A stretch of DNA of 64,000 nucleotides. It comes from Amedibacillus dolichus DSM 3991. GTDB taxonomy: Bacteria; Bacillota_I; Bacilli_A; Erysipelotrichales; Erysipelotrichaceae. Positions 1 to 64,000 of the stretch are shown here, one piece after another. The stretch is from positions 186,001-250,000 of the forward strand of contig NZ_DS483474.1 of the NCBI RefSeq assembly GCF_000154285.1. The letters are read 5' to 3'. Numbering within the stretch: position 1 is the stretch's first letter; each line of letters starts with the position of its first letter. The notes under the pieces are model-generated. The model did no database searches, was not told the origin of the DNA, and saw nothing but the letters and a program-made list of their open reading frames with translations. Position numbers and translations under genes: made by a program.

Positions 1-1277
1 TCATATTGATTTTGAATCAATAAGCGTGTCAAACGCTCACCATGCGCTAAGGTTTCACTAGTCGCAGCATCTAAATCACTACCGAATTTCGCAAAGGCCT
101 GCATCTCACGATACTGTGCCAATTCCAATTTCAAAGAACCACTAACCTGTTTCATCGCTTTAATTTGTGCCGCACTACCGACACGTGATACGGATAAACC
201 GGAATCAACTGCCGGACGTACACCGCTGTTAAACAGTTCCGTCTGCAAGAAAATCTGTCCGTCGGTAATGGAAATAACATTGGTTGGGATATACGCCGCA
301 ATGTCTCCTGCCTGAGTTTCGATAATCGGCAAGGCAGTTAAGCTTCCTCCACCCAATTCATCATTTAGCTTCGCAGCACGCTCCAACAAACGAGAATGCA
401 AATAGAATACATCTCCCGGATAAGCTTCACGTCCAGGAGGGCGCTTCAACAGTAATGACATGGTACGATATGCCACCGCATGCTTACTCAAGTCATCGTA
501 AACAATCAGTACATCATCACCGTTTTCCATCCATTCCTCACCGATTGCACAGCCTGCATACGGTGCAATATATTGTAGTGGTGCAGCATCACTGGCCGTA
601 GAAGATACGATCGTTGTATATTCCATTGCGCCATGGCTTCTTAATTTTTCTACGATCTGTGCTACGGTACTGGCTTTCTGTCCGATCGCAACATAAATAC
701 ATTTAACATTTTTATCTTTTTGGTTGATGATCGTATCAATCGCAATCGCTGTTTTTCCGGTTTGGCGATCACCGATGATCAACTCACGCTGTCCACGTCC
801 GATCGGAATCATGGAGTCAATAACCTTCAAACCGGTCATCAGCGGCTGATGAACGCTTTTACGAGTCATAACACCCGGTGCTACACGCTCTACCGGACGG
901 AATTTATCACTAACGATTGCTTCTCCTCCATCAATCGCTTGACCTAATGCATTTACGACACGACCAAGCATCATATCTCCTACCGGAACCTCAACGATCT
1001 TACCGGTTCTTTTTACCTCATCGCCTTCTTTAATTCCGGTATCATTTCCCATTAAAACGGCACCGACATGTTCTTCCTCTAAATTCAGCACCATTCCATA
1101 TACATCATGGGGAAACAGCAGCAGCTCTCCCGCCATTGCATTGCGAAGTCCGTAAACCAAGGCAATTCCATCACCGATGGTAATGACCGTACCTGTTTCA
1201 TCGACTTCCATTTCATCGTCATAACGACGAATTTGCTCCTTTAATAGCTTACTTATTTCTTCTGGCTTCAAACTCAC
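1..1277 (-). CDS. atpA: F1 ATP synthase subunit alpha (partial, 3' end outside window)
   Basis: About 425 N-terminal codons are visible on the minus strand; the C-terminal part lies beyond the left edge. The nucleotide-binding P-loop is present as GDRQTGKTA, followed by the typical alpha-subunit segments around [13 protein letters not shown] and [14 protein letters not shown]. Alpha forms the alternating alpha3beta3 head with beta and carries non-catalytic nucleotide sites. The start is taken as GTG at 1277 (protein begins [12 protein letters not shown]), because an AGGTG Shine-Dalgarno lies about seven bases upstream and the nearby ATG is out of frame. It is the last visible gene of the upp-atp operon and follows atpH by 22 bases. 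Confidence 0.97.
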
Positions 1278-1299
1278 TGCATTCACCTCACTTTCTTTT

Positions 1300-1833
1300 C
1301 TATTTAGAAACAATTTCTCGATGCATGCGTTCCAAGCGAGACAATGCACTGTTATCAATCAACGTATCGTTGATCTTCACACGTATGCCCGCAATCAATT
1401 CTTCATCAACTGATAAACGCATATCAATCGTTTTATTCAATTTTTCTTCCAGTGTCTTTTTCAAGCGCTTTGCTTCTTCCTCTTTTAAAGCAGCAGCACT
1501 CTTTACATAGACAACCTGAATATGATTTACCTCGTTATAGTTTCGGATATATTCTTTTACAATTTCATGCATTGCCTTGAAATGACCTTTATCAATCAAA
1601 AGCTTCATAAAATTTAAAAGTACAGGATCCAGATCATGCTTATAAACTTCCTCCAAAATTTCCTTTTTCTGTTTCTTGGAAATCTTCGGGTGTCCTAAAA
1701 CGGTATAAAAATCAGCATCTTTCATCGTTTGATCGACAAACAACAGCTGTTCCTTATACATATCCAGCTTATGATCTTCTTGAGCAATAGCGAAAATAGC
1801 ATCACAATAGCTTTTAGCAACTAAGCCTGCCAT
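1300..1833 (-). CDS. atpH: F1 ATP synthase subunit delta
   Basis: A 177-residue protein of the OSCP/delta family, starting [18 protein letters not shown]. Delta sits on top of the F1 head and ties it to the peripheral b stalk. The C-terminal region with [24 protein letters not shown] is the conserved family end. The start codon overlaps the 3' end of atpF by 13 bases, which indicates translational coupling. Length and position match the usual Bacillota order B-E-F-H-A. Confidence 0.96.
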
Positions 1834-2339
1834 GTGTCATCACCTGCATGTTCAATAAAATCATCTACATAGGCCTGCTGCTTGCTTTCGTCCATTTCCT
1901 TCTTGACGATTGCTTTGGCAGCTTCAAAGGCTACATCGACAATCGTTTGTTTCATTGCCTGCTGAGCCTGTGCCTTTTCGCGTTCCATATCCTGTTTGGT
2001 TTTTGCTTTCAGCATATCTGCTTCCTCACGTGCCTTTGCCAAAACTTCTTTACGTTCCTCATTGGCATGCTTTTGAGCAGCTTCGATAATTTCACGAGCC
2101 TCTCCCTTTGCCCCGGCTAATTGCTGTTCATACTGCTGACGGTAGCTTTCACCCTCCGCCTTTGCATCAGCTCCGGCTTTTAGATCTGCCGCTATCGCAT
2201 CATGACGCTTTTGGAAATAATCGCTAACATAATCCCAAAAGAAATGCTTTGCGAACAGACATAAAATCAAGGTAGAGACCAGAACCATGATCATATCCAC
2301 AACATCTAAACGCAGGTAATTTGATATATTTATATCCAT
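1821..2339 (-). CDS. atpF: F0 ATP synthase subunit b
   Basis: A 172-residue peripheral stalk subunit. One N-terminal membrane helix (about residues 12-32) is followed by a long, highly charged Ala/Glu/Lys-rich coiled-coil (about 45-155). This is the classical b-subunit layout that links the membrane a/c complex to delta on F1. It overlaps atpH at its 3' end and follows atpE by 25 bases in the same operon. Confidence 0.96.
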   Translation of the reverse strand: MDINISNYLRLDVVDMIMVLVSTLILCLFAKHFFWDYVSDYFQKRHDAIAADLKAGADAKAEGESYRQQYEQQLAGAKGEAREIIEAAQKHANEERKEVLAKAREEADMLKAKTKQDMEREKAQAQQAMKQTIVDVAFEAAKAIVKKEMDESKQQAYVDDFIEHAGDDTWQA

Positions 2340-2364
2340 TTATCAAACCCTCCTGTGTGGCAGC

Positions 2365-2613
<249 letters not shown>

Positions 2614-2629
2614 TTACCTCCGTATTTGT

Positions 2630-3325
2630 TTATTCTTCCTCACTAGCCATACTGTCAGATAAGAAGAAGCTGGCAAGCGTAAAGAAGATGTAGGTCTGAA
2701 TCAGACCTGAGAAAATATCGAAATATGCGTGGAAGAACGGAGTGAGCGAATAACCGATGATACTAAACGGCAATAAGCTTTCCATTAACCCATATACCAT
2801 ACCGACAATAATGGTACCGGCAAGCATATTTCCAAATAAACGTAAGCTCAAGGATACCGGCAGAGCCAAATCTCCAAGAACATTGAGTGGCATAAACAGC
2901 AAAAACGGATCGCATAATTCCGCAATTCTGCCCTTGATGCCTTTTTCCTTCAGTCCGGTATATTGGACCAAAACAAACATCATGACGGCGAGCGTCACAT
3001 TGACACTGAGATTACTGGTTGGCGGCTGCAATCCAATAAGACCTAATAGATTGCTAGGGGCCATCATAAAAATCAAAGAACCAAAGAAGGGAAGATATGC
3101 TTTTGTTCTTTCCTTCAGGTTATCGGATATGATTCCAGTACCCAGCTTGGCGATGACTTCACATAACAGCAGGAAGCCCTTTGGTGCTTCTCTTGGATCA
3201 GCTTTTTTGATCTTCTTTCCGGCAAAATAAAAGAAAATCATTAGGATCACACAGAGAGCTAACCAATTTACGATGGATTCATGGATATAAATATGAAATC
3301 CAGCGATTGTTATGTCAATTGCCAC
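2630..3325 (-). CDS. atpB: F0 ATP synthase subunit a
   Basis: A 231-residue polytopic membrane protein with five or six helices. The essential arginine that faces the c-ring glutamate is Arg162 in SLRLFGNMLAG. Subunit a forms the two ion half-channels of the motor. The stop codon of atpI touches its start region (the genes share base 3325), so the two are translationally coupled. Length is normal for the family. Confidence 0.96.
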   Translation of the reverse strand: MAIDITIAGFHIYIHESIVNWLALCVILMIFFYFAGKKIKKADPREAPKGFLLLCEVIAKLGTGIISDNLKERTKAYLPFFGSLIFMMAPSNLLGLIGLQPPTSNLSVNVTLAVMMFVLVQYTGLKEKGIKGRIAELCDPFLLFMPLNVLGDLALPVSLSLRLFGNMLAGTIIVGMVYGLMESLLPFSIIGYSLTPFFHAYFDIFSGLIQTYIFFTLASFFLSDSMASEEE

Positions 3326-3693
3326 TAATCCATCTCCTCTCTATATCGAACGCTATACACAATAATTGCTGCCTTATGACACATAAAGCCGACAAGTAGT
3401 GCGAAAACGTTGATGCCGGAATACATACTTAATGTAAAAACACAGGCATAGAAAATAAAACGTAACAAATAGCCTACATACGCTTTGCTTTTCGCATTGC
3501 TTTCTTCAATTCCAAGCGACATGGACTGAATCATCTGAAAGCCGATAAGGGCACACATAAGTCCGATTACAACTCCACCGGCTACTTCAGCGATTTTATC
3601 ATGCCATATAATAGCGGCGAGGATACTAAGTGTAACGCCGATGAACAAAGAAAGCAAGCGTATTTTACGGGTCATTTTTTGTAGCTCATTCAT
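3325..3693 (-). CDS. atpI: ATP synthase subunit I-like membrane protein
   Basis: A 122-residue protein with four predicted hydrophobic segments (about residues 12-30, 37-56, 71-88, 93-112). Its place directly before atpB fits AtpI, the non-structural assembly factor thought to help c-ring formation and cation handling. Sequence similarity in this family is low, so the call rests mainly on size, topology and position. Its start overlaps the end of the upstream 59-codon gene. Confidence 0.8.
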   Translation of the reverse strand: MNELQKMTRKIRLLSLFIGVTLSILAAIIWHDKIAEVAGGVVIGLMCALIGFQMIQSMSLGIEESNAKSKAYVGYLLRFIFYACVFTLSMYSGINVFALLVGFMCHKAAIIVYSVRYREEMD

Positions 3694-3865
3694 TCTTACT
3701 CATTTCCTTCCACAGTCGATAAAAGCCTCCGCCAATCGCATAGGCTAGGCATAGTAGGATAGCAAGCGGCGCAGTGTTCAGCCATTGATCTAATAAATAA
3801 CCGATACCGGCCGCAAACAAGGTCGTGAGTGTAAAAACCGCAAGCCATTGAATTGCCCATTTCAT
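3686..3865 (-). CDS. AtpZ-like small membrane protein
   Basis: A 59-residue ORF beginning MKWAIQWLAVFTL and ending WKEMSKNE. It has two hydrophobic segments (about residues 4-23 and 31-50) with a GxGYxLDxW-type turn between them, as in the AtpZ/'F0F1-ATPase subunit 1' family. These proteins precede atpI in many bacteria and have been linked to divalent cation or Na+ handling. It overlaps atpI by eight bases and ends four bases after the upp stop region, inside the upp-atp operon. Family assignment is by topology and context. Confidence 0.7.
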   Translation of the reverse strand: MKWAIQWLAVFTLTTLFAAGIGYLLDQWLNTAPLAILLCLAYAIGGGFYRLWKEMSKNE

Positions 3866-3868
3866 GCT

Positions 3869-4489
3869 TTATTTTGTTCCGAAAATACGATCGCCTGCAT
3901 CTCCAAGTCCCGGAACAATATAGCCTTTTTCATTCAGCTTTTCATCTAAGGCAGCTAAATAAATATCCACATCGGGGTGCTCTTTTTCAACTGCCGCTAC
4001 ACCTTCCGGGGCACCGACAAGACAAACCAAACGAATGTTTTTTGCGCCCTGACGTTTTACCATTTCAATAGCGGCACAGGCACTTCCTCCGGTTGCCAGC
4101 ATCGGATCAACGATCATCACGATACCATCATGAATCGTCTTTGGATACTTTTCAAAATACGTGTGTGGTTCCAATGTTTCTTCATCACGATACAAGCCGA
4201 CATGGGCAATTTTTACCGTTGGAATTAAATTACAAATTCCATTTACCATGCCCAGTCCTGCACGAAGAATCGGAACAAGCACAATTTCTTTACCTAAGGT
4301 AAAGGTGTTACAAGTTTGAACCGGTGTTTCGATCTGTACCGGCTCCAACGGAAGATCTCTGGTGATTTCATAAGCCATCAGTCCTGCGATTTCATCAAGG
4401 TTCTGACGGAAATCCTTTGTCCCCGTTTCTTTCTTACGCATCTGTGTCAGCTTATGCGTAATCAAAGGGTGTTCCAATACCTTTAACAT
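3869..4489 (-). CDS. upp: Uracil phosphoribosyltransferase
   Basis: A 206-residue enzyme that makes UMP from uracil and PRPP in pyrimidine salvage. The PRPP-binding loop DPMLATGGS is at residues 128-136, and the uracil-binding C-terminus reads [13 protein letters not shown]. It is the first gene of the minus-strand operon leading into atp. The upp-atp linkage is common in Bacillota. Confidence 0.97.
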
Positions 4490-4521
4490 AACATGTTCTC
4501 CTTTGCTTTAGAAGCATTTTT

Positions 4522-4578
4522 AACAACGCTTCATCGTTGTTATTATAACATGAATTATGCCTAATTTTTACCATTTTA
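4522..4578 (-). promoter_or_regulatory. Probable promoter of upp-atp operon with 5' hairpin
   Basis: On the minus strand a TATAAT box lies at 4547-4542. It is directly followed by a perfect inverted repeat, AACAACG (4528-4522 region) facing CGTTGTT (4535-4541), separated by six bases. The transcript would therefore begin with, or very near, this hairpin. A good -35 match is not obvious; TTGCAT further upstream pairs better with an alternative CATAAT box. Confidence 0.5.
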
Positions 4579-4579
4579 T

Positions 4580-5060
4580 GCAAGTCATATGATTTCCCAT
4601 AATTCACATAATTTAAATCGTTTCATCTTTCTTTCCTCTTTGGAAAATAGGGAAGTTTCTATCGAACGATTGTTAAAATCTACGGTTTTCTACCTATCAA
4701 CATACAAAAAAACATAAGTCTTTATGATCATAAGCTGTGTTTCGTTTCCATAAATATTCAAAAATAAATATTTATCATTCTCCTGTGCATTCAAACTGTT
4801 AGATATGTACTTGTTTTAAGATATTAACACTGTTATTTAAAAGACATGATTATGATCGTATGTTCAAATTTATATCATGAAATCAAACTCCTTTGTGATT
4901 TTTACCTACACTGCCTGCAATTGTCTCATTTTTTGAAAAGGATATGTGTGGATTGCAATCTGTTTACGACTTTTTTATGTCGAACTTTTTTTAAAGGAGC
5001 ATGTGTCAGATATGAACTGTTTTGACACATCATAATGCTAAAATAAATAAATTTTCGTAC
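4580..5060. other. Long AT-rich intergenic stretch without a gene
   Basis: Nothing convincing is coded between the upp promoter and the toxin-antitoxin promoter. The stretch is AT-rich with many stops in all frames. It holds short palindromic runs and, at 5001-5030, an inverted repeat ATGTGTCA-N14-TGACACAT whose right part is echoed downstream of the toxin gene. Confidence 0.5.
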
Positions 5061-5066
5061 ATTGTG

Positions 5067-5095
5067 TTGATATTGTGATTACATTTGCATATAAT
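5067..5095 (+). promoter_or_regulatory. Promoter of yoeB-type TA operon
   Basis: TTGATA (5067-5072) and TATAAT (5090-5095) are separated by exactly 17 bases, a near-consensus sigma-A promoter. The -10 region overlaps partly symmetric TACAT/ATGTA sequence, a plausible site for antitoxin autoregulation. Confidence 0.8.
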
Positions 5096-5121
5096 ATGTA
5101 TGTAGAAAGGAGCTGTTGATT

Positions 5122-5379
5122 ATGGCTAACTTAAATATTCGTATTGATAACAACCTTAAAAGAGATGCAGAAGCTATCTTCTCCGATTTAGGCATTTCTT
5201 TATCCGCCGCAACAACTATGTTCTTGAAACAAGTAGTACGCACAAATGGTATTCCTTTTGAATTGAAAGCTGACCCTTTTTACTCTGCGGAAAATCAAGC
5301 ACGTTTGATAACTGCAAAAGAAAGAATGGAAAGTACAGGAGGTACGAGCCACGAGCTGATTGAGGTTTCTGATGATTAA
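5122..5379 (+). CDS. RelB/DinJ-family antitoxin
   Basis: An 85-residue ribbon-helix-helix protein (MANLNIRIDNNLKRDAEAIF...) of the RelB/DinJ family. The N-terminal beta strand and two helices bind operator DNA as a dimer, and the C-terminal tail wraps the toxin. ATG at 5122 is preferred over the upstream TTG because AAAGGAG lies eight to ten bases before it. It overlaps the toxin gene by eight bases, the standard layout for co-translated TA pairs. Confidence 0.9.
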   Translation: MANLNIRIDNNLKRDAEAIFSDLGISLSAATTMFLKQVVRTNGIPFELKADPFYSAENQARLITAKERMESTGGTSHELIEVSDD

Positions 5380-5635
5380 AGTATGGGACGATTACGCATG
5401 GGAAGACTACTTATATTGGCAGTCAAAAGATAAAAAAACCTTAAACCGTATTAACCTTTTAATTAAAGATATTGATAGAAACGGATATGACGGAATAGGC
5501 AAACCCGAAGCCCTTACCGGAAGTCTAAAAGGATATTGGAGCAGACGCATTGACGAAAAACACAGAATCGTATATCGTATCAATGAAAACAAAATTGAAA
5601 TCTTGCAATGTCGAACTCATTACGGAGATAAATAG
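5372..5635 (+). CDS. yoeB: YoeB/Txe-family mRNA interferase toxin
   Basis: An 87-residue RelE-superfamily endoribonuclease expected to cut mRNA at the ribosomal A site. The catalytic residues fall at the same numbers as in E. coli YoeB: Glu46 (KPEAL), Arg65 (KHRIV), His83 and Tyr84 (CRTHYGDK). A few extra residues (GDK) follow the usual His-Tyr end. The ATG at 5372 lies inside the last codons of the antitoxin. All active-site residues are present, so the toxin looks functional. Confidence 0.92.
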   Translation: MIKVWDDYAWEDYLYWQSKDKKTLNRINLLIKDIDRNGYDGIGKPEALTGSLKGYWSRRIDEKHRIVYRINENKIEILQCRTHYGDK

Positions 5636-5652
5636 ATAAGCATACACTACGC

Positions 5653-5677
5653 AAGCGCCTACCATGGCGCTTTTTAT
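5653..5677 (+). terminator. Rho-independent terminator after yoeB
   Basis: AAGCGCC and GGCGCTT form a perfect stem around a six-base loop, followed by TTTTATT. Confidence 0.8.
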
Positions 5678-5823
5678 TATGGACAAAGGCTATGTGTCAT
5701 ATCAAAACAGTTTGGGTATGTATCGGTTGGAAACTGTTTAAGAAATCAAATAATTTTAACCTTTACATGTATGCAAAAAAAAGTCGTATTACAATATAAT
5801 TCATTTGAAGGAAGATGAACACT

Positions 5824-6111
5824 ATGACATACAAAGCGTTAGATATTGCTAAATGGTTTTTATTAAATGATGTAGATAAAACTTTATTCAACAAAGAATT
5901 AACAAGCAAAAACGGAATAACATTCTGTGAAGAAAATGTACGTTTAAACAAATTTTTGTTTTTTGTACAAAATATTCATATTGCAAAATATGGCATTAAT
6001 GAACGCTTTTATGAGTATGATGACGGAGCCGTTGTGGAAGAGGTTCGAACTAACTATGCTGTTTTATTATTTAATAAAAAGAACAAAAAAAGCTGTAACA
6101 AAATGACCTAA
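5824..6111 (+). CDS. Panacea-like (DUF4065/SocA-like) protein, C-terminally short
   Basis: A 95-residue protein starting MTYKALDIAKWFLLND. The segments VRLNKFLFFVQNIHIAKYG and YEYDDGAVVEEVRTNYAVL align by eye with the LQKLLYYAQ and WKYGPVVPEVY blocks of the Panacea domain, an antitoxin-type fold found in several TA systems and phages. Typical members are about 150 residues, so this one stops early, and its last codons run into the terminator stem. ATG 5824 is preferred because AAGGAAG lies about nine bases upstream. A companion toxin is not obvious; it lies close to the yoeB module. Confidence 0.55.
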   Translation: MTYKALDIAKWFLLNDVDKTLFNKELTSKNGITFCEENVRLNKFLFFVQNIHIAKYGINERFYEYDDGAVVEEVRTNYAVLLFNKKNKKSCNKMT

Positions 6112-6140
6112 AAATTTTGTCATTTTGTTACAGCCTCTTT
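6092..6140. terminator. Strong bidirectional terminator
   Basis: A perfect 16-base-pair stem (6092-6107 with 6119-6134) flanked by A-rich sequence on the left and CCTCTTTTTT on the right. It lies between the convergent Panacea-like gene and the minus-strand nuclease gene and can serve both. Confidence 0.9.
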
Positions 6141-6161
6141 TTTCATATTCATTTGTAATTT

Positions 6162-7133
6162 TTATGATACATTCATTTCTTTGGTTTGGGTTGTTTGAAT
6201 AGCTTCAACAACTGCCGGTCGAATATTCTCTGCGATTTCTAACATATCCATGACATTTTCAATCTTCATATTATTGATCTTCATTAGCTTTGAAACTGTT
6301 TCCGCAATACCCATGATTCGTCCATCTGCACGTCCATCATCGAACCACCCTTGTGATAGGTTACACATAACATCGACCTCCTCTTTCATCATTAGTATAC
6401 CATAGTTCTTCATCAATTGATATTTCTTAATCTCGCTTGTCAGCTTTGCTTTAAATAAAATATACAGCATTTCCATCAAGCTATGCGGTTCATCTTCAAG
6501 CTCATAATAGCTCTTTGGATACAGCATAATAATTTCTAATTTATCGTAACTTTCCTTTTTCAAATGATACTTAACACCTAAGCATTTCTCCTCAATTGTG
6601 TAGAAATTCATCACACCTTCCATTTCCTTTGTTGCATTCATAACGATCCAAATCAAATACACCTTTTTTAATTGTTGAAAATTTGACTTTCCAAAACCTC
6701 CTTCATGATTCTTTTGACGTGCCAATAGTCTACTGCAATAATAGATAGCCCTTGTGATAAGCGGATAGGCCGTTTGTCTGTGATTTTGTGCTTCGATATT
6801 AATGAACAAACCTATCCTTTCTTCTTTTGAAGAATGAGGGAGCTTTGCATCAAATAAGATATCGTATCTAATTTCCGCACCAAAGACCGATTGATCTTCA
6901 ACATTTCTGCCCTTGATTACTTCACTATCCTCCATAGAAACATTCAACATGGGATCATGTTCAATATAAGAAGGAATTTCTTTTAATGGAACATCGGCAT
7001 ATTCCCTTACACATGTCTTTAAAATGTGAGCTAACACCTGTTTATTACTTAAGACTTTTTTACAATATTCATCATAAGCAGAATCAGTAGTATTGTTATC
7101 AATTGCATCTGCGATTTCCAAATTTTCCATCAT
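6162..7133 (-). CDS. Rpn/PD-(D/E)XK nuclease family protein (transposase-like)
   Basis: A 323-residue protein of the family annotated as 'PD-(D/E)XK nuclease family transposase' or Rpn-type recombination-promoting nuclease. The nuclease core shows Asp91 (RYDILFDAK) and Glu114-x-Gln116 (INIEAQNH), fitting the D-ExQ variant. The C-terminal part (about 250-320) is helical and charged. The exact role is not established: Rpn proteins can promote RecA-independent recombination in E. coli. No terminal inverted repeats are seen, so there is no evidence of a self-mobile element. A weak GGGTG ribosome site precedes the start. Confidence 0.75.
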   Translation of the reverse strand: MMENLEIADAIDNNTTDSAYDEYCKKVLSNKQVLAHILKTCVREYADVPLKEIPSYIEHDPMLNVSMEDSEVIKGRNVEDQSVFGAEIRYDILFDAKLPHSSKEERIGLFINIEAQNHRQTAYPLITRAIYYCSRLLARQKNHEGGFGKSNFQQLKKVYLIWIVMNATKEMEGVMNFYTIEEKCLGVKYHLKKESYDKLEIIMLYPKSYYELEDEPHSLMEMLYILFKAKLTSEIKKYQLMKNYGILMMKEEVDVMCNLSQGWFDDGRADGRIMGIAETVSKLMKINNMKIENVMDMLEIAENIRPAVVEAIQTTQTKEMNVS

Positions 7134-7318
7134 GCTTCATCACCCACTTTCTATATCTGTAATACAGAGCAATCAACACAAGCAAAAAAAACAATAACAA
7201 GCATGTTCATATCACCTCCAACCCTAAGCGATGCTTGGGGTTCATAAGGTAATACGAAAATCACTTGAAAAAAGGAAAAATTTTGAAAAATAAAAGCTCA
7301 AAAAAGCTATGAATATTT

Positions 7319-7345
7319 TTAGCACTCTAGTGTTGACAGTGCTAA
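7319..7345 (+). promoter_or_regulatory. CIRCE operator (HrcA site) before hsp20
   Basis: TTAGCACTC-N9-CAGTGCTAA differs from the CIRCE consensus TTAGCACTC-N9-GAGTGCTAA at one base. It overlaps the -35 box of the promoter, so HrcA binding would block transcription. Confidence 0.9.
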
Positions 7346-7361
7346 ATGTTGGGTATATAAT
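7333..7361 (+). promoter_or_regulatory. Promoter of hsp20
   Basis: Consensus TTGACA (7333-7338) and TATAAT (7356-7361) are 17 bases apart. The -35 box lies inside the CIRCE element. Confidence 0.93.
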
Positions 7362-7455
7362 AACAGTGTAATCGGAAGATACCGATGGTAAGATTTCATG
7401 AACAACGGCTGCGAAACGTATCACAACCGCTAGATGCAAAATGGAGGCGATGGAT

Positions 7456-7875
7456 ATGAAATTCTTCCCAAGAACAAGCAATGTATTTGACGATGTATTT
7501 GATGACATGTTTACTTCACCATTCTTCTCAAACCGCAATGATATGGCAATGAAAACCGATATCAGTGAAAAAGACGGATATTATTTATTGGATATGGAAT
7601 TGCCCGGTTGTCGTAAAGAGGATATTCAAATTGAGCTTCATGACGGATATTTGAATATCAGTGCTGCACATAACACAAACAAGGAAGAAAAGGACGATAA
7701 AGGAAACATCATTCGTCAGGAACGTTACAGTGGCAACTTCTCACGTAGCTTCTATGTCGGTGAAAATCTTGATGAAACAGATATCAAGGCAAGTTATGAT
7801 AATGGGGAATTAAAGGTTACTTTCCCTAAGGAAACCGTAAAAATACCGGAAAAGAAAACGATTATGATTGAATAA
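7456..7875 (+). CDS. Hsp20/alpha-crystallin small heat-shock protein
   Basis: A 139-residue ATP-independent holdase. The alpha-crystallin domain spans roughly residues 35-130 (YYLLDMELPGCRKEDIQIELHDG through ASYDNGELKVTFPK), with an IxI-type end (KTIMIE). ATG 7456 is chosen over 7441 and 7450 because GGAGG at 7443-7447 stands eight bases before it. The approximately 80-base untranslated leader follows a CIRCE-controlled promoter, so it should be induced when HrcA is titrated by unfolded proteins acting on GroEL. Confidence 0.95.
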   Translation: MKFFPRTSNVFDDVFDDMFTSPFFSNRNDMAMKTDISEKDGYYLLDMELPGCRKEDIQIELHDGYLNISAAHNTNKEEKDDKGNIIRQERYSGNFSRSFYVGENLDETDIKASYDNGELKVTFPKETVKIPEKKTIMIE

Positions 7876-7912
7876 AAAAGGCGGCAGTTGAAAACACTGC
7901 CACCTTTTTTAT
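7876..7912. terminator. Bidirectional terminator between hsp20 and glyA
   Basis: An A-run, then GGCGGCAGT pairing with ACTGCCACC around a short loop, then TTTTTT. It lies between convergent genes. Confidence 0.9.
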
Positions 7913-9142
7913 CTATTCTTCATTTGGTAACGGAAATCGCTTTGTTAAAGCACATACTTCCTTATGTATCTGTTGAATGAATTTTTCATTATCCCCATTT
8001 TTTAGCACCTGAGAAATCCATAGTGCAACCTGATGGAATTCATTTTCCTTAAAGCCACGTGTTGTCATTGCCGCACTTCCCAAACGAATGCCACTTGTTA
8101 CAAATGGCTTTTCAGAATCAAATGGAATCGTATTTTTATTACATGTAATACCTGCTTGATCCAAAAGTTCTTCTGCTTTCTTGCCACTCATACCAAGCGA
8201 TGCCTTTACATCAACTAACAACAAGTGATTGTCTGTTCCATCACTCACAATGCGAAAGCCTTCTTCCTTCAACGTATCGCTCAACACCTTTGTATTGGTA
8301 ATCACCTGCTTGGCATAGCTTTTAAACTCCGGCTGCATAGCCTCATAGAAACAAACAGCCTTAGCCGCAATAATATGCATCAACGGTCCTCCCTGCATAC
8401 CCGGGAAAACCTTCTTATCCAATAAAGCAGCATGTTCCTTTTTACATAAGATAATACCACCACGTGGTCCGCGCAAGGTTTTATGCGTTGTCGATGTTAC
8501 GAAATCTGCATAAGGAACAGGACTTGGGTGTAATCCCGCAGCTACCAAGCCGGCAATATGTGCCATATCGACCATGAAATATGCGCCAACCTCATCAGCA
8601 ATTTCACGAAATTTCTTAAAATCAATAACACGTGGATATGCACTAGCTCCGGCCACGATCAGCTTTGGCTTGGTTTCCAAGGCTACTCTTCTAACATCTT
8701 CATAGTCAATATACTCTGTATGCTTATCTACTCCATAATCAACAAAGTTATACAAGCTGCCACTAAAATTTAACGGGTGTCCATGCGTTAAATGTCCTCC
8801 GGCGGTTAAATTCATTCCTAAAACCGTATCTCCCGGTTCTAAAACAGCCATATAAACTCCCATATTTGCCTGCGATCCACTATGTGGCTGAACATTTGCA
8901 TGCTCCGCATGAAATAGCTCCATTGCACGCTTTCTGGCAAGCTCCTCCACCTCATCTACATGAATACAGCCTCCATAGTAACGCTTACTGGGATATCCTT
9001 CCGCATATTTATTGGTTAAAATACTTCCTGCTGCCTCCAAAACATCTTTTGATACATAATTTTCCGATGCAATTAGCTCAATGTTATATAGTTGTCTTTC
9101 TCTTTCTTTTTCGATTGCTTCTTGAATTTGTTTATCTTTCAT
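7913..9142 (-). CDS. glyA: Serine hydroxymethyltransferase
   Basis: A 409-residue PLP enzyme that interconverts serine and glycine with tetrahydrofolate and supplies one-carbon units, which links it to the purine genes further right. The PLP-binding lysine is Lys221 in the motif [13 protein letters not shown]. The N-terminal [10 protein letters not shown] segment is also diagnostic. Full length. An extended -10 (TGATATAAT, 9182-9174) lies just upstream on the minus strand. Confidence 0.98.
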
Positions 9143-9173
9143 ATAGCAGTCCTATCCTTTCTTTTCTGTTTCG

Positions 9174-9182
9174 ATTATATCA
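9174..9182 (-). promoter_or_regulatory. Probable extended -10 promoter of glyA
   Basis: On the minus strand TGATATAAT lies about 30 bases before the glyA start codon. No good -35 box is seen, as is usual for extended -10 promoters. Confidence 0.55.
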
Positions 9183-9508
9183 TGCTTCTAAAATACCTCC
9201 TAGCAATGTAACCAACAAAATAATTCCCTCAATATCCTGTTGATGTTGACATGATGTAGATGGTATTAATTTTCTCCTAACAAATACTTAATATATGAAT
9301 CGAGTATTTTAATATAAAAGATGCTACATTGAAATAGCACCACTTTTTAATTCTGCTAAAAATAGTCTTATATAAGCAATACAAATCATATATAAATACA
9401 GATTAAGTGCTTACTTTATCAGTATACTATAATATGTAGGAAGATATAAGACTGTTATAAGCATATTTTATGATTTATAATTTATATATAAAGGGAGATG
9501 TGATAACC
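9183..9508. other. Gene-free AT-rich stretch
   Basis: No coding potential is seen. A weak hairpin (GATGCTA with TAGCACC, about 9318-9350, followed by ACTTTTT) may be a terminator remnant. The right part is extremely AT-rich and leads into the orphan ORF at 9552. Confidence 0.4.
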
Positions 9509-9551
9509 ATGGGAAAGTACAATATAAGTATATAATAATGAACATTTTATT

Positions 9552-9977
9552 ATGATTAAAAACAATTATAGTGGTAATTATCAAGATATTTACTGTTTTC
9601 AAATAATCGAAGAGTATGATATAAAACGAAATTATAATATATTAAAAATGATATATAGCTATATTTTTGCTCCTGCTATTCCTATTAGTGAACATCTTGA
9701 TGATGAAAAAATAAAAAGTAACTATACGTTTTGTAAAAAGTTATTAATTAAAATATGGGTAAAAAATCAAATTCAGCCAATACTTATTTCATTTCTTCCA
9801 ACTAAAAAAACAATATATGTAAAAAGCCATTCTTTTAAAAGAATATATGCTTTATTTACCAAAAGAAAGGAGGAGTTAATAAAAAATTATAAAAATATAT
9901 ATGGTTCTAATTATGAAAAAATACTTTCTGAAAGAATATCAAAAATACAAAAACAGAGTTTAAATTCGTCGGAATAG
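9552..9977 (+). CDS. Hypothetical protein, AT-rich orphan
   Basis: A 141-residue ORF, rich in Ile, Lys, Asn and Tyr, that matches no family I recognise. Its base composition is clearly more AT-rich than the flanking glyA and mfd genes, which suggests recent acquisition. No ribosome-binding site precedes ATG 9552. The good site AAAGGGAG (9491-9498) instead serves ATG 9509, which opens only an eight-codon frame (MGKYNISI) in another phase. The gene may therefore be frameshifted at its 5' end, or translated by coupling from that mini-ORF. Confidence 0.45.
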   Translation: MIKNNYSGNYQDIYCFQIIEEYDIKRNYNILKMIYSYIFAPAIPISEHLDDEKIKSNYTFCKKLLIKIWVKNQIQPILISFLPTKKTIYVKSHSFKRIYALFTKRKEELIKNYKNIYGSNYEKILSERISKIQKQSLNSSE

Positions 9978-10000
9978 TAAAAAACGATTAAATTTCCAAA

Positions 10001-10058
10001 GGGTATGACCTCAATATCATTAGGCTATGGTCAATGATACTGCAATCATACCCTCTTT
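10001..10058 (+). terminator. Terminator after the orphan ORF
   Basis: GGGTATGA pairs with TCATACCC, and inside this CAATATCATT pairs with AATGATACTG with one mismatch. The long hairpin is followed by TCTTTT. Confidence 0.75.
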
Positions 10059-10071
10059 TATCAATAAAAAA

Positions 10072-10097
10072 GACACAGCATTTGCCATGTCAATTTT
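10072..10097 (-). terminator. Terminator after mfd
   Basis: On the minus strand GACA and TGTC plus an inner GCA/TGC form a hairpin followed by TTTTTT, about 20 bases after the mfd stop. Confidence 0.6.
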
Positions 10098-10115
10098 CAT
10101 ATAAGCTTTGTTATA

Positions 10116-13100
10116 CTACATTTGTTCGCTTCGCTCAAGAATCTCAATTACAACATACAACCAATCCTTAATTTTTGGCATACGCATATAAATTTTCTGA
10201 TCCTTATAGCGAATAACAATATCCTTTGAAATCGTTGTCATCATTTCAAATAGTTTCACACCATCAATACCATTTGACCACTGCGGAGTAAAGACGATTT
10301 CCACCTCACGTGGCATTTCCTTAAAGGTCTCTACATGTGGTTCATTGATACATATATCCAAGCGTTTCTTTTCAAATAAAAGCTGCACTGCTTTGGGAAG
10401 GCGACCATAATTATCCTTGATTTCGTCCATCATAGCTAACAGCTCTTTTTTGGTCGTTATCGCGTCCATACGCTGATACAAGGTGATTTTCTCATAATCC
10501 TCATTTGCAAAACGACTAGGTATATAAGCATCGACCTTTACATTTGCTTTTGCCAGCTCCTTCTTTACTTCTTTTTTAATGCCCTTTTCTTCCATAATAG
10601 CATCATTCAGCATCTCAATATACATATCAATCCCAACCGTATCAATAAAGCCGGCTTGTTGAGGACCTAGCATATCTCCGGCTCCACGGATCGTTAAATC
10701 GCGCATGGCAATTTTATAGCCACTTCCAAGCTGTGTAAATTCTTTGATGGATTTTAAACGCTTCATTGCGATTTCCGATAATTGACGCTGCGGAGAATAC
10801 ATCAAATAAGCGTATGCCAAACGATCGCTTCTTCCCACTCGTCCTTTGATTTGATATAACTGTGCTAGTCCGAAATGATCCGCCTCATCAATCAAGATCG
10901 TATTGGCATTGGGAATATCAATTCCCGTTTCGATAATGGTCGTACATACAAGCACTTGATAGTGGTTCTCGGTAAATTGCAGCATGACATCTTCAATATC
11001 CTCACGACTCATTTGTCCATGGGCAACACCGATTTCAACGTCTGGTAAAGCTTCCCTTAACTTTCTTGCGACATTATAAATTTCCTTGACATTGTTATAT
11101 AAATAGAAAACCTGTCCGTTACGTGCAAGCTCACGTTGTATGATTTCCTTAATCATTGCAAAATTCTTTTCAATCACATAGGTTTGCACTGGCATACGAT
11201 TTTGTGGAGGTGTATTCAGCTGCGATAAGGAACGAATCCCAATCAACGACATTTGTAATGTTCTTGGTATTGGCGTTGCACTTAGAGAAAGAACATCTAC
11301 CGTATTTTTAAATTCCTTGATTTTTTCCTTATGCTCAACTCCAAAGCGTTGTTCCTCATCAATCACCAACAAGCCTAAATCTTGAAATTGAATATCTTTG
11401 GAAAGCAAGCGATGTGTACCAATCAAAATATCAATGCTTCCTGCCTTTATGTCCTCCATAATTTGTTTTTGCTTTGCCATTGGAATAAAGCGATTGATGA
11501 CTTCGATACGTACCGGATAATTTTCAAAACGACGGGTAAAGGTTTTATAGTGTTGAAGAGATAAAATCGTTGTCGGACATAAGAAAGCAACCTGTTTATT
11601 ATCCACGACCGCTTTAAAGGCAGCACGAGCTGCAACCTCGGTTTTACCGAATCCGACATCACCACACAACAAGCGATCCATAGGCTTACTGCTTTCCATA
11701 TCCTGCTTGATTTCTTTTACGGCACGTGCTTGATCATGCGTTAATTCATAATCAAAATCCTGTTCAAACTGCTTTTGCAGCTCACTGTCCTTCGAAAAAG
11801 CAAAGCCGATATGTTCTTCACGTGAAGCATACAAATGCACCAAGCGCTGTGCTAACTGTGCAATCTTTTCACTTACCTTACGCTTTGTTTTTTCCCATTC
11901 TCCACTACCTAGCTTATTCAGCTTAGGAACTGCTCCTTCCTTTGAAACAAACTTACGGATAAGCTGAAATTGCTCCAAGGGTACTAATAAGACATCATCT
12001 CCCTTATAGGCAATATGCAAAAAATCTTTATGGATACCATCAATTTCTTTATTGACGATTCCTAAATATTTTCCAATTCCATGCTGATGATGAACTACAT
12101 AATCCCCAACATTCAATTCCTGATAATCATGCAGTACCTCAGCTTCTTTAAATTTATTAGAATAGCGGGAAATGCTGTGCTTGCTTTGGAATAATTCCTT
12201 ACCGGTATACACATGGATCTGTTCACTAATGCATGTAAAGCCTTCTATTAGGCGATGATGAAGTATAGAAATTCCATTTTTTAAGGTATCTGTTTCCTCT
12301 ACTCGTTGATAGCTTACATTTTTTTCATCTAATAACTCTCTTACACGTTTGATTTCACTTTCATCAAGACATAACAAGACCTTATCACTATGGGATTGTG
12401 TAATAAGCTGATCCATGGTTCTTTCTAAGTTGATATCTCCCTGTGCCATCGTCATGATTTGAGAAGAAAGCGGCTGTTTATAATCTACAAACATTTTAAC
12501 GTAAATTACATCATGTGCCTGTATAGCTTTTGAAAAATCCGCAAACATGGAAAACTTCAATAAGCCGTTTGCTTCCTGATACATTTCTTGAATATAGGCT
12601 ATATTTTCTTCTGCTGCATGCTTAATAGAATCCTTTACTTCTTCTTCACTGGATACAATTACACAAGCATTTTTTACATAGTCCATGATCGTGGCCTGTT
12701 GATTTAAAAAGGCACGATATTTATATAATCTTGCTTCCGGACTATGATTAGCAATAGCATCTAAATCCTCGTTTACAATTGCTTCTAAATGCTCCTTAGA
12801 AGCATTGGTAAATCCTTTTACATTTGCAAGTTCTGCCAAAGCAAGCTGTGTAATGGTTTGAATTTCTTCATTGGTAAATAAAATATCGCTTGCCGGTATG
12901 ATACTGGCTTCTTGGATTACTTCAATCGTTCGCTGTGTTGATATATCGAAAAAACGAATGCTGTCGATTTCATTATCAAAAAATTCAATACGCAGCGGAT
13001 ATTCATAATTCATAGAATAAACATCAATGATTCCACCTCTTGCGGCATAGCATAACGGTTGATCGACACGACTTACATGTGTATAGCCTGCCTCAAACAG

Positions 13101-13547
13101 CAGTGTTTTTAATTGCTCATAATTGGTTTCTTCATTGGTTTTTATGGAGATGCAATGCTGTTGGAATACTTCCGGTGCAGGTAGATAATGAATGCTAGCA
13201 GCGGCATTCATAACGACGATATATGGTTTATTATCAAACAGCTTTGATAATACTTCCATTTGATTAGCTTTCGTTTCCGGTGATGCGGCAATTGCCTCTA
13301 CTCGCAAGGATTCCTCCACGCCAAAAAACAGCACCTTTTCACCTAGAAGGCTATACAAGCGTTCATAAAGCCTTTGTGCTGTATAAGTATTATTTTTTAC
13401 AATGAGCATTGTCTGTGGTTGTTTTTGAAATGCACTTGCAACAATGAGTGCTTCTTCACTTAAGGAAAGATTGCCAAGCTTACTTTCTTTTTTTAAAATA
13501 CTCTTTACAGCGACATTGTTGTAGAGTTCTTTTAATAAAATATCCAT
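10116..13547 (-). CDS. mfd: Transcription-repair coupling factor
   Basis: An 1143-residue SF2 translocase that removes RNA polymerase stalled at DNA damage and recruits UvrA. The N-terminal UvrB-like part covers about 1-340. The RNA-polymerase-interaction (CarD-like) domain starts near NVGDYVVHHQHGIGKYLGI. The helicase core has Walker A LLCGDVGFGKTEVA, the DEEQ box VIDEEQRFG and SATPIPRTLQMSL. The TRCF C-terminal domain follows. Length is normal. It is co-transcribed with pth, eight bases upstream. Confidence 0.98.
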   Translation of the reverse strand: MDILLKELYNNVAVKSILKKESKLGNLSLSEEALIVASAFQKQPQTMLIVKNNTYTAQRLYERLYSLLGEKVLFFGVEESLRVEAIAASPETKANQMEVLSKLFDNKPYIVVMNAAASIHYLPAPEVFQQHCISIKTNEETNYEQLKTLLFEAGYTHVSRVDQPLCYAARGGIIDVYSMNYEYPLRIEFFDNEIDSIRFFDISTQRTIEVIQEASIIPASDILFTNEEIQTITQLALAELANVKGFTNASKEHLEAIVNEDLDAIANHSPEARLYKYRAFLNQQATIMDYVKNACVIVSSEEEVKDSIKHAAEENIAYIQEMYQEANGLLKFSMFADFSKAIQAHDVIYVKMFVDYKQPLSSQIMTMAQGDINLERTMDQLITQSHSDKVLLCLDESEIKRVRELLDEKNVSYQRVEETDTLKNGISILHHRLIEGFTCISEQIHVYTGKELFQSKHSISRYSNKFKEAEVLHDYQELNVGDYVVHHQHGIGKYLGIVNKEIDGIHKDFLHIAYKGDDVLLVPLEQFQLIRKFVSKEGAVPKLNKLGSGEWEKTKRKVSEKIAQLAQRLVHLYASREEHIGFAFSKDSELQKQFEQDFDYELTHDQARAVKEIKQDMESSKPMDRLLCGDVGFGKTEVAARAAFKAVVDNKQVAFLCPTTILSLQHYKTFTRRFENYPVRIEVINRFIPMAKQKQIMEDIKAGSIDILIGTHRLLSKDIQFQDLGLLVIDEEQRFGVEHKEKIKEFKNTVDVLSLSATPIPRTLQMSLIGIRSLSQLNTPPQNRMPVQTYVIEKNFAMIKEIIQRELARNGQVFYLYNNVKEIYNVARKLREALPDVEIGVAHGQMSREDIEDVMLQFTENHYQVLVCTTIIETGIDIPNANTILIDEADHFGLAQLYQIKGRVGRSDRLAYAYLMYSPQRQLSEIAMKRLKSIKEFTQLGSGYKIAMRDLTIRGAGDMLGPQQAGFIDTVGIDMYIEMLNDAIMEEKGIKKEVKKELAKANVKVDAYIPSRFANEDYEKITLYQRMDAITTKKELLAMMDEIKDNYGRLPKAVQLLFEKKRLDICINEPHVETFKEMPREVEIVFTPQWSNGIDGVKLFEMMTTISKDIVIRYKDQKIYMRMPKIKDWLYVVIEILERSEQM

Positions 13548-13555
13548 AGTATCTC

Positions 13556-14116
13556 CTATTTCTTATTATAAGCACTCATCGTGTCAATAAAAGAATGTGA
13601 ACAGCTATAAATAGCAGCATCGCATGCTTGCTTGATTGCCTGCTCATACGCCTCTTGTTCTTCCTTACGAATCTTACCTAGCACCCAATCAATGACCGGT
13701 ACACGTGCATCTTTTCCGATTCCTACACGAATGCGGTTAAATTCCTGGGTATGTAAATGCTGAATAATATTTTTCATACCGTTTTGTCCACCGGCACTTC
13801 CTTTTTCACGTAAACGAATTTTTCCAACCGGCAAGTCAAGATCATCATAAATAACCAAAATATCTTTAATGTCTATATGATAAAAATTGACTGCTTGAAT
13901 AAGTGCCTCACCTGATAAATTCATATAGGTTTGCGGCTTCATCAGCAATACGCTTTCCTTACCAATACGGGTTTGGGCAACAAGTGCCTTAAATTTCTTT
14001 TGATTGATTTCTACATTGCATTCCTTTGCGATTGCGTCCATGACACAAAAGCCGGAATTATGTCTGGTATTTTCATATTCTTTTCCGGGGTTTCCCAATC
14101 CAACGATTAACTTCAT
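13556..14116 (-). CDS. pth: Peptidyl-tRNA hydrolase
   Basis: A 186-residue enzyme that frees tRNA from prematurely released peptidyl-tRNA. The family start MKLIVGLGNPGKEYENTRHNSG contains the catalytic His18, and the DDLDLP...G(K/R)IR block and SAGGQNGMKNI are present. pth-mfd linkage is standard in Bacillota. An AGGTGAT ribosome site precedes the start. Confidence 0.97.
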   Translation of the reverse strand: MKLIVGLGNPGKEYENTRHNSGFCVMDAIAKECNVEINQKKFKALVAQTRIGKESVLLMKPQTYMNLSGEALIQAVNFYHIDIKDILVIYDDLDLPVGKIRLREKGSAGGQNGMKNIIQHLHTQEFNRIRVGIGKDARVPVIDWVLGKIRKEEQEAYEQAIKQACDAAIYSCSHSFIDTMSAYNKK

Positions 14117-14221
14117 TTATATCACCTCAAAGCTTATACATTATACCCCATATGCCTTGGTAAAATCAAAAGAATCAGCTTTTCATAGCTGTAATATTTT
14201 TGTACTCCTTATGAAATGAAA

Positions 14222-14252
14222 ATAACATAAAGTCATTACAACCTTATGTTAT
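14222..14252 (-). terminator. Terminator of the tetR operon
   Basis: A perfect nine-base inverted repeat (ATAACATAA with TTATGTTAT) overlaps the stop codon of the 65-codon gene on the minus strand and is followed by ATTTTCATTT. Confidence 0.6.
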
Positions 14253-14446
14253 CCTTTCTTATTGTTATCAGGCTTTACTTCTTCCTCTTCACATGGATAA
14301 GAATGCCACGTAGGTGGTTCCTTGTGTATAGTCAATACTTTCTTTATTCGACTTATGATTGCTTCAACAAAATGAAACCATAAATTAGCAAATAGAAATA
14401 CTACTACCAAGAGGAACAGAAAAGCTAGAATTTCTTTTAATGGCAT
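14249..14446 (-). CDS. Small single-span membrane protein
   Basis: A 65-residue protein with one N-terminal hydrophobic helix (about residues 6-30) and a charged C-terminal tail rich in Glu and Lys. I recognise no family. It is the last gene of a three-gene minus-strand operon headed by a TetR regulator and starts five bases after the preceding gene. Confidence 0.6.
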   Translation of the reverse strand: MPLKEILAFLFLLVVVFLFANLWFHFVEAIISRIKKVLTIHKEPPTWHSYPCEEEEVKPDNNKKG

Positions 14447-14451
14447 AGCTC

Positions 14452-14937
14452 TTATTTCGTTGCGAATTGTTTCATAAAGAACTCGGTAAATGCAGCTAAT
14501 TCACTTTCTTGAGATACATATACATAAAGTGATTCATCTTCAAGCCAATCGTATGCATTGATCCCGATATATCCTTTTTTATCCGGATAAATAATGAAGG
14601 CATCGGTAGGATATTTATTGCGATAAGCCTTGTGTATCTCACTACGGCGATAATATGTCGGATCACCACAGCCGGATAAATTTGGCACAGTTGGAACAAC
14701 AACGATTGTTTGTGTATCGGCATTCCAACCGACTATTAAATTTCCGATTTTTGTTTTACTGCCATGGACAAAGCCATAATTAAAACGTCCTACATCTTCC
14801 GTATAGCCAAATATTAGTTGATAATTATCACCATCTTCTACTACCTGATTAAACAATACTCGCATTTTTTTAGCATTGGCATTGCTTTTTTCCATATCAA
14901 CCTCAGGTCCTTTAAATAATTTTCCAAAAATTCCCAT
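14452..14937 (-). CDS. Hypothetical protein in tetR operon
   Basis: A soluble-looking 161-residue protein starting MGIFGKLFKGPEVDMEKSN. I do not recognise the family. It has mixed beta-rich sequence with FNYGFVHGSKTKIGNLIVGW and ends ELAAFTEFFMKQFATK. ATG 14937 is preferred over the upstream start because AAGGAGG lies seven bases before it; the longer frame would overlap the regulator gene. The neighbours are a TetR regulator upstream and a one-span membrane protein downstream. Confidence 0.65.
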   Translation of the reverse strand: MGIFGKLFKGPEVDMEKSNANAKKMRVLFNQVVEDGDNYQLIFGYTEDVGRFNYGFVHGSKTKIGNLIVGWNADTQTIVVVPTVPNLSGCGDPTYYRRSEIHKAYRNKYPTDAFIIYPDKKGYIGINAYDWLEDESLYVYVSQESELAAFTEFFMKQFATK

Positions 14938-14983
14938 ATCTTTTCCTCCTTCGCTTCTTTCGAATACTCCTATGAGAATAGTC

Positions 14984-15622
14984 TTATTTGTTTTTATCTT
15001 TAGCAAGTGGATATTTCGCTTTTAGCTTTTCCAAAGCATTAACAAGCACATCAATTTGAAAAGCTACTGTTTCATCAGCTGCTTCGGGAACGAATAGCGG
15101 AAGCTGGTTAGGAATCGCTTTGCGAACAACCATTAAAGCTAAGCTTAAATTAATAAATAAATTAATGTTAGTTTTTTCCGCTTGGATTCCAAAGCCCTCT
15201 AAAATTGATTTAAACAACAATTGTTGCTTTTTACGAAAGATATCATAGCTTTCCGATGACAAACGTTTAAACAAAAGCTGCTGTTCCTCAATTGTAAGTA
15301 TAGCAATACCGTTTCTTTCCCCATAGCAACAGGAAAAAAGGAACTTCTTTACGGTACTTCTCCAATTTAAAGAAGGATCGCCCATCAGTTCATGCACATA
15401 ATGAATGATTTTCGGCTGTTGAAAATAGAGTGTTTCAACAATTAAATCTTCCTTGGTCGGAAAAAAACTATAAAAGAATGTACGTGATATACCAACACTT
15501 TTGTAAATCTGTTCAACTGTTGTATGCTGAATACCTTGTTTTGCCATCAAATCCAAACCAACAGTAATCAACTGTATTCGTATTCGTTCTCGCTCTTCCT
15601 CTGAATAAGCCATCTTTGGCAT
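14984..15622 (-). CDS. TetR-family transcriptional regulator
   Basis: A 212-residue protein. The N-terminal HTH (about residues 15-60) has the typical TVEQIYKSVGISRTFFYSFFPTKEDL recognition block with the F-Y-x-x-F-x-x-K-E-x-L signature. The C-terminal ligand domain is unassigned. ATG 15622 is chosen because AGGGAG lies seven bases upstream. As first gene of its operon it probably controls itself and the two unknown genes behind it. Confidence 0.88.
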   Translation of the reverse strand: MPKMAYSEEERERIRIQLITVGLDLMAKQGIQHTTVEQIYKSVGISRTFFYSFFPTKEDLIVETLYFQQPKIIHYVHELMGDPSLNWRSTVKKFLFSCCYGERNGIAILTIEEQQLLFKRLSSESYDIFRKKQQLLFKSILEGFGIQAEKTNINLFINLSLALMVVRKAIPNQLPLFVPEAADETVAFQIDVLVNALEKLKAKYPLAKDKNK

Positions 15623-15715
15623 TTTATCACTCCCTATCAAAATAAAAACAAATTTATAAATCTGTCTTTATTTTAACATGCATAAAAAGACAAAACAATT
15701 ATTTATTTGTTTTTT

Positions 15716-17590
15716 TTATATTTGTTGAAGGAGAATTGTTTTAAATTCATCAAAAGAATTTACATTTGTAAGTCTTGATAATTTATACGGGTTTTCTAAT
15801 ATTTGAATCATACTTTCATAAAGCTCAATAAATCGTTTTCGATCTTCCCGCCTTACGGAAATCATTAAAACAATATTCACTATATTTTCTTGATCCCAAT
15901 GAATTCCTTTGTGTGAAATAAGAACAGAAACCATAGTTTTATTAGCATTTAATTCAATCGCGTGAGGAATTGCATATTTTCCACTGAAGCAAGTCGAGGA
16001 TAGCTGTTCTCTGTTTTTTACCGAATCTGGAAAATTAGTATCTGCGATTTTATGATGAACCATTTCTTTAGCTAAAAAATCTAATATTTCATACTTATCT
16101 TGAAAATCATCGCAAATATAAAATAAATCAGATTGAAAAAATTCAAAAAATAGAGTACTAGCCTTCATAGAAGTGTATAAACCTGTAAGATTTGAAATTA
16201 CTTTATTAATCTTGTCGATATCGGCTAATGTCAAAAAAGGAGATACTTCAATGACAGGTATCGGAAGATGAACAATATTATCTGTGGTGATAACTAAGTC
16301 AACGGACTGATTTTGTAGGTTTTCAAAGGTTCCTTGAATTAATTGAATCGTATCCGGTAATATTTTTCGAAGTTTATTATATAAATATTGTTTGACTTGA
16401 TGATAATTTTCACATAAGAAGAAACAATAGATTTGTGTGCGATAAATTGCATTTTCTACTAGGGATCCGATATAAATACAGATAAATCCAATTTCAGAAT
16501 CATTAATTTGAATATTATACGCTTTCTTGATATTGTTAGCAATATAAACCGCCACTTCATAAATAAACGGATGATCGGATTTTAAACTTCGAACAGCATA
16601 ATTATATGCAGGCTGCATTGCCTTTGATCTTTTAATTAATCCATCGACATGCATTGAAAAACTATAAATATTGTCTGAAAAATCAATATCTAACATATAA
16701 TGTCTAAAGGCACTTTTTAATATATTATGAATATTTTGTATAAAATCGGTATCTAGTAGTGAATCAATTGGATTTGTAACCGTGTCGTTTGGTTTTATTT
16801 GACCAATAATTAAACTAGATATATATTGAATATCATTTTTGGTTGGTGTTAATTGGTATTTTTCCTTATAGTACTCCAATATTTTTGTAGCGATTTTATA
16901 TTCAATGGAATCTTTCGTACATTGATAGATAATTTCGGAATCTATGTAATGATGTGTTTGCATACGGTATAAAGCTACTGATAGAGATACAGTTAATGTA
17001 TTGGCATATACGCGGTCTATAGAATAATCATGATCATGAATTATTTTTTCTAAAAATGATTTTGTTTTTGAAAGCTCGATATTATCAAAATAAGGACTGA
17101 AAGATTCAATGTTGATAAAAGATCCTTGAGTTTCATTGATAATAAGATTTTTAATTAGTTGTCTTTTGTAAATTTCATTTCCTTCAATATGCAGATATCC
17201 TTTATTTCGAATAATAGATAATGAATATTCTTTTAATATATCTTGATATGTCTTTAAATGTTTTTCGAGTGTTGTAATACTTACATATAATTGATCGGCT
17301 AAGTCATAGATATGAATTGAACTATTGGAAAATAGTAAGATTTTTAAAGCTTCATTATCTTTTTGTGGATATTTCGAGGATTGATAAATTGCTTCATAGG
17401 CTGATGTATTTAGCGTATATCCTTTATTAGAGGATTCAATAATTTTATGGCTCCTATTGATTGCCATAATTTCGTTTTGAATTGTTCGTACGGAGCAATT
17501 CAATAGAATGGATAATTCTTTTCCTGTTAAGGATTGATGCGTATTGATTTCTTGTACGATTTTAGACTGTCTGGTGGTTAATTTTCGCAT
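15716..17590 (-). CDS. PRD-domain transcriptional regulator with EIIA domain (LicR/BglG type)
   Basis: A 624-residue multidomain activator. It has an N-terminal HTH (about 1-60, TTRQSKIVQEINTHQSLTGKELS), a second HTH-like region, two PTS-regulation domains (roughly 180-400), an EIIB-like segment and a C-terminal EIIA-2 domain. The EIIA histidine sits in KYAIPHAIE. Such proteins are turned on or off by phosphorylation by HPr and the cognate EIIB. ATG 17590 is used because GAAAGGA precedes it by eight bases. It is transcribed divergently from the beta-glucoside PTS operon, its likely target. Confidence 0.88.
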   Translation of the reverse strand: MRKLTTRQSKIVQEINTHQSLTGKELSILLNCSVRTIQNEIMAINRSHKIIESSNKGYTLNTSAYEAIYQSSKYPQKDNEALKILLFSNSSIHIYDLADQLYVSITTLEKHLKTYQDILKEYSLSIIRNKGYLHIEGNEIYKRQLIKNLIINETQGSFINIESFSPYFDNIELSKTKSFLEKIIHDHDYSIDRVYANTLTVSLSVALYRMQTHHYIDSEIIYQCTKDSIEYKIATKILEYYKEKYQLTPTKNDIQYISSLIIGQIKPNDTVTNPIDSLLDTDFIQNIHNILKSAFRHYMLDIDFSDNIYSFSMHVDGLIKRSKAMQPAYNYAVRSLKSDHPFIYEVAVYIANNIKKAYNIQINDSEIGFICIYIGSLVENAIYRTQIYCFFLCENYHQVKQYLYNKLRKILPDTIQLIQGTFENLQNQSVDLVITTDNIVHLPIPVIEVSPFLTLADIDKINKVISNLTGLYTSMKASTLFFEFFQSDLFYICDDFQDKYEILDFLAKEMVHHKIADTNFPDSVKNREQLSSTCFSGKYAIPHAIELNANKTMVSVLISHKGIHWDQENIVNIVLMISVRREDRKRFIELYESMIQILENPYKLSRLTNVNSFDEFKTILLQQI

Positions 17591-17708
17591 ATTACATATC
17601 CTTTCCAAATATTCATATTTATTAATCTTTATCATAAGAAAAAAATTAAAAATTGTAAAATATGTTTTTTCGTAATACCTCGCAAAATGAATTGTGGGGC
17701 ATGTCACA

Positions 17709-17773
17709 AAAACAGGTTTGAACTAAAAAACTGTTTTTTTTAAAATATAAAAGTAAATTAACGTGCACGGTTA
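17709..17773 (+). promoter_or_regulatory. Promoter and operator region of the beta-glucoside PTS operon
   Basis: TTGAAC (17718-17723) and TAAAAT (17741-17746) are 17 bases apart. An inverted repeat AAAACAG / CTGTTTT overlaps the spacer. A second near-palindrome, TTAACGTGCACGGTTA (17758-17773), lies just after the start point. These are candidate sites for the PRD regulator or a catabolite repressor. Confidence 0.65.
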
Positions 17774-17795
17774 GTTTTTAAGAAAGGGTGAATAT

Positions 17796-18116
17796 ATGAC
17801 AGAAGAAACAATTCAAGAGATGTCTTTTGAGATTATCGGATACGCAGGAAATGCTTTTTCTTATTTCTATGAAGCAGTTGAAGAAATGATGGAGGAAAAT
17901 AAGGAAAGAGCAAAAGAGCTTTATAACTTAGGTAAGAAAGAATTAACACAAGCTCATAAAGTACAAACAGATTTATTAATTTCTGAGGCAAATGGAGAAA
18001 AGGTAAATATAAATGTAATTTTAATTCATGCGCAGGATCATTTAATGACAACGATTATGTATGAACGTATTGCAAGACAAATGATTCGTATTTTAGACAA
18101 AGAGGCAAGACTATGA
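17796..18116 (+). CDS. PTS lactose/cellobiose-family EIIA
   Basis: A 106-residue, all-helical EIIA of the Lac family that passes phosphate from HPr to the EIIB at 20797. The conserved histidine block HAQDHLMT is present. First gene of the operon; its stop codon overlaps the start of the glycosidase gene. AAAGGGTG lies upstream of the start. Confidence 0.93.
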   Translation: MTEETIQEMSFEIIGYAGNAFSYFYEAVEEMMEENKERAKELYNLGKKELTQAHKVQTDLLISEANGEKVNINVILIHAQDHLMTTIMYERIARQMIRILDKEARL

Positions 18117-19498
18117 GCAAATTTTTATGGGGAAGTGCGACTAGCGCTTATCAATGTGAAGGTGGTTGGCGAGAAGGTGGAAAAGGATTAACCAATTGGG
18201 ATATTTTTTGTCATAGTGATGAGAATTCGGTAAATCCTGTAACTGGAGATGTAGCTTCAGATGTTTACCATCGATACGAAGAAGATATTCGAATGTTAGC
18301 AAAAGGAAATCAAAATGCCTATCGTTTTTCCCTGTGTTGGACACGTATTCTTCCAAATGGAACAGGTGAAGTAAGCCAAGCAGGAATTGATTTCTATAAT
18401 CGCGTTTTAGATACTTGTGAAAAGTACGGTGTTGAACCATTCGTAACTTTATATCACTATGATATTCCTATCTCTCTATTTAAATCCGGTGGGTGGGAAA
18501 ATCGAGAAACTGCTTTCGCCTTTATTGAATATGCAAAGATATGTTTTAAATATTTCGGTCATCGGGTGAAATACTGGGCAACAGTAAATGAACCGAATTA
18601 TGAAACTTATTGCTGCTATGGTCGTGGTAATTATCCACCAAATGTGCAAAATCTTTCTAGACGTTGGAAAGCTATGTATCATTTGTTATTAGGAAGTGCC
18701 GGCTGTATTCATGAATATAAAAAAATGAATCTTAAAGGAATGATTGGTATTGTCAGTGATAGCTATTCAATAGAGTCTTTAGTAGATAACGAAGAGTATC
18801 GCGAAGCAATTTACAATGCAGATTTATTTTATAACCGCTGTGTAAATGATGTCTCTGTCCTTGGAGAGTATCCGCAAGATTTCATTGATAAATTATCAAA
18901 GGAGTATGATTTATCATATATGCTTCCAGAAGATAAAGTAATCTTTAAAGAAGGGATTGTTGATTATTTAGGAATTAATGCATACGACCGAACTTTAGTT
19001 AAGCCATATACAACTGGAGAAACCTGTATGATAGCAAATAACACAGGAGATGGTGTTACTAAAAACTCAACAATTATTAAAGGTTGGTTTGAATTAGATG
19101 AAGACCCTAATACTATAAAAAATGCTTGGGGTTGTGAATTATATCCTAAATCTGTTTATAACTTGTTGTTAGATTTAAAAGATAAATATCCAAAAATACC
19201 AATTATCATTACGGAAAATGGCTTGGGATATTATGATGAATGTATTGATGGTAAAGTTAATGATCAATATCGAATTGAATTCTTAAATGGATTTATTTAT
19301 TGGATTAAAAAAGCAATGGAAGATGGTTGTGATGTTCGTGGATATTTTGTATGGTCTACGATGGACTTATATAGTTGGATTAATGGATATAAAAAGCGAT
19401 ACGGTTTAGTATATATCGATTATGAAGATAATAATAAACGTATTCCAAAAGAAAGTTATTATTGGTATAAAAAGAAAATAAAAGAGGAAAGATTTTAA
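18113..19498 (+). CDS. 6-phospho-beta-glucosidase (GH1)
   Basis: A 461-residue family 1 glycoside hydrolase that would split phosphorylated cellobiose or beta-glucosides delivered by the PTS. The acid/base is Glu160 (TVNEPN) and the nucleophile Glu368 (ITENG). The N-terminal FLWGSATSAYQCEG is also typical. Overlap with the EIIA gene (ATGA) and two bases of spacing to the EIIC gene show a tight operon. The exact sugar cannot be told from sequence alone. Confidence 0.93.
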   Translation: MSKFLWGSATSAYQCEGGWREGGKGLTNWDIFCHSDENSVNPVTGDVASDVYHRYEEDIRMLAKGNQNAYRFSLCWTRILPNGTGEVSQAGIDFYNRVLDTCEKYGVEPFVTLYHYDIPISLFKSGGWENRETAFAFIEYAKICFKYFGHRVKYWATVNEPNYETYCCYGRGNYPPNVQNLSRRWKAMYHLLLGSAGCIHEYKKMNLKGMIGIVSDSYSIESLVDNEEYREAIYNADLFYNRCVNDVSVLGEYPQDFIDKLSKEYDLSYMLPEDKVIFKEGIVDYLGINAYDRTLVKPYTTGETCMIANNTGDGVTKNSTIIKGWFELDEDPNTIKNAWGCELYPKSVYNLLLDLKDKYPKIPIIITENGLGYYDECIDGKVNDQYRIEFLNGFIYWIKKAMEDGCDVRGYFVWSTMDLYSWINGYKKRYGLVYIDYEDNNKRIPKESYYWYKKKIKEERF

Positions 19499-19499
19499 T

Positions 19500-20795
19500 A
19501 TGCATAAGATTAGTCAATTTATTGAAGAAAAGGTTGCCCCAGTGGCAACAAGATTATCAAGTCAGAAATATTTAAAAGCCTTACAAAGCACATTCTTGTT
19601 TTTAATTCCATTTTTTACAATTGGTAGTTTTGCATTGGTTTTGATTTCACCACCAATGGATTATACTACCATGGATCCAGGTTTCTTGTGCTCATTTATG
19701 AGAGGGTGGCAAGCCTTTGCTGATTACACAGGTCCTGTTTTAGAGTATGTATTTAATGTTACTATGCCTTTAATGTCATTGTATGTAGCAGTAGGAATTT
19801 CATATAATTTATGTAAAGAATATAAAATGAATACGATGATGCCAATTTTAGTTACTATGTCAACATTTGTTATTTCGGCAAGTATGAATGTGGATCGAAC
19901 ATTATCATTCGCTGCCTTTGATGCAACAGGTTTATTTACAGCGATTTTTGTTGGTATTACTTCTTTTGAATTATATCGGGTTCTAGTTGAGAAAAAAATT
20001 GGTCGTATTAATTTAGAAGGTTCAGGTGTTCCTCCAGCTCTCGCGGATTCCATTGGAAACTTAGTTCCTGTTGCAATTGTTGTCATATTAACAGCTTTTT
20101 TGAATAACTTATTATTATCATTTGCACATATTAATTTACCACAAGTTATCACAATGCTTATGACTCCACTTGTAAGTGCAGTGGATAATGTATGGGGTAT
20201 AATTATCCTAGCTTTAATTGTTATGGTATTCTGGTGGTTTGGTATTCATGATTCTGTAATCACAAGTGCTTTAGATCCATTCTTCTACAGTAATTTAGGC
20301 GCTAACGCTGCAGCTTTTGCAGCAGGTACAGCAGCTGTGGCTTTACCTCATGTTGTAACTGCTCCATTCTGGTGGAACTTTATGGCAATTGGTGGAAGCG
20401 GTGCAACCTTAGGACTTGCATTTTTAGCATTGACTAGTAAATCAAAACAATTACGTACAATTGGAAAATTATCATTTATTCCATCTTTGTTTAATATTAA
20501 TGAACCATTAATTTTTGGTTTACCATTAATGTATAACCCAATTATGATGATTCCTTTTATTATTGTTATGCCATTAAATGGTTTGATTACATATTTAGCA
20601 ATGAGTAGCGGTTTGGTTGCTCGTACATTTGCTTATGCAAGCTGGAATATGTTTTCACCAATTGCGGCTTTAATCGATACAATGGATTTCAAAGCTGTTT
20701 TATTAATTATATTCTTAATTGTTGTAGATATTCTAATCTACTTACCATTTTTTAAAGCGTTTGAAAAAGAAAAAATTGCAGAAGAGGGAAAATAA
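19500..20795 (+). CDS. PTS cellobiose-type EIIC permease
   Basis: A 431-residue membrane protein with about ten hydrophobic segments. It belongs to the Lac/Cel EIIC family (LQSTFLFLIPFFTIGSFAL, WWFGIHDS, NINEPLIFGLPLMYNPIMMIPF). It carries the sugar while the EIIB phosphorylates it. The NEPLIFGLP motif is part of the conserved sugar site. EIIC is separate from EIIB here, as in cel operons. Confidence 0.93.
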   Translation: MHKISQFIEEKVAPVATRLSSQKYLKALQSTFLFLIPFFTIGSFALVLISPPMDYTTMDPGFLCSFMRGWQAFADYTGPVLEYVFNVTMPLMSLYVAVGISYNLCKEYKMNTMMPILVTMSTFVISASMNVDRTLSFAAFDATGLFTAIFVGITSFELYRVLVEKKIGRINLEGSGVPPALADSIGNLVPVAIVVILTAFLNNLLLSFAHINLPQVITMLMTPLVSAVDNVWGIIILALIVMVFWWFGIHDSVITSALDPFFYSNLGANAAAFAAGTAAVALPHVVTAPFWWNFMAIGGSGATLGLAFLALTSKSKQLRTIGKLSFIPSLFNINEPLIFGLPLMYNPIMMIPFIIVMPLNGLITYLAMSSGLVARTFAYASWNMFSPIAALIDTMDFKAVLLIIFLIVVDILIYLPFFKAFEKEKIAEEGK

Positions 20796-20796
20796 T

Positions 20797-21096
20797 ATGA
20801 AAATTGTATTAGCATGCAATGCGGGTATGTCAACAAGTATCCTAAAAATGAAATTAGAAGAAGAAATGAAAAAAGATAATTTAGAACCTTATGTAATTGC
20901 AGTTCCTGTTTCCGAAATTGATGATTATATAGAAGGAGCAGACGTTGTGTTATTAGGACCACAAATTCGTTTCTTATTAAAAGAAGTAAAAACGAAAACA
21001 AATGTTCCTGTTATTACAATTGATATTCGTGATTACGGAACAATGAATGCAGTGAATGTGTATTCGTTAATAAAACAAGAATTAAATAAGGAATAA
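20797..21096 (+). CDS. PTS lactose/cellobiose-family EIIB
   Basis: A 99-residue EIIB starting MKIVLACNAGMSTS. The phosphorylated residue is Cys7 in the C(N/S)AGMSTS P-loop. It starts one base after the EIIC stop. With the EIIA and EIIC it completes one PTS; the general EI and HPr are elsewhere in the genome. Confidence 0.93.
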   Translation: MKIVLACNAGMSTSILKMKLEEEMKKDNLEPYVIAVPVSEIDDYIEGADVVLLGPQIRFLLKEVKTKTNVPVITIDIRDYGTMNAVNVYSLIKQELNKE

Positions 21097-21153
21097 ATAA
21101 AGAATATATAAAGTAGCTGATGATTTTCAGTTTACTTATATAATAAGCTACTC

Positions 21154-21190
21154 GGCTCTAAAAAGACGTAAGACTTTTTAGAGCCATTTT
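21154..21190 (+). terminator. Terminator of the PTS operon
   Basis: A perfect 12-base-pair stem, GGCTCTAAAAAG with CTTTTTAGAGCC, around an eight-base loop, followed by ATTTT. Confidence 0.85.
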
Positions 21191-21259
21191 GGTGCTATTC
21201 AACTGTTATAGTCCCTTTTCTTATACTTTCTTATTTTGTAAAAAACATTTTTATACCTA

Positions 21260-22186
21260 TTACTTCATAGCTTGCTTAAGTTCTTCCCAAGTATTGCAGG
21301 TAAAAAGCTGATTGGAAAGCTCATATAGCTGAGATAGGCTTAAGGTGGATAGCCATTCTTTAGCATCAACAGCGAATTTCTGTTTAATTTGCAAGGTTAA
21401 TAAATTCAAAGTGCCAAATCGATTGCCTTCCTCTAAGCCTTTCTGTTTTCCTTCATCATAGCTATCCAACAGATTGTTCTTCTCTCTCCACTCTGCCATC
21501 TGTCTCGACATTGCCAGCGACCACAGCCCTTCATCATCTTTGAATTTCTCATGCTTTTCCATTAGCTTCCTCACCAACCTTTCCTTTGTCTTTAGTATAG
21601 CATGATTCGCATTGTTTTTAAACAAGTAGCACACCTGTTCAAAATCATTCATTGCTTCCATTCCCTTTTCTTTCGCTATTTCATCAATCATCGGCAGTTG
21701 AATATAGATTCTGTGTAACAGTGGCTCTTTGCTTTCTGCCTCTCCATATGGATCTCGCATAATATAGCGATTGATCAATCGTTTCTCATTTTGCGGACAT
21801 GCATTTACAAAGATGATTTGATAAATCGATTGAAGCTGACGATAGTTCTCTCCCTCTACGAGTTGCTTGCTAAGCATGTTTGCCCCATAGTATTCAAATC
21901 GTTTCCATTCCGATGCCTGTAAGAAGGTAGTCTGCATTTCAAAGTCATATTCATGACCTTGCTCGTCCTTGACATGAATATCCAAGATGCTTTGCTTTTG
22001 CGCAAGCAGTGTTGGATCAAGATTGGGATTCAAAACGATGCTTTCTTTTGGATGAATACCGGTAACACGTTCAATGATGGTGTTACGGATATATGTGGAA
22101 TCCTCATCTTCACTTCCAAGAGCATATTTAAAGAAAAAGTCATTGCAGTAATTCACTTCATTACTGCATGTTGTATTGGTAAGCAT
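21260..22186 (-). CDS. PD-(D/E)XK nuclease family transposase-like protein
   Basis: A 308-residue member of the large Bacillota 'PD-(D/E)XK nuclease family transposase' group. The core shows Asp69 (SILDIHVKD) and Glu83-x-Gln85 (YDFEMQ). The N-terminus has NDFFFKYALGSED and the C-terminus a DSYDEGKQKGLEEG repeat-like stretch, typical of the group. ATG 22186 is used because AGGAGAGG precedes it. No terminal repeats are visible. It sits exactly where mnmE and mnmG usually follow jag, so it marks a rearrangement point. Confidence 0.85.
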   Translation of the reverse strand: MLTNTTCSNEVNYCNDFFFKYALGSEDEDSTYIRNTIIERVTGIHPKESIVLNPNLDPTLLAQKQSILDIHVKDEQGHEYDFEMQTTFLQASEWKRFEYYGANMLSKQLVEGENYRQLQSIYQIIFVNACPQNEKRLINRYIMRDPYGEAESKEPLLHRIYIQLPMIDEIAKEKGMEAMNDFEQVCYLFKNNANHAILKTKERLVRKLMEKHEKFKDDEGLWSLAMSRQMAEWREKNNLLDSYDEGKQKGLEEGNRFGTLNLLTLQIKQKFAVDAKEWLSTLSLSQLYELSNQLFTCNTWEELKQAMK

Positions 22187-22265
22187 ATCGATCCTCTCCT
22201 TTCGCTGAAATATACCTACATATATCTCATACGAAGGAAAAAAGAAAAAGCAGTGAAAAAACATA

Positions 22266-22294
22266 AAAAAAGTAAGAACCGTAAATGATTCTTA
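22266..22294 (-). terminator. Terminator of the rpmH-rnpA-yidC-jag operon
   Basis: On the minus strand AGTAAGAAtC pairs with GgTTCTTACT and is followed by TTTTTTT, just after the jag stop. Confidence 0.85.
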
Positions 22295-22303
22295 CTCTCT
22301 ATA

Positions 22304-22918
22304 CTATTCCTTTTCCGGTGCGTAACAAATTTTCAAACGACGCTGATTGCCTTCCCCTTCACTTACCGTTCGTACATACTTCATCGTAGATAGGTAGTTA
22401 TGCACTGCCTTTCTTTCATCAGCAGGCATCGGATCTAATACTGCATCAGTTTTTGTGCGCTGAACGGTTTTTGCGACACGCCGTGCCAGAGAACAAACCT
22501 TTTGATATTTTTCCTCTTTATATCCGTTAATATCAATTAACACACCAATTCTGCGCTTAAATTCACTTGATGCGGCTGATTTTAACACCGTATTGATGGC
22601 TTGTAGGGTCTGTCCGTTTTTACCGATCAGAATTGCATTATTATCAGCATCAATATTGACATGGAAGAAACCATTTTCTTCACTTACCTCAACATTTGCT
22701 TCCATTGCAATATTTTGAAAATAGCTATCTAAATAAGATTTCATGAAATCAATAATATCCAAATCACAATAAGCACTGATGGTTGTCTTACTTCCAAGAC
22801 CTAAAAAGCCTGATGTTTCTTCGATAACCGTATAAGTTAATTGATCTGTTTCTACTCCTTTATCAAGAGCAGCGGCCTTCAAGGCATCATCAAGATTTTT
22901 GCCTGTATAAGTCTTCAT
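22304..22918 (-). CDS. jag: Jag/KhpB RNA-binding protein
   Basis: A 204-residue protein with an N-terminal Jag_N domain (MKTYTGKNLDDALKAAA), a KH domain around the LIGKNGQTLQAIN loop (about 100-115), and a C-terminal R3H domain (ADERKAVHNYLS). KhpB proteins bind RNA and affect cell division and elongation. It lies 11 bases after yidC in the conserved rpmH-rnpA-yidC-jag order. Confidence 0.95.
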   Translation of the reverse strand: MKTYTGKNLDDALKAAALDKGVETDQLTYTVIEETSGFLGLGSKTTISAYCDLDIIDFMKSYLDSYFQNIAMEANVEVSEENGFFHVNIDADNNAILIGKNGQTLQAINTVLKSAASSEFKRRIGVLIDINGYKEEKYQKVCSLARRVAKTVQRTKTDAVLDPMPADERKAVHNYLSTMKYVRTVSEGEGNQRRLKICYAPEKE

Positions 22919-22929
22919 GCCTACGCCTC

Positions 22930-23916
22930 CTAGTCTTTAATAAAGAATTTGTGAACAAGAATATTTTGTAATACACGTACTACAGAACCTACTAACCAAT
23001 AGAATGACATTGCCAAAGGCCAGTTAATAGCGAATATAGCAATCATACCTGTACTCATATACATCATCATGTTCATAGATCCTGCCATACCGCTTTGCTT
23101 TGGCTGTGCATATTTCTTTTCTTTAACGTGATTTTTCTTTTTGCGATATTCTTGTAGCCATTGAGGCATCTTGAAGGATACCAACTGGAATACGATCATC
23201 AATAGGAAGATAACCACATGCCACCAGCTTTGTGAAGTAAATCCTTCAAGTGGTGTAACAGTTAAATCTATACCATAGAAAGAACCGCTGACTACTGCAT
23301 AAGCACGCATCGTTGCATAATACATACCGAAGATTACCGGGAACTGAATAAAGGTAACCAAAATCGTACCAAACGGATTGATCTGATTTTTCTTATACAA
23401 TGCCTGCATTTCCTGCGCCTGCAGCATTTTAGAACGATCATCATTTCGTCCAGCATATTTTGCCTGAATCTTATTTAATTCCGGCTGAATGCTCTGCATT
23501 TTTTGTGTTGCGACCTGTGATTTAATAGAGAACAGGAAGATAATGAACTGAATAAGCAGAGTTGTAATAATGATACCTACACCGGCATCGGTAAAGCTAG
23601 ATGTAATGTTAATCAGCTGTGCAATCGGCCAAACAATCAAACCGTTAAACCAACCCTCGCTCATTGCATCACCGAAGGTCGTTTTCTTAATTTGAATGAT
23701 ATCCTCCGGCTTCATATCCTTGTACTTCTTTTGAATTTCTTTGTCGTCCGGCAAATCTACCTGACTGCGTTTTACTTCTACGTCCTCAGATGCAATAATT
23801 GAATTTACGTATGTTTTTCCAGATTCACCGCGTGGGTTACTACAACCTGTTAAAACAAATACCATAACCATAATTACTGCAAGGAATTTCTTTTTACTTT
23901 TTAAAAATCTTTTCAT
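22930..23916 (-). CDS. yidC: Membrane protein insertase YidC/Oxa1
   Basis: A 328-residue insertase. A lipoprotein signal peptide ends in VLTGCSNP (lipid-modified Cys25), followed by an extracellular region and five membrane segments of the 60 kDa inner-membrane protein domain (from about residue 88). The cytoplasmic coiled-coil SQVATQKMQSIQPELNKIQAKY and the basic C-terminal region are typical. It inserts proteins with or without SecYEG. Confidence 0.96.
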   Translation of the reverse strand: MKRFLKSKKKFLAVIMVMVFVLTGCSNPRGESGKTYVNSIIASEDVEVKRSQVDLPDDKEIQKKYKDMKPEDIIQIKKTTFGDAMSEGWFNGLIVWPIAQLINITSSFTDAGVGIIITTLLIQFIIFLFSIKSQVATQKMQSIQPELNKIQAKYAGRNDDRSKMLQAQEMQALYKKNQINPFGTILVTFIQFPVIFGMYYATMRAYAVVSGSFYGIDLTVTPLEGFTSQSWWHVVIFLLMIVFQLVSFKMPQWLQEYRKKKNHVKEKKYAQPKQSGMAGSMNMMMYMSTGMIAIFAINWPLAMSFYWLVGSVVRVLQNILVHKFFIKD

Positions 23917-23947
23917 TTATATTTCTCCTCGCTAATTTTGCTTACCA

Positions 23948-24274
23948 TTATATTTTAACGTGTTTAACTAATCTTTCCAAGTGTTTTTTATTGTTTATAT
24001 AACTTTCTTCATGATATTTCACTCGAACCAGAATAATCGTATCGAATTTCTCCTCAAATGTATAAATATCATGCACCATTTCACGTACCTGACGCTTTAT
24101 TTTATTACGCATAACCGCATTTCCAAGCTTTTTGCCTGCCGATATTCCAACACGCGCATGCTCTTGCTGTCTGGGCTTTACGTAAATGGTAAAAGAAGGA
24201 CACGCATAAAATTTTTTATAGTTCATAATACTAGAAAATTCTCTTGTACTTTTGATGCGATATTCTTTTTTCAT
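23948..24274 (-). CDS. rnpA: Ribonuclease P protein component
   Basis: A 108-residue basic protein that helps RNase P RNA cut the 5' leader of tRNA precursors. The RNR-type motif reads GNAVMRNKIKRQVREM, and the start MKKEYRIKSTREFSSIM is typical. It follows rpmH with a hairpin between them. Confidence 0.96.
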   Translation of the reverse strand: MKKEYRIKSTREFSSIMNYKKFYACPSFTIYVKPRQQEHARVGISAGKKLGNAVMRNKIKRQVREMVHDIYTFEEKFDTIILVRVKYHEESYINNKKHLERLVKHVKI

Positions 24275-24300
24275 ACGCTCACCTCGTTTTCCTTCATTGA

Positions 24301-24327
24301 AAAAAAATCGCCCGAAGGCGACTTTTT
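24301..24327 (-). terminator. Hairpin terminator/attenuator between rpmH and rnpA
   Basis: On the minus strand TCGCC and GGCGA close a TTCG loop, followed by seven T. It begins at the rpmH stop codon, so it probably lets only part of the transcription reach rnpA. Confidence 0.8.
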
Positions 24328-24460
24328 AAGCTGATAACACTTTTCTACCTTTACTACGACGACGTGCTAATACGCGACGTCCTCCAACAGTAGCCATACG
24401 GGCTCTGAATCCGTGAGTTTTTTGGTGTTTTCTTTTGCTCGGTTGATATGTTCTTTTCAC
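24326..24460 (-). CDS. rpmH: 50S ribosomal protein L34
   Basis: A 44-residue basic protein, (M)[20 protein letters not shown]..., the canonical L34. The start is GTG at 24460, six bases after GGAGGTG; longer frames upstream are not supported. It is the first gene left of oriC and is transcribed away from it. Confidence 0.97.
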
Positions 24461-24544
24461 AAGAGCCACCTCCACTTCTTTATCTTTTATACAAATTGAG
24501 CATTGCTCGTAAATTATATAAAAAATACATTTGAAAGTCAATAA

Positions 24545-25020
24545 AATTTTTTCGAATGCTGCTCTTCTTACACGATTTTTCTTTATCTTTATATTATATA
24601 GAGATAGTTTTCAACATTCCACTATCATAATGGTGGAAAACTAATGTAAATTTAGTATTTTTTTTAAGAAACCGGTGGATTTTCAGCTATTTTTTGCTTT
24701 TCCACCTCTTTTCAACATTTTTTGCACACTGAAAAAAAGAGGTTTTCCACCGTATGTGGAAAGTGTAGAAAAGTATGATTAATCCTTTATTTATCAGATG
24801 TTTTTCAATTTCTATCATGTGGATATTATAGAAGCATATACCATTTTTTCCACTTTTCCACATAGTAAGATTATCCACTATGGAAAAAACAAGAGTTTTC
24901 CATGTGTAAAGATGTGGAAAACTTCAAATATCCTTTAAATAAAGGGTGTTTCTACTGTAATTTAGTGGAAAACTTTATCTGTCTTATTTTTCACATAGAA
25001 ATTATCCACAAAGTATAGTA
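24545..25020. other. oriC: Chromosomal origin region (oriC), rpmH-dnaA side
   Basis: A gene-free stretch between divergent rpmH and dnaA, crowded with DnaA-box-like sequence. Examples are TTATCCACA (25002-25010), TTATCCACT (24871-24879), TTTTCCACA (24854-24862) and TGTGGAAAA (24913-24921), plus several one- or two-mismatch copies in both directions. AT-rich runs near 24650-24665 could be unwinding sequence. More boxes lie between dnaA and dnaN, as in other Bacillota. Confidence 0.93.
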
Positions 25021-25046
25021 AAATGGTTACGTTAAAGGAGATTTAT

Positions 25047-26402
25047 ATGTCAAGTTTTATTACAATGCAGCTACAACAGATATGGGATAAAACCTTGGAT
25101 CTAATCAAAGAGAACTCCAAAGTAGATACTGCCAATTTCAGTGTTTGGTTTGATGGCTCTCAGTTGTTTGACATTCGTGATGATCTCGCTATTATTACAG
25201 TTCCTTATAAAGTCAATAAACAAATTATCAGCGATCTTTATAAGGATCTGATCAAGGAGAAGCTTTCCATCGTATTGGAGCATGAGGTAGAATGTCAAAT
25301 CCTATTGAAAAAAGAGGTTGATAGTGAGTATATCAATAAAGATGCCTTACGACGCAGCAATATCTTATTTGAAGATAAAATCAATCCGGAATATACCTTC
25401 GATAGCTTTGTCGTAGGTAAAAACAACCGCGAGGCACATGCAGCATCACTGTCTGCTTGCTATTATCCCGGCAAATTTAACAATCCATTGTTCATTTTCG
25501 GTAATTCCGGTTTAGGAAAAACCCACCTGCTTCATGCCATTGGCAATTATATTAAGGAAAATCGTCCGGAGGACAAAGTATTATATATTTACAGTGAGGA
25601 TTTCGTAACACTGTTAATTGAAGCAATGAAAAATAAAAATGTTGAAGAAGTAAAGGAAAAAATTTGCTCTGCCGACTATTTGTTGATTGATGATATTCAG
25701 CGCTTGAAGCAAAGTACCTCACAGGAGCTGTTCTTCAATATGTATAACAAGCTTATTCGTGATAATAAGCAGATCGTAATTACCAGTGATATTCACCCAA
25801 CGGAATTAAAGGGTATCGAAAATCGTTTGATTTCACGCTTTAGCAGCGGACTTTCTGTTTCTGTCGGATCACCGGAATTTGAAACCGCTAAGGCAATCCT
25901 TCAAAAAAAGATCGAGGGCAGAAACGAGGAAATTCTTATTGAAGATGAGGTGCTTGATTATTTGGCAACACGCTTTGCATCTGATGTTCGTAAGTTGGAA
26001 GGAGCTTTGAATGAGCTGTTCTTTAAATCAATTCTATACAATCCCGATACGATTGATTTAAAGTTTGCCAAAGAAATCTTTAAGGAAAATCCAATGACCG
26101 TAACAAATGACGAATTATCTGTCAATAAGATTAAAAAAGCTGTTTGTGATTTCTATGGACTTACCAAAACACAGATTGAATCCAAGTCCAGAACCAAAAA
26201 CATTGCCAATGCAAGACACATTGCTGTATATTTATGTCGTAAGCATTTGGATATGCCATTTGCGAAAATCGGCTTAGAATTCGGAAATCGCGATCATTCT
26301 ACCATTATGTCCTCTTATGAGAAGATGGTAAAGCTGCTGAAAGATAAGGAACAATTTCAACAGGCCTTACAACAAATTGAGAAGCAGTTGGGAATTCAAT
26401 AA
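25047..26402 (+). CDS. dnaA: Chromosomal replication initiator DnaA
   Basis: A 451-residue AAA+ initiator. Domain I covers about residues 1-90. Walker A GNSGLGKTH is at 152-160 and Walker B is LLIDDIQ. The C-terminal DNA-binding helix has the signature FGNRDHSTIMSSYEKM. ATG 25047 is used because AAAGGAG lies six bases before it; the earlier frame start lacks a ribosome site. It opens DNA at the adjacent boxes and probably represses itself. Confidence 0.97.
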   Translation: MSSFITMQLQQIWDKTLDLIKENSKVDTANFSVWFDGSQLFDIRDDLAIITVPYKVNKQIISDLYKDLIKEKLSIVLEHEVECQILLKKEVDSEYINKDALRRSNILFEDKINPEYTFDSFVVGKNNREAHAASLSACYYPGKFNNPLFIFGNSGLGKTHLLHAIGNYIKENRPEDKVLYIYSEDFVTLLIEAMKNKNVEEVKEKICSADYLLIDDIQRLKQSTSQELFFNMYNKLIRDNKQIVITSDIHPTELKGIENRLISRFSSGLSVSVGSPEFETAKAILQKKIEGRNEEILIEDEVLDYLATRFASDVRKLEGALNELFFKSILYNPDTIDLKFAKEIFKENPMTVTNDELSVNKIKKAVCDFYGLTKTQIESKSRTKNIANARHIAVYLCRKHLDMPFAKIGLEFGNRDHSTIMSSYEKMVKLLKDKEQFQQALQQIEKQLGIQ

Positions 26403-26403
26403 A

Positions 26404-26500
26404 ATTATCCACCGCTTTCCACTTTTAATTCACAATGAAAATTGTTAAAATATCAGTATAAATAAAGGTGTTTTGATACTTTTCCACAGTTTTCCACACC
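26404..26500. other. Second DnaA-box cluster between dnaA and dnaN
   Basis: TTATCCACC lies directly after the dnaA stop, and two TTTTCCACA boxes (in 26477-26500) lie close together, with CTTTCCACT between. This gives the bipartite origin layout with dnaA between two clusters. Confidence 0.8.
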
Positions 26501-26548
26501 CTTATTGTTATTATTTATTATAAATACATAAAAGAGAGGAGCATTCGC

Positions 26549-27667
26549 ATGTATTTTAAAATATCCAAAAGAAACTTCTATAATGCTTTGTCCACAGCTT
26601 CACGAGCAATTTCCAATTTTTCACCGCTACCGGCTTTTTCCGGTATTAAGATCGATGCCAAAGAGGATCGCATTATTTTAACCGGTAGTGATTCCGATGT
26701 ATCTATTCAAACAACTCTTAAGCATGGTGAAGATTGTGTTTTGGAAATCAAGGAAATGGGATCAATCGTTATTGAAGCTAAATATATCTTAGAAATTGTC
26801 CGTAAAACCGATGCCGATATTATTGAATTTGAAATGATTGATGGTTCTTTAACCAAGATTTCCGGTAATTCCGCAGAATTTCGTATCAACGGTATGAAAG
26901 CAATAGAATATCCGGCAATTGATTTTTCTAAACCTAAGGAGTCCTTTCAATTAGCGGAAGATGTTTTAAAGAAAATCATTACCCAAACAAGCTTTGCGAC
27001 AAGTGATAAAGAAACAAGACCGGTGTTAATGGGAGTAAATTTTCATTGTGAAGGCAATGAATTACACTGTGTAGCTACCGATTCTTATCGTCTTGCGAGA
27101 AAAACCGTTGAATTGGAAGAAGAATTGAATTTCAATGTTACGATTCCTTCAAAATCCTTACAGGAAGTATTAAAAACATTGGAGGGTGAAAATGAGGTAG
27201 AAATCGCAGTAAATGATAAAAAAGCTCAATTTATCATTGGGGATACCATCGTTCAGACACGTTTGATTGATGGAGCATATCCGGAAACCAATCGTTTGAT
27301 TCCTTTGCAGTTTGATTATGAATTGACGATTGATACCAAGGATCTGTTGAATGCTATTGATCGTGCAAGTTTTATTAAAAATGACGGTGTTTCCGTTATT
27401 AAGTTCTCTTTGAGTGAAGCTGAGTGTGTGCTTTCCAGTAAATCTATTGAGGTCGGATCTTCCACCGAAGTATTAAGCAGTGCCAGCTTTGAAGGTCAGC
27501 CACTAGAAATCAGCTGTAACGGTCGTTATGTTTTTGAGGCGATTCGTGCGTTAGGCGGAAGTCTTGTCAAATTCAGCTTATGTGGTGAAATGAAACCTTT
27601 TGTAATTACATCTTTAGAAGATGATAAGATTTTACAGTTAGTGCTTCCGGTACGTACCTACGCGTAA
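26549..27667 (+). CDS. dnaN: DNA polymerase III beta clamp
   Basis: A 372-residue sliding clamp with three repeated domains of about 120 residues each. The end LQLVLPVRTYA is the usual C-terminus, and SYRLARK lies in the conserved middle domain. AGAGAGGAG precedes the start. It follows dnaA as in nearly all Bacillota. Confidence 0.97.
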   Translation: MYFKISKRNFYNALSTASRAISNFSPLPAFSGIKIDAKEDRIILTGSDSDVSIQTTLKHGEDCVLEIKEMGSIVIEAKYILEIVRKTDADIIEFEMIDGSLTKISGNSAEFRINGMKAIEYPAIDFSKPKESFQLAEDVLKKIITQTSFATSDKETRPVLMGVNFHCEGNELHCVATDSYRLARKTVELEEELNFNVTIPSKSLQEVLKTLEGENEVEIAVNDKKAQFIIGDTIVQTRLIDGAYPETNRLIPLQFDYELTIDTKDLLNAIDRASFIKNDGVSVIKFSLSEAECVLSSKSIEVGSSTEVLSSASFEGQPLEISCNGRYVFEAIRALGGSLVKFSLCGEMKPFVITSLEDDKILQLVLPVRTYA

Positions 27668-27689
27668 GCCTCATATCGTCCAACTCATC

Positions 27690-27720
27690 AAAAGTCCGGT
27701 TGAAAAACGGGGCTTTTTTT
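27690..27720 (+). terminator. Terminator after dnaN
   Basis: AAAAGTCCGGTT pairs with AACGGGGCTTTT around GAAA, with two mismatches, followed by TTTTTTT. Confidence 0.75.
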
Positions 27721-27774
27721 GCGATATTCCAATAGGAAGAAGATATAAAAAAGCTAACAAAACAGTGTTAAATA

Positions 27775-27783
27775 TGCTATAAT
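27775..27783 (+). promoter_or_regulatory. Extended -10 promoter for yaaA-recF-gyrBA
   Basis: TGCTATAAT (27775-27783) lies 30 bases before yaaA, with no strong -35 box. It follows the dnaN terminator, so the downstream genes have their own promoter. Confidence 0.65.
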
Positions 27784-27812
27784 ATATAGGTATATGAGAA
27801 AGGGTTTTTGGC

Positions 27813-28012
27813 ATGAATATCAAGATAAATAGTGAATATATTACACTCGGTCAATTATTGAAAAAAGCCGATTTTATCCAAAGCGGAGGCGAAGCGAAAT
27901 TCGCTGTGAAAGAAATGGATATTACAGTAAACGGTGAACAAGAGGATCGTCGTGGCAGAAAGCTTTATGCGGGTGATCGTTTGGTAATTGATGGGGTAGA
28001 AGTTATTATTTC

Positions 28013-28016
<4 letters not shown>
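27813..28016 (+). CDS. yaaA: S4-domain RNA-binding protein YaaA (RlbA)
   Basis: A 67-residue S4-like protein (ITLGQLLKKADFIQSGGEAKFAV...NGEQEDRRGRKLYAGD). It is always found between dnaN and recF in Bacillota. The S4 fold suggests RNA binding, but the target is not known. It overlaps recF by four bases (ATGA). Confidence 0.93.
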
Positions 28017-31071
<3,055 letters not shown>

Positions 31072-31085
31072 AAGGAGGTGTTTTC

Positions 31086-33560
31086 ATGGATATCAATAAG
31101 GATAAATTGTTACAGGTCGATATTGCAAAGGAAATGAAAACATCATTCCTTGATTATTCGATGTCGGTTATTGTTGAACGTGCATTGCCGGACGTTCGTG
31201 ATGGATTAAAGCCGGTTCATCGTCGTATTTTACATGCGATGAATGAATTGGGTATTGTTGCCAGCAAGCCATTTAAAAAGTCGGCACGTATTGTCGGTGA
31301 AGTTATCGGTAAGTATCACCCACATGGCGATACTGCTGTTTATGATGCAATGGTTCGTATGGCACAGGATTTCAGCTATCGTTATATGCTTGTGCAGGGA
31401 CATGGAAACTTTGGTTCTATGGACGGTGATGGCGCTGCGGCAATGCGTTATACCGAAGCCCGTATGAGTAAGATTGCAATGGAGATGCTGAAGGATATTA
31501 ACAAAAATACGGTCGATTTCGTACCGAACTATGATGGAGAAGAAAAAGAGCCTTCTGTTATGCCAGCTCGCTTTCCGAACCTGTTGGTAAATGGTTCAGT
31601 TGGAATTGCGGTTGGTATGGCAACCAATATCCCACCGCATAATCTAGGAGAAACGATTGATGCGATATTTGCAATCATGGACAATCCGGATATTACGGTA
31701 TTGGAATTGATGGATAATTATATCTTTGGACCGGATTTTCCAACCGGTGGTATGATCTTAGGAAGAGCCGGTATTCGTCAGGCTTATGAAACCGGACGTG
31801 GCTCTATTATGATTCGTTGTAAGCATCATCTTGAAGAAATGGATAACGGTAAGACACGAATTGTTGTTACTGAGGTTCCATATCAGGTAAATAAGGCTAA
31901 TTTGATTACAAAGATTGCGGATTTGGTGCGTGAAAAGCAAATTGATGGGATTACATATTTGAATGATGAATCCAATCGTGAGGGAATCCGTATCGTAATC
32001 GAGCTACGTAAAGATGTTCAAGTTGATGTTGTGTTAAATCAATTATTCAGAATGACATCTTTGCAAACAAGCTTTGGTGTCAATATGCTTGCCTTACATG
32101 ATCGATCTCCTAAGCAAATGGGCATTAAAGAGCTATTGGGACATTATATTGACCATCAGATTGATGTTACGGTACGTCGTACCAAGTATGATTTAAAGAA
32201 AGCGGAGGATCGCGCGCATATTTTAGAAGGTTTGCGTATTGCTTTGGATCATATTGATGAAATTATTCATATTATTCGTTCAAGTAAAAATGACAGCGAA
32301 GCACGCTCTCGCTTGATGGAGAACTTTGAGCTTTCTGAAATTCAAGCCAATGCTATTTTGGAAATGCGTTTGCGTCGTTTGACCGGTTTGGAAAGAGATA
32401 AAATCGAAAATGAATATCAAGAGCTGTTAGCATTGATTATTGATTTAAAGGATATTCTTGCTAATCATGATCGTGTCTTGCAGATCATTCGTGATGAATT
32501 AACGGAAGTTAAAAATAAATATGGTGATGAACGTCGTACGGAAATCAGCGATGCCGACTACGATATGCAGGACGAGGATTTGATTCCGGTGGAAGATATC
32601 GTAATTACGATGACAACGAATGGCTATATCAAGCGTATGCCAACCGATACGTATCATACACAAAATCGTGGTGGTCGTGGTATCAAGGGAATGGCAGTCA
32701 ATGAAGATGATATTGTTGAAATGCTTGTACCGATGTCTACACATGATTTCTTATTGTTATTTACCAATATCGGTAAGGTTTATCGTATTAAGGGCTATAA
32801 GGTACCGAATGCGTCAAGAACTGCCAAGGGCTTACCGGTTGTCAATTTATTGAATTTGGATAAAGATGAAAAGGTCAAAGCACTGGTTCCGATGAAGGTG
32901 GATCATGAAGCGGAATATTTGATGTTTGTTACAAAGAATGGGCTTGTGAAGCGTGTTCCTAGCGCTGAATTTGCTTCCATTCGACAAAACGGAAAAATTG
33001 CAATTACCTTACGTGAGGGCGATGAGCTGGTTGGTGTGAAGGAAACAACCGGTGATGACGAAATTATTATTGCCGGATCTAATGGTAAGGCGGTTCGCTT
33101 CCACGAAGATGGTGTTCGTCCGATGGGACGCAGTGCCAGTGGAGTGAAGGGCTTTAATGTCGATGGTGCTGTGGTTGTCGGTATGGCTACTTCAAGAGAT
33201 GGAACGCATTTATTGGCAGTAAGTGAAAATGGCTATGGAAAGCGTACGGCGATTGATGAATATCGTATGACGACACGTGGTGCCAAGGGTGTTAAAACAA
33301 TCAATATCACACCGAAAACCGGGGATTTGGTATCGGTTCGTGCGGTTAATGGCGATGAAGATGCTATGATTGTAACCAATAGTGGTATTATTATTCGTAT
33401 CGAGGTTGATAAAATCGGTATTTACAGTCGTAATACGCAAGGTGTGAAATTGATCAATGTCGCAGAGCATGAGGTTGTCGCAAAGGTTGCAATCGTTGAA
33501 AAGCAGGCAGAAGAAGCAAAGGATACTGCAAGTGAAGAAGCTTCGGATAAGGAAGCATAA
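31086..33560 (+). CDS. gyrA: DNA gyrase subunit A
   Basis: An 824-residue breakage-reunion subunit. The catalytic tyrosine is Tyr122 ([10 protein letters not shown]). The quinolone region reads [15 protein letters not shown] with Thr83 and Asp87, natural residues in many Bacillota and not a sign of resistance by themselves. The C-terminal pinwheel repeats include the GyrA box [10 protein letters not shown], which distinguishes gyrase from topoisomerase IV. The acidic tail ([16 protein letters not shown]) is normal. Confidence 0.98.
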
Positions 33561-33591
33561 ATCTTAAATAACAGGACTGTTTAATTTGTAA

Positions 33592-33620
33592 TTGACAAGT
33601 CAAATTAAGAATGATATAAA
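33592..33620 (+). promoter_or_regulatory. Promoter of serS leader
   Basis: TTGACA (33592-33597) and TATAAA (33615-33620) are 17 bases apart. Confidence 0.85.
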
Positions 33621-33626
33621 ATAAAC

Positions 33627-33854
33627 AAAACGTTGATAAGGATAAGTAATATAGTATTTCTTTATAGAGAGGCAGTGGTTGGTGGAAACTGTCAAGAAAG
33701 CTATATGAAATCAACCTTGGAGTGAACGGGTGAAATTAGTAGTCTGTTTCGTTGGTTACGTTATAACCTAGAGATTATTTTCAGCAGGAAGCTTTGCTGT
33801 TAATAAAAAAGGGTGGCAACGCGAGGTATCGTCCCTTTACGATACCTCTTTTTT
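33627..33854 (+). promoter_or_regulatory. T-box riboswitch controlling serS
   Basis: The antiterminator T-box reads AGGGTGGCAACGCG (33810-33823). The TGGC part pairs with the tRNA acceptor end GCCA, which fits tRNA-Ser (discriminator G). The terminator is GAGGTATCGT (33823-33832) with ACGATACCTC (33839-33848), then TTTTTT. Stem I contains AGAGAGGCAG, and ATGAAATCAACC is a candidate specifier loop with UCA as the serine codon. Uncharged tRNA-Ser would prevent termination and raise serS expression. Confidence 0.93.
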
Positions 33855-33873
33855 ATTGTTAGGAGGAAGCTAT

Positions 33874-35160
33874 ATGTTAGATATGAAGTTTTTGAGAGAA
33901 AATCCGGAGATTGTAAAAGAAAATATCAAAAAGAAATTTCAGGATCATAAATTACTGATGGTAGATGAGGTTATTGAATTGGATAAGCAAAACCGCGCCT
34001 TAAAACAAAAGGGTGATGATTTACGTGCACAGCGAAATAGCTTAAGCAAGCAGATTGGCGGATTGATGGCAAAGGGTGAAAAGGAAGAAGCAAATGCTAT
34101 CAAGGCACAGGTTCAGGCAATGGCTGATGAAATGAAGGAAACTGAAAAACAGGAGGAAGAGCTGAGTGCAAAAATAAAGAATATCATGATGCAGATTCCA
34201 AATATTATTGATCCTTCTGTACCATTAGGAAAAGATGATAGTGAAAATGTAGAATTGAAAAAGTATGGAGAGCCGGTTGTTCCTGCTTTTGAAGTTCCAT
34301 ATCATACGGATATAATGGAACGATTTGATGGTATTGATTTAGATAGTGCAAGAAAAGTTGCAGGAAATGGATTTTATTATTTAATGGGTGATATTGCTCG
34401 TTTACATTCTGCGGTTATTTCTTATGCTCGTGATTTCATGATTGATAAAGGATTTACCTATGTTGTACCGCCGTTTATGATTCGCAGCGATGTTGTAACG
34501 GGGGTTATGAGCTTTGCGGAAATGGAAGGTATGATGTATAAAATCGAAGGTGAGGACTTGTATTTGATTGGTACAAGTGAACACTCTATGATTGGTAAAT
34601 TCATTGATACGATCCTAGATGAGAAAAAGCTTCCATATACATATACAAGTTATTCACCATGCTTCCGTAAGGAAAAGGGCGCTCATGGTATTGAGGAACG
34701 TGGTGTATATCGTATTCACCAATTTGAAAAGCAGGAAATGATCGTTGTTTGTAAACCGGAGGAAAGCATGGAATGGTTTACAAAACTATATATGAATACT
34801 GTGGAGTTGTTTAGAAGCTTAGATATTCCGGTTCGTGCTTTAGAATGCTGTTCCGGAGATTTGGCGGATTTGAAATGTAAATCTGTTGATGTAGAGGCTT
34901 GGAGTCCAAGACAAAAGAAATATTTTGAAGTAGGTAGTTGTTCTAACTTGACCGATGCACAGGCTCGTCGTTTAGGCATTCGTGTTAAAGGGGAAAACGG
35001 TAAGTATTTTGCTCATACTTTAAACAATACCGTAGTAGCACCTCCAAGAATGTTGATTGCATTTTTAGAAAATAATCTGAACGAGGACGGCAGTGTAAAT
35101 ATTCCAAAGGCATTGCAGCCATATATGGGAGGAAAGACAGTTTTAGTTCCTAAAAACTAA
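33874..35160 (+). CDS. serS: Seryl-tRNA synthetase
   Basis: A 428-residue class II synthetase. The N-terminal tRNA-binding coiled coil covers about residues 30-105. The class II motif 2 is near PCFRKEKGAHGIEERG and motif 3 is APPRMLIAFLENN. ATG 33874 follows AGGAGG; the upstream frame belongs to the leader. It is controlled by the T-box before it. Confidence 0.98.
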   Translation: MLDMKFLRENPEIVKENIKKKFQDHKLLMVDEVIELDKQNRALKQKGDDLRAQRNSLSKQIGGLMAKGEKEEANAIKAQVQAMADEMKETEKQEEELSAKIKNIMMQIPNIIDPSVPLGKDDSENVELKKYGEPVVPAFEVPYHTDIMERFDGIDLDSARKVAGNGFYYLMGDIARLHSAVISYARDFMIDKGFTYVVPPFMIRSDVVTGVMSFAEMEGMMYKIEGEDLYLIGTSEHSMIGKFIDTILDEKKLPYTYTSYSPCFRKEKGAHGIEERGVYRIHQFEKQEMIVVCKPEESMEWFTKLYMNTVELFRSLDIPVRALECCSGDLADLKCKSVDVEAWSPRQKKYFEVGSCSNLTDAQARRLGIRVKGENGKYFAHTLNNTVVAPPRMLIAFLENNLNEDGSVNIPKALQPYMGGKTVLVPKN

Positions 35161-35228
35161 AAATACAGCTCATTTTTGTGAAATACGTTATCTTAAACCA
35201 ATATTTTCGATTGCCTATGAAGTGTTAA

Positions 35229-35255
35229 AAAGCCTTTATTTAAAGGCTTTTCTTT
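35229..35255 (+). terminator. Terminator after serS
   Basis: AAAAGCCTTT and AAAGGCTTTT around ATTT, followed by CTTTT. Confidence 0.85.
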
Positions 35256-35356
35256 TATAAATATCGGTAAAATTGCTTCTGTCATTTGCGATGAAAACTA
35301 TTGTTGTTGGTATTTATGCTTGTTGATGTATTTCACAGCACGATTTTTGAGTGCTA

Positions 35357-35372
35357 TGTTTCACGTGAAACA
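35357..35372. promoter_or_regulatory. parS site 1 (ParB/Spo0J binding)
   Basis: TGTTTCACGTGAAACA, a perfect 16-base palindrome identical to the bacterial parS consensus. It lies in the serS-SRP RNA gap, about 10 kb from oriC. Confidence 0.93.
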
Positions 35373-35429
35373 TAAGAAAATACTGATTTTATTTGAAATC
35401 ATCAAAAACTTGAAAAATATAAAATCTAG

Positions 35430-35457
35430 TTGTAATCAGTGAAATCTGTGGTATAAT
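35430..35457 (+). promoter_or_regulatory. Promoter of the SRP RNA
   Basis: TTGTAA (35430-35435) and TATAAT (35452-35457) are 16 bases apart. The SRP RNA begins seven to eight bases after the -10 box. Confidence 0.8.
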
Positions 35458-35464
35458 ATAAAAG

Positions 35465-36067
<603 letters not shown>

Positions 36068-36110
36068 ATAAGCAAACATGGTATAATTATGAATGGAAAG
36101 AGGGTGTAAT

Positions 36111-37874
36111 ATGGGATATAAAGCTCTTTATCGTACCTATCGTCCAAACAGCTTTGATGAGGTTGCGGGACAAAAGCATATTGTGAAAACCTTGCAAAAT
36201 GCAGTCGAACAAAACAAAATAGCACATGCGTATTTGTTTTGCGGTCCAAGAGGAACGGGAAAAACTTCGATTGCTAAGATATTTGCTAAGGTGATTAACT
36301 GTGAAAGCAAGGAGCATAAGCCATGTTTGCAATGTGATAATTGTTTGGCTGTGCAAAACGGTTCACACCCAGATATTATTGAGATTGATGCTGCCAGCAA
36401 CAATGGTGTTGAGGAAGTCAGAAATCTAATTGAAAAGGTAAAGTATGCACCCTTAAAGGGAAAATATAAGGTTTATATCATTGATGAGGTTCACATGATG
36501 TCTGCCGGTGCATTTAATGCTTTATTGAAAACGATAGAAGAACCACCGGAACACGTTATTTTTATTCTTGCGACAACAGAACCACATAAAGTGCTTCCGA
36601 CCATTATTTCAAGATGTCAGCGTTTTGATTTTACAAAAGTACCAAAGAATGAAATCGTTTCACGCATACATACTATTTTAGAAAAGGAACATATCGAATG
36701 TGATGATGACGTAATAGAATTGATTGCACAATTAGCTGATGGTGGTTTGCGTGATGCCTTATCTATTTTGGATCAATGTATTGCCTATGCCACAAATCAT
36801 ATTGAATTGCAGCATATCAATGAGATTTATGGTATTACGACTGTGCAAGAGAAGATGAAGCTATTTCATCATATATTCAACAATGAACCGGTCGATTTGA
36901 TGGATATGCTTGATGGAATGCTTGAAAAGGGACTTGATATTCCAAGGCTTACGGTTGATTTGATTGAGCTTTTAAAGGAATCTATTATATTTGAATATAC
37001 TAAGGATAGTTCGTTACTTCATAGCTTGTCGAATGAGCAAGCAGTCGAATTTATCACTAGCAAATCTTTAAAGGCTAGGTTTGAAATGATACATTTGTTA
37101 ATGGATACCTATGAGAAATATCGTTTTGCTTCAAATGTTGGTTCTTATTTTGAGGTTTGTTTGTTAGAAATGATAAATTGTAATGGTATCAGTGAATTAC
37201 AAATAGAAAAAACAGAACCAAAGGCGGTAGATGCTAAAAAGAATGTTTCACGTGAAACATTAAGTAATCAAAATGAAACAATAAATGATGAGAGAGATAC
37301 TATCGAAACCGAATTTGAATGTGATACCGCAGAGGAAATCTTTGAACAAGCCAGTGAAGAAATAACAGTGAATGAAGATAAAAAAGGACAAGCACCGATT
37401 AAACCATTGGATAATGAATATGTATTAGGTTTACTAGCAGGAGCGAATAAACCGGAAAAAGCCGTTGATATAAAGCAATTTGAAAAACTTACGCTTTATT
37501 TAACAGATTTGAAATATGCTCGTTATGCCAGTACGCTTCGCTATGCTACTATCATTGCCAGTGGAAAAAACTATATTGTTGTGGCAGTAGAAAATGTTGC
37601 GGAAGCCAATGCTATCAATGAAGCCGATAGAGAAAATGAATATTATGATCTCATTGTAGAATTGCTTGGCAAAAATAAAAAGCTTTTTGCCGTTTCTAAG
37701 CAACAACAACAACAGGTTATTCAAGAATTTAAGGAACGTATGATTCAGGGGACATTACCTGATCCCATCATGGTAGAAGATGTTGTGATTGATACAACCA
37801 AGGATAAAGAACCTACTCAAGAAGAAATCATACTCAATTTATTTGGTGAAGAAAATATTGTAATGGAGGAATAA
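36111..37874 (+). CDS. dnaX: DNA polymerase III subunits gamma/tau
   Basis: A 587-residue clamp-loader ATPase. Walker A is CGPRGTGKTS, the zinc module has four cysteines in CESKEHKPCLQCDNC, and Walker B is VYIIDEVHM. Domain III ends near residue 365, followed by an acidic linker and a tau-like C-terminus. A perfect parS site is embedded at codons 378-383 (NVSRET) in the linker. ATG 36111 follows GAGGGTG. dnaX-ybaB-recR is the standard order. Confidence 0.96.
   Translation: MGYKALYRTYRPNSFDEVAGQKHIVKTLQNAVEQNKIAHAYLFCGPRGTGKTSIAKIFAKVINCESKEHKPCLQCDNCLAVQNGSHPDIIEIDAASNNGVEEVRNLIEKVKYAPLKGKYKVYIIDEVHMMSAGAFNALLKTIEEPPEHVIFILATTEPHKVLPTIISRCQRFDFTKVPKNEIVSRIHTILEKEHIECDDDVIELIAQLADGGLRDALSILDQCIAYATNHIELQHINEIYGITTVQEKMKLFHHIFNNEPVDLMDMLDGMLEKGLDIPRLTVDLIELLKESIIFEYTKDSSLLHSLSNEQAVEFITSKSLKARFEMIHLLMDTYEKYRFASNVGSYFEVCLLEMINCNGISELQIEKTEPKAVDAKKNVSRETLSNQNETINDERDTIETEFECDTAEEIFEQASEEITVNEDKKGQAPIKPLDNEYVLGLLAGANKPEKAVDIKQFEKLTLYLTDLKYARYASTLRYATIIASGKNYIVVAVENVAEANAINEADRENEYYDLIVELLGKNKKLFAVSKQQQQQVIQEFKERMIQGTLPDPIMVEDVVIDTTKDKEPTQEEIILNLFGEENIVMEE
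37244..37259. promoter_or_regulatory. parS site 2, inside dnaX
   Basis: A second perfect TGTTTCACGTGAAACA, 1,887 bases from the first. It encodes VSRET in the non-conserved dnaX linker, where the protein sequence is free to accommodate it. Confidence 0.92.
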
Positions 37875-37877
37875 ACT

Positions 37878-38186
37878 ATGAATATGCAAGCATTATTAAA
37901 ACAAGCACAAAAGATGCAAAAGGATTTAGCTGAAAAGGATAAGGAATTAAAATCCAAGCTATATGAAAAATCCATGGGTGGTGGAGTTATTAAGGTAGTT
38001 ATGAAGGGAGATATGACAATCGAAAGTATTGAAATCGCCAAGGAACTGCTAGATAAAGAAAATAAAGAGGATTTGCAGGATATGCTAATTGCCGGCTTGA
38101 ATGAAGTATTGAAAGAAGTAAATGCAGATAAAGAAAGTACAATGAATCAAATTACCGGCGGCATTAAGATGCCGGGAGGCTTTTAA
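37878..38186 (+). CDS. ybaB: Nucleoid-associated protein YbaB/EbfC
   Basis: A 102-residue DNA-binding protein starting MNMQALLKQAQKMQKDLAE. The central GGGVIKVVMKGDMTIESI matches the YbaB/EbfC family. It is dimeric, with helix arms that bend DNA. It lies between dnaX and recR as usual and overlaps recR by one base. Confidence 0.95.
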   Translation: MNMQALLKQAQKMQKDLAEKDKELKSKLYEKSMGGGVIKVVMKGDMTIESIEIAKELLDKENKEDLQDMLIAGLNEVLKEVNADKESTMNQITGGIKMPGGF

Positions 38187-38776
38187 TGTATCCAAAACGG
38201 TTTGAACAGTTGGTAGAGGCTTATCGTCATCTTCCGGGTGTTGGACTGAAAACGGCGGAGCGCTATGCCTTTGAAACAATCGAATGGGATTTAGAAACGA
38301 TTGATGAAATTATCACTGCCTTAGTAGAGGTACGCGATGGTATTAAAAAATGCAGTGTATGCGGAAATTTATCAGAAGATAATACATGCGACATTTGTAA
38401 GGACACTAGCCGTAATCATGAAATGATTTGTGTTGTGCAAAGTGCAAAGGACGTTATCGCAATGGAAAAGACAAAGGAATATCATGGTGTATATCATGTA
38501 TTAAACGGTGTCATATCCACATCAAAGGGAATACTTCCCGAGGATATCAATATTGATAGCTTATTGGAACGTATTGACGATCATGTAAAAGAGATTATTT
38601 TAGCAACCAATCCTACCGTAGAAGGGGAAACTACTGCAATGTATCTATCAAAACTCTTAGAGCCTTATGATATCAAGGTAACAAGAATTGCACATGGACT
38701 TCCAATGGGGGGACATCTTGACTACGCTGATGAATTAACTTTGATAAAAGCTATTGAAAATCGAAAAAAGATGTAA
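38186..38776 (+). CDS. recR: Recombination protein RecR
   Basis: A 196-residue protein that works with RecO and RecF to load RecA. An HhH motif (LPGVGLKTAERYAF) is followed by a C4 zinc finger (CSVCGNLSEDNTCDIC) and a Toprim domain (VVQSAKDVIAMEK...). The end MGGHLDYADELTLIKAIENRK is typical. It overlaps ybaB. Confidence 0.97.
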   Translation: MYPKRFEQLVEAYRHLPGVGLKTAERYAFETIEWDLETIDEIITALVEVRDGIKKCSVCGNLSEDNTCDICKDTSRNHEMICVVQSAKDVIAMEKTKEYHGVYHVLNGVISTSKGILPEDINIDSLLERIDDHVKEIILATNPTVEGETTAMYLSKLLEPYDIKVTRIAHGLPMGGHLDYADELTLIKAIENRKKM

Positions 38777-38792
38777 ATTTACATCTTTTTTT
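38764..38792 (+). terminator. Terminator after recR
   Basis: AAAAAAGATGTAAA and TTTACATCTTTTTT form a nearly continuous stem with a T-run; it overlaps the recR stop. Confidence 0.85.
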
Positions 38793-38836
38793 CTAACCTT
38801 ACATGATACAATAATAGTAAGAAAGAAGGTGTGGCT

Positions 38837-39781
38837 ATGGCAGCTATTGCATATATTACGGATAAAAATATGATTGATTTTCATCGTTTGAACGGAAATC
38901 ATACCATTAACTTTTGGAAGCCAAGCACATCAAAAAAAATAAGCAATCTAAAACAAGGTGATTTACTGTTTTTTCTAGCAAAAGGAACAGAACGTGGTAA
39001 ACAAAAAGAAAAAGGATTGATGGGGTATGGTAAATTTCAAAAAAGCTATACCATGAGCTTTCAAGCAATGTGGTCAAAATATGAAATTCAAAATGGATAT
39101 GCCACACGTGATGGATTAGAGGAAGCTATTTGCAAGGTTACCAAAAATCATCGATTACCGAACATGTTGAATTGTTTACAGCTAGAAGAGGTCGTATTTT
39201 TCCAATATCCTATCTATTTAAGTGAAATCGGTATGCAGGTATCCAATAAACTGGAAAGTTATCTGTATATTGATAAGGAGGATTTATATAATACCGATAA
39301 GATCTTAAAAATTGCCAATCAATTCGGTGTCGATGTATGGTCAAAGGTTTTTGAACAAGAACATACGCATAATTTTAAAAAAGATGCGCAAATACAAATC
39401 ATTCATAATATTTATGAAGTAATAAAATCCAATTATTACAGTACCTATGAAGAAGCAAGACTAGCTCACTTTATACAAGACTATCAAAAGCATCATACAA
39501 ATACACAAGCAATTCGCAATTCGAAAACCGAATTTATAGAAATACGAGAGGATAGGCTATGGATATGCTTACCATGCTTAATAAATACATCGGAAATACA
39601 AAAAAAGCTGCAATATATCATTGGTCATTATATGTTATATAGCAGTTATATTAAAAATAGCGGATACGAAAAGGAAATTCAGCCATTTATCATATTTGAT
39701 AAAGAGATCGATGAAGAATTAAAAAGGCATCTGCATAACTTACAAATAAACTATCAAGTCATTTCAACACCGCTTGAATAG
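38837..39781 (+). CDS. Hypothetical protein, possible EVE/PUA-like N-terminus
   Basis: A 314-residue soluble protein without a family I can name firmly. The N-terminal 80 residues (FWKPSTSKKISNLKQGDLLFFLAK ... KGLMGYGKF) have the 'lysine-rich turn, KxGDxLFF, then GYG' pattern seen in EVE/PUA-like nucleic-acid-base readers. The rest is helical with a C-terminal LWICLPCLIN / QIIGHYMLYSSYI region. ATG 38837 is used because AAGG lies seven bases upstream; the GTG at 38831 is too close. It stands alone behind the recR terminator. Confidence 0.5.
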   Translation: MAAIAYITDKNMIDFHRLNGNHTINFWKPSTSKKISNLKQGDLLFFLAKGTERGKQKEKGLMGYGKFQKSYTMSFQAMWSKYEIQNGYATRDGLEEAICKVTKNHRLPNMLNCLQLEEVVFFQYPIYLSEIGMQVSNKLESYLYIDKEDLYNTDKILKIANQFGVDVWSKVFEQEHTHNFKKDAQIQIIHNIYEVIKSNYYSTYEEARLAHFIQDYQKHHTNTQAIRNSKTEFIEIREDRLWICLPCLINTSEIQKKLQYIIGHYMLYSSYIKNSGYEKEIQPFIIFDKEIDEELKRHLHNLQINYQVISTPLE

Positions 39782-39844
39782 CCAAATAAAATAGGAAGTA
39801 CGATGATGACTTCCTATTTTATAAATATCCATATAAGTGGTAAT

Positions 39845-40396
39845 TCATTGAGAAAGTGATTGTAAAGCTCTTTGTATTTTAGAAATACAGTTTTTTTCAT
39901 ATTGAATATGAAGTGGTGCTAAGATTGTTTGAAAAGCACGTCTGCCATCATGCTCACGTCGATATTCGTATTCGATTTCAAAATCCTCGATGCCATTGTA
40001 TAGGCTGTGATCGAAGCAAAGGATTGCATCATTGCTTATGACCTCTCCACGATAGGTAGTTAAAGAGGTAAGTACAGTCATTTCACCATAAATACCATGC
40101 TCCTTTAATAGCATAACTATTTGTTCATTTTGTAAAGCTTCTATGGAATTATTTTTTACCTCACATTCATATTCATAAAGCTGCTGCTTTTTCCATAGCT
40201 TTAAGGTAAATATGAAATGTCCGTCAATTTCACGAATACGCATAGCTCCATGCAAATCCGCAATACGATGATCTGTCGTATCATAATACGTATTAACCTG
40301 CTTATGAAAGAAAATAGGTTCATATAAAGAAACAAGCTGTTCAAATTGTTCCTTTGTAACCAAAAGCTTATACTCTTTTTCAATATTTGTTTTCAT
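39845..40396 (-). CDS. CYTH-domain protein (YjbK-like triphosphatase family)
   Basis: A 183-residue protein of the CYTH superfamily. The ExExK-type start is NIEKEYKLLV, and YYDTTDHRIA and RIREIDGHFIFTLK supply the tunnel residues. Members hydrolyse inorganic or nucleoside triphosphates with divalent metal. The substrate here is unknown. It is divergent from the NAD kinase gene, as in many Bacillota where yjbK-like genes lie near ppnK. Confidence 0.85.
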   Translation of the reverse strand: MKTNIEKEYKLLVTKEQFEQLVSLYEPIFFHKQVNTYYDTTDHRIADLHGAMRIREIDGHFIFTLKLWKKQQLYEYECEVKNNSIEALQNEQIVMLLKEHGIYGEMTVLTSLTTYRGEVISNDAILCFDHSLYNGIEDFEIEYEYRREHDGRRAFQTILAPLHIQYEKNCISKIQRALQSLSQ

Positions 40397-40522
40397 ATCA
40401 TCATCTCTCTTTATTTAAGTCCTATCTAATTATAACGAAAATTACCATTATTTGTATAGGAATATCATAGTGTTCTATATATATTTATGATAAAATAATA
40501 TTGATTTAAAGGAAGTGAAGCC

Positions 40523-41293
40523 ATGAACTATGCCATTGTCGCAAAAAAGGATCCATATTCCTATCAGGTGGAAGCTGTCTTAAAAAAAACATTAGATGAA
40601 GCAGGGTGGAACTATGATAAGGAACACCCAAGCCTTGTTATTTGTGTCGGTGGAGATGGTACTTTATTATATGCGGTCCATCGTTATCTTAATAAGATCA
40701 ATGAAATACGTTTCTTAGGTATTCATACCGGAACATTAGGCTTCTTCACAGATTATACGGCAGAGGAACTAGAGGAATGTATATATGATCTACTGCATAA
40801 AGAGCCTACGGTTTTTGCCTCAAAGCTATTAAAGGTACACTTAACAAAGGAAAACAAAAGTTTTTATGCACTAAATGAAATGCGTGTTGAAAATGTTATC
40901 AAATCACAGCGTGTTGATATTTATATTGATGATGAATTTTTTGAAACCTGCAATGGAACAGGCATTTGTCTATCGACACAGGCAGGCTCGACGGCTTATA
41001 ACCGCAGTTTAAGAGGAGCTGTCATTGACAGTGGCTTATCGCTGTTGCAGCTGGCGGAAATAACACCCATTCAGCATTCAAAGCATCGCTCCTTAAACAA
41101 TCCCTACGTGATGATGGATACTCGAAGTATCCGAATGGAAGGAGAATTTTCCGACGCTTTGTTATGCTATGACCATTTGCATTATCGTTTAGATGGTATG
41201 AACACGATTATTTGTGAAATGTCCGATTTGGAGGTACACTTTGCAAGATATCGTGAGTATAGTTATTTAAAAAGATTAAAAAATCTATATTAG
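40523..41293 (+). CDS. nadK: NAD kinase
   Basis: A 256-residue enzyme that makes NADP from NAD. The GGDGT motif (ICVGGDGTLL), HTGTLGFFTDY and the NE/D-type TGICLSTQAGSTAYN block are present. Full length. A 12-base gap leads to the GNAT gene, so the two may share a transcript. Confidence 0.95.
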   Translation: MNYAIVAKKDPYSYQVEAVLKKTLDEAGWNYDKEHPSLVICVGGDGTLLYAVHRYLNKINEIRFLGIHTGTLGFFTDYTAEELEECIYDLLHKEPTVFASKLLKVHLTKENKSFYALNEMRVENVIKSQRVDIYIDDEFFETCNGTGICLSTQAGSTAYNRSLRGAVIDSGLSLLQLAEITPIQHSKHRSLNNPYVMMDTRSIRMEGEFSDALLCYDHLHYRLDGMNTIICEMSDLEVHFARYREYSYLKRLKNLY

Positions 41294-41305
41294 GAGGAAA
41301 AACTT

Positions 41306-41800
41306 ATGGAAATGAAAATCAGAAATGCAACATTAGAAGATGCAGTAGAATTAACAAGAGTAGAAAGCATTAACTTTCCGGCAATCGAAGCTGCTAAGCT
41401 AGATACTATGAAATGCCGTTTGAATTATTATCCAAATCACTTCTTTGTAATGGAAAACAGCCAAGGCGGAATTGTAGGCTTCATTAACGGTATGGTTACG
41501 AATATGAAGGATTTAATGGATGGTATGTATACCAATGCTGCCATGCACGATGAAAAAGGAGAGTGGCAGATGATTTTCGGATTAAGTATTTTACCGGGCT
41601 ATCGTGGAAACGGATATTCTAAAAGATTATTCAACAGTATGATTGAAGCTGCTAAACAGGAACATCGCAAAGGTGTTGTATTGACTTGTAAGGAAGAATT
41701 AGTTGCATATTATGAAAAGCTTGGCTTTAAAGATGAAGGAAAATCAAACTCTAAGCATGGTGGTGTAGAACAATGGCACCAAATGCGTTTGACTTTCTAA
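41306..41800 (+). CDS. GNAT-family N-acetyltransferase
   Basis: A 164-residue GCN5-type acetyltransferase. Acetyl-CoA would be held by the ILPGYRGNGYSKRLFNSM loop (R/Q-x-x-G-x-G/A type), and the end EELVAYYEKLGFKDEG is typical. The substrate cannot be read from sequence. AGGAGG precedes the ATG. Confidence 0.9.
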   Translation: MEMKIRNATLEDAVELTRVESINFPAIEAAKLDTMKCRLNYYPNHFFVMENSQGGIVGFINGMVTNMKDLMDGMYTNAAMHDEKGEWQMIFGLSILPGYRGNGYSKRLFNSMIEAAKQEHRKGVVLTCKEELVAYYEKLGFKDEGKSNSKHGGVEQWHQMRLTF

Positions 41801-41849
41801 TTGATTGAAAAATAAAGTAAATAGGCAATCGCTTATGCATTTATAAAGA

Positions 41850-41893
41850 AAAGGACTGTAACGTATAGAAATAATCTATACATACGGTCCTTT
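41850..41893. terminator. Bidirectional terminator between GNAT and DUF1836 genes
   Basis: AAAGGAC, GTA and GTATAG pair in order with CTATAC, AC and GTCCTTT with small bulges. T- and A-runs lie on both sides. Confidence 0.8.
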
Positions 41894-42443
41894 ATTCTAA
41901 TTCCTTCTTTTTATACATCAATAAGATACGGGTGATAAAATTGGTGGCTAAAGATAAGGTGCTAAGCTTCATTGCCGCATTATTACTTTGAAAGTTTTGA
42001 ATTTCAAGCACCGCATTGCTATCACCGATAAGAATTTGAGCTGTTTTATGAATAGCATTCTCCTGCTCCTCACAAAACATATTATATGCCTCTTTTAAAC
42101 CGCAAATATTGGCTTGTAAATCAATTCCATCACGAATTTCGGAGATTGTTAAAACTTGCTTTAAAAGTGTAATTGCAATCAAATAAGCCAAATGAATGCG
42201 TTGATAGCGTTTTTTTGTCGGTTTCGGTATGATATTAAGCTTTACATAATTATTAACCATAGACGATGTAATTAGATTGCTTTCATCTAAGCAAAGTGGG
42301 TGTAAGTAATTTTTGATTAAGGTAATCAACTGATCCATATAAAGATCAAAGTCGGGCAGCTCCTCCCAACGTGGTAAATGAAAGCTTTGCAAAGCAGCAA
42401 TCTGTTCAAGCTCTGGTTTTGTATTTTCTTCAGTATGGCACAT
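41892..42443 (-). CDS. DUF1836 family protein
   Basis: A 183-residue protein of the DUF1836 family, which has a MerR-like helix-turn-helix (ITSSMVNNYVKLNIIPKPTKKRYQRIHLAYL, about 75-105). A DNA-binding role is likely but no target is known. ATG 42443 follows GGTGAGG; the longer frame lacks such a site. Standing next to degV, it may control that gene. Confidence 0.75.
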   Translation of the reverse strand: MCHTEENTKPELEQIAALQSFHLPRWEELPDFDLYMDQLITLIKNYLHPLCLDESNLITSSMVNNYVKLNIIPKPTKKRYQRIHLAYLIAITLLKQVLTISEIRDGIDLQANICGLKEAYNMFCEEQENAIHKTAQILIGDSNAVLEIQNFQSNNAAMKLSTLSLATNFITRILLMYKKKELE

Positions 42444-42603
42444 ATCCTCACCTCTGTACCATATTATACTTGTTTTTATCGAAATAGACAAGATATAAGG
42501 TAATGTAAATTATTTTATCTAGTTTTAATAACTATATTATTGACTTTTTAAAACTATAATGGTAATCTATGGACAGTTACATAAAGCCTAAAGGAGATTA
42601 ACT

Positions 42604-43437
42604 ATGATACGAATACTTGCAGATACTTCAACCTTATATTCAACCGCAGAGGGTAAAGAGAAAAATATTATCATTACCCCTTTAAGTGTAAGCTTAGATA
42701 ATCAAACGTATCGTGAATTTGATGAAATCAGTAGCAAACAGTTTTTAGAAATGTTAAAAAACGGAAGTATGCCGGTTTCCTCTCAGCCATCAATCGGGGA
42801 TAAAATGGATATTTATGCCAGCTATGAGAATGATGAAATCATTGATTTAACGATTGCTGATGGTTTATCCGGTACATATCAAAGTGCTTGTATGGCAAGA
42901 AGTGAACAGCCACATGCAAAGCATATCCATGTTGTGAACACTACTACACTTTGCGGACCACATCGCTATCTTGTGCAGAAAGCAATCAAATTGGTGGAGC
43001 AGGGTATAGGCTGTGAAGAAATATTAGCGGCTTTGCAGGAAAGCATCAATGACAATATCTCGTTTTTAATTCCACAGGATTATTCCTTTTTAAAGCGCGG
43101 TGGTCGATTGACTCCTGCAGCTGCGGCTTTAGGAGGCTTGTTAAAGCTAGTGGCAATTATGACACAAACAAGCGATGGCAGCCGACTTGAAAAATATGCA
43201 GTAAAACGCACATGGAAGGGCGCAATGGAAGAAATGTTAAAATGCTTTAAAGAGCGAGGTATTAACCAAGATTATTATATATCTGTTGCCCATGCTGATA
43301 ATTTAGAGCGTGCTGAATATGTAAAAAGTATAGTCGAGAAAGAATTACAATGTGAGGTAGAAATACTAGAGTTAAGTCCGGTGTTTATTACACAGGGCGG
43401 ACCAGGCTGTGTAGCCTTACAGGCAATCAAGCGATAA
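42604..43437 (+). CDS. DegV-family fatty-acid-binding protein
   Basis: A 277-residue protein of the DegV/FakB type, which binds fatty acids for the kinase FakA. The N-terminal ILADTSTLYS, the SSQPSIGDKMDIY block and the central LSGTYQSACMA loop are the family markers, and the C-terminal VAHADN and GPGCVAL complete it. A separate FakA is not in the window. AAAGGAG precedes the start. Confidence 0.9.
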   Translation: MIRILADTSTLYSTAEGKEKNIIITPLSVSLDNQTYREFDEISSKQFLEMLKNGSMPVSSQPSIGDKMDIYASYENDEIIDLTIADGLSGTYQSACMARSEQPHAKHIHVVNTTTLCGPHRYLVQKAIKLVEQGIGCEEILAALQESINDNISFLIPQDYSFLKRGGRLTPAAAALGGLLKLVAIMTQTSDGSRLEKYAVKRTWKGAMEEMLKCFKERGINQDYYISVAHADNLERAEYVKSIVEKELQCEVEILELSPVFITQGGPGCVALQAIKR

Positions 43438-43456
43438 TCTCTTTTCATTTTATAAT

Positions 43457-43536
43457 ATATCAAAATAATTCAATATGATGTATTGACAAAATTACGTATT
43501 CTCTCTATGATATACACATCAAAATAATTTGATGTG
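43457..43536 (+). promoter_or_regulatory. Promoter and two ArsR operators
   Basis: TTGACA (43483-43488) and TATGAT (43506-43511) are 17 bases apart. Just after the -10 box a perfect palindrome CACATCAAA-N4-TTTGATGTG covers 43515-43536. A weaker copy ATATCAAA-N4-TTCAATAT (43457-43476) lies upstream of the -35. Both fit an ArsR-type repressor. Confidence 0.85.
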
Positions 43537-43548
43537 AGGAGTGGTGAT

Positions 43549-43854
43549 ATGAATGATTTTACAAAAGATACCAAAATCTTTAAGGCTCTTTGTGATACGA
43601 AACGACTTACTATTTTAGATTACTTAAAGAGTGGAGAAAAATGTGCGTGTGTTTTGATTGAAAACATGAAAATAGGTCAATCTGCTTTATCTTATCACAT
43701 GAAAATACTTTGTGATTCAGGTATTGTTACCACAAGACAAGATGGTAAATGGATACATTATAGCCTAAGTAAAAGTGGAAGTGAGTATGCGTCAAAACGA
43801 TTATTGGAATTAACAACACCAAGTGTTGAAAATCAATCCAATCGTTGCAGATAA
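43549..43854 (+). CDS. arsR: ArsR-family metalloregulator
   Basis: A 101-residue winged-helix repressor. The metal or arsenic site Cys-x-Cys lies in GEKCACVLIENM, corresponding to the ELCVCDL motif of ArsR, and the recognition helix is GQSALSYHMKILCDSGIV. GTGAGGAG precedes ATG 43549. It controls the genes downstream through the repeated ATCAAA-N4-TTTGAT operator. Confidence 0.92.
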   Translation: MNDFTKDTKIFKALCDTKRLTILDYLKSGEKCACVLIENMKIGQSALSYHMKILCDSGIVTTRQDGKWIHYSLSKSGSEYASKRLLELTTPSVENQSNRCR

Positions 43855-43891
43855 AGGTCATCGAAAGATGGCTTTTATATAACAACATCAC

Positions 43892-43907
43892 ATCAAAAAT
43901 ATTTGAT
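43892..43907 (+). promoter_or_regulatory. Third ArsR-type operator before the permease gene
   Basis: ATCAAA-N4-TTTGAT, the same core as upstream of arsR, in the 69-base arsR-permease gap. Confidence 0.75.
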
Positions 43908-43923
43908 ATAAAGAAGGTTTTTT

Positions 43924-44937
43924 TTGAAGCTATTAAATTCAGTATGGTTATTTTTCCAAGATCAGATATTAGGTATGAAATGGTTGAATAGATTAATTGG
44001 CAATGGACTATCATTGCTAGGATTAGATATAGACAATCGACTAGGTGGAAGTATTCAATTCTTCCTATATGATGTAATCAAAATCATAATCTTATTATGT
44101 TTACTGATTTTTACTATTTCATATATTCAAAGCTATTTTCCACCGGAGAGAAGTAAGAAAATTTTAGAGAAATTTCATGGTATAAAAGCCAATATAATAT
44201 CTGCCTTATTAGGAACGGTTACACCCTTTTGTTCCTGTTCATCAATTCCGCTATTTATCGGATTTACAAGTGCAGGCTTACCATTAGGCGTAACTTTTTC
44301 CTTTTTGATTTCTTCTCCTATGGTTGATTTAGGAAGTCTTGTGTTGTTAATGAGCATTTTTGGAGTTAAAGTAGCTATTGCTTATGTAATTGTAGGTTTG
44401 CTAATTGCTGTAATTGGCGGTGATTTAATTGAAAAATTACATATGGAAAGCTATGTGGAGGACTTTGTTAAACACGCGAGCAGTGTAGATATTTATTATT
44501 CATCTTTAACTAAAAAGGAAAGAATACAATATGCAAAAGAACAAACTACAGGAACATTCAAAAAAGTATTTCCATATATTTTGCTTGGAGTAGGTATCGG
44601 GGCAATTATTCATAACTGGATACCTAAAACATGGATTGAAGGTATATTAGGAAGTAATAATCCATTTGGCGTTATCTTAGCTACTCTTGTCGGAGTTCCT
44701 ATGTATGCTGATATTTTCGGAACCATTCCGGTTGCTGAAGCATTACTTGCAAAAGGTGCTTTGCTAGGAACAGTTCTTTCGTTCATGATAGCAGTAACAA
44801 CACTTAGCTTACCATCGTTAATTATGCTTAAAAAGGCAGTAAAGCCTAAATTATTGATTTTATTTATTACAATTTGCACGTTTGGTATCATTATTGTAGG
44901 TTATCTCTTTAATATTTTTAGTACGATATTTATTTAA
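43924..44937 (+). CDS. ArsP-type (DUF318) permease
   Basis: A 337-residue membrane protein with about eight helices. The conserved cysteine segment TPFCSCSSIPLFIGF is the hallmark of the ArsP/DUF318 permeases, which export trivalent organoarsenicals; some members have other metal substrates. The start is TTG at 43924, with AGAAGG six bases upstream; ATG 43978 is an alternative. It lies between arsR and a thioredoxin-like gene. Confidence 0.85.
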   Translation: MKLLNSVWLFFQDQILGMKWLNRLIGNGLSLLGLDIDNRLGGSIQFFLYDVIKIIILLCLLIFTISYIQSYFPPERSKKILEKFHGIKANIISALLGTVTPFCSCSSIPLFIGFTSAGLPLGVTFSFLISSPMVDLGSLVLLMSIFGVKVAIAYVIVGLLIAVIGGDLIEKLHMESYVEDFVKHASSVDIYYSSLTKKERIQYAKEQTTGTFKKVFPYILLGVGIGAIIHNWIPKTWIEGILGSNNPFGVILATLVGVPMYADIFGTIPVAEALLAKGALLGTVLSFMIAVTTLSLPSLIMLKKAVKPKLLILFITICTFGIIIVGYLFNIFSTIFI

Positions 44938-44953
44938 AAGGAGCGAATAAGAA

Positions 44954-45286
44954 ATGAAATTATTTGGAAAGAAAAAAGAAACAACGTCATGCTGCTGTGG
45001 TGGAGATTGTACATCAGAAATAATGCAAAATGCAGAAAATAAGAAACAAGAAAAAGATATCAAAATACTAGGTTCTGGTTGTGCAAAATGCATGGAATTA
45101 GAAAAAGCAACAAGAACAGCAATATCTGAACTTCAATTAGACTATGAAATTGAGCATGTTACAAATTATGTAGAAATTGCCAGTTACGGTGTAATGTCTA
45201 CACCTGCATTGGTATTTAATGGAGAAGTTTTATCCTATGGAAAAGTATTAAGTGTAGAAGAAGTTAAAGTACTATTGAGAAAATAA
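44954..45286 (+). CDS. Small thioredoxin-like redox protein with Cys-rich N-terminus
   Basis: A 110-residue protein. The C-terminal 75 residues are the MTH895-type thioredoxin-like fold with the active site GSGCAKCMELE and the cis-Pro loop MSTPALVFNGE. Ahead of this is a cysteine cluster TTSCCCGGDCTSE (about residues 10-22), a possible extra metal site. In arsenic operons such proteins probably supply electrons or pass metal to the permease. AAGGAG precedes the ATG. Confidence 0.85.
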   Translation: MKLFGKKKETTSCCCGGDCTSEIMQNAENKKQEKDIKILGSGCAKCMELEKATRTAISELQLDYEIEHVTNYVEIASYGVMSTPALVFNGEVLSYGKVLSVEEVKVLLRK

Positions 45287-45315
45287 TAAAATAAAGAAAG
45301 GAAGGTGATTCATTT

Positions 45316-45723
45316 ATGAAAAAGCCTAAAGTAGCATTTATCTGTGTTCATAATTCTTGTCGTAGTCAAATTGCGGAAGCATTGGGCAAGCATCTTTCTT
45401 CAAATGTTTTTGAGAGTTATTCCGCAGGCACAGAAACAAAACCACAAATCAATCAAGATGCAGTTCGTTTAATGAAAAAAATGTATCAGATAGATATGGA
45501 ACAAACACAGTATTCTAAGCTGTTATCAGAAATACCGCAAGTAGATATTGTGATAACAATGGGGTGCAATGTAAACTGTCCTAATATACCTTGTAGTTAT
45601 CGAGAGGATTGGGGATTAGCAGATCCTAGTGGGAAAAATGATATTGTATTTGAAAAAACGATTCATGCGATTTATAAGAAAATAATGGCATTAACTGAAA
45701 GGATAACTAGTAATAAAATGTAG
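45316..45723 (+). CDS. arsC: Arsenate reductase, thioredoxin-coupled (LMW-PTP fold)
   Basis: A 135-residue enzyme that reduces arsenate to arsenite. The P-loop is Cys10-VHNS-Cys15-Arg16, and the redox cysteines are around Cys84 and Cys88/Cys93 in MGCNVNCPNIPC, with Asp103 in ADPSG. It is the last gene of the arsR-arsP-trx-arsC operon. AAGGAAGG precedes the start. Confidence 0.93.
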   Translation: MKKPKVAFICVHNSCRSQIAEALGKHLSSNVFESYSAGTETKPQINQDAVRLMKKMYQIDMEQTQYSKLLSEIPQVDIVITMGCNVNCPNIPCSYREDWGLADPSGKNDIVFEKTIHAIYKKIMALTERITSNKM

Positions 45724-45842
45724 GAATAGTACTTTATTTTAAATTGATAAGATATGCGAGATGTTTCTATTATCCAAAGCTGAAAATCTATCGTTTATTA
45801 TCAACCTGATATGATATACTAAAGAAAATAGGAGTTGGTAAT

Positions 45843-47084
45843 GTGGCAAAATATGTTTTGATGAATAAAGATACGGAGGTCATGGTAGTAGAGCAAGATG
45901 ATAAAACTTATAAATTCATAGCAATTTTAGAGTTGATAAATACCGCTTATGCTCCATTCGTGATAAAAAATGCTATCGCTTCTTTTCCGGAAAAAACATT
46001 AGATAAAATCAATCAATGGTTTCGATATAGAATCATACCCAATTCAAGAGAGAATAAGTATGAATTGTTAAAGAATATTGATGTAGAGAGTAGTGAAGAA
46101 TTGGCAAATAAGCATTTTGCTTTATCCTTATCAGATCAATATTGGTTAAAGCCTATCCATAGCTCTATTACTTGGAAAAATATAAATTACTTTACAAATG
46201 ATTATGACAGTCATGAATTTTTTGATGCAAATTATGGAAATAATGCATACATTACTTTAACTAAAAAAATTACCACTGCTCTAAGTAGTTTAGAAACTCC
46301 TAATAATACGACTGGAGGACAATTAAAAAAGGCATGGATTAAAATCAATGGAGAAAATTATTTATATAAAGCAAGTGCATCACTTTATAATTTTGATCCG
46401 ATCAATGAAGTAATAGCATCTATGATCTGTGAGATATTAGAAGTACCTTACATACCTTATGAATTAAAAACAATCCAAAATAAAAGACAAAATACGTTGG
46501 TCAGTGTATGTAAATGTATTATCAATGAGAATCAAGAAATTATACCGGCGTATGAGTTGATTGAACATAATCAGAAGTTAAGCGGAACTTTTCAAGATTA
46601 TTATATCTATTTAGATGAATTGGAAAAACATAATATCCCAAGAGCAGAGGAATATTTACAGAAGATGTTTATGCTGGATTATATCATGTTGAATGAAGAC
46701 AGACATTTAACTAATTTTGGTATTATTCGCAATGTAGAAACCTTAGAATGGGAGAGTATTTGTCCTATATTTGATACCGGAAGAAGCAATAATACAAATA
46801 TTTCCGAACCCTATTGGGATTGGAACGAAGGAGAAGTTAAATGCTTTACAGATCATTTTATAACAAGTGAGACTTTATTAGAATTATTCACAATACCACT
46901 TAGAACAGAACAGTTTGAAAAATTAAAAGCTGTAAGCCAAGAGTTTAAGCATTTATTATTCCAATATCAAACATATACCAAACTTTTTGATGAACAAATC
47001 GAAAAAATAGCAAAGGGCTTTGAAACAAGAATGGAATTGTTCTATAGGAAAATGAGAGAAAAGGGCTTGCTTATAGAAGAATAG
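45843..47084 (+). CDS. HipA-like Ser/Thr kinase-fold protein, solitary
   Basis: A 413-residue protein. The C-terminal two thirds have a HipA-type kinase layout: Lys176 in NYLYKA as the ATP lysine, Asp286-Arg-His...Asn291 in NEDRHLTNFG as the catalytic loop, and Asp311 in IFDTGRS as the metal-binding DFG equivalent. The N-terminal part (about 1-110) with FALSLSDQYWLKP is typical of this branch, not of classical HipA. No hipB-like antitoxin gene is adjacent. GTG 45843 is used with GGAG eight bases upstream. Confidence 0.7.
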   Translation: MAKYVLMNKDTEVMVVEQDDKTYKFIAILELINTAYAPFVIKNAIASFPEKTLDKINQWFRYRIIPNSRENKYELLKNIDVESSEELANKHFALSLSDQYWLKPIHSSITWKNINYFTNDYDSHEFFDANYGNNAYITLTKKITTALSSLETPNNTTGGQLKKAWIKINGENYLYKASASLYNFDPINEVIASMICEILEVPYIPYELKTIQNKRQNTLVSVCKCIINENQEIIPAYELIEHNQKLSGTFQDYYIYLDELEKHNIPRAEEYLQKMFMLDYIMLNEDRHLTNFGIIRNVETLEWESICPIFDTGRSNNTNISEPYWDWNEGEVKCFTDHFITSETLLELFTIPLRTEQFEKLKAVSQEFKHLLFQYQTYTKLFDEQIEKIAKGFETRMELFYRKMREKGLLIEE

Positions 47085-47106
47085 CTATCTACTTTAACAT
47101 ACAGTC

Positions 47107-47172
47107 TTTTAATCTTATTTTAATAAGATCTATCTTACTTTAATCCTACTTTTATTTCTATTATTTTATAAT
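47107..47172 (+). promoter_or_regulatory. Promoter and repeated operator shared with kdpFABC
   Basis: TTTTAAT-N4-TTTTAAT (47107-47124) is followed by TTTAATCCT-AC-TTTTAT (47139-47155). Eleven bases later lies a TATAAT -10 box (47167-47172), and no -35 consensus is present. The same elements with the same 11-base gap stand before kdpF. An activator such as KdpE is the likely ligand. Confidence 0.7.
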
Positions 47173-47196
47173 AATAGTGTAAGGAGGAATTAGAGT

Positions 47197-47409
47197 ATGA
47201 ACCATTCTATATCATTACATAGCTTTCATTTAGCAATGAAGCACTTTCTAACCTCAAGATTGTTTTCTATGGAGCTTTATTTCAGAAAGCATGAAACACT
47301 GTTTATCTTATCTTCCTTTATAATTTTACCGATGATAAGCCTTTTCCTATTATTTATCATCGTTTCTGTTCTGATGCTTCCCATTGCCTGCATATTGGAA
47401 CTGTTATAA
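47197..47409 (+). CDS. Small membrane protein, probable Kdp-regulon member
   Basis: A 70-residue protein with a basic N-terminus and one long hydrophobic helix (about 35-68). I recognise no family. AAGGAGG stands nine bases before the ATG. Its promoter has the repeat block found before kdpF, and it lies next to kdpD-N, so a link with potassium starvation is inferred. A terminator at 47459 ends the transcript. Confidence 0.6.
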   Translation: MNHSISLHSFHLAMKHFLTSRLFSMELYFRKHETLFILSSFIILPMISLFLLFIIVSVLMLPIACILELL

Positions 47410-47458
47410 GCGGAATATAAAAATAAGTAGCAATTAAATAGAAAATCAAAAATACATT

Positions 47459-47485
47459 AAAGACACCGCAAGGTGTCTTTTATTA
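47459..47485. terminator. Bidirectional terminator
   Basis: AAAGACACC and GGTGTCTTT around GCAA, followed by TATT. It separates the small membrane gene from kdpD-N. Confidence 0.85.
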
Positions 47486-47498
47486 AGGTATTAAGCTG

Positions 47499-49388
47499 TC
47501 ATTGTTGTGCAATCGAACTCATCGCAAGTGCTGTTTCATTAAGTATTGCCTTTAATAAATTCTTCTCAAAAGGTAATAGATCATTGCTTGTATTGATCCT
47601 AATGCCGACAACTCCATAGACACAGCTGCCTTTACGAATGGCAAGATACAAAGCCTTAGAATGTGATAATGTGTTTGTGGTCGCACCGGCATTTTTATTA
47701 TTTGTAAATACCCATTTAGCAACTGCTATTTCTTCAATACTGGTTAGCTGCTCTTTAATAGCGGGGAAATCACAAGCCTTATATAAAACACCATCTTGTA
47801 ACTCCTGATGCTTGACAGGATAAAAGATAATCGGACGATGCAGCAGCTGAAAGAGCTGATAACAGGTTTCCTCCATAATTTCATGATAGGTATTTAATAC
47901 CTGCAAGCGCTGACTTGTTTGTAAGATGACCTCCATACTATGCGCATGCAAGGAGGCAAGCATTTTTTCCTTCTTTAAGCGATGTCCCATCATACTAATG
48001 GAAAGCGAAACGATCATCATAACCAAAAACATAATCGGATACTCTTTGGAATCCATCAGCAAGGAAAAGCGTGGTTCAACAAAGAAAATATCAATCAATA
48101 ACAAGGACAGGAATGTAGCGATAAGATTATACAACGGATAAAAGGTCATCATACCGATGAAACAGGAAGCAAGCACATATAGCAAAACGATACTTGTAAT
48201 ATGTACATGAAAGGAATCAAGAAATATGGCAAACAATGTCGTTACCAATAGAACGGTGATAGTAATAATCGCTTCCTGCATATTGAATTTGGATTTTAAG
48301 AGCGTACGGTACTTTTTTTTCATTGCGCCGGATTGCTGATCGGGAATAATATAAATCTCGATTTCCGGTGCCAGTTTGGATAGCTGATCGACAAGCGTTG
48401 TTTTACGAAAGATGGAGGGCTTTTGATAAGAGCGTCCTAAAACAAGCTTGGATACATGGGCATTTTTAGCATATTGACTGATTTGATAAGCAATATCATC
48501 ACCATAGGTAGAAACGATATCTGCTTTGAGATGACGAGCAAGCTCTAGGTTTGCTTGCAGTTGATTTTTTGCCTTTTGTGTAATCCAATCCGCTTGGGAG
48601 GTTTCCACATACAAAGCTGTAAAATCCGCATGAAAGGCTTGTACCATACGAGCAGCTGTACGAATCACCTTTTGATTGGTAGGGGAAGCGCCTAAACATA
48701 CCATGATATGCTCCTTACTAAATGCTTTGTTCGCAGTAGAAGTTATCAGATTGATTCGATCGGCACATCGTCGCATGGCGATTTCTCTTAACGCAATAAG
48801 ATTATCTCTAACAAAGAAATTTTCCAAAGCCCGTTTGGTTTGATTCTTATGATAAATCTTTCCATCTTTTAAACGTTGGATTAAATCATCAACCTCAATA
48901 TCCACAAGTTTTACATCATCGGCATCATCAAAGATATGATCCGGTATTCTTTCATTCACCTGAATGCGTGTAATCATCGCAACGGTATCATGCAAACTTT
49001 CCAAGTGCTGAACATTGATCGTAGTGTAAACATCAATTCCTGCCCGCAGCAGTTCTTCAATATCACTATATCGTTTTTTATGCCGCGATCCGATTGCATT
49101 GGTATGTGCCAGCTCATCAACAAGGATAAGCTTTGGGTGGCGTTGTAAAGCCAAATCCAGATCCAATTCATAAAAGCGATGTTTTTTATACAGTATTTCT
49201 TTTTTATCTAATTGTTCTAAGCCATCAATCAAGGAAATTGTTTCCTTACGATCATGAGGCTCGATATAACCAATGACGACATCGACACCTTCCTGCGCTT
49301 TTTCATGTGCTTCCTTTAACATACTATATGTTTTTCCCACACCTGCGCAATATCCGAAAAATATTTTTAATCTTCCTTTTCTTTGCAT
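47499..49388 (-). CDS. kdpD: KdpD sensor half without kinase domain
   Basis: A 629-residue protein with the input half of KdpD: KdpD N-terminal domain (about 1-210, Walker A FGYCAGVGKT at 11-20), a universal-stress-protein domain (about 225-350), four DUF4118 helices (about 375-475) and a GAF domain (about 495-625). It ends just where the dimerisation and histidine kinase domains should begin (ALAMSSIAQQ). The end is a clean stop, not a frameshift. Truncated N-terminal KdpD proteins are known from cyanobacteria and Deinococcus. A second gene (55058) supplies the missing kinase. Confidence 0.9.
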   Translation of the reverse strand: MQRKGRLKIFFGYCAGVGKTYSMLKEAHEKAQEGVDVVIGYIEPHDRKETISLIDGLEQLDKKEILYKKHRFYELDLDLALQRHPKLILVDELAHTNAIGSRHKKRYSDIEELLRAGIDVYTTINVQHLESLHDTVAMITRIQVNERIPDHIFDDADDVKLVDIEVDDLIQRLKDGKIYHKNQTKRALENFFVRDNLIALREIAMRRCADRINLITSTANKAFSKEHIMVCLGASPTNQKVIRTAARMVQAFHADFTALYVETSQADWITQKAKNQLQANLELARHLKADIVSTYGDDIAYQISQYAKNAHVSKLVLGRSYQKPSIFRKTTLVDQLSKLAPEIEIYIIPDQQSGAMKKKYRTLLKSKFNMQEAIITITVLLVTTLFAIFLDSFHVHITSIVLLYVLASCFIGMMTFYPLYNLIATFLSLLLIDIFFVEPRFSLLMDSKEYPIMFLVMMIVSLSISMMGHRLKKEKMLASLHAHSMEVILQTSQRLQVLNTYHEIMEETCYQLFQLLHRPIIFYPVKHQELQDGVLYKACDFPAIKEQLTSIEEIAVAKWVFTNNKNAGATTNTLSHSKALYLAIRKGSCVYGVVGIRINTSNDLLPFEKNLLKAILNETALAMSSIAQQ

Positions 49389-49458
49389 GCTCTCAACCTT
49401 CCTTATATACCTCTTATTTTACACGAAGGAAATAAAACCAAAAGCAAGAGGGTATCAA

Positions 49459-49525
49459 TTTTAATGCGATTTTAATATTCCATGACTTTCTTTTAATCCT
49501 GTTTTTATATCCTCTGATTTAGAAT
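49459..49525 (+). promoter_or_regulatory. kdpFABC promoter with repeated operator
   Basis: TTTTAAT-N4-TTTTAAT (49459-49476) and TTTAATCCT-GT-TTTTAT (49492-49508), then 11 bases to a TAGAAT -10 box (49520-49525). The -35 region is occupied by the repeat and has no consensus, which fits activation by KdpE. Confidence 0.75.
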
Positions 49526-49568
49526 TGATGCAACCTATGAAAGCAGTAGGTATAAGGGAGGAAAGCTT

Positions 49569-49667
49569 ATGACATTGATGGATCTTTGCATGCTTGCCAT
49601 GCTTGCGGTTTCGTTTCTCGCCATGCTTGGCTTTGTAAGCTATGTAGATAAAATTATTAAAAAGTAG
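49569..49667 (+). CDS. 32-residue membrane micro-protein before kdpF
   Basis: A short ORF MTLMDLCMLAMLAVSFLAML... ending VDKIIKK, preceded by GGGAGGAAAGC. It is almost entirely one membrane helix with a basic C-terminal end. It is followed 12 bases later by kdpF with its own AGGAGG. It resembles no known Kdp subunit and may modulate the pump or its sensor. Confidence 0.6.
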   Translation: MTLMDLCMLAMLAVSFLAMLGFVSYVDKIIKK

Positions 49668-49679
49668 GAGGTCATAGCT

Positions 49680-49757
49680 ATGTGGATATTAGGTGTCGTT
49701 ATTGTATTGTTAGCTGCTTACTTAGTATATGCGCTAATCAATCCTGAGAAATTTTAA
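49680..49757 (+). CDS. kdpF: Kdp potassium ATPase subunit F
   Basis: A 25-residue single-helix peptide, MWILGVVIVLLAAYLVYALI then NPEKF. The YLxYALxxPEKF end is the KdpF signature. KdpF stabilises the KdpABC complex. AGGAGG stands eight bases upstream, and kdpA follows after 16 bases. Confidence 0.93.
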   Translation: MWILGVVIVLLAAYLVYALINPEKF

Positions 49758-49773
49758 CTGAGGGAGGAATATT

Positions 49774-51510
49774 ATGTTACAAATCATAGGCACATTGCTT
49801 ATCTTTCTTATTTTGATCTTTCCGATAGGAAATTATGTTTATCATATTGCTACCGGTAAGAAGAGCTTTGTCGATCCGCTCTTTGATCGCATAGATAATA
49901 CGCTTTATAAGGTATTAAGAATACATACAGCGAGTATGGGGTGGAAAAAATATGCTTTATCGTTATTGCTTGTGAATGCCTGCTTGATTTTTGTTGGCTA
50001 TTTGATTTTAAGACTACAAGCTACAAGTCTTTTAAACCCAAATGGTGTCGGTGGCATGGAGGAAGCCTTATCCTTTAATACGATAATTTCCTTTATGACC
50101 AATACCAATCTTCAGCATTATGCAGGAGAATCCGGCTTATCTTATTTATCACAGATGTTAGTGATTATTATGATGATGTTTACTTCGGCAGCAAGTGGCT
50201 ATGCTGCATGTATGGCTATGATACGTGGCTTATTAGGAAAACCAATGGGGAATTTCTATGTTGACTTCATACGTATCATTACTCGCTTTTTATTGCCGAT
50301 GTCCTTTTTTGTCGGTTTATTCCTTGTATGGCAAGGTGTACCACAAAATCTAGCTTCCAATATGACACTTACAACGCTGGAAGGAAAGCTACAGGATATT
50401 GCCAGCGGACCGATTGCAGCGCTAGAATCTATTAAACATTTAGGAACAAACGGTGGTGGCTTTTTAGGAGCCAATTCCGCAACACCACTTGAAAATCCAA
50501 CCATTCTTACCAATCTTGCCGAACTCTATTCCATGATGCTTTTACCGGCATCTTGTGTGTTTGTCTTTGGTCGTATGGCATACGATAAACATCAAGAAAA
50601 GAAAGTAAAGGAAGGGGTTCTTTCCATCAGTGAAGCTCCTGCACAAAAGCGTGTGTGGCTTGGTAAAGAGGGCAGAACAATCTTTGTTGCAATGTCTGTC
50701 TTATTTGTTATCGGATTGGGTCTTTGTTTTTATAGCGAAAGTCAAGGAAATTCAGCTGTGGAGGCTGTGGGTATTTCTCAAACAGCAGGGAATATGGAAG
50801 GTAAAGAGGTACGCTTCGGAGTAGCGCAATCTTCCTTATTTACAACGGTAACAACATCTTTTACGACCGGAACCGTAAACAATATGCACGATACCTTGAC
50901 ACCGCTTGGTGGTTTTGTGCCAATGTTGCACATGATGTTGAATGTGGTGTTCGGCGGTGCGGGAGTCGGCTTAATGAATATGCTAATCTATGCGATTTTG
51001 GCAGTCTTTATCTGTGGCTTGATGATTGGCAGAACACCGGAATATCTAGGTAAGAAAATCGAAGGAAAGGAAATGAAGCTGGCAGCTTTAAGCATCATTA
51101 TTCACCCACTGCTTATTTTAGCTTTTAGTGCACTTGCCGTATCTACACAAGCAGGCTTAGAGGGCATAAGCAATCCGGGTTATCATGGACTTTCACAAAT
51201 ATTGTATGAATTTGCATCATCGGCAGCCAATAACGGCTCCGGCTTTGAAGGGTTAGCCGATAATACATTGTTTTGGAATTTAGCATGTGGTGTGGTTATG
51301 TTTTTAGGACGTTATATGTCAATTATCATTCAGCTGGGTATTGCCGGTAGCTTGATGCAAAAAACAGAAGTAAATGAAACAATCGGAACACTAAAAACCA
51401 ATACTGCTTCCTTTGCGATCATTCTTGTTGTCGTTGTTTATATATTTGCCGCATTGACCTTCTTGCCGTCTTTGGCATTAGGTCCGATTGCCGAATTTTT
51501 AACCATCTAG
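49774..51510 (+). CDS. kdpA: Kdp potassium ATPase subunit A
   Basis: A 578-residue channel-like subunit that selects and binds K+. Four pore repeats are visible, with selectivity segments such as SFNTIISFMTNTNLQHYAGE, HLGTNGGGFLGAN, SFTTGTVNNMHDTLTPLGG and EFASSAANNGSGFEGL. Full length. AGGGAGG precedes the start. Confidence 0.97.
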   Translation: MLQIIGTLLIFLILIFPIGNYVYHIATGKKSFVDPLFDRIDNTLYKVLRIHTASMGWKKYALSLLLVNACLIFVGYLILRLQATSLLNPNGVGGMEEALSFNTIISFMTNTNLQHYAGESGLSYLSQMLVIIMMMFTSAASGYAACMAMIRGLLGKPMGNFYVDFIRIITRFLLPMSFFVGLFLVWQGVPQNLASNMTLTTLEGKLQDIASGPIAALESIKHLGTNGGGFLGANSATPLENPTILTNLAELYSMMLLPASCVFVFGRMAYDKHQEKKVKEGVLSISEAPAQKRVWLGKEGRTIFVAMSVLFVIGLGLCFYSESQGNSAVEAVGISQTAGNMEGKEVRFGVAQSSLFTTVTTSFTTGTVNNMHDTLTPLGGFVPMLHMMLNVVFGGAGVGLMNMLIYAILAVFICGLMIGRTPEYLGKKIEGKEMKLAALSIIIHPLLILAFSALAVSTQAGLEGISNPGYHGLSQILYEFASSAANNGSGFEGLADNTLFWNLACGVVMFLGRYMSIIIQLGIAGSLMQKTEVNETIGTLKTNTASFAIILVVVVYIFAALTFLPSLALGPIAEFLTI

Positions 51511-51530
51511 GAAAAAGGAGTTGAGATAGC

Positions 51531-53588
51531 ATGAGCAAAGCAAACAAATCAAAGCTGATAACCAAGGATATTTTAACTGCTTCGATCAAAGGAGCCTTTC
51601 GTAAGCTGAATCCACGCTATATGATGAAAAATCCGGTTATGTTCGTGGTAGAAGTCGGATTCATCATTTGTGTAATACTGATCTTTTTCCCGCATCTCTT
51701 TCATGATCAAGGAAGCTCCTTACGTATTTATAACAGCATTGTTGCTATCATTTTGTTTTTTACCTTATTATTTGCCAATTTTGCCGAGGCAGTCGCAGAA
51801 GGACGTGGCAAAGCACAGGCGGAAACCTTGAAGAAAACCAAAAAGGATACGCAAGCAAGAGTTGTTTTGGAAAACGGTGAAGAAAAAACGATTTCCTCCA
51901 ATGATTTAAAAAAAGGAGATATCGTGCTTGTAAAGGCAGGTGAAATCATACCGGGTGATGGTGAAATTATCGAGGGAATTGCTAGTATTGATGAATCCGC
52001 AATCACCGGAGAATCCGCTCCGGTTACCAAGGAAAGCGGTGGTGATTTTGCCAGTGTAACAGGGGGAACACTTGTTGTATCGGATTGGATCAAAATCGAA
52101 ATTACATCAGATCCGGGACAGTCCTTCCTTGATAAAATGATTGCCTTGGTAGAGGGGGCTTCCAGACAGAAAACACCGAATGAAATAGCATTAAATACGT
52201 TGTTGGTTTCCTTAACGATTATTTTCCTGATTGTGATCGTTACCTTATATCCGATGGCAGCCTACTTAAATATTCATATCTCGATATCTACACTGATCGC
52301 TTTAACGGTTTGCTTGATACCGACTACGATCGGTGGCTTGTTAAGTGCAATCGGCATTGCCGGTATGGATCGGGTTACACGCTTTAATGTAATTGCGATG
52401 TCCGGAAAAGCAGTGGAGGCTTGCGGTGATGTCGATACCATGATTTTGGATAAAACCGGAACGATTACCTTTGGTAACCGATTAGCAAGTGAATTTCTTC
52501 CCGTAGATGGCGTAGAAGAAAAGGAATTGATTGATGTTGCCTGCATGGCTTCGCTTTACGATGATACACCGGAAGGAAAATCAACCGTAGAGCTTGCTAT
52601 GAAGCTTGGAAGTACGATTTGTAAAAGCGATTATGAGCATGTTGAAATAATGGAATTTAGTGCCGCTACGAAAATGAGCGGAATTGATACAAAAGACGGA
52701 CATAGGATTCGTAAAGGGGCACAGGACGCTATAAGTGCTTATATTTCACAAAAGCATGGAACCATTCCTAAGGATCTTACACAAAAGGTCAATCAAATTT
52801 CTAAGCTAGGTGGAACACCGCTTGTTGTATGTGTAGATGAGCGTGTCTTAGGTGTTATTTATTTAAAGGATACTGTTAAACCGGGTTTGGCACAGCGTTT
52901 TGAGCGTTTACGTAAAATCGGTATTAAAACGATTATGTGTACCGGTGATAATCCATTGACTGCTGCCACGATAGCAGCAGAGGCAGGGGTTGATGGTTAT
53001 ATTGCCGAGTGTAAGCCGGAGGATAAAATTGATGCTATTAAGAAAGAGCAGGCAGAGGGAAAAATCGTTGCGATGAGTGGTGATGGTACCAACGATGCTC
53101 CGGCACTTGCCCAAGCTAATGTCGGTATTGCGATGAATAGCGGTACAACGGCTGCTAAGGAAGCTGCCAATATGGTCGATCTTGATTCCAATCCAACCAA
53201 GCTATTGGAAATCGTAGAAATCGGAAAGCAGCTGTTAATTACACGTGGATCTTTAACTACTTTCTCTATTGCCAATGATGTCGCAAAATATTTTGCTATC
53301 ATTCCGGCTATGTTTACCGCAGCGATTCCGCAAATGGAAGTCTTGAATATCATGCAGCTGACTTCCTCCTCCAGTGCTATATTATCTGCCCTGATTTTCA
53401 ATGCCATCATTATTCCATGCTTGATTCCATTAGCAATGAAGGGAGTTGCATACAAACCGATGAGTGCTTCTCGAATGCTGGGAAGAAATATGCTGATCTA
53501 TGGATTAGGTGGTGTGATTTGTCCTTTTATCGGTATTAAGCTGATTGATCTTATGATTTCACCGCTATTGTTATTACTTGGCTTATAA
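51531..53588 (+). CDS. kdpB: Kdp potassium ATPase subunit B
   Basis: A 685-residue P-type ATPase. The phosphorylated Asp is Asp307 in ILDKTGT. The dephosphorylation motif TGES is at residues 159-162, with Ser162 at the site whose phosphorylation inhibits the E. coli pump. [12 protein letters not shown] forms the hinge. Full length. Confidence 0.98.
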
Positions 53589-53599
53589 AGGAGATTGTT

Positions 53600-54226
53600 A
53601 TGAAAAAGATATGGAAAAATATACGAACTGCACTTGTTGTATCCTGTGCGATGTTCTTACTTTGTGGATTTGCTTATCCGATGGCGCTTACCGCAGTATC
53701 TCAACTTGTATTTCCTAAGCAGGCAAATGGAAGTGTTGTAGAATATGATGGAAAAGCGGTTGGATCTGCACTGGTTGGTCAAGATTTCAGTGATGAGCGC
53801 TTATTTCATTGTCGTCCTTCTGCTTATAAGTATAATACCTATACGCAAGAGGATTTAGAAAAGCAGACATACAGTGGACCTGCTTCCGGAAGCAACAACT
53901 ACGCACCAAGCAATCCACAGCTTCAAAAGCGCATTGAAAAAGATGTAAAACAGCTTTTAAAGGACAATCCGACAATGAAAAAAGAGGATATACCCGATGA
54001 TATGATTACAGCCTCCGGTTCCGGTTTAGATCCGCACATTTCCGTAGAAGCAGCTAAATTTCAAATTGATCGCATTGCCAAACATACCGGACTTTCCAAA
54101 CAGGAGTTGGAAAAGTTAATTGATAAACATACCGAACAGCCATTGTTGTCTGTCTTTGGGGAGCAATATGTAAATGTATTGGAGCTAAATGTATCGTTGA
54201 TTGAACAGCTGCCTAGCTTTTCCTAA
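53600..54226 (+). CDS. kdpC: Kdp potassium ATPase subunit C
   Basis: A 208-residue periplasm-facing subunit with one N-terminal helix (about 10-32). The block VGQDFSDERLFHCRPSA, SGSGLDPHIS and the end VLELNVSL are the family markers. It completes kdpFABC, 11 bases after kdpB. Confidence 0.96.
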   Translation: MKKIWKNIRTALVVSCAMFLLCGFAYPMALTAVSQLVFPKQANGSVVEYDGKAVGSALVGQDFSDERLFHCRPSAYKYNTYTQEDLEKQTYSGPASGSNNYAPSNPQLQKRIEKDVKQLLKDNPTMKKEDIPDDMITASGSGLDPHISVEAAKFQIDRIAKHTGLSKQELEKLIDKHTEQPLLSVFGEQYVNVLELNVSLIEQLPSFS

Positions 54227-54273
54227 GTATCAAAATAAAGCGCAGGCATGTATAGGAATGCTTACATCGTTAA

Positions 54274-54302
54274 TGACATAGGTGTTAAGAGGGTGCTATA
54301 AT
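54274..54302 (+). promoter_or_regulatory. Separate promoter for kdpE and kinase gene
   Basis: An extended -10, TGCTATAAT (54294-54302), with a TGACAT-like -35 (54274-54279) at 17 bases, lies in the kdpC-kdpE gap. The regulator genes can thus be expressed without the pump operon. Confidence 0.6.
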
Positions 54303-54336
54303 AAAAACAATAAAAAACAAAAGTCAGGTGAGGAAG

Positions 54337-55077
54337 ATGAGTCAAAATATAAAAATCTTGATTGTAGAGGACGATGGTCCGATTCGTAATTTAATAGCTA
54401 CGGCTTTGCAAACCAATGCGTATAAATATGATTTGGCCGCAAATGGAAAAACCGCTTTGTTAGCATTATCAACCCATCATTATGATATTGTCTTATTGGA
54501 TTTGGGGCTACCGGATAAAGACGGTATTGAAATCATCGATCAGCTGCGAACGTTTTCTACAACCCCGATCATCGTCATAAGTGCACGTACCAATGATGAG
54601 GATAAAATTGCAGCCCTTGATGCCGGAGCCGATGATTATTTAACCAAGCCCTTTAGTGTAGAGGAACTTCTTGCCAGAGTACGCTCTACCTTGCGCAGAG
54701 CACAATTTTTGGAAAATCAAAAAAGTCAGCGAGAAGAAATTGCCTTTGAAAACGGTGATTTAAAGATTGATTATCCTTCAAGGACAGTATATTTCCAGGG
54801 AAAAGAACTGCACTTAATGCCCATCGAATACAATTTATTATGTCTTTTGGCACACAATGTCGGTAGAGTATTGACCCATCAATATATCTTAGATAAGGTT
54901 TGGACCAATGCCATGGAATCGGATTTATCCTCTCTGCGTGTATATATGACGACTTTGCGTAAGAAAATCGAAAAGAACAGCATGCAGAAATATATTCAAA
55001 CGCATATCGGAGTCGGATATAAAATGATAAGAGTAACGGATACCAAAGAGGATTCAAATGATGAAGCAGGAGCATAA
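54337..55077 (+). CDS. kdpE: Response regulator KdpE
   Basis: A 246-residue OmpR-type regulator. The receiver has the acidic pair near VEDDG, the phospho-Asp in VLLDLGLPDKDG and the Lys in YLTKPFS. The winged-helix DNA-binding domain covers about 135-240 (SDLSSLRVYMTTLRKKIE). ATG 54337 follows GTGAGGAAG. The start of the kinase gene overlaps its 3' end by 20 bases. Confidence 0.95.
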   Translation: MSQNIKILIVEDDGPIRNLIATALQTNAYKYDLAANGKTALLALSTHHYDIVLLDLGLPDKDGIEIIDQLRTFSTTPIIVISARTNDEDKIAALDAGADDYLTKPFSVEELLARVRSTLRRAQFLENQKSQREEIAFENGDLKIDYPSRTVYFQGKELHLMPIEYNLLCLLAHNVGRVLTHQYILDKVWTNAMESDLSSLRVYMTTLRKKIEKNSMQKYIQTHIGVGYKMIRVTDTKEDSNDEAGA

Positions 55078-56635
55078 AAGAACGATGGGAAGGTTTGTGA
55101 ATATGCACGTTGAGCGTAAAAAGCTATATCTTAGTTTATTGATCTTAACGCTTTCGACATTTATCGGCTTTCTTTTCTTTCAGCTTGGCTTTAATGATTC
55201 CAACATTATTATGCTGTATTTATTAGCAGTATTTTTGATTGCCATTATTACAGCTAATCGTATTTACAGCATTATTTTTTCTTTTATCAGCGTATTGATT
55301 TTTAATTACTTTTTTACCTTTCCGCTCTTAAGCTTATCGGCATACGATTCCGGATATCCGATGACCTTTGTGATCATGTTTACCGTTGCTTTTGTAACGA
55401 GTACGCTTGCGGCAAAGATTCAACAAAATTCGCACTTTTCTGCCCTTATTGCGCAAAGAACCCGTATTTTATTGGAAACCAATCAAATGCTGCAAAAGGA
55501 AATAACCAAAGAGGGGATTATTCAAAAGGGGTGCGAACAGCTTTATAAGCTTTTGAAGCGTGATATTGTTTTTTATCCATATAGTGAGCATGAGCTACAA
55601 GAGGTGTATGTTTATCCACCACAAACAAGTGAGCATTTCAAAGATGTATTATCCGATGAAATTCATGTCGCAAGATGGGTTGCAAAACATAATCGTCATG
55701 GCGGTGCTTCTACCGATTATCTTCCAAATTCGAAGTATTTGTATTTGGCAGTTCGTGCCGATCATAATGTATATGGGGTATTGGGAATTTATTTGGATAA
55801 GGAACAGTTGGATTCCTATGAAAATGATATTTTATTGGCTATTTTAGGTGAAATTGCGTTTGCCTTGGAAATCGAACATATCAACGATGAGAAAAAGCAG
55901 AGTGAGCTAAGGGCGAAAAACGAACAGCTGCGTGCTGATTTGTTGCGTTCTATTTCACATGATTTAAGAACACCGCTGACTTCGATTTCCGGCAATGCCG
56001 ATATGCTTGTCAGTAAGGAGCAGGAATTAGCTCAAAAGGATCGCTTACAGCTTTATGAAGATATTTACGATGATTCCTTATGGTTGATCAATCTAGTTGA
56101 AAATCTATTATCCATTACACGTATGGAGGAGGGAGCTATTCGATTAAAGCTGGAACCGCAGATGATTGAAGATATTTTATACGAAGCTTTGAAGCATGTC
56201 AGTCGTAAGAAAAAGGAACATCATCTTCATGTACAGATTGATGATGATTTGTTAATGGCAGATATGGAAGCTCATTTGATTATTCAGGTCATCATCAATT
56301 TGGTTGATAATGCAATCAAATATACACCGCAAGGTTCTAATATCACACTTCATGCTTATCAAAAGGAAGATATGGTTACGATTGAGGTTTACGATGATGG
56401 GGCAGGTATTCCCGATGATAAAAAAGAGCATATTTTTGATAAGTTTTATCGTGGTAATACGAAGATTGTCGATAGCAAGCGAAGTCTTGGTTTAGGCTTG
56501 GCATTGTGTAAGTCCATTGTTCACTCTCATGGCGGTGAGATTCATGTAATGGATCGTATTCCACATGGCGCAATGTTTTATTTCACATTGCCGGCAACAA
56601 AGCTGAAATTAGAGGAGCATGGGGAAGTTTCATAA
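55058..56635 (+). CDS. kdpD: KdpD kinase half (DUF4118-GAF-histidine kinase)
   Basis: A 525-residue sensor kinase that lacks the N-terminal KdpD and USP domains. It starts with four DUF4118 helices (about 22-118), then a GAF domain (about 145-275), a HisKA domain with His301 (SISHDLRTPLTS) and an HATPase domain (NLVDNAIKYTP, DDGAGIPDD, GLGLALCKSIV). Its DUF4118-GAF part clearly parallels that of the 47499 gene. Overlap with kdpE points to coupled expression. Later starts, such as ATG 55103, are possible. Confidence 0.92.
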   Translation: MMKQEHKRTMGRFVNMHVERKKLYLSLLILTLSTFIGFLFFQLGFNDSNIIMLYLLAVFLIAIITANRIYSIIFSFISVLIFNYFFTFPLLSLSAYDSGYPMTFVIMFTVAFVTSTLAAKIQQNSHFSALIAQRTRILLETNQMLQKEITKEGIIQKGCEQLYKLLKRDIVFYPYSEHELQEVYVYPPQTSEHFKDVLSDEIHVARWVAKHNRHGGASTDYLPNSKYLYLAVRADHNVYGVLGIYLDKEQLDSYENDILLAILGEIAFALEIEHINDEKKQSELRAKNEQLRADLLRSISHDLRTPLTSISGNADMLVSKEQELAQKDRLQLYEDIYDDSLWLINLVENLLSITRMEEGAIRLKLEPQMIEDILYEALKHVSRKKKEHHLHVQIDDDLLMADMEAHLIIQVIINLVDNAIKYTPQGSNITLHAYQKEDMVTIEVYDDGAGIPDDKKEHIFDKFYRGNTKIVDSKRSLGLGLALCKSIVHSHGGEIHVMDRIPHGAMFYFTLPATKLKLEEHGEVS

Positions 56636-56649
56636 ATTGTATATAACAT

Positions 56650-56685
56650 AGCTTACTATCGTATAAGAGGTAGTAAGCTTTTTTA
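56650..56685 (+). terminator. Terminator of the kdpE-kinase transcript
   Basis: AGCTTACTATC pairs with GGTAGTAAGCT around GTATAAGA, followed by TTTTTT. Confidence 0.85.
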
Positions 56686-56875
56686 TGAGCAAAAAAATGG
56701 AGTCAGTTTTGTTAATGTTTATAAGGTTTTTCCGCAGCTGATAAATTTATTGTATCTTTAAATATGACATGGTATATTAACATCATGAGAGGAAAGCTAA
56801 TAGCTTGGTAGGTAATGATATAATATTTTAAAACTAGATTCAGTTGTGAATCGGTAGAATATGAGGGAGAAAACT

Positions 56876-57991
56876 ATGAAAATATATAAAAAGAAATCTG
56901 TTTTGGCTATATTAACAATTCTCATTATACTATGCTTTTTGTTGTATTTAAGGATACATGAAGAAAACAATAAGTATTTAAAGGATATGAAATATTTTAT
57001 AAATACTGTTGAAGAAAATTATCCATATTAAGAATATTTGAATTTTGATGAAAAGAAAGATTTTTATTTAGAAGCCGCACAAAGTTGCGAAAGCTTAGAA
57101 GAATTTTATAAGCTTCTAAAATCAATAGTGAAACCATACAACGGCTTGGGACATTTATTTATTTTAAATGCAGAGGAATATTACTTGCATCAAGTTACGT
57201 ATGATATGGCGTTAGAGGATCGTTTAATATCACTTGAAAATGACAATTATAAAATTTTGAATGATAATGAAGTCAAAGCTACGTATGATTAACTGTCAAG
57301 CCTAACAGGTACTACCCTTGATAAGGTAAAGCAATCCATGTATGAAAATCAAAACGGAGAGAATAAAGAAAACGTTCATTTTCAAAAATATGACGATGTG
57401 TTGGTTATTAAAATAGATTCTTTTGATTATTCCTTAATAGAAAATGATCTGAAAATCATAAAAGAATATTTAGCTACCTATGATGGAGATTGTATAGCTT
57501 TTGATATTAGAGAAAATAGCGGAGGAGCAGATTCCTATTGGATAAATCTTGTTGCAATGACATCAGATCAAGATTATGAATATAATAAAAAAGTTACAGG
57601 TAGAGGTGAAATTTCTTTATCTTATGTTAAAGAGGAAATTGAGGACGCAATTTTGCATCAATCAAAAGATGATTTTGAAATTCAAGTTGAGAAAAAGATA
57701 GAATCTCAGAATATTTATAATTTCCCCAAAAGGTATATATTAACAAGCAGTAAAAACTTTTCGTCAGCTGACACATTTGTAAAGTTTGCTAAGGAAAGCA
57801 ACTATGCAGTTAGTGTAGGAGAACATACAAAAGGAAGCGGAGGGGATTTTTTGAACCCTATGTTGATTGAATTGCCGAATACACATATCGTATTTAGAAT
57901 GGACGCTTGTAAAAGTGATGAAATAGGAAGTAAACCGGATATTGCCGTAACCGGTGATGCGTTGCAATTTTTCTTGAGTATGGAAAAATAA
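56876..57991 (+). pseudogene. S41-family peptidase with two in-frame stop codons
   Basis: One continuous reading frame of 371 codons is broken by TAA at 57029-57031 and TAA at 57290-57292, and is otherwise intact. The N-terminus has a membrane anchor (ILTILIILCFLLYLRI). The C-terminal half has S41 features: FDIRENSGGADSYW, then SSKNFSSADTFVKFA with the catalytic Ser, and GEHTKGSGGDF. Both stops could be single changes from GAA or CAA. AGGGAG precedes the first ATG. It is most likely a recent pseudogene. Confidence 0.85.
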
Positions 57992-58147
57992 AATCTTATG
58001 AATTAAATTATTTCGAGATTAAAACTATTGATGATAAAAAAGAATAGAGTTCAATTAAATAAAATTCAATAACCTAGATTCCCTATTCTATGTTTCCCAA
58101 TTTCTAATTGTAAAAGGATATTTCACAAAAATTGAAATCTCCTTTAA

Positions 58148-58546
58148 TCGTTTATATACAACCTATTACCTAATAAATTAAAAAACAAAGTTCATAAAGA
58201 CTTTGATTTACAGGGATTTGAACCATCGGGTGGAGTAGGGCAAAAGCTGGCGATTGCCAGAGCCTTATATAAAAATACACCGTTAATTATTTTAGACGAA
58301 CCGACTGCTGCTTTAGATCCACGGGCAGAATATGAGATTTATCAATCATTTGAAGCATTAACTGAGAATCGATTGGCTTTTTATATTTCTCATAGATTAT
58401 CATCATCAAGATTTTGTGATCAAATATTGGTATTTAAAGATGGAAAAATAGTAGAGCAGGGAAATCACAATGAACTAATGGAATTGAAGAATTATTATTT
58501 TGAATTATATGAAATGCAATCAAAGTATTATGTAGAGAAGCAGTAA
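58148..58546 (+). pseudogene. ABC transporter ATPase fragment, 5' end lost
   Basis: An open frame without a start codon encodes the C-terminal half of an export-type ABC ATPase: a degraded signature motif SGGVGQ, Walker B LIILDEPTAALDP, the H-loop ISHRLS and VEQGNHNELM. The Walker A half and membrane part are missing. The signature is altered (PSGGVGQK rather than LSGGQ). An in-frame stop lies just upstream at 58145. Confidence 0.85.
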
Positions 58547-58560
58547 TTTGCTTCTTTTTC
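58537..58560 (+). terminator. Terminator after the ABC fragment
   Basis: GAAGCA and TGCTTC around a six-base loop, then TTTTTC. Confidence 0.7.
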
Positions 58561-58564
58561 TATA

Positions 58565-58942
58565 CTACTTTCTATCCTTTATCAAATGATAAGCGTTGTA
58601 AATGATAAACGGAATAGAGCTGATTGCTCCGGCAAGGGTGTAAATAGGAAAGGTAATAAAGGCGATGATAATTTTAGGAGCAAGCACAGTAAACCAATTA
58701 CGGCTAATGTGAGAGAAGAATATCAAACCGGTTGGAATACCGGAAAAAAGCAAGCCGAATAAAATGGTGAAAGGCACTATTCCGATAGGTTGAGGAACCG
58801 TCATATTTTTATGAGTCAAAAGAGCGATATACGCAGGATCGTTAAATTGATGGATTTGATAAATAGCTAGGAAATAACCGATTACACAACCGATAATTAA
58901 AAATACGCTAATGAGCAAAATTCGTTGCAGTTCTTTTTTCAT
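58565..58942 (-). CDS. Hypothetical membrane protein
   Basis: A 125-residue protein with three hydrophobic segments (about residues 7-27, 53-77, 87-115) and a basic C-terminus. No family recognised. GAAAGGATTC precedes the start on the minus strand. It lies between decaying genes and an AbiE pair. Confidence 0.6.
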   Translation of the reverse strand: MKKELQRILLISVFLIIGCVIGYFLAIYQIHQFNDPAYIALLTHKNMTVPQPIGIVPFTILFGLLFSGIPTGLIFFSHISRNWFTVLAPKIIIAFITFPIYTLAGAISSIPFIIYNAYHLIKDRK

Positions 58943-59130
58943 AATATGAATCCTTTCAAGTATTATATTTGTCTAAGAACAGTATAGCATTATGGAATAA
59001 GATTGTCTTTATTTTTCAAGTTTATCACACATGACAGTTATAGAAGAAATAGTAAAGATGGATATAGATAAAATATCAATAAACGGTGAATTTTTGTATA
59101 TCCGATAAATATCATTGTTATAAGTATTAG

Positions 59131-59170
59131 TTTACATTTGTACATAAATAATATAAAATATACGTACGAA
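59131..59170 (+). promoter_or_regulatory. Promoter and candidate operator of the AbiE operon
   Basis: TTTACA (59131-59136) and TAAAAT (59154-59159) are 17 bases apart. TTGTACATA (59138-59146) faces TACGTACGAA (59161-59170) as imperfect inverted repeats flanking the -10 box, in keeping with known AbiEi autoregulation. Confidence 0.6.
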
Positions 59171-59180
59171 AGGAAAATAT

Positions 59181-59762
59181 ATGGATAAAAAACTAGAAAA
59201 ACTGTTTAATGATTACCATGTGGTTAGTTGTAAGATGCTTTTAGAAAATGGCTATACAAAGTACCAAATTATGAATTTGGTGAAAAAAGGTTTTTTGTAT
59301 CGTGTTCGAAAGGGGTTGTATAGGTTACATAATGAAATAGATGATGAATTTCATATTTATCAAAAAAACAATTCGTATATCGTTTATAGTAATGAAACCG
59401 CATTGTACCTTCACAATCTAACGGATCGTTTTCCAAATCCGTTAAGTGTTACAACAAAAAGCGGATATCATGTACGGAATAAAAAACTTAAAGTATATTA
59501 TGTTAAAGAAGAATTTTTGGATAATAATGTAGTCATATTGAATTCTCCACAAGGAAATCCGATTTATGTTTATGATATAGAAAGAACCATTTGTGATATT
59601 GTAAAAAACAAAAATCGTATGGATCCACAGGTATATATTCAGGGATTACAGAATTATTTTTTGAGAGGAAAACCAAATTTAAGAAAGTTATCGAAAATAT
59701 CGAAGCTTTTAAATATTCAGCAGAAAATGATGAGTATTATAGAATTATATGTGAAGCCATAA
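59181..59762 (+). CDS. abiEi: AbiEi-family antitoxin/regulator
   Basis: A 193-residue protein with an N-terminal winged helix (about 1-60: VSCKMLLENGYTKYQIMNLVKKGFLYRVRKGLYRL) and the AbiEi middle/C-terminal region (SNETALYLHNLTDRFP, YDIERTICDIVKNK). It represses its operon and counters AbiEii in type IV toxin-antitoxin systems. It starts after GAAAGGA. Confidence 0.9.
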   Translation: MDKKLEKLFNDYHVVSCKMLLENGYTKYQIMNLVKKGFLYRVRKGLYRLHNEIDDEFHIYQKNNSYIVYSNETALYLHNLTDRFPNPLSVTTKSGYHVRNKKLKVYYVKEEFLDNNVVILNSPQGNPIYVYDIERTICDIVKNKNRMDPQVYIQGLQNYFLRGKPNLRKLSKISKLLNIQQKMMSIIELYVKP

Positions 59763-59779
59763 TCATATAAGGAGAAAGT

Positions 59780-60631
59780 ATGAAATATTCAAGCATTGAC
59801 CAGTGGAAGAGTAAAATAAAAAAATTAGCGAAAGAAAACGGAATCGATGTACAGGATATGCAGCAACGCTATATTTTAGAAGAATTTGCTAGAATGATTA
59901 GTGAATCTAAATATAAACATTCGATTATATTAAAAGGTGGTTTTGTTGTATCGGCATTATTGGGAATTGATGAAAGAAAAACCAGAGATATTGACTTTAC
60001 GTTTAACTCAACAATTTATGATATAGATCAAATTAAAGAAATTTTAGAATCAATAATAAACACCAAAATCGAAAAGTTTTTCAATTATGAAATTGTAAAT
60101 ATTCAAGAAGAGCAATTAGATGATCATTATTCTGGATTTAGTTGTATGATTGATGCTGTTTATGAAAAAACAAGAATACATTTCAAGTTAGATGTTTCGA
60201 ATAATACCTTGGTATATCCTAGAAGTATAGAAACAAAGCTACGTAGTTTTGTTAATGAGGAAGATATTAAGGTAATGAGCTATCCTATCGAAAACATCAT
60301 TGCTGAAAAGTATGAAACTACTCTTGATAGAGGAGAATTTAATACTCGTATAAGAGATTTATTTGATGTTCATTATTTGTATAAAAATAATCATCATTTA
60401 ATCAATGATAAATTATTAGTTAAAACAATAATCGAAGTATCGAAAGATAGAAACACTTATAATAATTTATTAGATTTTGATGAATTATTGCGTGATTTAT
60501 CAGAATCGAAAGTATTTTGCGATAATTTTAATAGATATAAAAGAAATAATCATTATTATGATGAAACATTGGAAGATCTTTTTGATACTTTTAGAAAAAT
60601 CAACAATTTAGTACAAATAGAACTACATTAA
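59780..60631 (+). CDS. abiEii: AbiEii-family nucleotidyltransferase toxin
   Basis: A 283-residue protein of the AbiEii/AbiGii family. The nucleotidyltransferase motif is ILKGGFVVSALLG and RKTRDIDFTF (GG, then Asp-x-Asp). The Lys/Glu block IENIIAEKYETTLDRGEFNTRIRDLFD is the third conserved region. Such enzymes give abortive phage resistance, probably by modifying tRNA. It follows the antitoxin by 17 bases. Confidence 0.9.
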   Translation: MKYSSIDQWKSKIKKLAKENGIDVQDMQQRYILEEFARMISESKYKHSIILKGGFVVSALLGIDERKTRDIDFTFNSTIYDIDQIKEILESIINTKIEKFFNYEIVNIQEEQLDDHYSGFSCMIDAVYEKTRIHFKLDVSNNTLVYPRSIETKLRSFVNEEDIKVMSYPIENIIAEKYETTLDRGEFNTRIRDLFDVHYLYKNNHHLINDKLLVKTIIEVSKDRNTYNNLLDFDELLRDLSESKVFCDNFNRYKRNNHYYDETLEDLFDTFRKINNLVQIELH

Positions 60632-60662
60632 AATAAAAAATGGATAGAGGGAGGTACAGCAC

Positions 60663-61583
60663 ATGATACTTTTGGCAAGCGGTCGCTGTGATATTGTTGC
60701 CTTTTACAGCAAGTGGCTGTTACGACGCATTGAAGAAGGTTTTGTTGATGTGAGAAATCCATACGATCCACATCAGCTATCACGTATTTATTTGAACGAA
60801 CAAAGTGTTGATGTACTTGCGTTTTGTACAAAGAATCCTTTGCCCATTCTCTCTTATATCAAGCAAATTCCTTTTCCTATGCTGTTTCATGTTACTTTAA
60901 CACCCTATCATAAAGAAATCGAACAACTGCCAAACAAAAAAGAAATTTTAAAAGCAATTCGATTTCTAGCAAAGCAATTAGGAAAAGAACATGTTGTTGT
61001 TCGCTACGATCCTATTTTTTTAAGTGATACTTATACCTTAGAATATCATAGAAAAGCATTCCAACGTCTTTGTGAACAGCTAGACGGATATGTTTCTACA
61101 ATTATTATTTCCTTTGTTGATATGTATAAAAATACAAAAGAGAATATCGCAAGAATGAGATTGCAAACGATGCGAGCAGATGATATGCTGGCGATAGGAA
61201 AAAGCTTTGGCGAGATTGCGAAAAAGTATCATCTTCATGTTCAGACCTGTGCGGAGGAAATTGACTTATCCATGTATGGAATAACACAAGGTGCATGCTT
61301 TGAACGTAACCATCTGGAAGCTATTGCGAAACATTCCTTATCGCATATATCCGATAAAGGTGTACGTTCCATGTGCGATTGCTTGGCTACGGTAGACATC
61401 GGAGATTATAATTGCTGTGCACATGATTGTTTATATTGTTACGCAAATTATGACAGCAAAGCGATTTTACAACGCATGAAGTGTCATGATCCAAACAGCA
61501 GTGTATTAATCGGTAGAATTGAAGAAGATGATCATATTCATGAGCGCAAGGAATCGAGTATAAAACAGATTTCATTGTTGTAA
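60663..61583 (+). CDS. DUF1848 family protein
   Basis: A 306-residue protein. The start LLASGRCDIVAFYSKW and the segments VDVLAFCTKNPLPIL and FHVTLTPYH match DUF1848. The C-terminus has a cysteine-rich block CDCLATVDIG, CCAHDCLYCYAN that suggests an Fe-S or zinc site. The fold is thought related to radical SAM barrels, but the activity is unknown. GGGAGG precedes the start. Confidence 0.85.
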   Translation: MILLASGRCDIVAFYSKWLLRRIEEGFVDVRNPYDPHQLSRIYLNEQSVDVLAFCTKNPLPILSYIKQIPFPMLFHVTLTPYHKEIEQLPNKKEILKAIRFLAKQLGKEHVVVRYDPIFLSDTYTLEYHRKAFQRLCEQLDGYVSTIIISFVDMYKNTKENIARMRLQTMRADDMLAIGKSFGEIAKKYHLHVQTCAEEIDLSMYGITQGACFERNHLEAIAKHSLSHISDKGVRSMCDCLATVDIGDYNCCAHDCLYCYANYDSKAILQRMKCHDPNSSVLIGRIEEDDHIHERKESSIKQISLL

Positions 61584-61637
61584 CGATATACAAACTTAAT
61601 GTATTAAGGTGTATTGGATTGTATCAGGAGGAATATA

Positions 61638-62234
61638 ATGAAGGAATGGGATAAAGCACAAGCAGGCTGTTTATATAATGCCAACAATGATAGAGAAATT
61701 ATAGAAAGTAGAATAAAATGTGCTGATTTATGCTATGAATTTAATCAATGCAAGCCATCAGATATAGAAAAACAAATTGAAATTATGAAAAAAATAATCG
61801 GCTGTGTAAAAGGAAGCTTTGTGATCACAGCCCCTTTTTATTGTGATTACGGAAGTAATATAACGATTGGAGATAATTTCTATGCAAATCATAATTGCAC
61901 GATATTAGACGGAGCTAAAGTTACCTTTGGTAATAATGTATTTATCGCACCCAATGTTGTTTTTTCAACAGCAGGGCATGCTATTGATCGCGAACAAAGA
62001 GCAAAGGGGCTGGAAATAGCACTGCCGATTAGCGTTGGTGATGATGTATGGATTGGTGCAAATGTATCGGTTTTACCGGGAGTTTCTATTGGAAGCAATA
62101 CAATCATAGGTGCCGGTAGTGTTGTTAATAAGGATATACCCGATGGAGTAATTGCGGCAGGAGTTCCTTGTAAAGTAATTCGTAGAATAACAGAGGAGGA
62201 TAAGCAAAAATATTCAGAATATATAGAGATGTAG
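61638..62234 (+). CDS. Maltose/galactoside O-acetyltransferase family protein
   Basis: A 198-residue hexapeptide-repeat acetyltransferase. A Mac domain (about 1-55) precedes a left-handed beta helix (about 70-185) with the catalytic His in STAGHAID. The end IAAGVPCKVIRRI is typical of the LacA/Maa family. The acceptor sugar is not identifiable. ATG 61638 follows AGGAGG. Confidence 0.92.
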   Translation: MKEWDKAQAGCLYNANNDREIIESRIKCADLCYEFNQCKPSDIEKQIEIMKKIIGCVKGSFVITAPFYCDYGSNITIGDNFYANHNCTILDGAKVTFGNNVFIAPNVVFSTAGHAIDREQRAKGLEIALPISVGDDVWIGANVSVLPGVSIGSNTIIGAGSVVNKDIPDGVIAAGVPCKVIRRITEEDKQKYSEYIEM

Positions 62235-62329
62235 TAAAATCTCAGTTATCTCTATGTTTGTAATGGGAATCATACCCTGATTTTTCTAATATAGAAGCCT
62301 TCGATGCTAAATAATTTTTGCATTTGCTG

Positions 62330-62447
62330 TGCTATACTATATACATTGAACAAACGATGCAGTAGTACATGTAAAACACATAAGTTAGGAATCATGTAAA
62401 AATAATTGAGTTCACACCCCAGTCCTTTAGCAAGACTGGTTTTTTCA
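62330..62447 (+). ncRNA. Candidate short structured transcript (unassigned)
   Basis: An extended -10 TGCTATACT (62330-62338) is followed about 100 bases later by a clear terminator (CCAGTC / GACTGG, then TTTTTT, 62419-62445). Between them no ORF is convincing, but ACATG/CATGT and TGAAC/GTTCA could form nested helices. It could be a small RNA or a leader ending in a terminator. No known family is recognised. Confidence 0.35.
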
Positions 62448-62468
62448 TGTAAAAATTACCTTTTGCTA

Positions 62469-62497
62469 TTGTAATACACAAAGAGAAAGAGTAAAAT
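62469..62497 (+). promoter_or_regulatory. Promoter of the purE leader
   Basis: TTGTAA (62469-62474) and TAAAAT (62492-62497) are 17 bases apart, about 20 bases before the riboswitch. Confidence 0.65.
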
Positions 62498-62516
62498 AAG
62501 ATTGTATTGGCGATTA

Positions 62517-62583
62517 CTTGTATATATTTCGTAATAAGGTCGAAAAGTCTCTAGCCTCTTGCCATAAATGAGAGGGCTACAAG
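62517..62583 (+). promoter_or_regulatory. Purine (probably guanine) riboswitch aptamer
   Basis: P1 is CTTGTA/TACAAG. P2 (TTCG/CGAA) carries a loop with AAGG. J2/3 reads GTCTCTAG. P3 (CCTCTTG/TGAGAGG) carries the loop CCATAAA, close to CCGTAAA of known purine riboswitches, and J3/1 is GCTAC. The C after the first J3/1 base occupies the position that pairs with guanine in xpt. Loop-loop GG/CC pairing is possible. Core bases differ slightly from consensus, so the ligand needs testing. Confidence 0.85.
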
Positions 62584-62619
62584 TGAACGGTTATGCTTTT
62601 TATATCGAATAACAGATGT

Positions 62620-62664
62620 AAAGGCGTACTTGTTTGCTTGAAAACAGGTACGCCTTTATATTTA
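62620..62664 (+). terminator. Riboswitch expression platform (terminator)
   Basis: AAAGGCGTACTTGTTT pairs with AAACAGGTACGCCTTT (one G-U pair) around a short loop, followed by TATATTTATTAT. Ligand binding would favour this terminator and shut off purE-purL. Confidence 0.8.
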
Positions 62665-62682
62665 TTATAGGAGGTCTTACTT

Positions 62683-62745
62683 ATGGTCTTAAGAAGATAC
62701 GCTATATTAAATAAAAAAAGGAATGTTTTTTCATGTGCATATTAA
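62683..62745 (+). CDS. 20-residue leader peptide ORF before purE
   Basis: MVLRRYAILNKKRNVF then SCAY, with a strong AGGAGG eight bases upstream, lies between the riboswitch terminator and purE. The basic content is high. It may be a regulatory leader or simply accidental; nothing similar is known to me. Confidence 0.4.
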   Translation: MVLRRYAILNKKRNVFSCAY

Positions 62746-62787
62746 CGGGATTAATATGTACTTTTTTATTTGTAAGGAGGAGAACAC

Positions 62788-63285
62788 ATGTCAAACAAAC
62801 CGCTCGTTTCAATTCTAATGGGGAGTCGTTCCGATTTGCCAACTATGGAAAACTGTTTTGCACAGTTAAAGGAATTTGATATTCCATTTGAAGCTCATGC
62901 CTTGTCAGCCCATCGAACACCGAATGAGGTCATTAAGCTGGCAGAAGAAGCAAAGGATCGTGGCATTAAGGTCATTATTGCCGCTGCCGGTGGTGCGGCT
63001 CATCTTGGCGGAGTTATCGCCTCAAGCACAACGCTTCCGGTTATTGGTGTTCCTATTCAAACCAGCGCGCTTGGTGGTATGGATTCTTTGTTATCAACAG
63101 TACAAATGCCGGGAGGAATTCCTGTCGCAACGGTTGCTATCGGAAAAGCCGGTGCTAAAAATGCCGCTATTTTGGCAGTCCAGATGCTTGCGCTTAGCGA
63201 TGAAGCATTAGCAAAAAAACTAGAAGCTTTTAAACAGGCGATGGCGGATAAAGTAATTGCCGATTCCGTAATTGAAGTGGAATAG
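62788..63285 (+). CDS. purE: N5-carboxyaminoimidazole ribonucleotide mutase
   Basis: A 165-residue class I PurE in the purine pathway, which moves the carboxyl group from N5-CAIR to C4 to form CAIR. The start ILMGSRSDLPTM, the catalytic block ALSAHRTPNE and the glycine-rich AAAGGAAHLGG are conserved. AAGGAGG precedes the ATG. purL follows after 12 bases. Confidence 0.96.
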   Translation: MSNKPLVSILMGSRSDLPTMENCFAQLKEFDIPFEAHALSAHRTPNEVIKLAEEAKDRGIKVIIAAAGGAAHLGGVIASSTTLPVIGVPIQTSALGGMDSLLSTVQMPGGIPVATVAIGKAGAKNAAILAVQMLALSDEALAKKLEAFKQAMADKVIADSVIEVE

Positions 63286-63297
63286 AAAGGACATTGT

Positions 63298-64000
63298 ATG
63301 AATTTTCGCGTATTTGTTAAAAAGAAGGAAGCATATCGTGTAGAAGCCGATTCTTTGTTTCATGAATTGAAAACAAACCTTAACCTGCAAGGTCTAAAGG
63401 ACGTAGAGCTTTATAACGTATATGACGTATTTCATGGTGATGAGCATGATAAAGAGCTGTTATGCGCCCATGTGTTATCAGAAAAAGTAACCGATGAGGT
63501 ATATGATGAAATCGACTTAAGCAATCAGACATACGTTGCCTATGAATGCTTACCGGGACAGTATGATCAGCGTGCCGACAGTGCTCAGCAATGCTTGATG
63601 CTGTTAAATAACAAGCAAGACGTTGTTATCAAAAGCGGCCGTATCGTTGTATTGCATGGCAGCGTAAGTGAGGAAGAAGTAAATCGCATCAAGAAATATA
63701 TGATCAATCCGGTAGAAAACAGAGAAAAGGATTTAGCTGTTTTAGCTTATGAAGAAGATGTAGAAATCGAACCGGTACCTGTACTTCATGGCTTCTGTGA
63801 ATTAAGTGAGGAAGGCTTGGAGGATTTGCGTAAGGAACAAGGCTTAGCCATGACACTTGCGGATCTAAAGCATATTCAAGCATACTTCAAGGAAGAAGAA
63901 CAACGTGATTTGACCTTGACGGAGCTAAAGGTATTGGATACCTATTGGTCCGACCACTGTCGTCATACAACCTTTGAAACGGTTTTACAAAATATCAAAT
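63298..64000 (+). CDS. purL: Phosphoribosylformylglycinamidine synthase, large single-chain type (partial)
   Basis: The first 234 codons are visible; the gene runs off the right edge. The N-terminal PurS-like region (NFRVFVKKKEAYRVEADSL) is fused ahead of the linker domain with LTLTELKVLDTYWSDHCRHTTF, the FGAR synthetase signature. This arrangement belongs to the large PurL found in proteobacteria and in some Bacillota classes, not the three-part PurSQL of Bacillus. GAAAGGA precedes the start. Confidence 0.93.
   Translation, partial: MNFRVFVKKKEAYRVEADSLFHELKTNLNLQGLKDVELYNVYDVFHGDEHDKELLCAHVLSEKVTDEVYDEIDLSNQTYVAYECLPGQYDQRADSAQQCLMLLNNKQDVVIKSGRIVVLHGSVSEEEVNRIKKYMINPVENREKDLAVLAYEEDVEIEPVPVLHGFCELSEEGLEDLRKEQGLAMTLADLKHIQAYFKEEEQRDLTLTELKVLDTYWSDHCRHTTFETVLQNIK

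Follow-up and report, generated by a model that had tools for sequence, protein, structure and literature searches.

In E. coli, kdpFABC is described as the sole target of KdpE (PMC7657598). The KdpE footprint at its promoter spans -72 to -50 of the mapped start, and the half-sites TTTATA and TTTACA in it bind the regulator (PMC3264566). KdpE sites have been reported for E. coli, C. acetobutylicum, S. aureus and M. smegmatis (PMC5401905), and we found no report of a four-half-site KdpE operator in the searchable, non-subscription literature; such an operator may already be known.

Here, we analysed a 64,000-nucleotide stretch of the Amedibacillus dolichus DSM 3991 genome (the window), in which T-rich half-sites (TTTATA/TTTACA type) arranged as an 11-bp direct repeat, the mark of a KdpE promoter, are found at two promoters, one ahead of a gene for an as yet unnamed 70-residue membrane protein and the other ahead of the kdp operon (Table 1). 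Operator 1 with its -10 box (47107-47172) reads TTTTAAT ctta TTTTAAT -13- CTTTAAT ccta CTTTTAT -11- TATAAT, and operator 2 with its -10 box (49459-49525) reads TTTTAAT gcga TTTTAAT -14- TTTTAAT cctg TTTTTAT -11- TAGAAT. The element TTTTAAT-N4-TTTTAAT, which the original prediction had reported ahead of both, is indeed present twice, followed by CTTTAATcctaCTTTTAT in operator 1 and by TTTTAATcctgTTTTTAT in operator 2. Each operator is made up of four TTTTAAT-like 7-bp half-sites forming two 11-bp direct repeats, best described by half-site offsets of 0, 11, 31/32 and 42/43, and two of those in operator 1 (CTTTAAT and CTTTTAT) are weaker. The last box lies exactly 11 bp from the -10 hexamer at both promoters and no -35 consensus fits at either, as had been claimed. 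The claim of identical spacing stands for this distance, but not for the operators as a whole, since the central gap between the box pairs is 13 bp in operator 1 and 14 bp in operator 2.

Table 1. Features of the kdp locus in the window, with TPR protein genes of other kdp loci in the last row.
Feature	Position	Strand	Basis
Distal half-site pair, operator 1, TTTTAAT-ctta-TTTTAAT	47107..47124	+	sequence, genome pattern search, matrix scan
Proximal half-site pair, operator 1, CTTTAAT-ccta-CTTTTAT, in place of -35	47138..47155	+	matrix scan, motif search
-10 hexamer TATAAT, 11 bp past operator 1	47167..47172	+	sequence, matrix scan
Ribosome-binding site AAGGAGG	47181..47187	+	sequence
70-residue small membrane protein, one of a kdp-linked family of five	47197..47409	+	homology, profile, alignment, structure prediction
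Terminator-like hairpin between 70-residue gene and convergent KdpD sensor gene	47459..47480	.	sequence
KdpD sensor half (KdpD domain with Walker A, Usp, DUF4118; no histidine kinase)	47499..49388	-	domain search
Distal half-site pair, operator 2, TTTTAAT-gcga-TTTTAAT	49459..49476	+	sequence, genome pattern search, matrix scan
Proximal half-site pair, operator 2, TTTTAAT-cctg-TTTTTAT	49491..49508	+	matrix scan, motif search
-10 hexamer TAGAAT, 11 bp past operator 2	49520..49525	+	sequence, matrix scan
32-residue membrane peptide, first kdp operon gene	49569..49667	+	kdp locus comparison
Canonical KdpF, 25 residues	49680..49757	+	PF09604, E 1.3e-11
KdpA	49774..51510	+	domain search
KdpB	51531..53588	+	domain search
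KdpC	53600..54226	+	domain search
KdpE response regulator, OmpR/PhoB type; proposed activator of both operators	54328..55077	+	domain search
Histidine-kinase half of split KdpD (DUF4118, GAF, HisKA, HATPase)	55058..56635	+	domain search
TPR protein genes	L031 10000-10422, L169 9795-10217, L163 8257-8682, L161 7014-7427		

The gene map differs from expectation at one point: kdpF had been placed directly after the second operator, but the first gene there encodes a 32-residue peptide. Similar peptides, ending like W-x-x-K-Q-I-x-K, stand ahead of KdpF in about ten other kdp loci. C. acetobutylicum likewise has small hydrophobic open reading frames (orfZ/orfY) 5' of kdpA, a parallel in a Firmicutes kdp operon. 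KdpD is split in the window, with a sensor half (Walker A GYCAGVGKT) divergent from kdp and the DUF4118-GAF-histidine kinase part separate, past kdpE; a separate KdpD sensor half was also seen in G059, G067, G073, G054, G043, G038, G083 and G252. A serine kinase that switches off KdpB has been described (PMC11018627), and the sensor half may be such a kinase, here freed from the histidine kinase. A TPR protein of ~125-130 residues is encoded in or just 5' of the kdp operon in G059, G067, G073 and G252. The neighbour upstream of operator 1 (45843-47084) codes for a protein of 413 residues that matches HipA_C weakly, under the Pfam cut-off.

A scan of related genomes had been proposed as a check, with lack of conservation as the refuting outcome, and the result favours the proposal: the operator was found 5' of kdp across the order Erysipelotrichales as well as in E. 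coli, Providencia and Comamonas. Among 60 relatives, the strict pattern matched the DNA 5' of kdpA in G059 and G054, and a KdpA search through 315 genomes of the order identified 33 that carry kdp. A simple half-site matrix was run over the upstream regions of 27 kdp loci, with central gaps of 13-15 and -10 spacings of 10-12 permitted; the top match combined a gap of 13 or 14 with a spacing of 11 in 22 of them. Most kdp loci of the order thus have this geometry, with 11 always the best -10 spacing. Operators at these loci scored 21-39, whereas the shuffle means ranged from roughly -3 to 10; the scores are partly circular inside the order because the matrix was hand-seeded from its loci; therefore, promoters outside the seed set (E. 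coli, Providencia and Comamonas) served as the test. A fixed four-box pattern with a central gap of 15, one base off, returned only noise, and in genus g62 (5 loci), as read by eye, the pair at the proximal position alone is kept, again 11 bp ahead of the -10. We thus show both the operator and its conservation.

When spacing was left free on promoters outside the seed set (gaps of 10-19 and -10 spacings of 7-16, 100 combinations), a gap of 14 with a spacing of 11 was the best combination in E. coli, in Providencia and in 7/7 Comamonas kdp promoters, the last being close relatives worth about one independent case. The best fit at the E. coli K-12 kdp promoter is TTTTTAT actt TTTTTAC -14- TTTTTGC gaaa TCTTTGC -11- TACCCT, with a score reached by 0/300 shuffles. 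The 7-4-7-14-7-4-7-11 layout can thus be read in the kdpFABC promoter of E. coli, which, like ours, has T-rich half-sites in an 11-bp direct repeat at about -72 to -50. Its distal (upstream) pair contains the footprinted half-sites TTTATA/TTTACA (PMC3264566), and the repeat-to-start distance at our two promoters, positioned from the -10 alone, agrees with E. coli (~-72 to -50). The two systems differ in that the distal pair alone has been described for E. coli (PMC3264566), where the proximal pair is degenerate. This apparent second, weaker pair (TTTTTGC-gaaa-TCTTTGC, 11 bp before TACCCT; L157, E. coli 728500-731500) has no description in the KdpE papers examined, and it is less degenerate in Providencia, whose kdpA frame is interrupted. 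The layout would amount to a precise rule for KdpE promoters, valid from Firmicutes to E. coli and Comamonas, that predicts a second KdpE site in the kdp promoter of E. coli, at about -41 to -24, and would allow Kdp regulons to be predicted in unstudied bacteria.

The 70-residue protein has no match in Pfam, NCBIfam or solved structures, and it does not match the KdpF family (PF09604), whereas the separate KdpF does. With the single sequence as query, 60 relatives yielded nothing at E 0.001. A looser search over the 315 genomes gave ~70 weak matches, among which those in G012 and G085, obtained with the window protein alone as query, were singled out because they lie just 5' of kdpA (within 600 bp). 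Two further members, in G020 and G068, were seen on inspecting other kdp loci, giving four relatives among 315 genomes, each directly upstream of kdp. In the five-member alignment H32, P45, F53 and P62 are invariant, and the window protein is a divergent member, 19-31% identical to the other four. It scored above 1000/1000 composition-preserving shuffles against the G085, G012 and G020 proteins and above 970/1000 against that of G068, whose protein in turn gives clear scores with the remaining members. A profile built from the five recovered exactly these five from the 315 genomes (E up to 2e-18), the next match (5e-5) falling in an interrupted 703-residue frame; membership judged by profile and shared residues is partly by construction, as the members define the family, although G012 and G085 had been reached through the window protein alone. 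No members beyond the five were found in a phylum sample of 392 genomes.

All five genomes carry kdp, compared with 33/315 overall, and, on these comparisons, the 70-residue protein is a genuine family found solely beside kdp, a linkage observed directly. The small protein is missing from 28/33 kdp-bearing genomes and is therefore dispensable for Kdp. Structure prediction gave an amphipathic helix at the N terminus and, after it, a long hydrophobic membrane helix, with a pTM of about 0.5, and we therefore claim no fold; basic residues preceding the helix suggest that the N terminus is inside. E. coli is not known to have a second small gene of this family under KdpE control. YbfA, encoded beside kdp there, was rejected as a homologue (score 21 vs a shuffle mean of 21.6).

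Gene arrangement links this family to the Kdp regulon. In a genome of the same taxonomic family (G085) and one of a sister family (G068), one four-site operator serves the small gene and another the kdp operon gene after it. G012 and G020 have just one operator, ahead of the small gene, which there opens the kdp operon; kdpF comes next. In the window, the reversed KdpD sensor gene parts the small gene from the pump and each retains its operator; the small gene has its own promoter in 3/5 genomes. The best case for placing the small gene in the Kdp regulon is that two families have kept paired operators. The proposal of a new regulon member also gains support from a family that occurs solely beside kdp and that, in G085 and G068, is preceded by an operator of its own built to this design. 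The 70-residue protein is very likely part of the potassium-starvation response, because its gene has the same four-part switch as the pump genes and this pairing is kept in relatives. Given the sequence evidence, we regard with considerable confidence the two promoters as the Kdp regulon of this bacterium, under KdpE. A new protein family would join the small Kdp regulon, for which kdpFABC is described as the sole KdpE target in E. coli (PMC7657598).

From this layout we infer KdpE binding and induction at low potassium. Under potassium limitation, phosphorylated KdpE would occupy the four half-sites as two head-to-tail dimers. With the -10 set at -12 to -7, the distal pair falls at about -72 to -55 and the proximal one at about -41 to -24. 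The proximal pair would substitute for the absent -35 and aid RNA polymerase onto the -10 eleven bases downstream; an activator pair at the -35 position is the layout of PhoB-type activators. Operator 2 would drive the pump operon (genes for the 32-residue peptide, KdpF, KdpA, KdpB and KdpC, followed by those for KdpE and the kinase), and operator 1 would drive the monocistronic 70-residue gene.

Since the 70-residue protein would be made with the pump yet from its own promoter, its most likely target is the Kdp system itself, where it would serve the KdpFABC pump or the sensor as an accessory or feedback protein. The roles of pump accessory and of feedback regulator of sensor or pump appear about equally likely: patchy occurrence and a separate promoter lean slightly to regulation, and the fact that the small gene heads the kdp operon in G012 and G020 favours the pump. 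That it is a structural accessory subunit of the pump, KdpF-like and not a regulator, is a serious possibility short of an even chance. Like KdpF, it would be a small membrane protein made with the Kdp pump, with one long membrane helix predicted, and in G012 and G020 it would be made in step with the pump as the first product of the operon. However, KdpF has about 25-30 residues rather than 70, a normal KdpF is also present, most kdp operons of the order have no such protein, and its own promoter in three of five genomes sits uneasily with a subunit.

Feedback on the sensor, as MgrB acts on PhoQ, is plausible if somewhat doubtful. MgrB-type proteins are small membrane proteins under a response regulator whose sensor may be their target (PMC8534201), and the 70-residue protein likewise is a small protein with a membrane helix (hydrophobic segment, helical models), with its own promoter and the operator of the same response regulator; mycobacterial KdpF, moreover, binds KdpD in two-hybrid tests (PMC3618439). 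On the other hand, its sequence is unrelated to MgrB-type proteins as far as known, a contact with the sensor is hypothetical, and it is found with fused (G085, G012, G068) and split KdpD (window) alike, so that no particular sensor form is required. A link with the split KdpD was rejected, as the three other members examined have fused KdpD. We tentatively suggest a broader picture in which KdpE operators in distant phyla, including E. coli, consist of four half-sites, the proximal pair standing in for the -35, and in which those of this Firmicutes order also drive a new small membrane protein family feeding back on the Kdp sensor or pump.

The factor acting on both operators is likely KdpE, the single activator originally proposed, because the same spacing recurs at most kdp loci of the order, as well as in E. 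coli, Providencia and Comamonas, and the upstream pair in E. coli is a footprinted KdpE site (PMC3264566). By inspection, the KdpE recognition helix broadly tracks operator type in the order: operators of the TTTTAAT type, to which both window operators belong, go with the helix DLSSLRVY, and those of the TCTTAAT/TCTTTAT type mostly with DVASLRVF or similar. PhoB-type regulators also use 11-bp direct repeats adjoining the -10, so another OmpR/PhoB-family regulator, PhoP for example, could act on both promoters, with co-regulation of kdp reflecting another stress, and the window KdpE has only a moderate score against the KdpE equivalog model. This is improbable, however, given that the operator occurs nowhere else in the genome and is present at kdp in distant phyla, that its distal pair corresponds to the KdpE footprint in E. 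coli (PMC3264566), and that kdpE sits in the same operon.

The arrangement had been called hard to explain by chance, and this held in the whole genome (2.19 Mb, 19 contigs), where a strict triple box (the first three boxes, any gap of 10-20) matched twice, both times at these promoters, with 0 matches in the reversed control. The looser proximal pair plus -10 gave 4 matches genome-wide: two at the promoters, a third in a register that overlaps the first promoter, and a fourth within the kinase gene (window 55300). The bases between the boxes of operators 1 and 2 are unrelated except for CCT, which argues against a recent copy of the kdp promoter, and this origin was rejected. Even though the boxes are AT-rich and looser motifs are about as frequent as in reversed controls in some relatives, it is highly improbable that the likeness of the operators reflects chance in AT-rich DNA or the remnant of a recent kdp promoter duplication, an explanation at odds with the strict-pattern counts and contradicted by the conservation of paired operators in G085 and G068. 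A proximal-pair-plus-10 motif was also seen in G073 (L138 1501-1535), followed by a long leader and then a P-type cation ATPase gene, which may be an extra target or a chance match.
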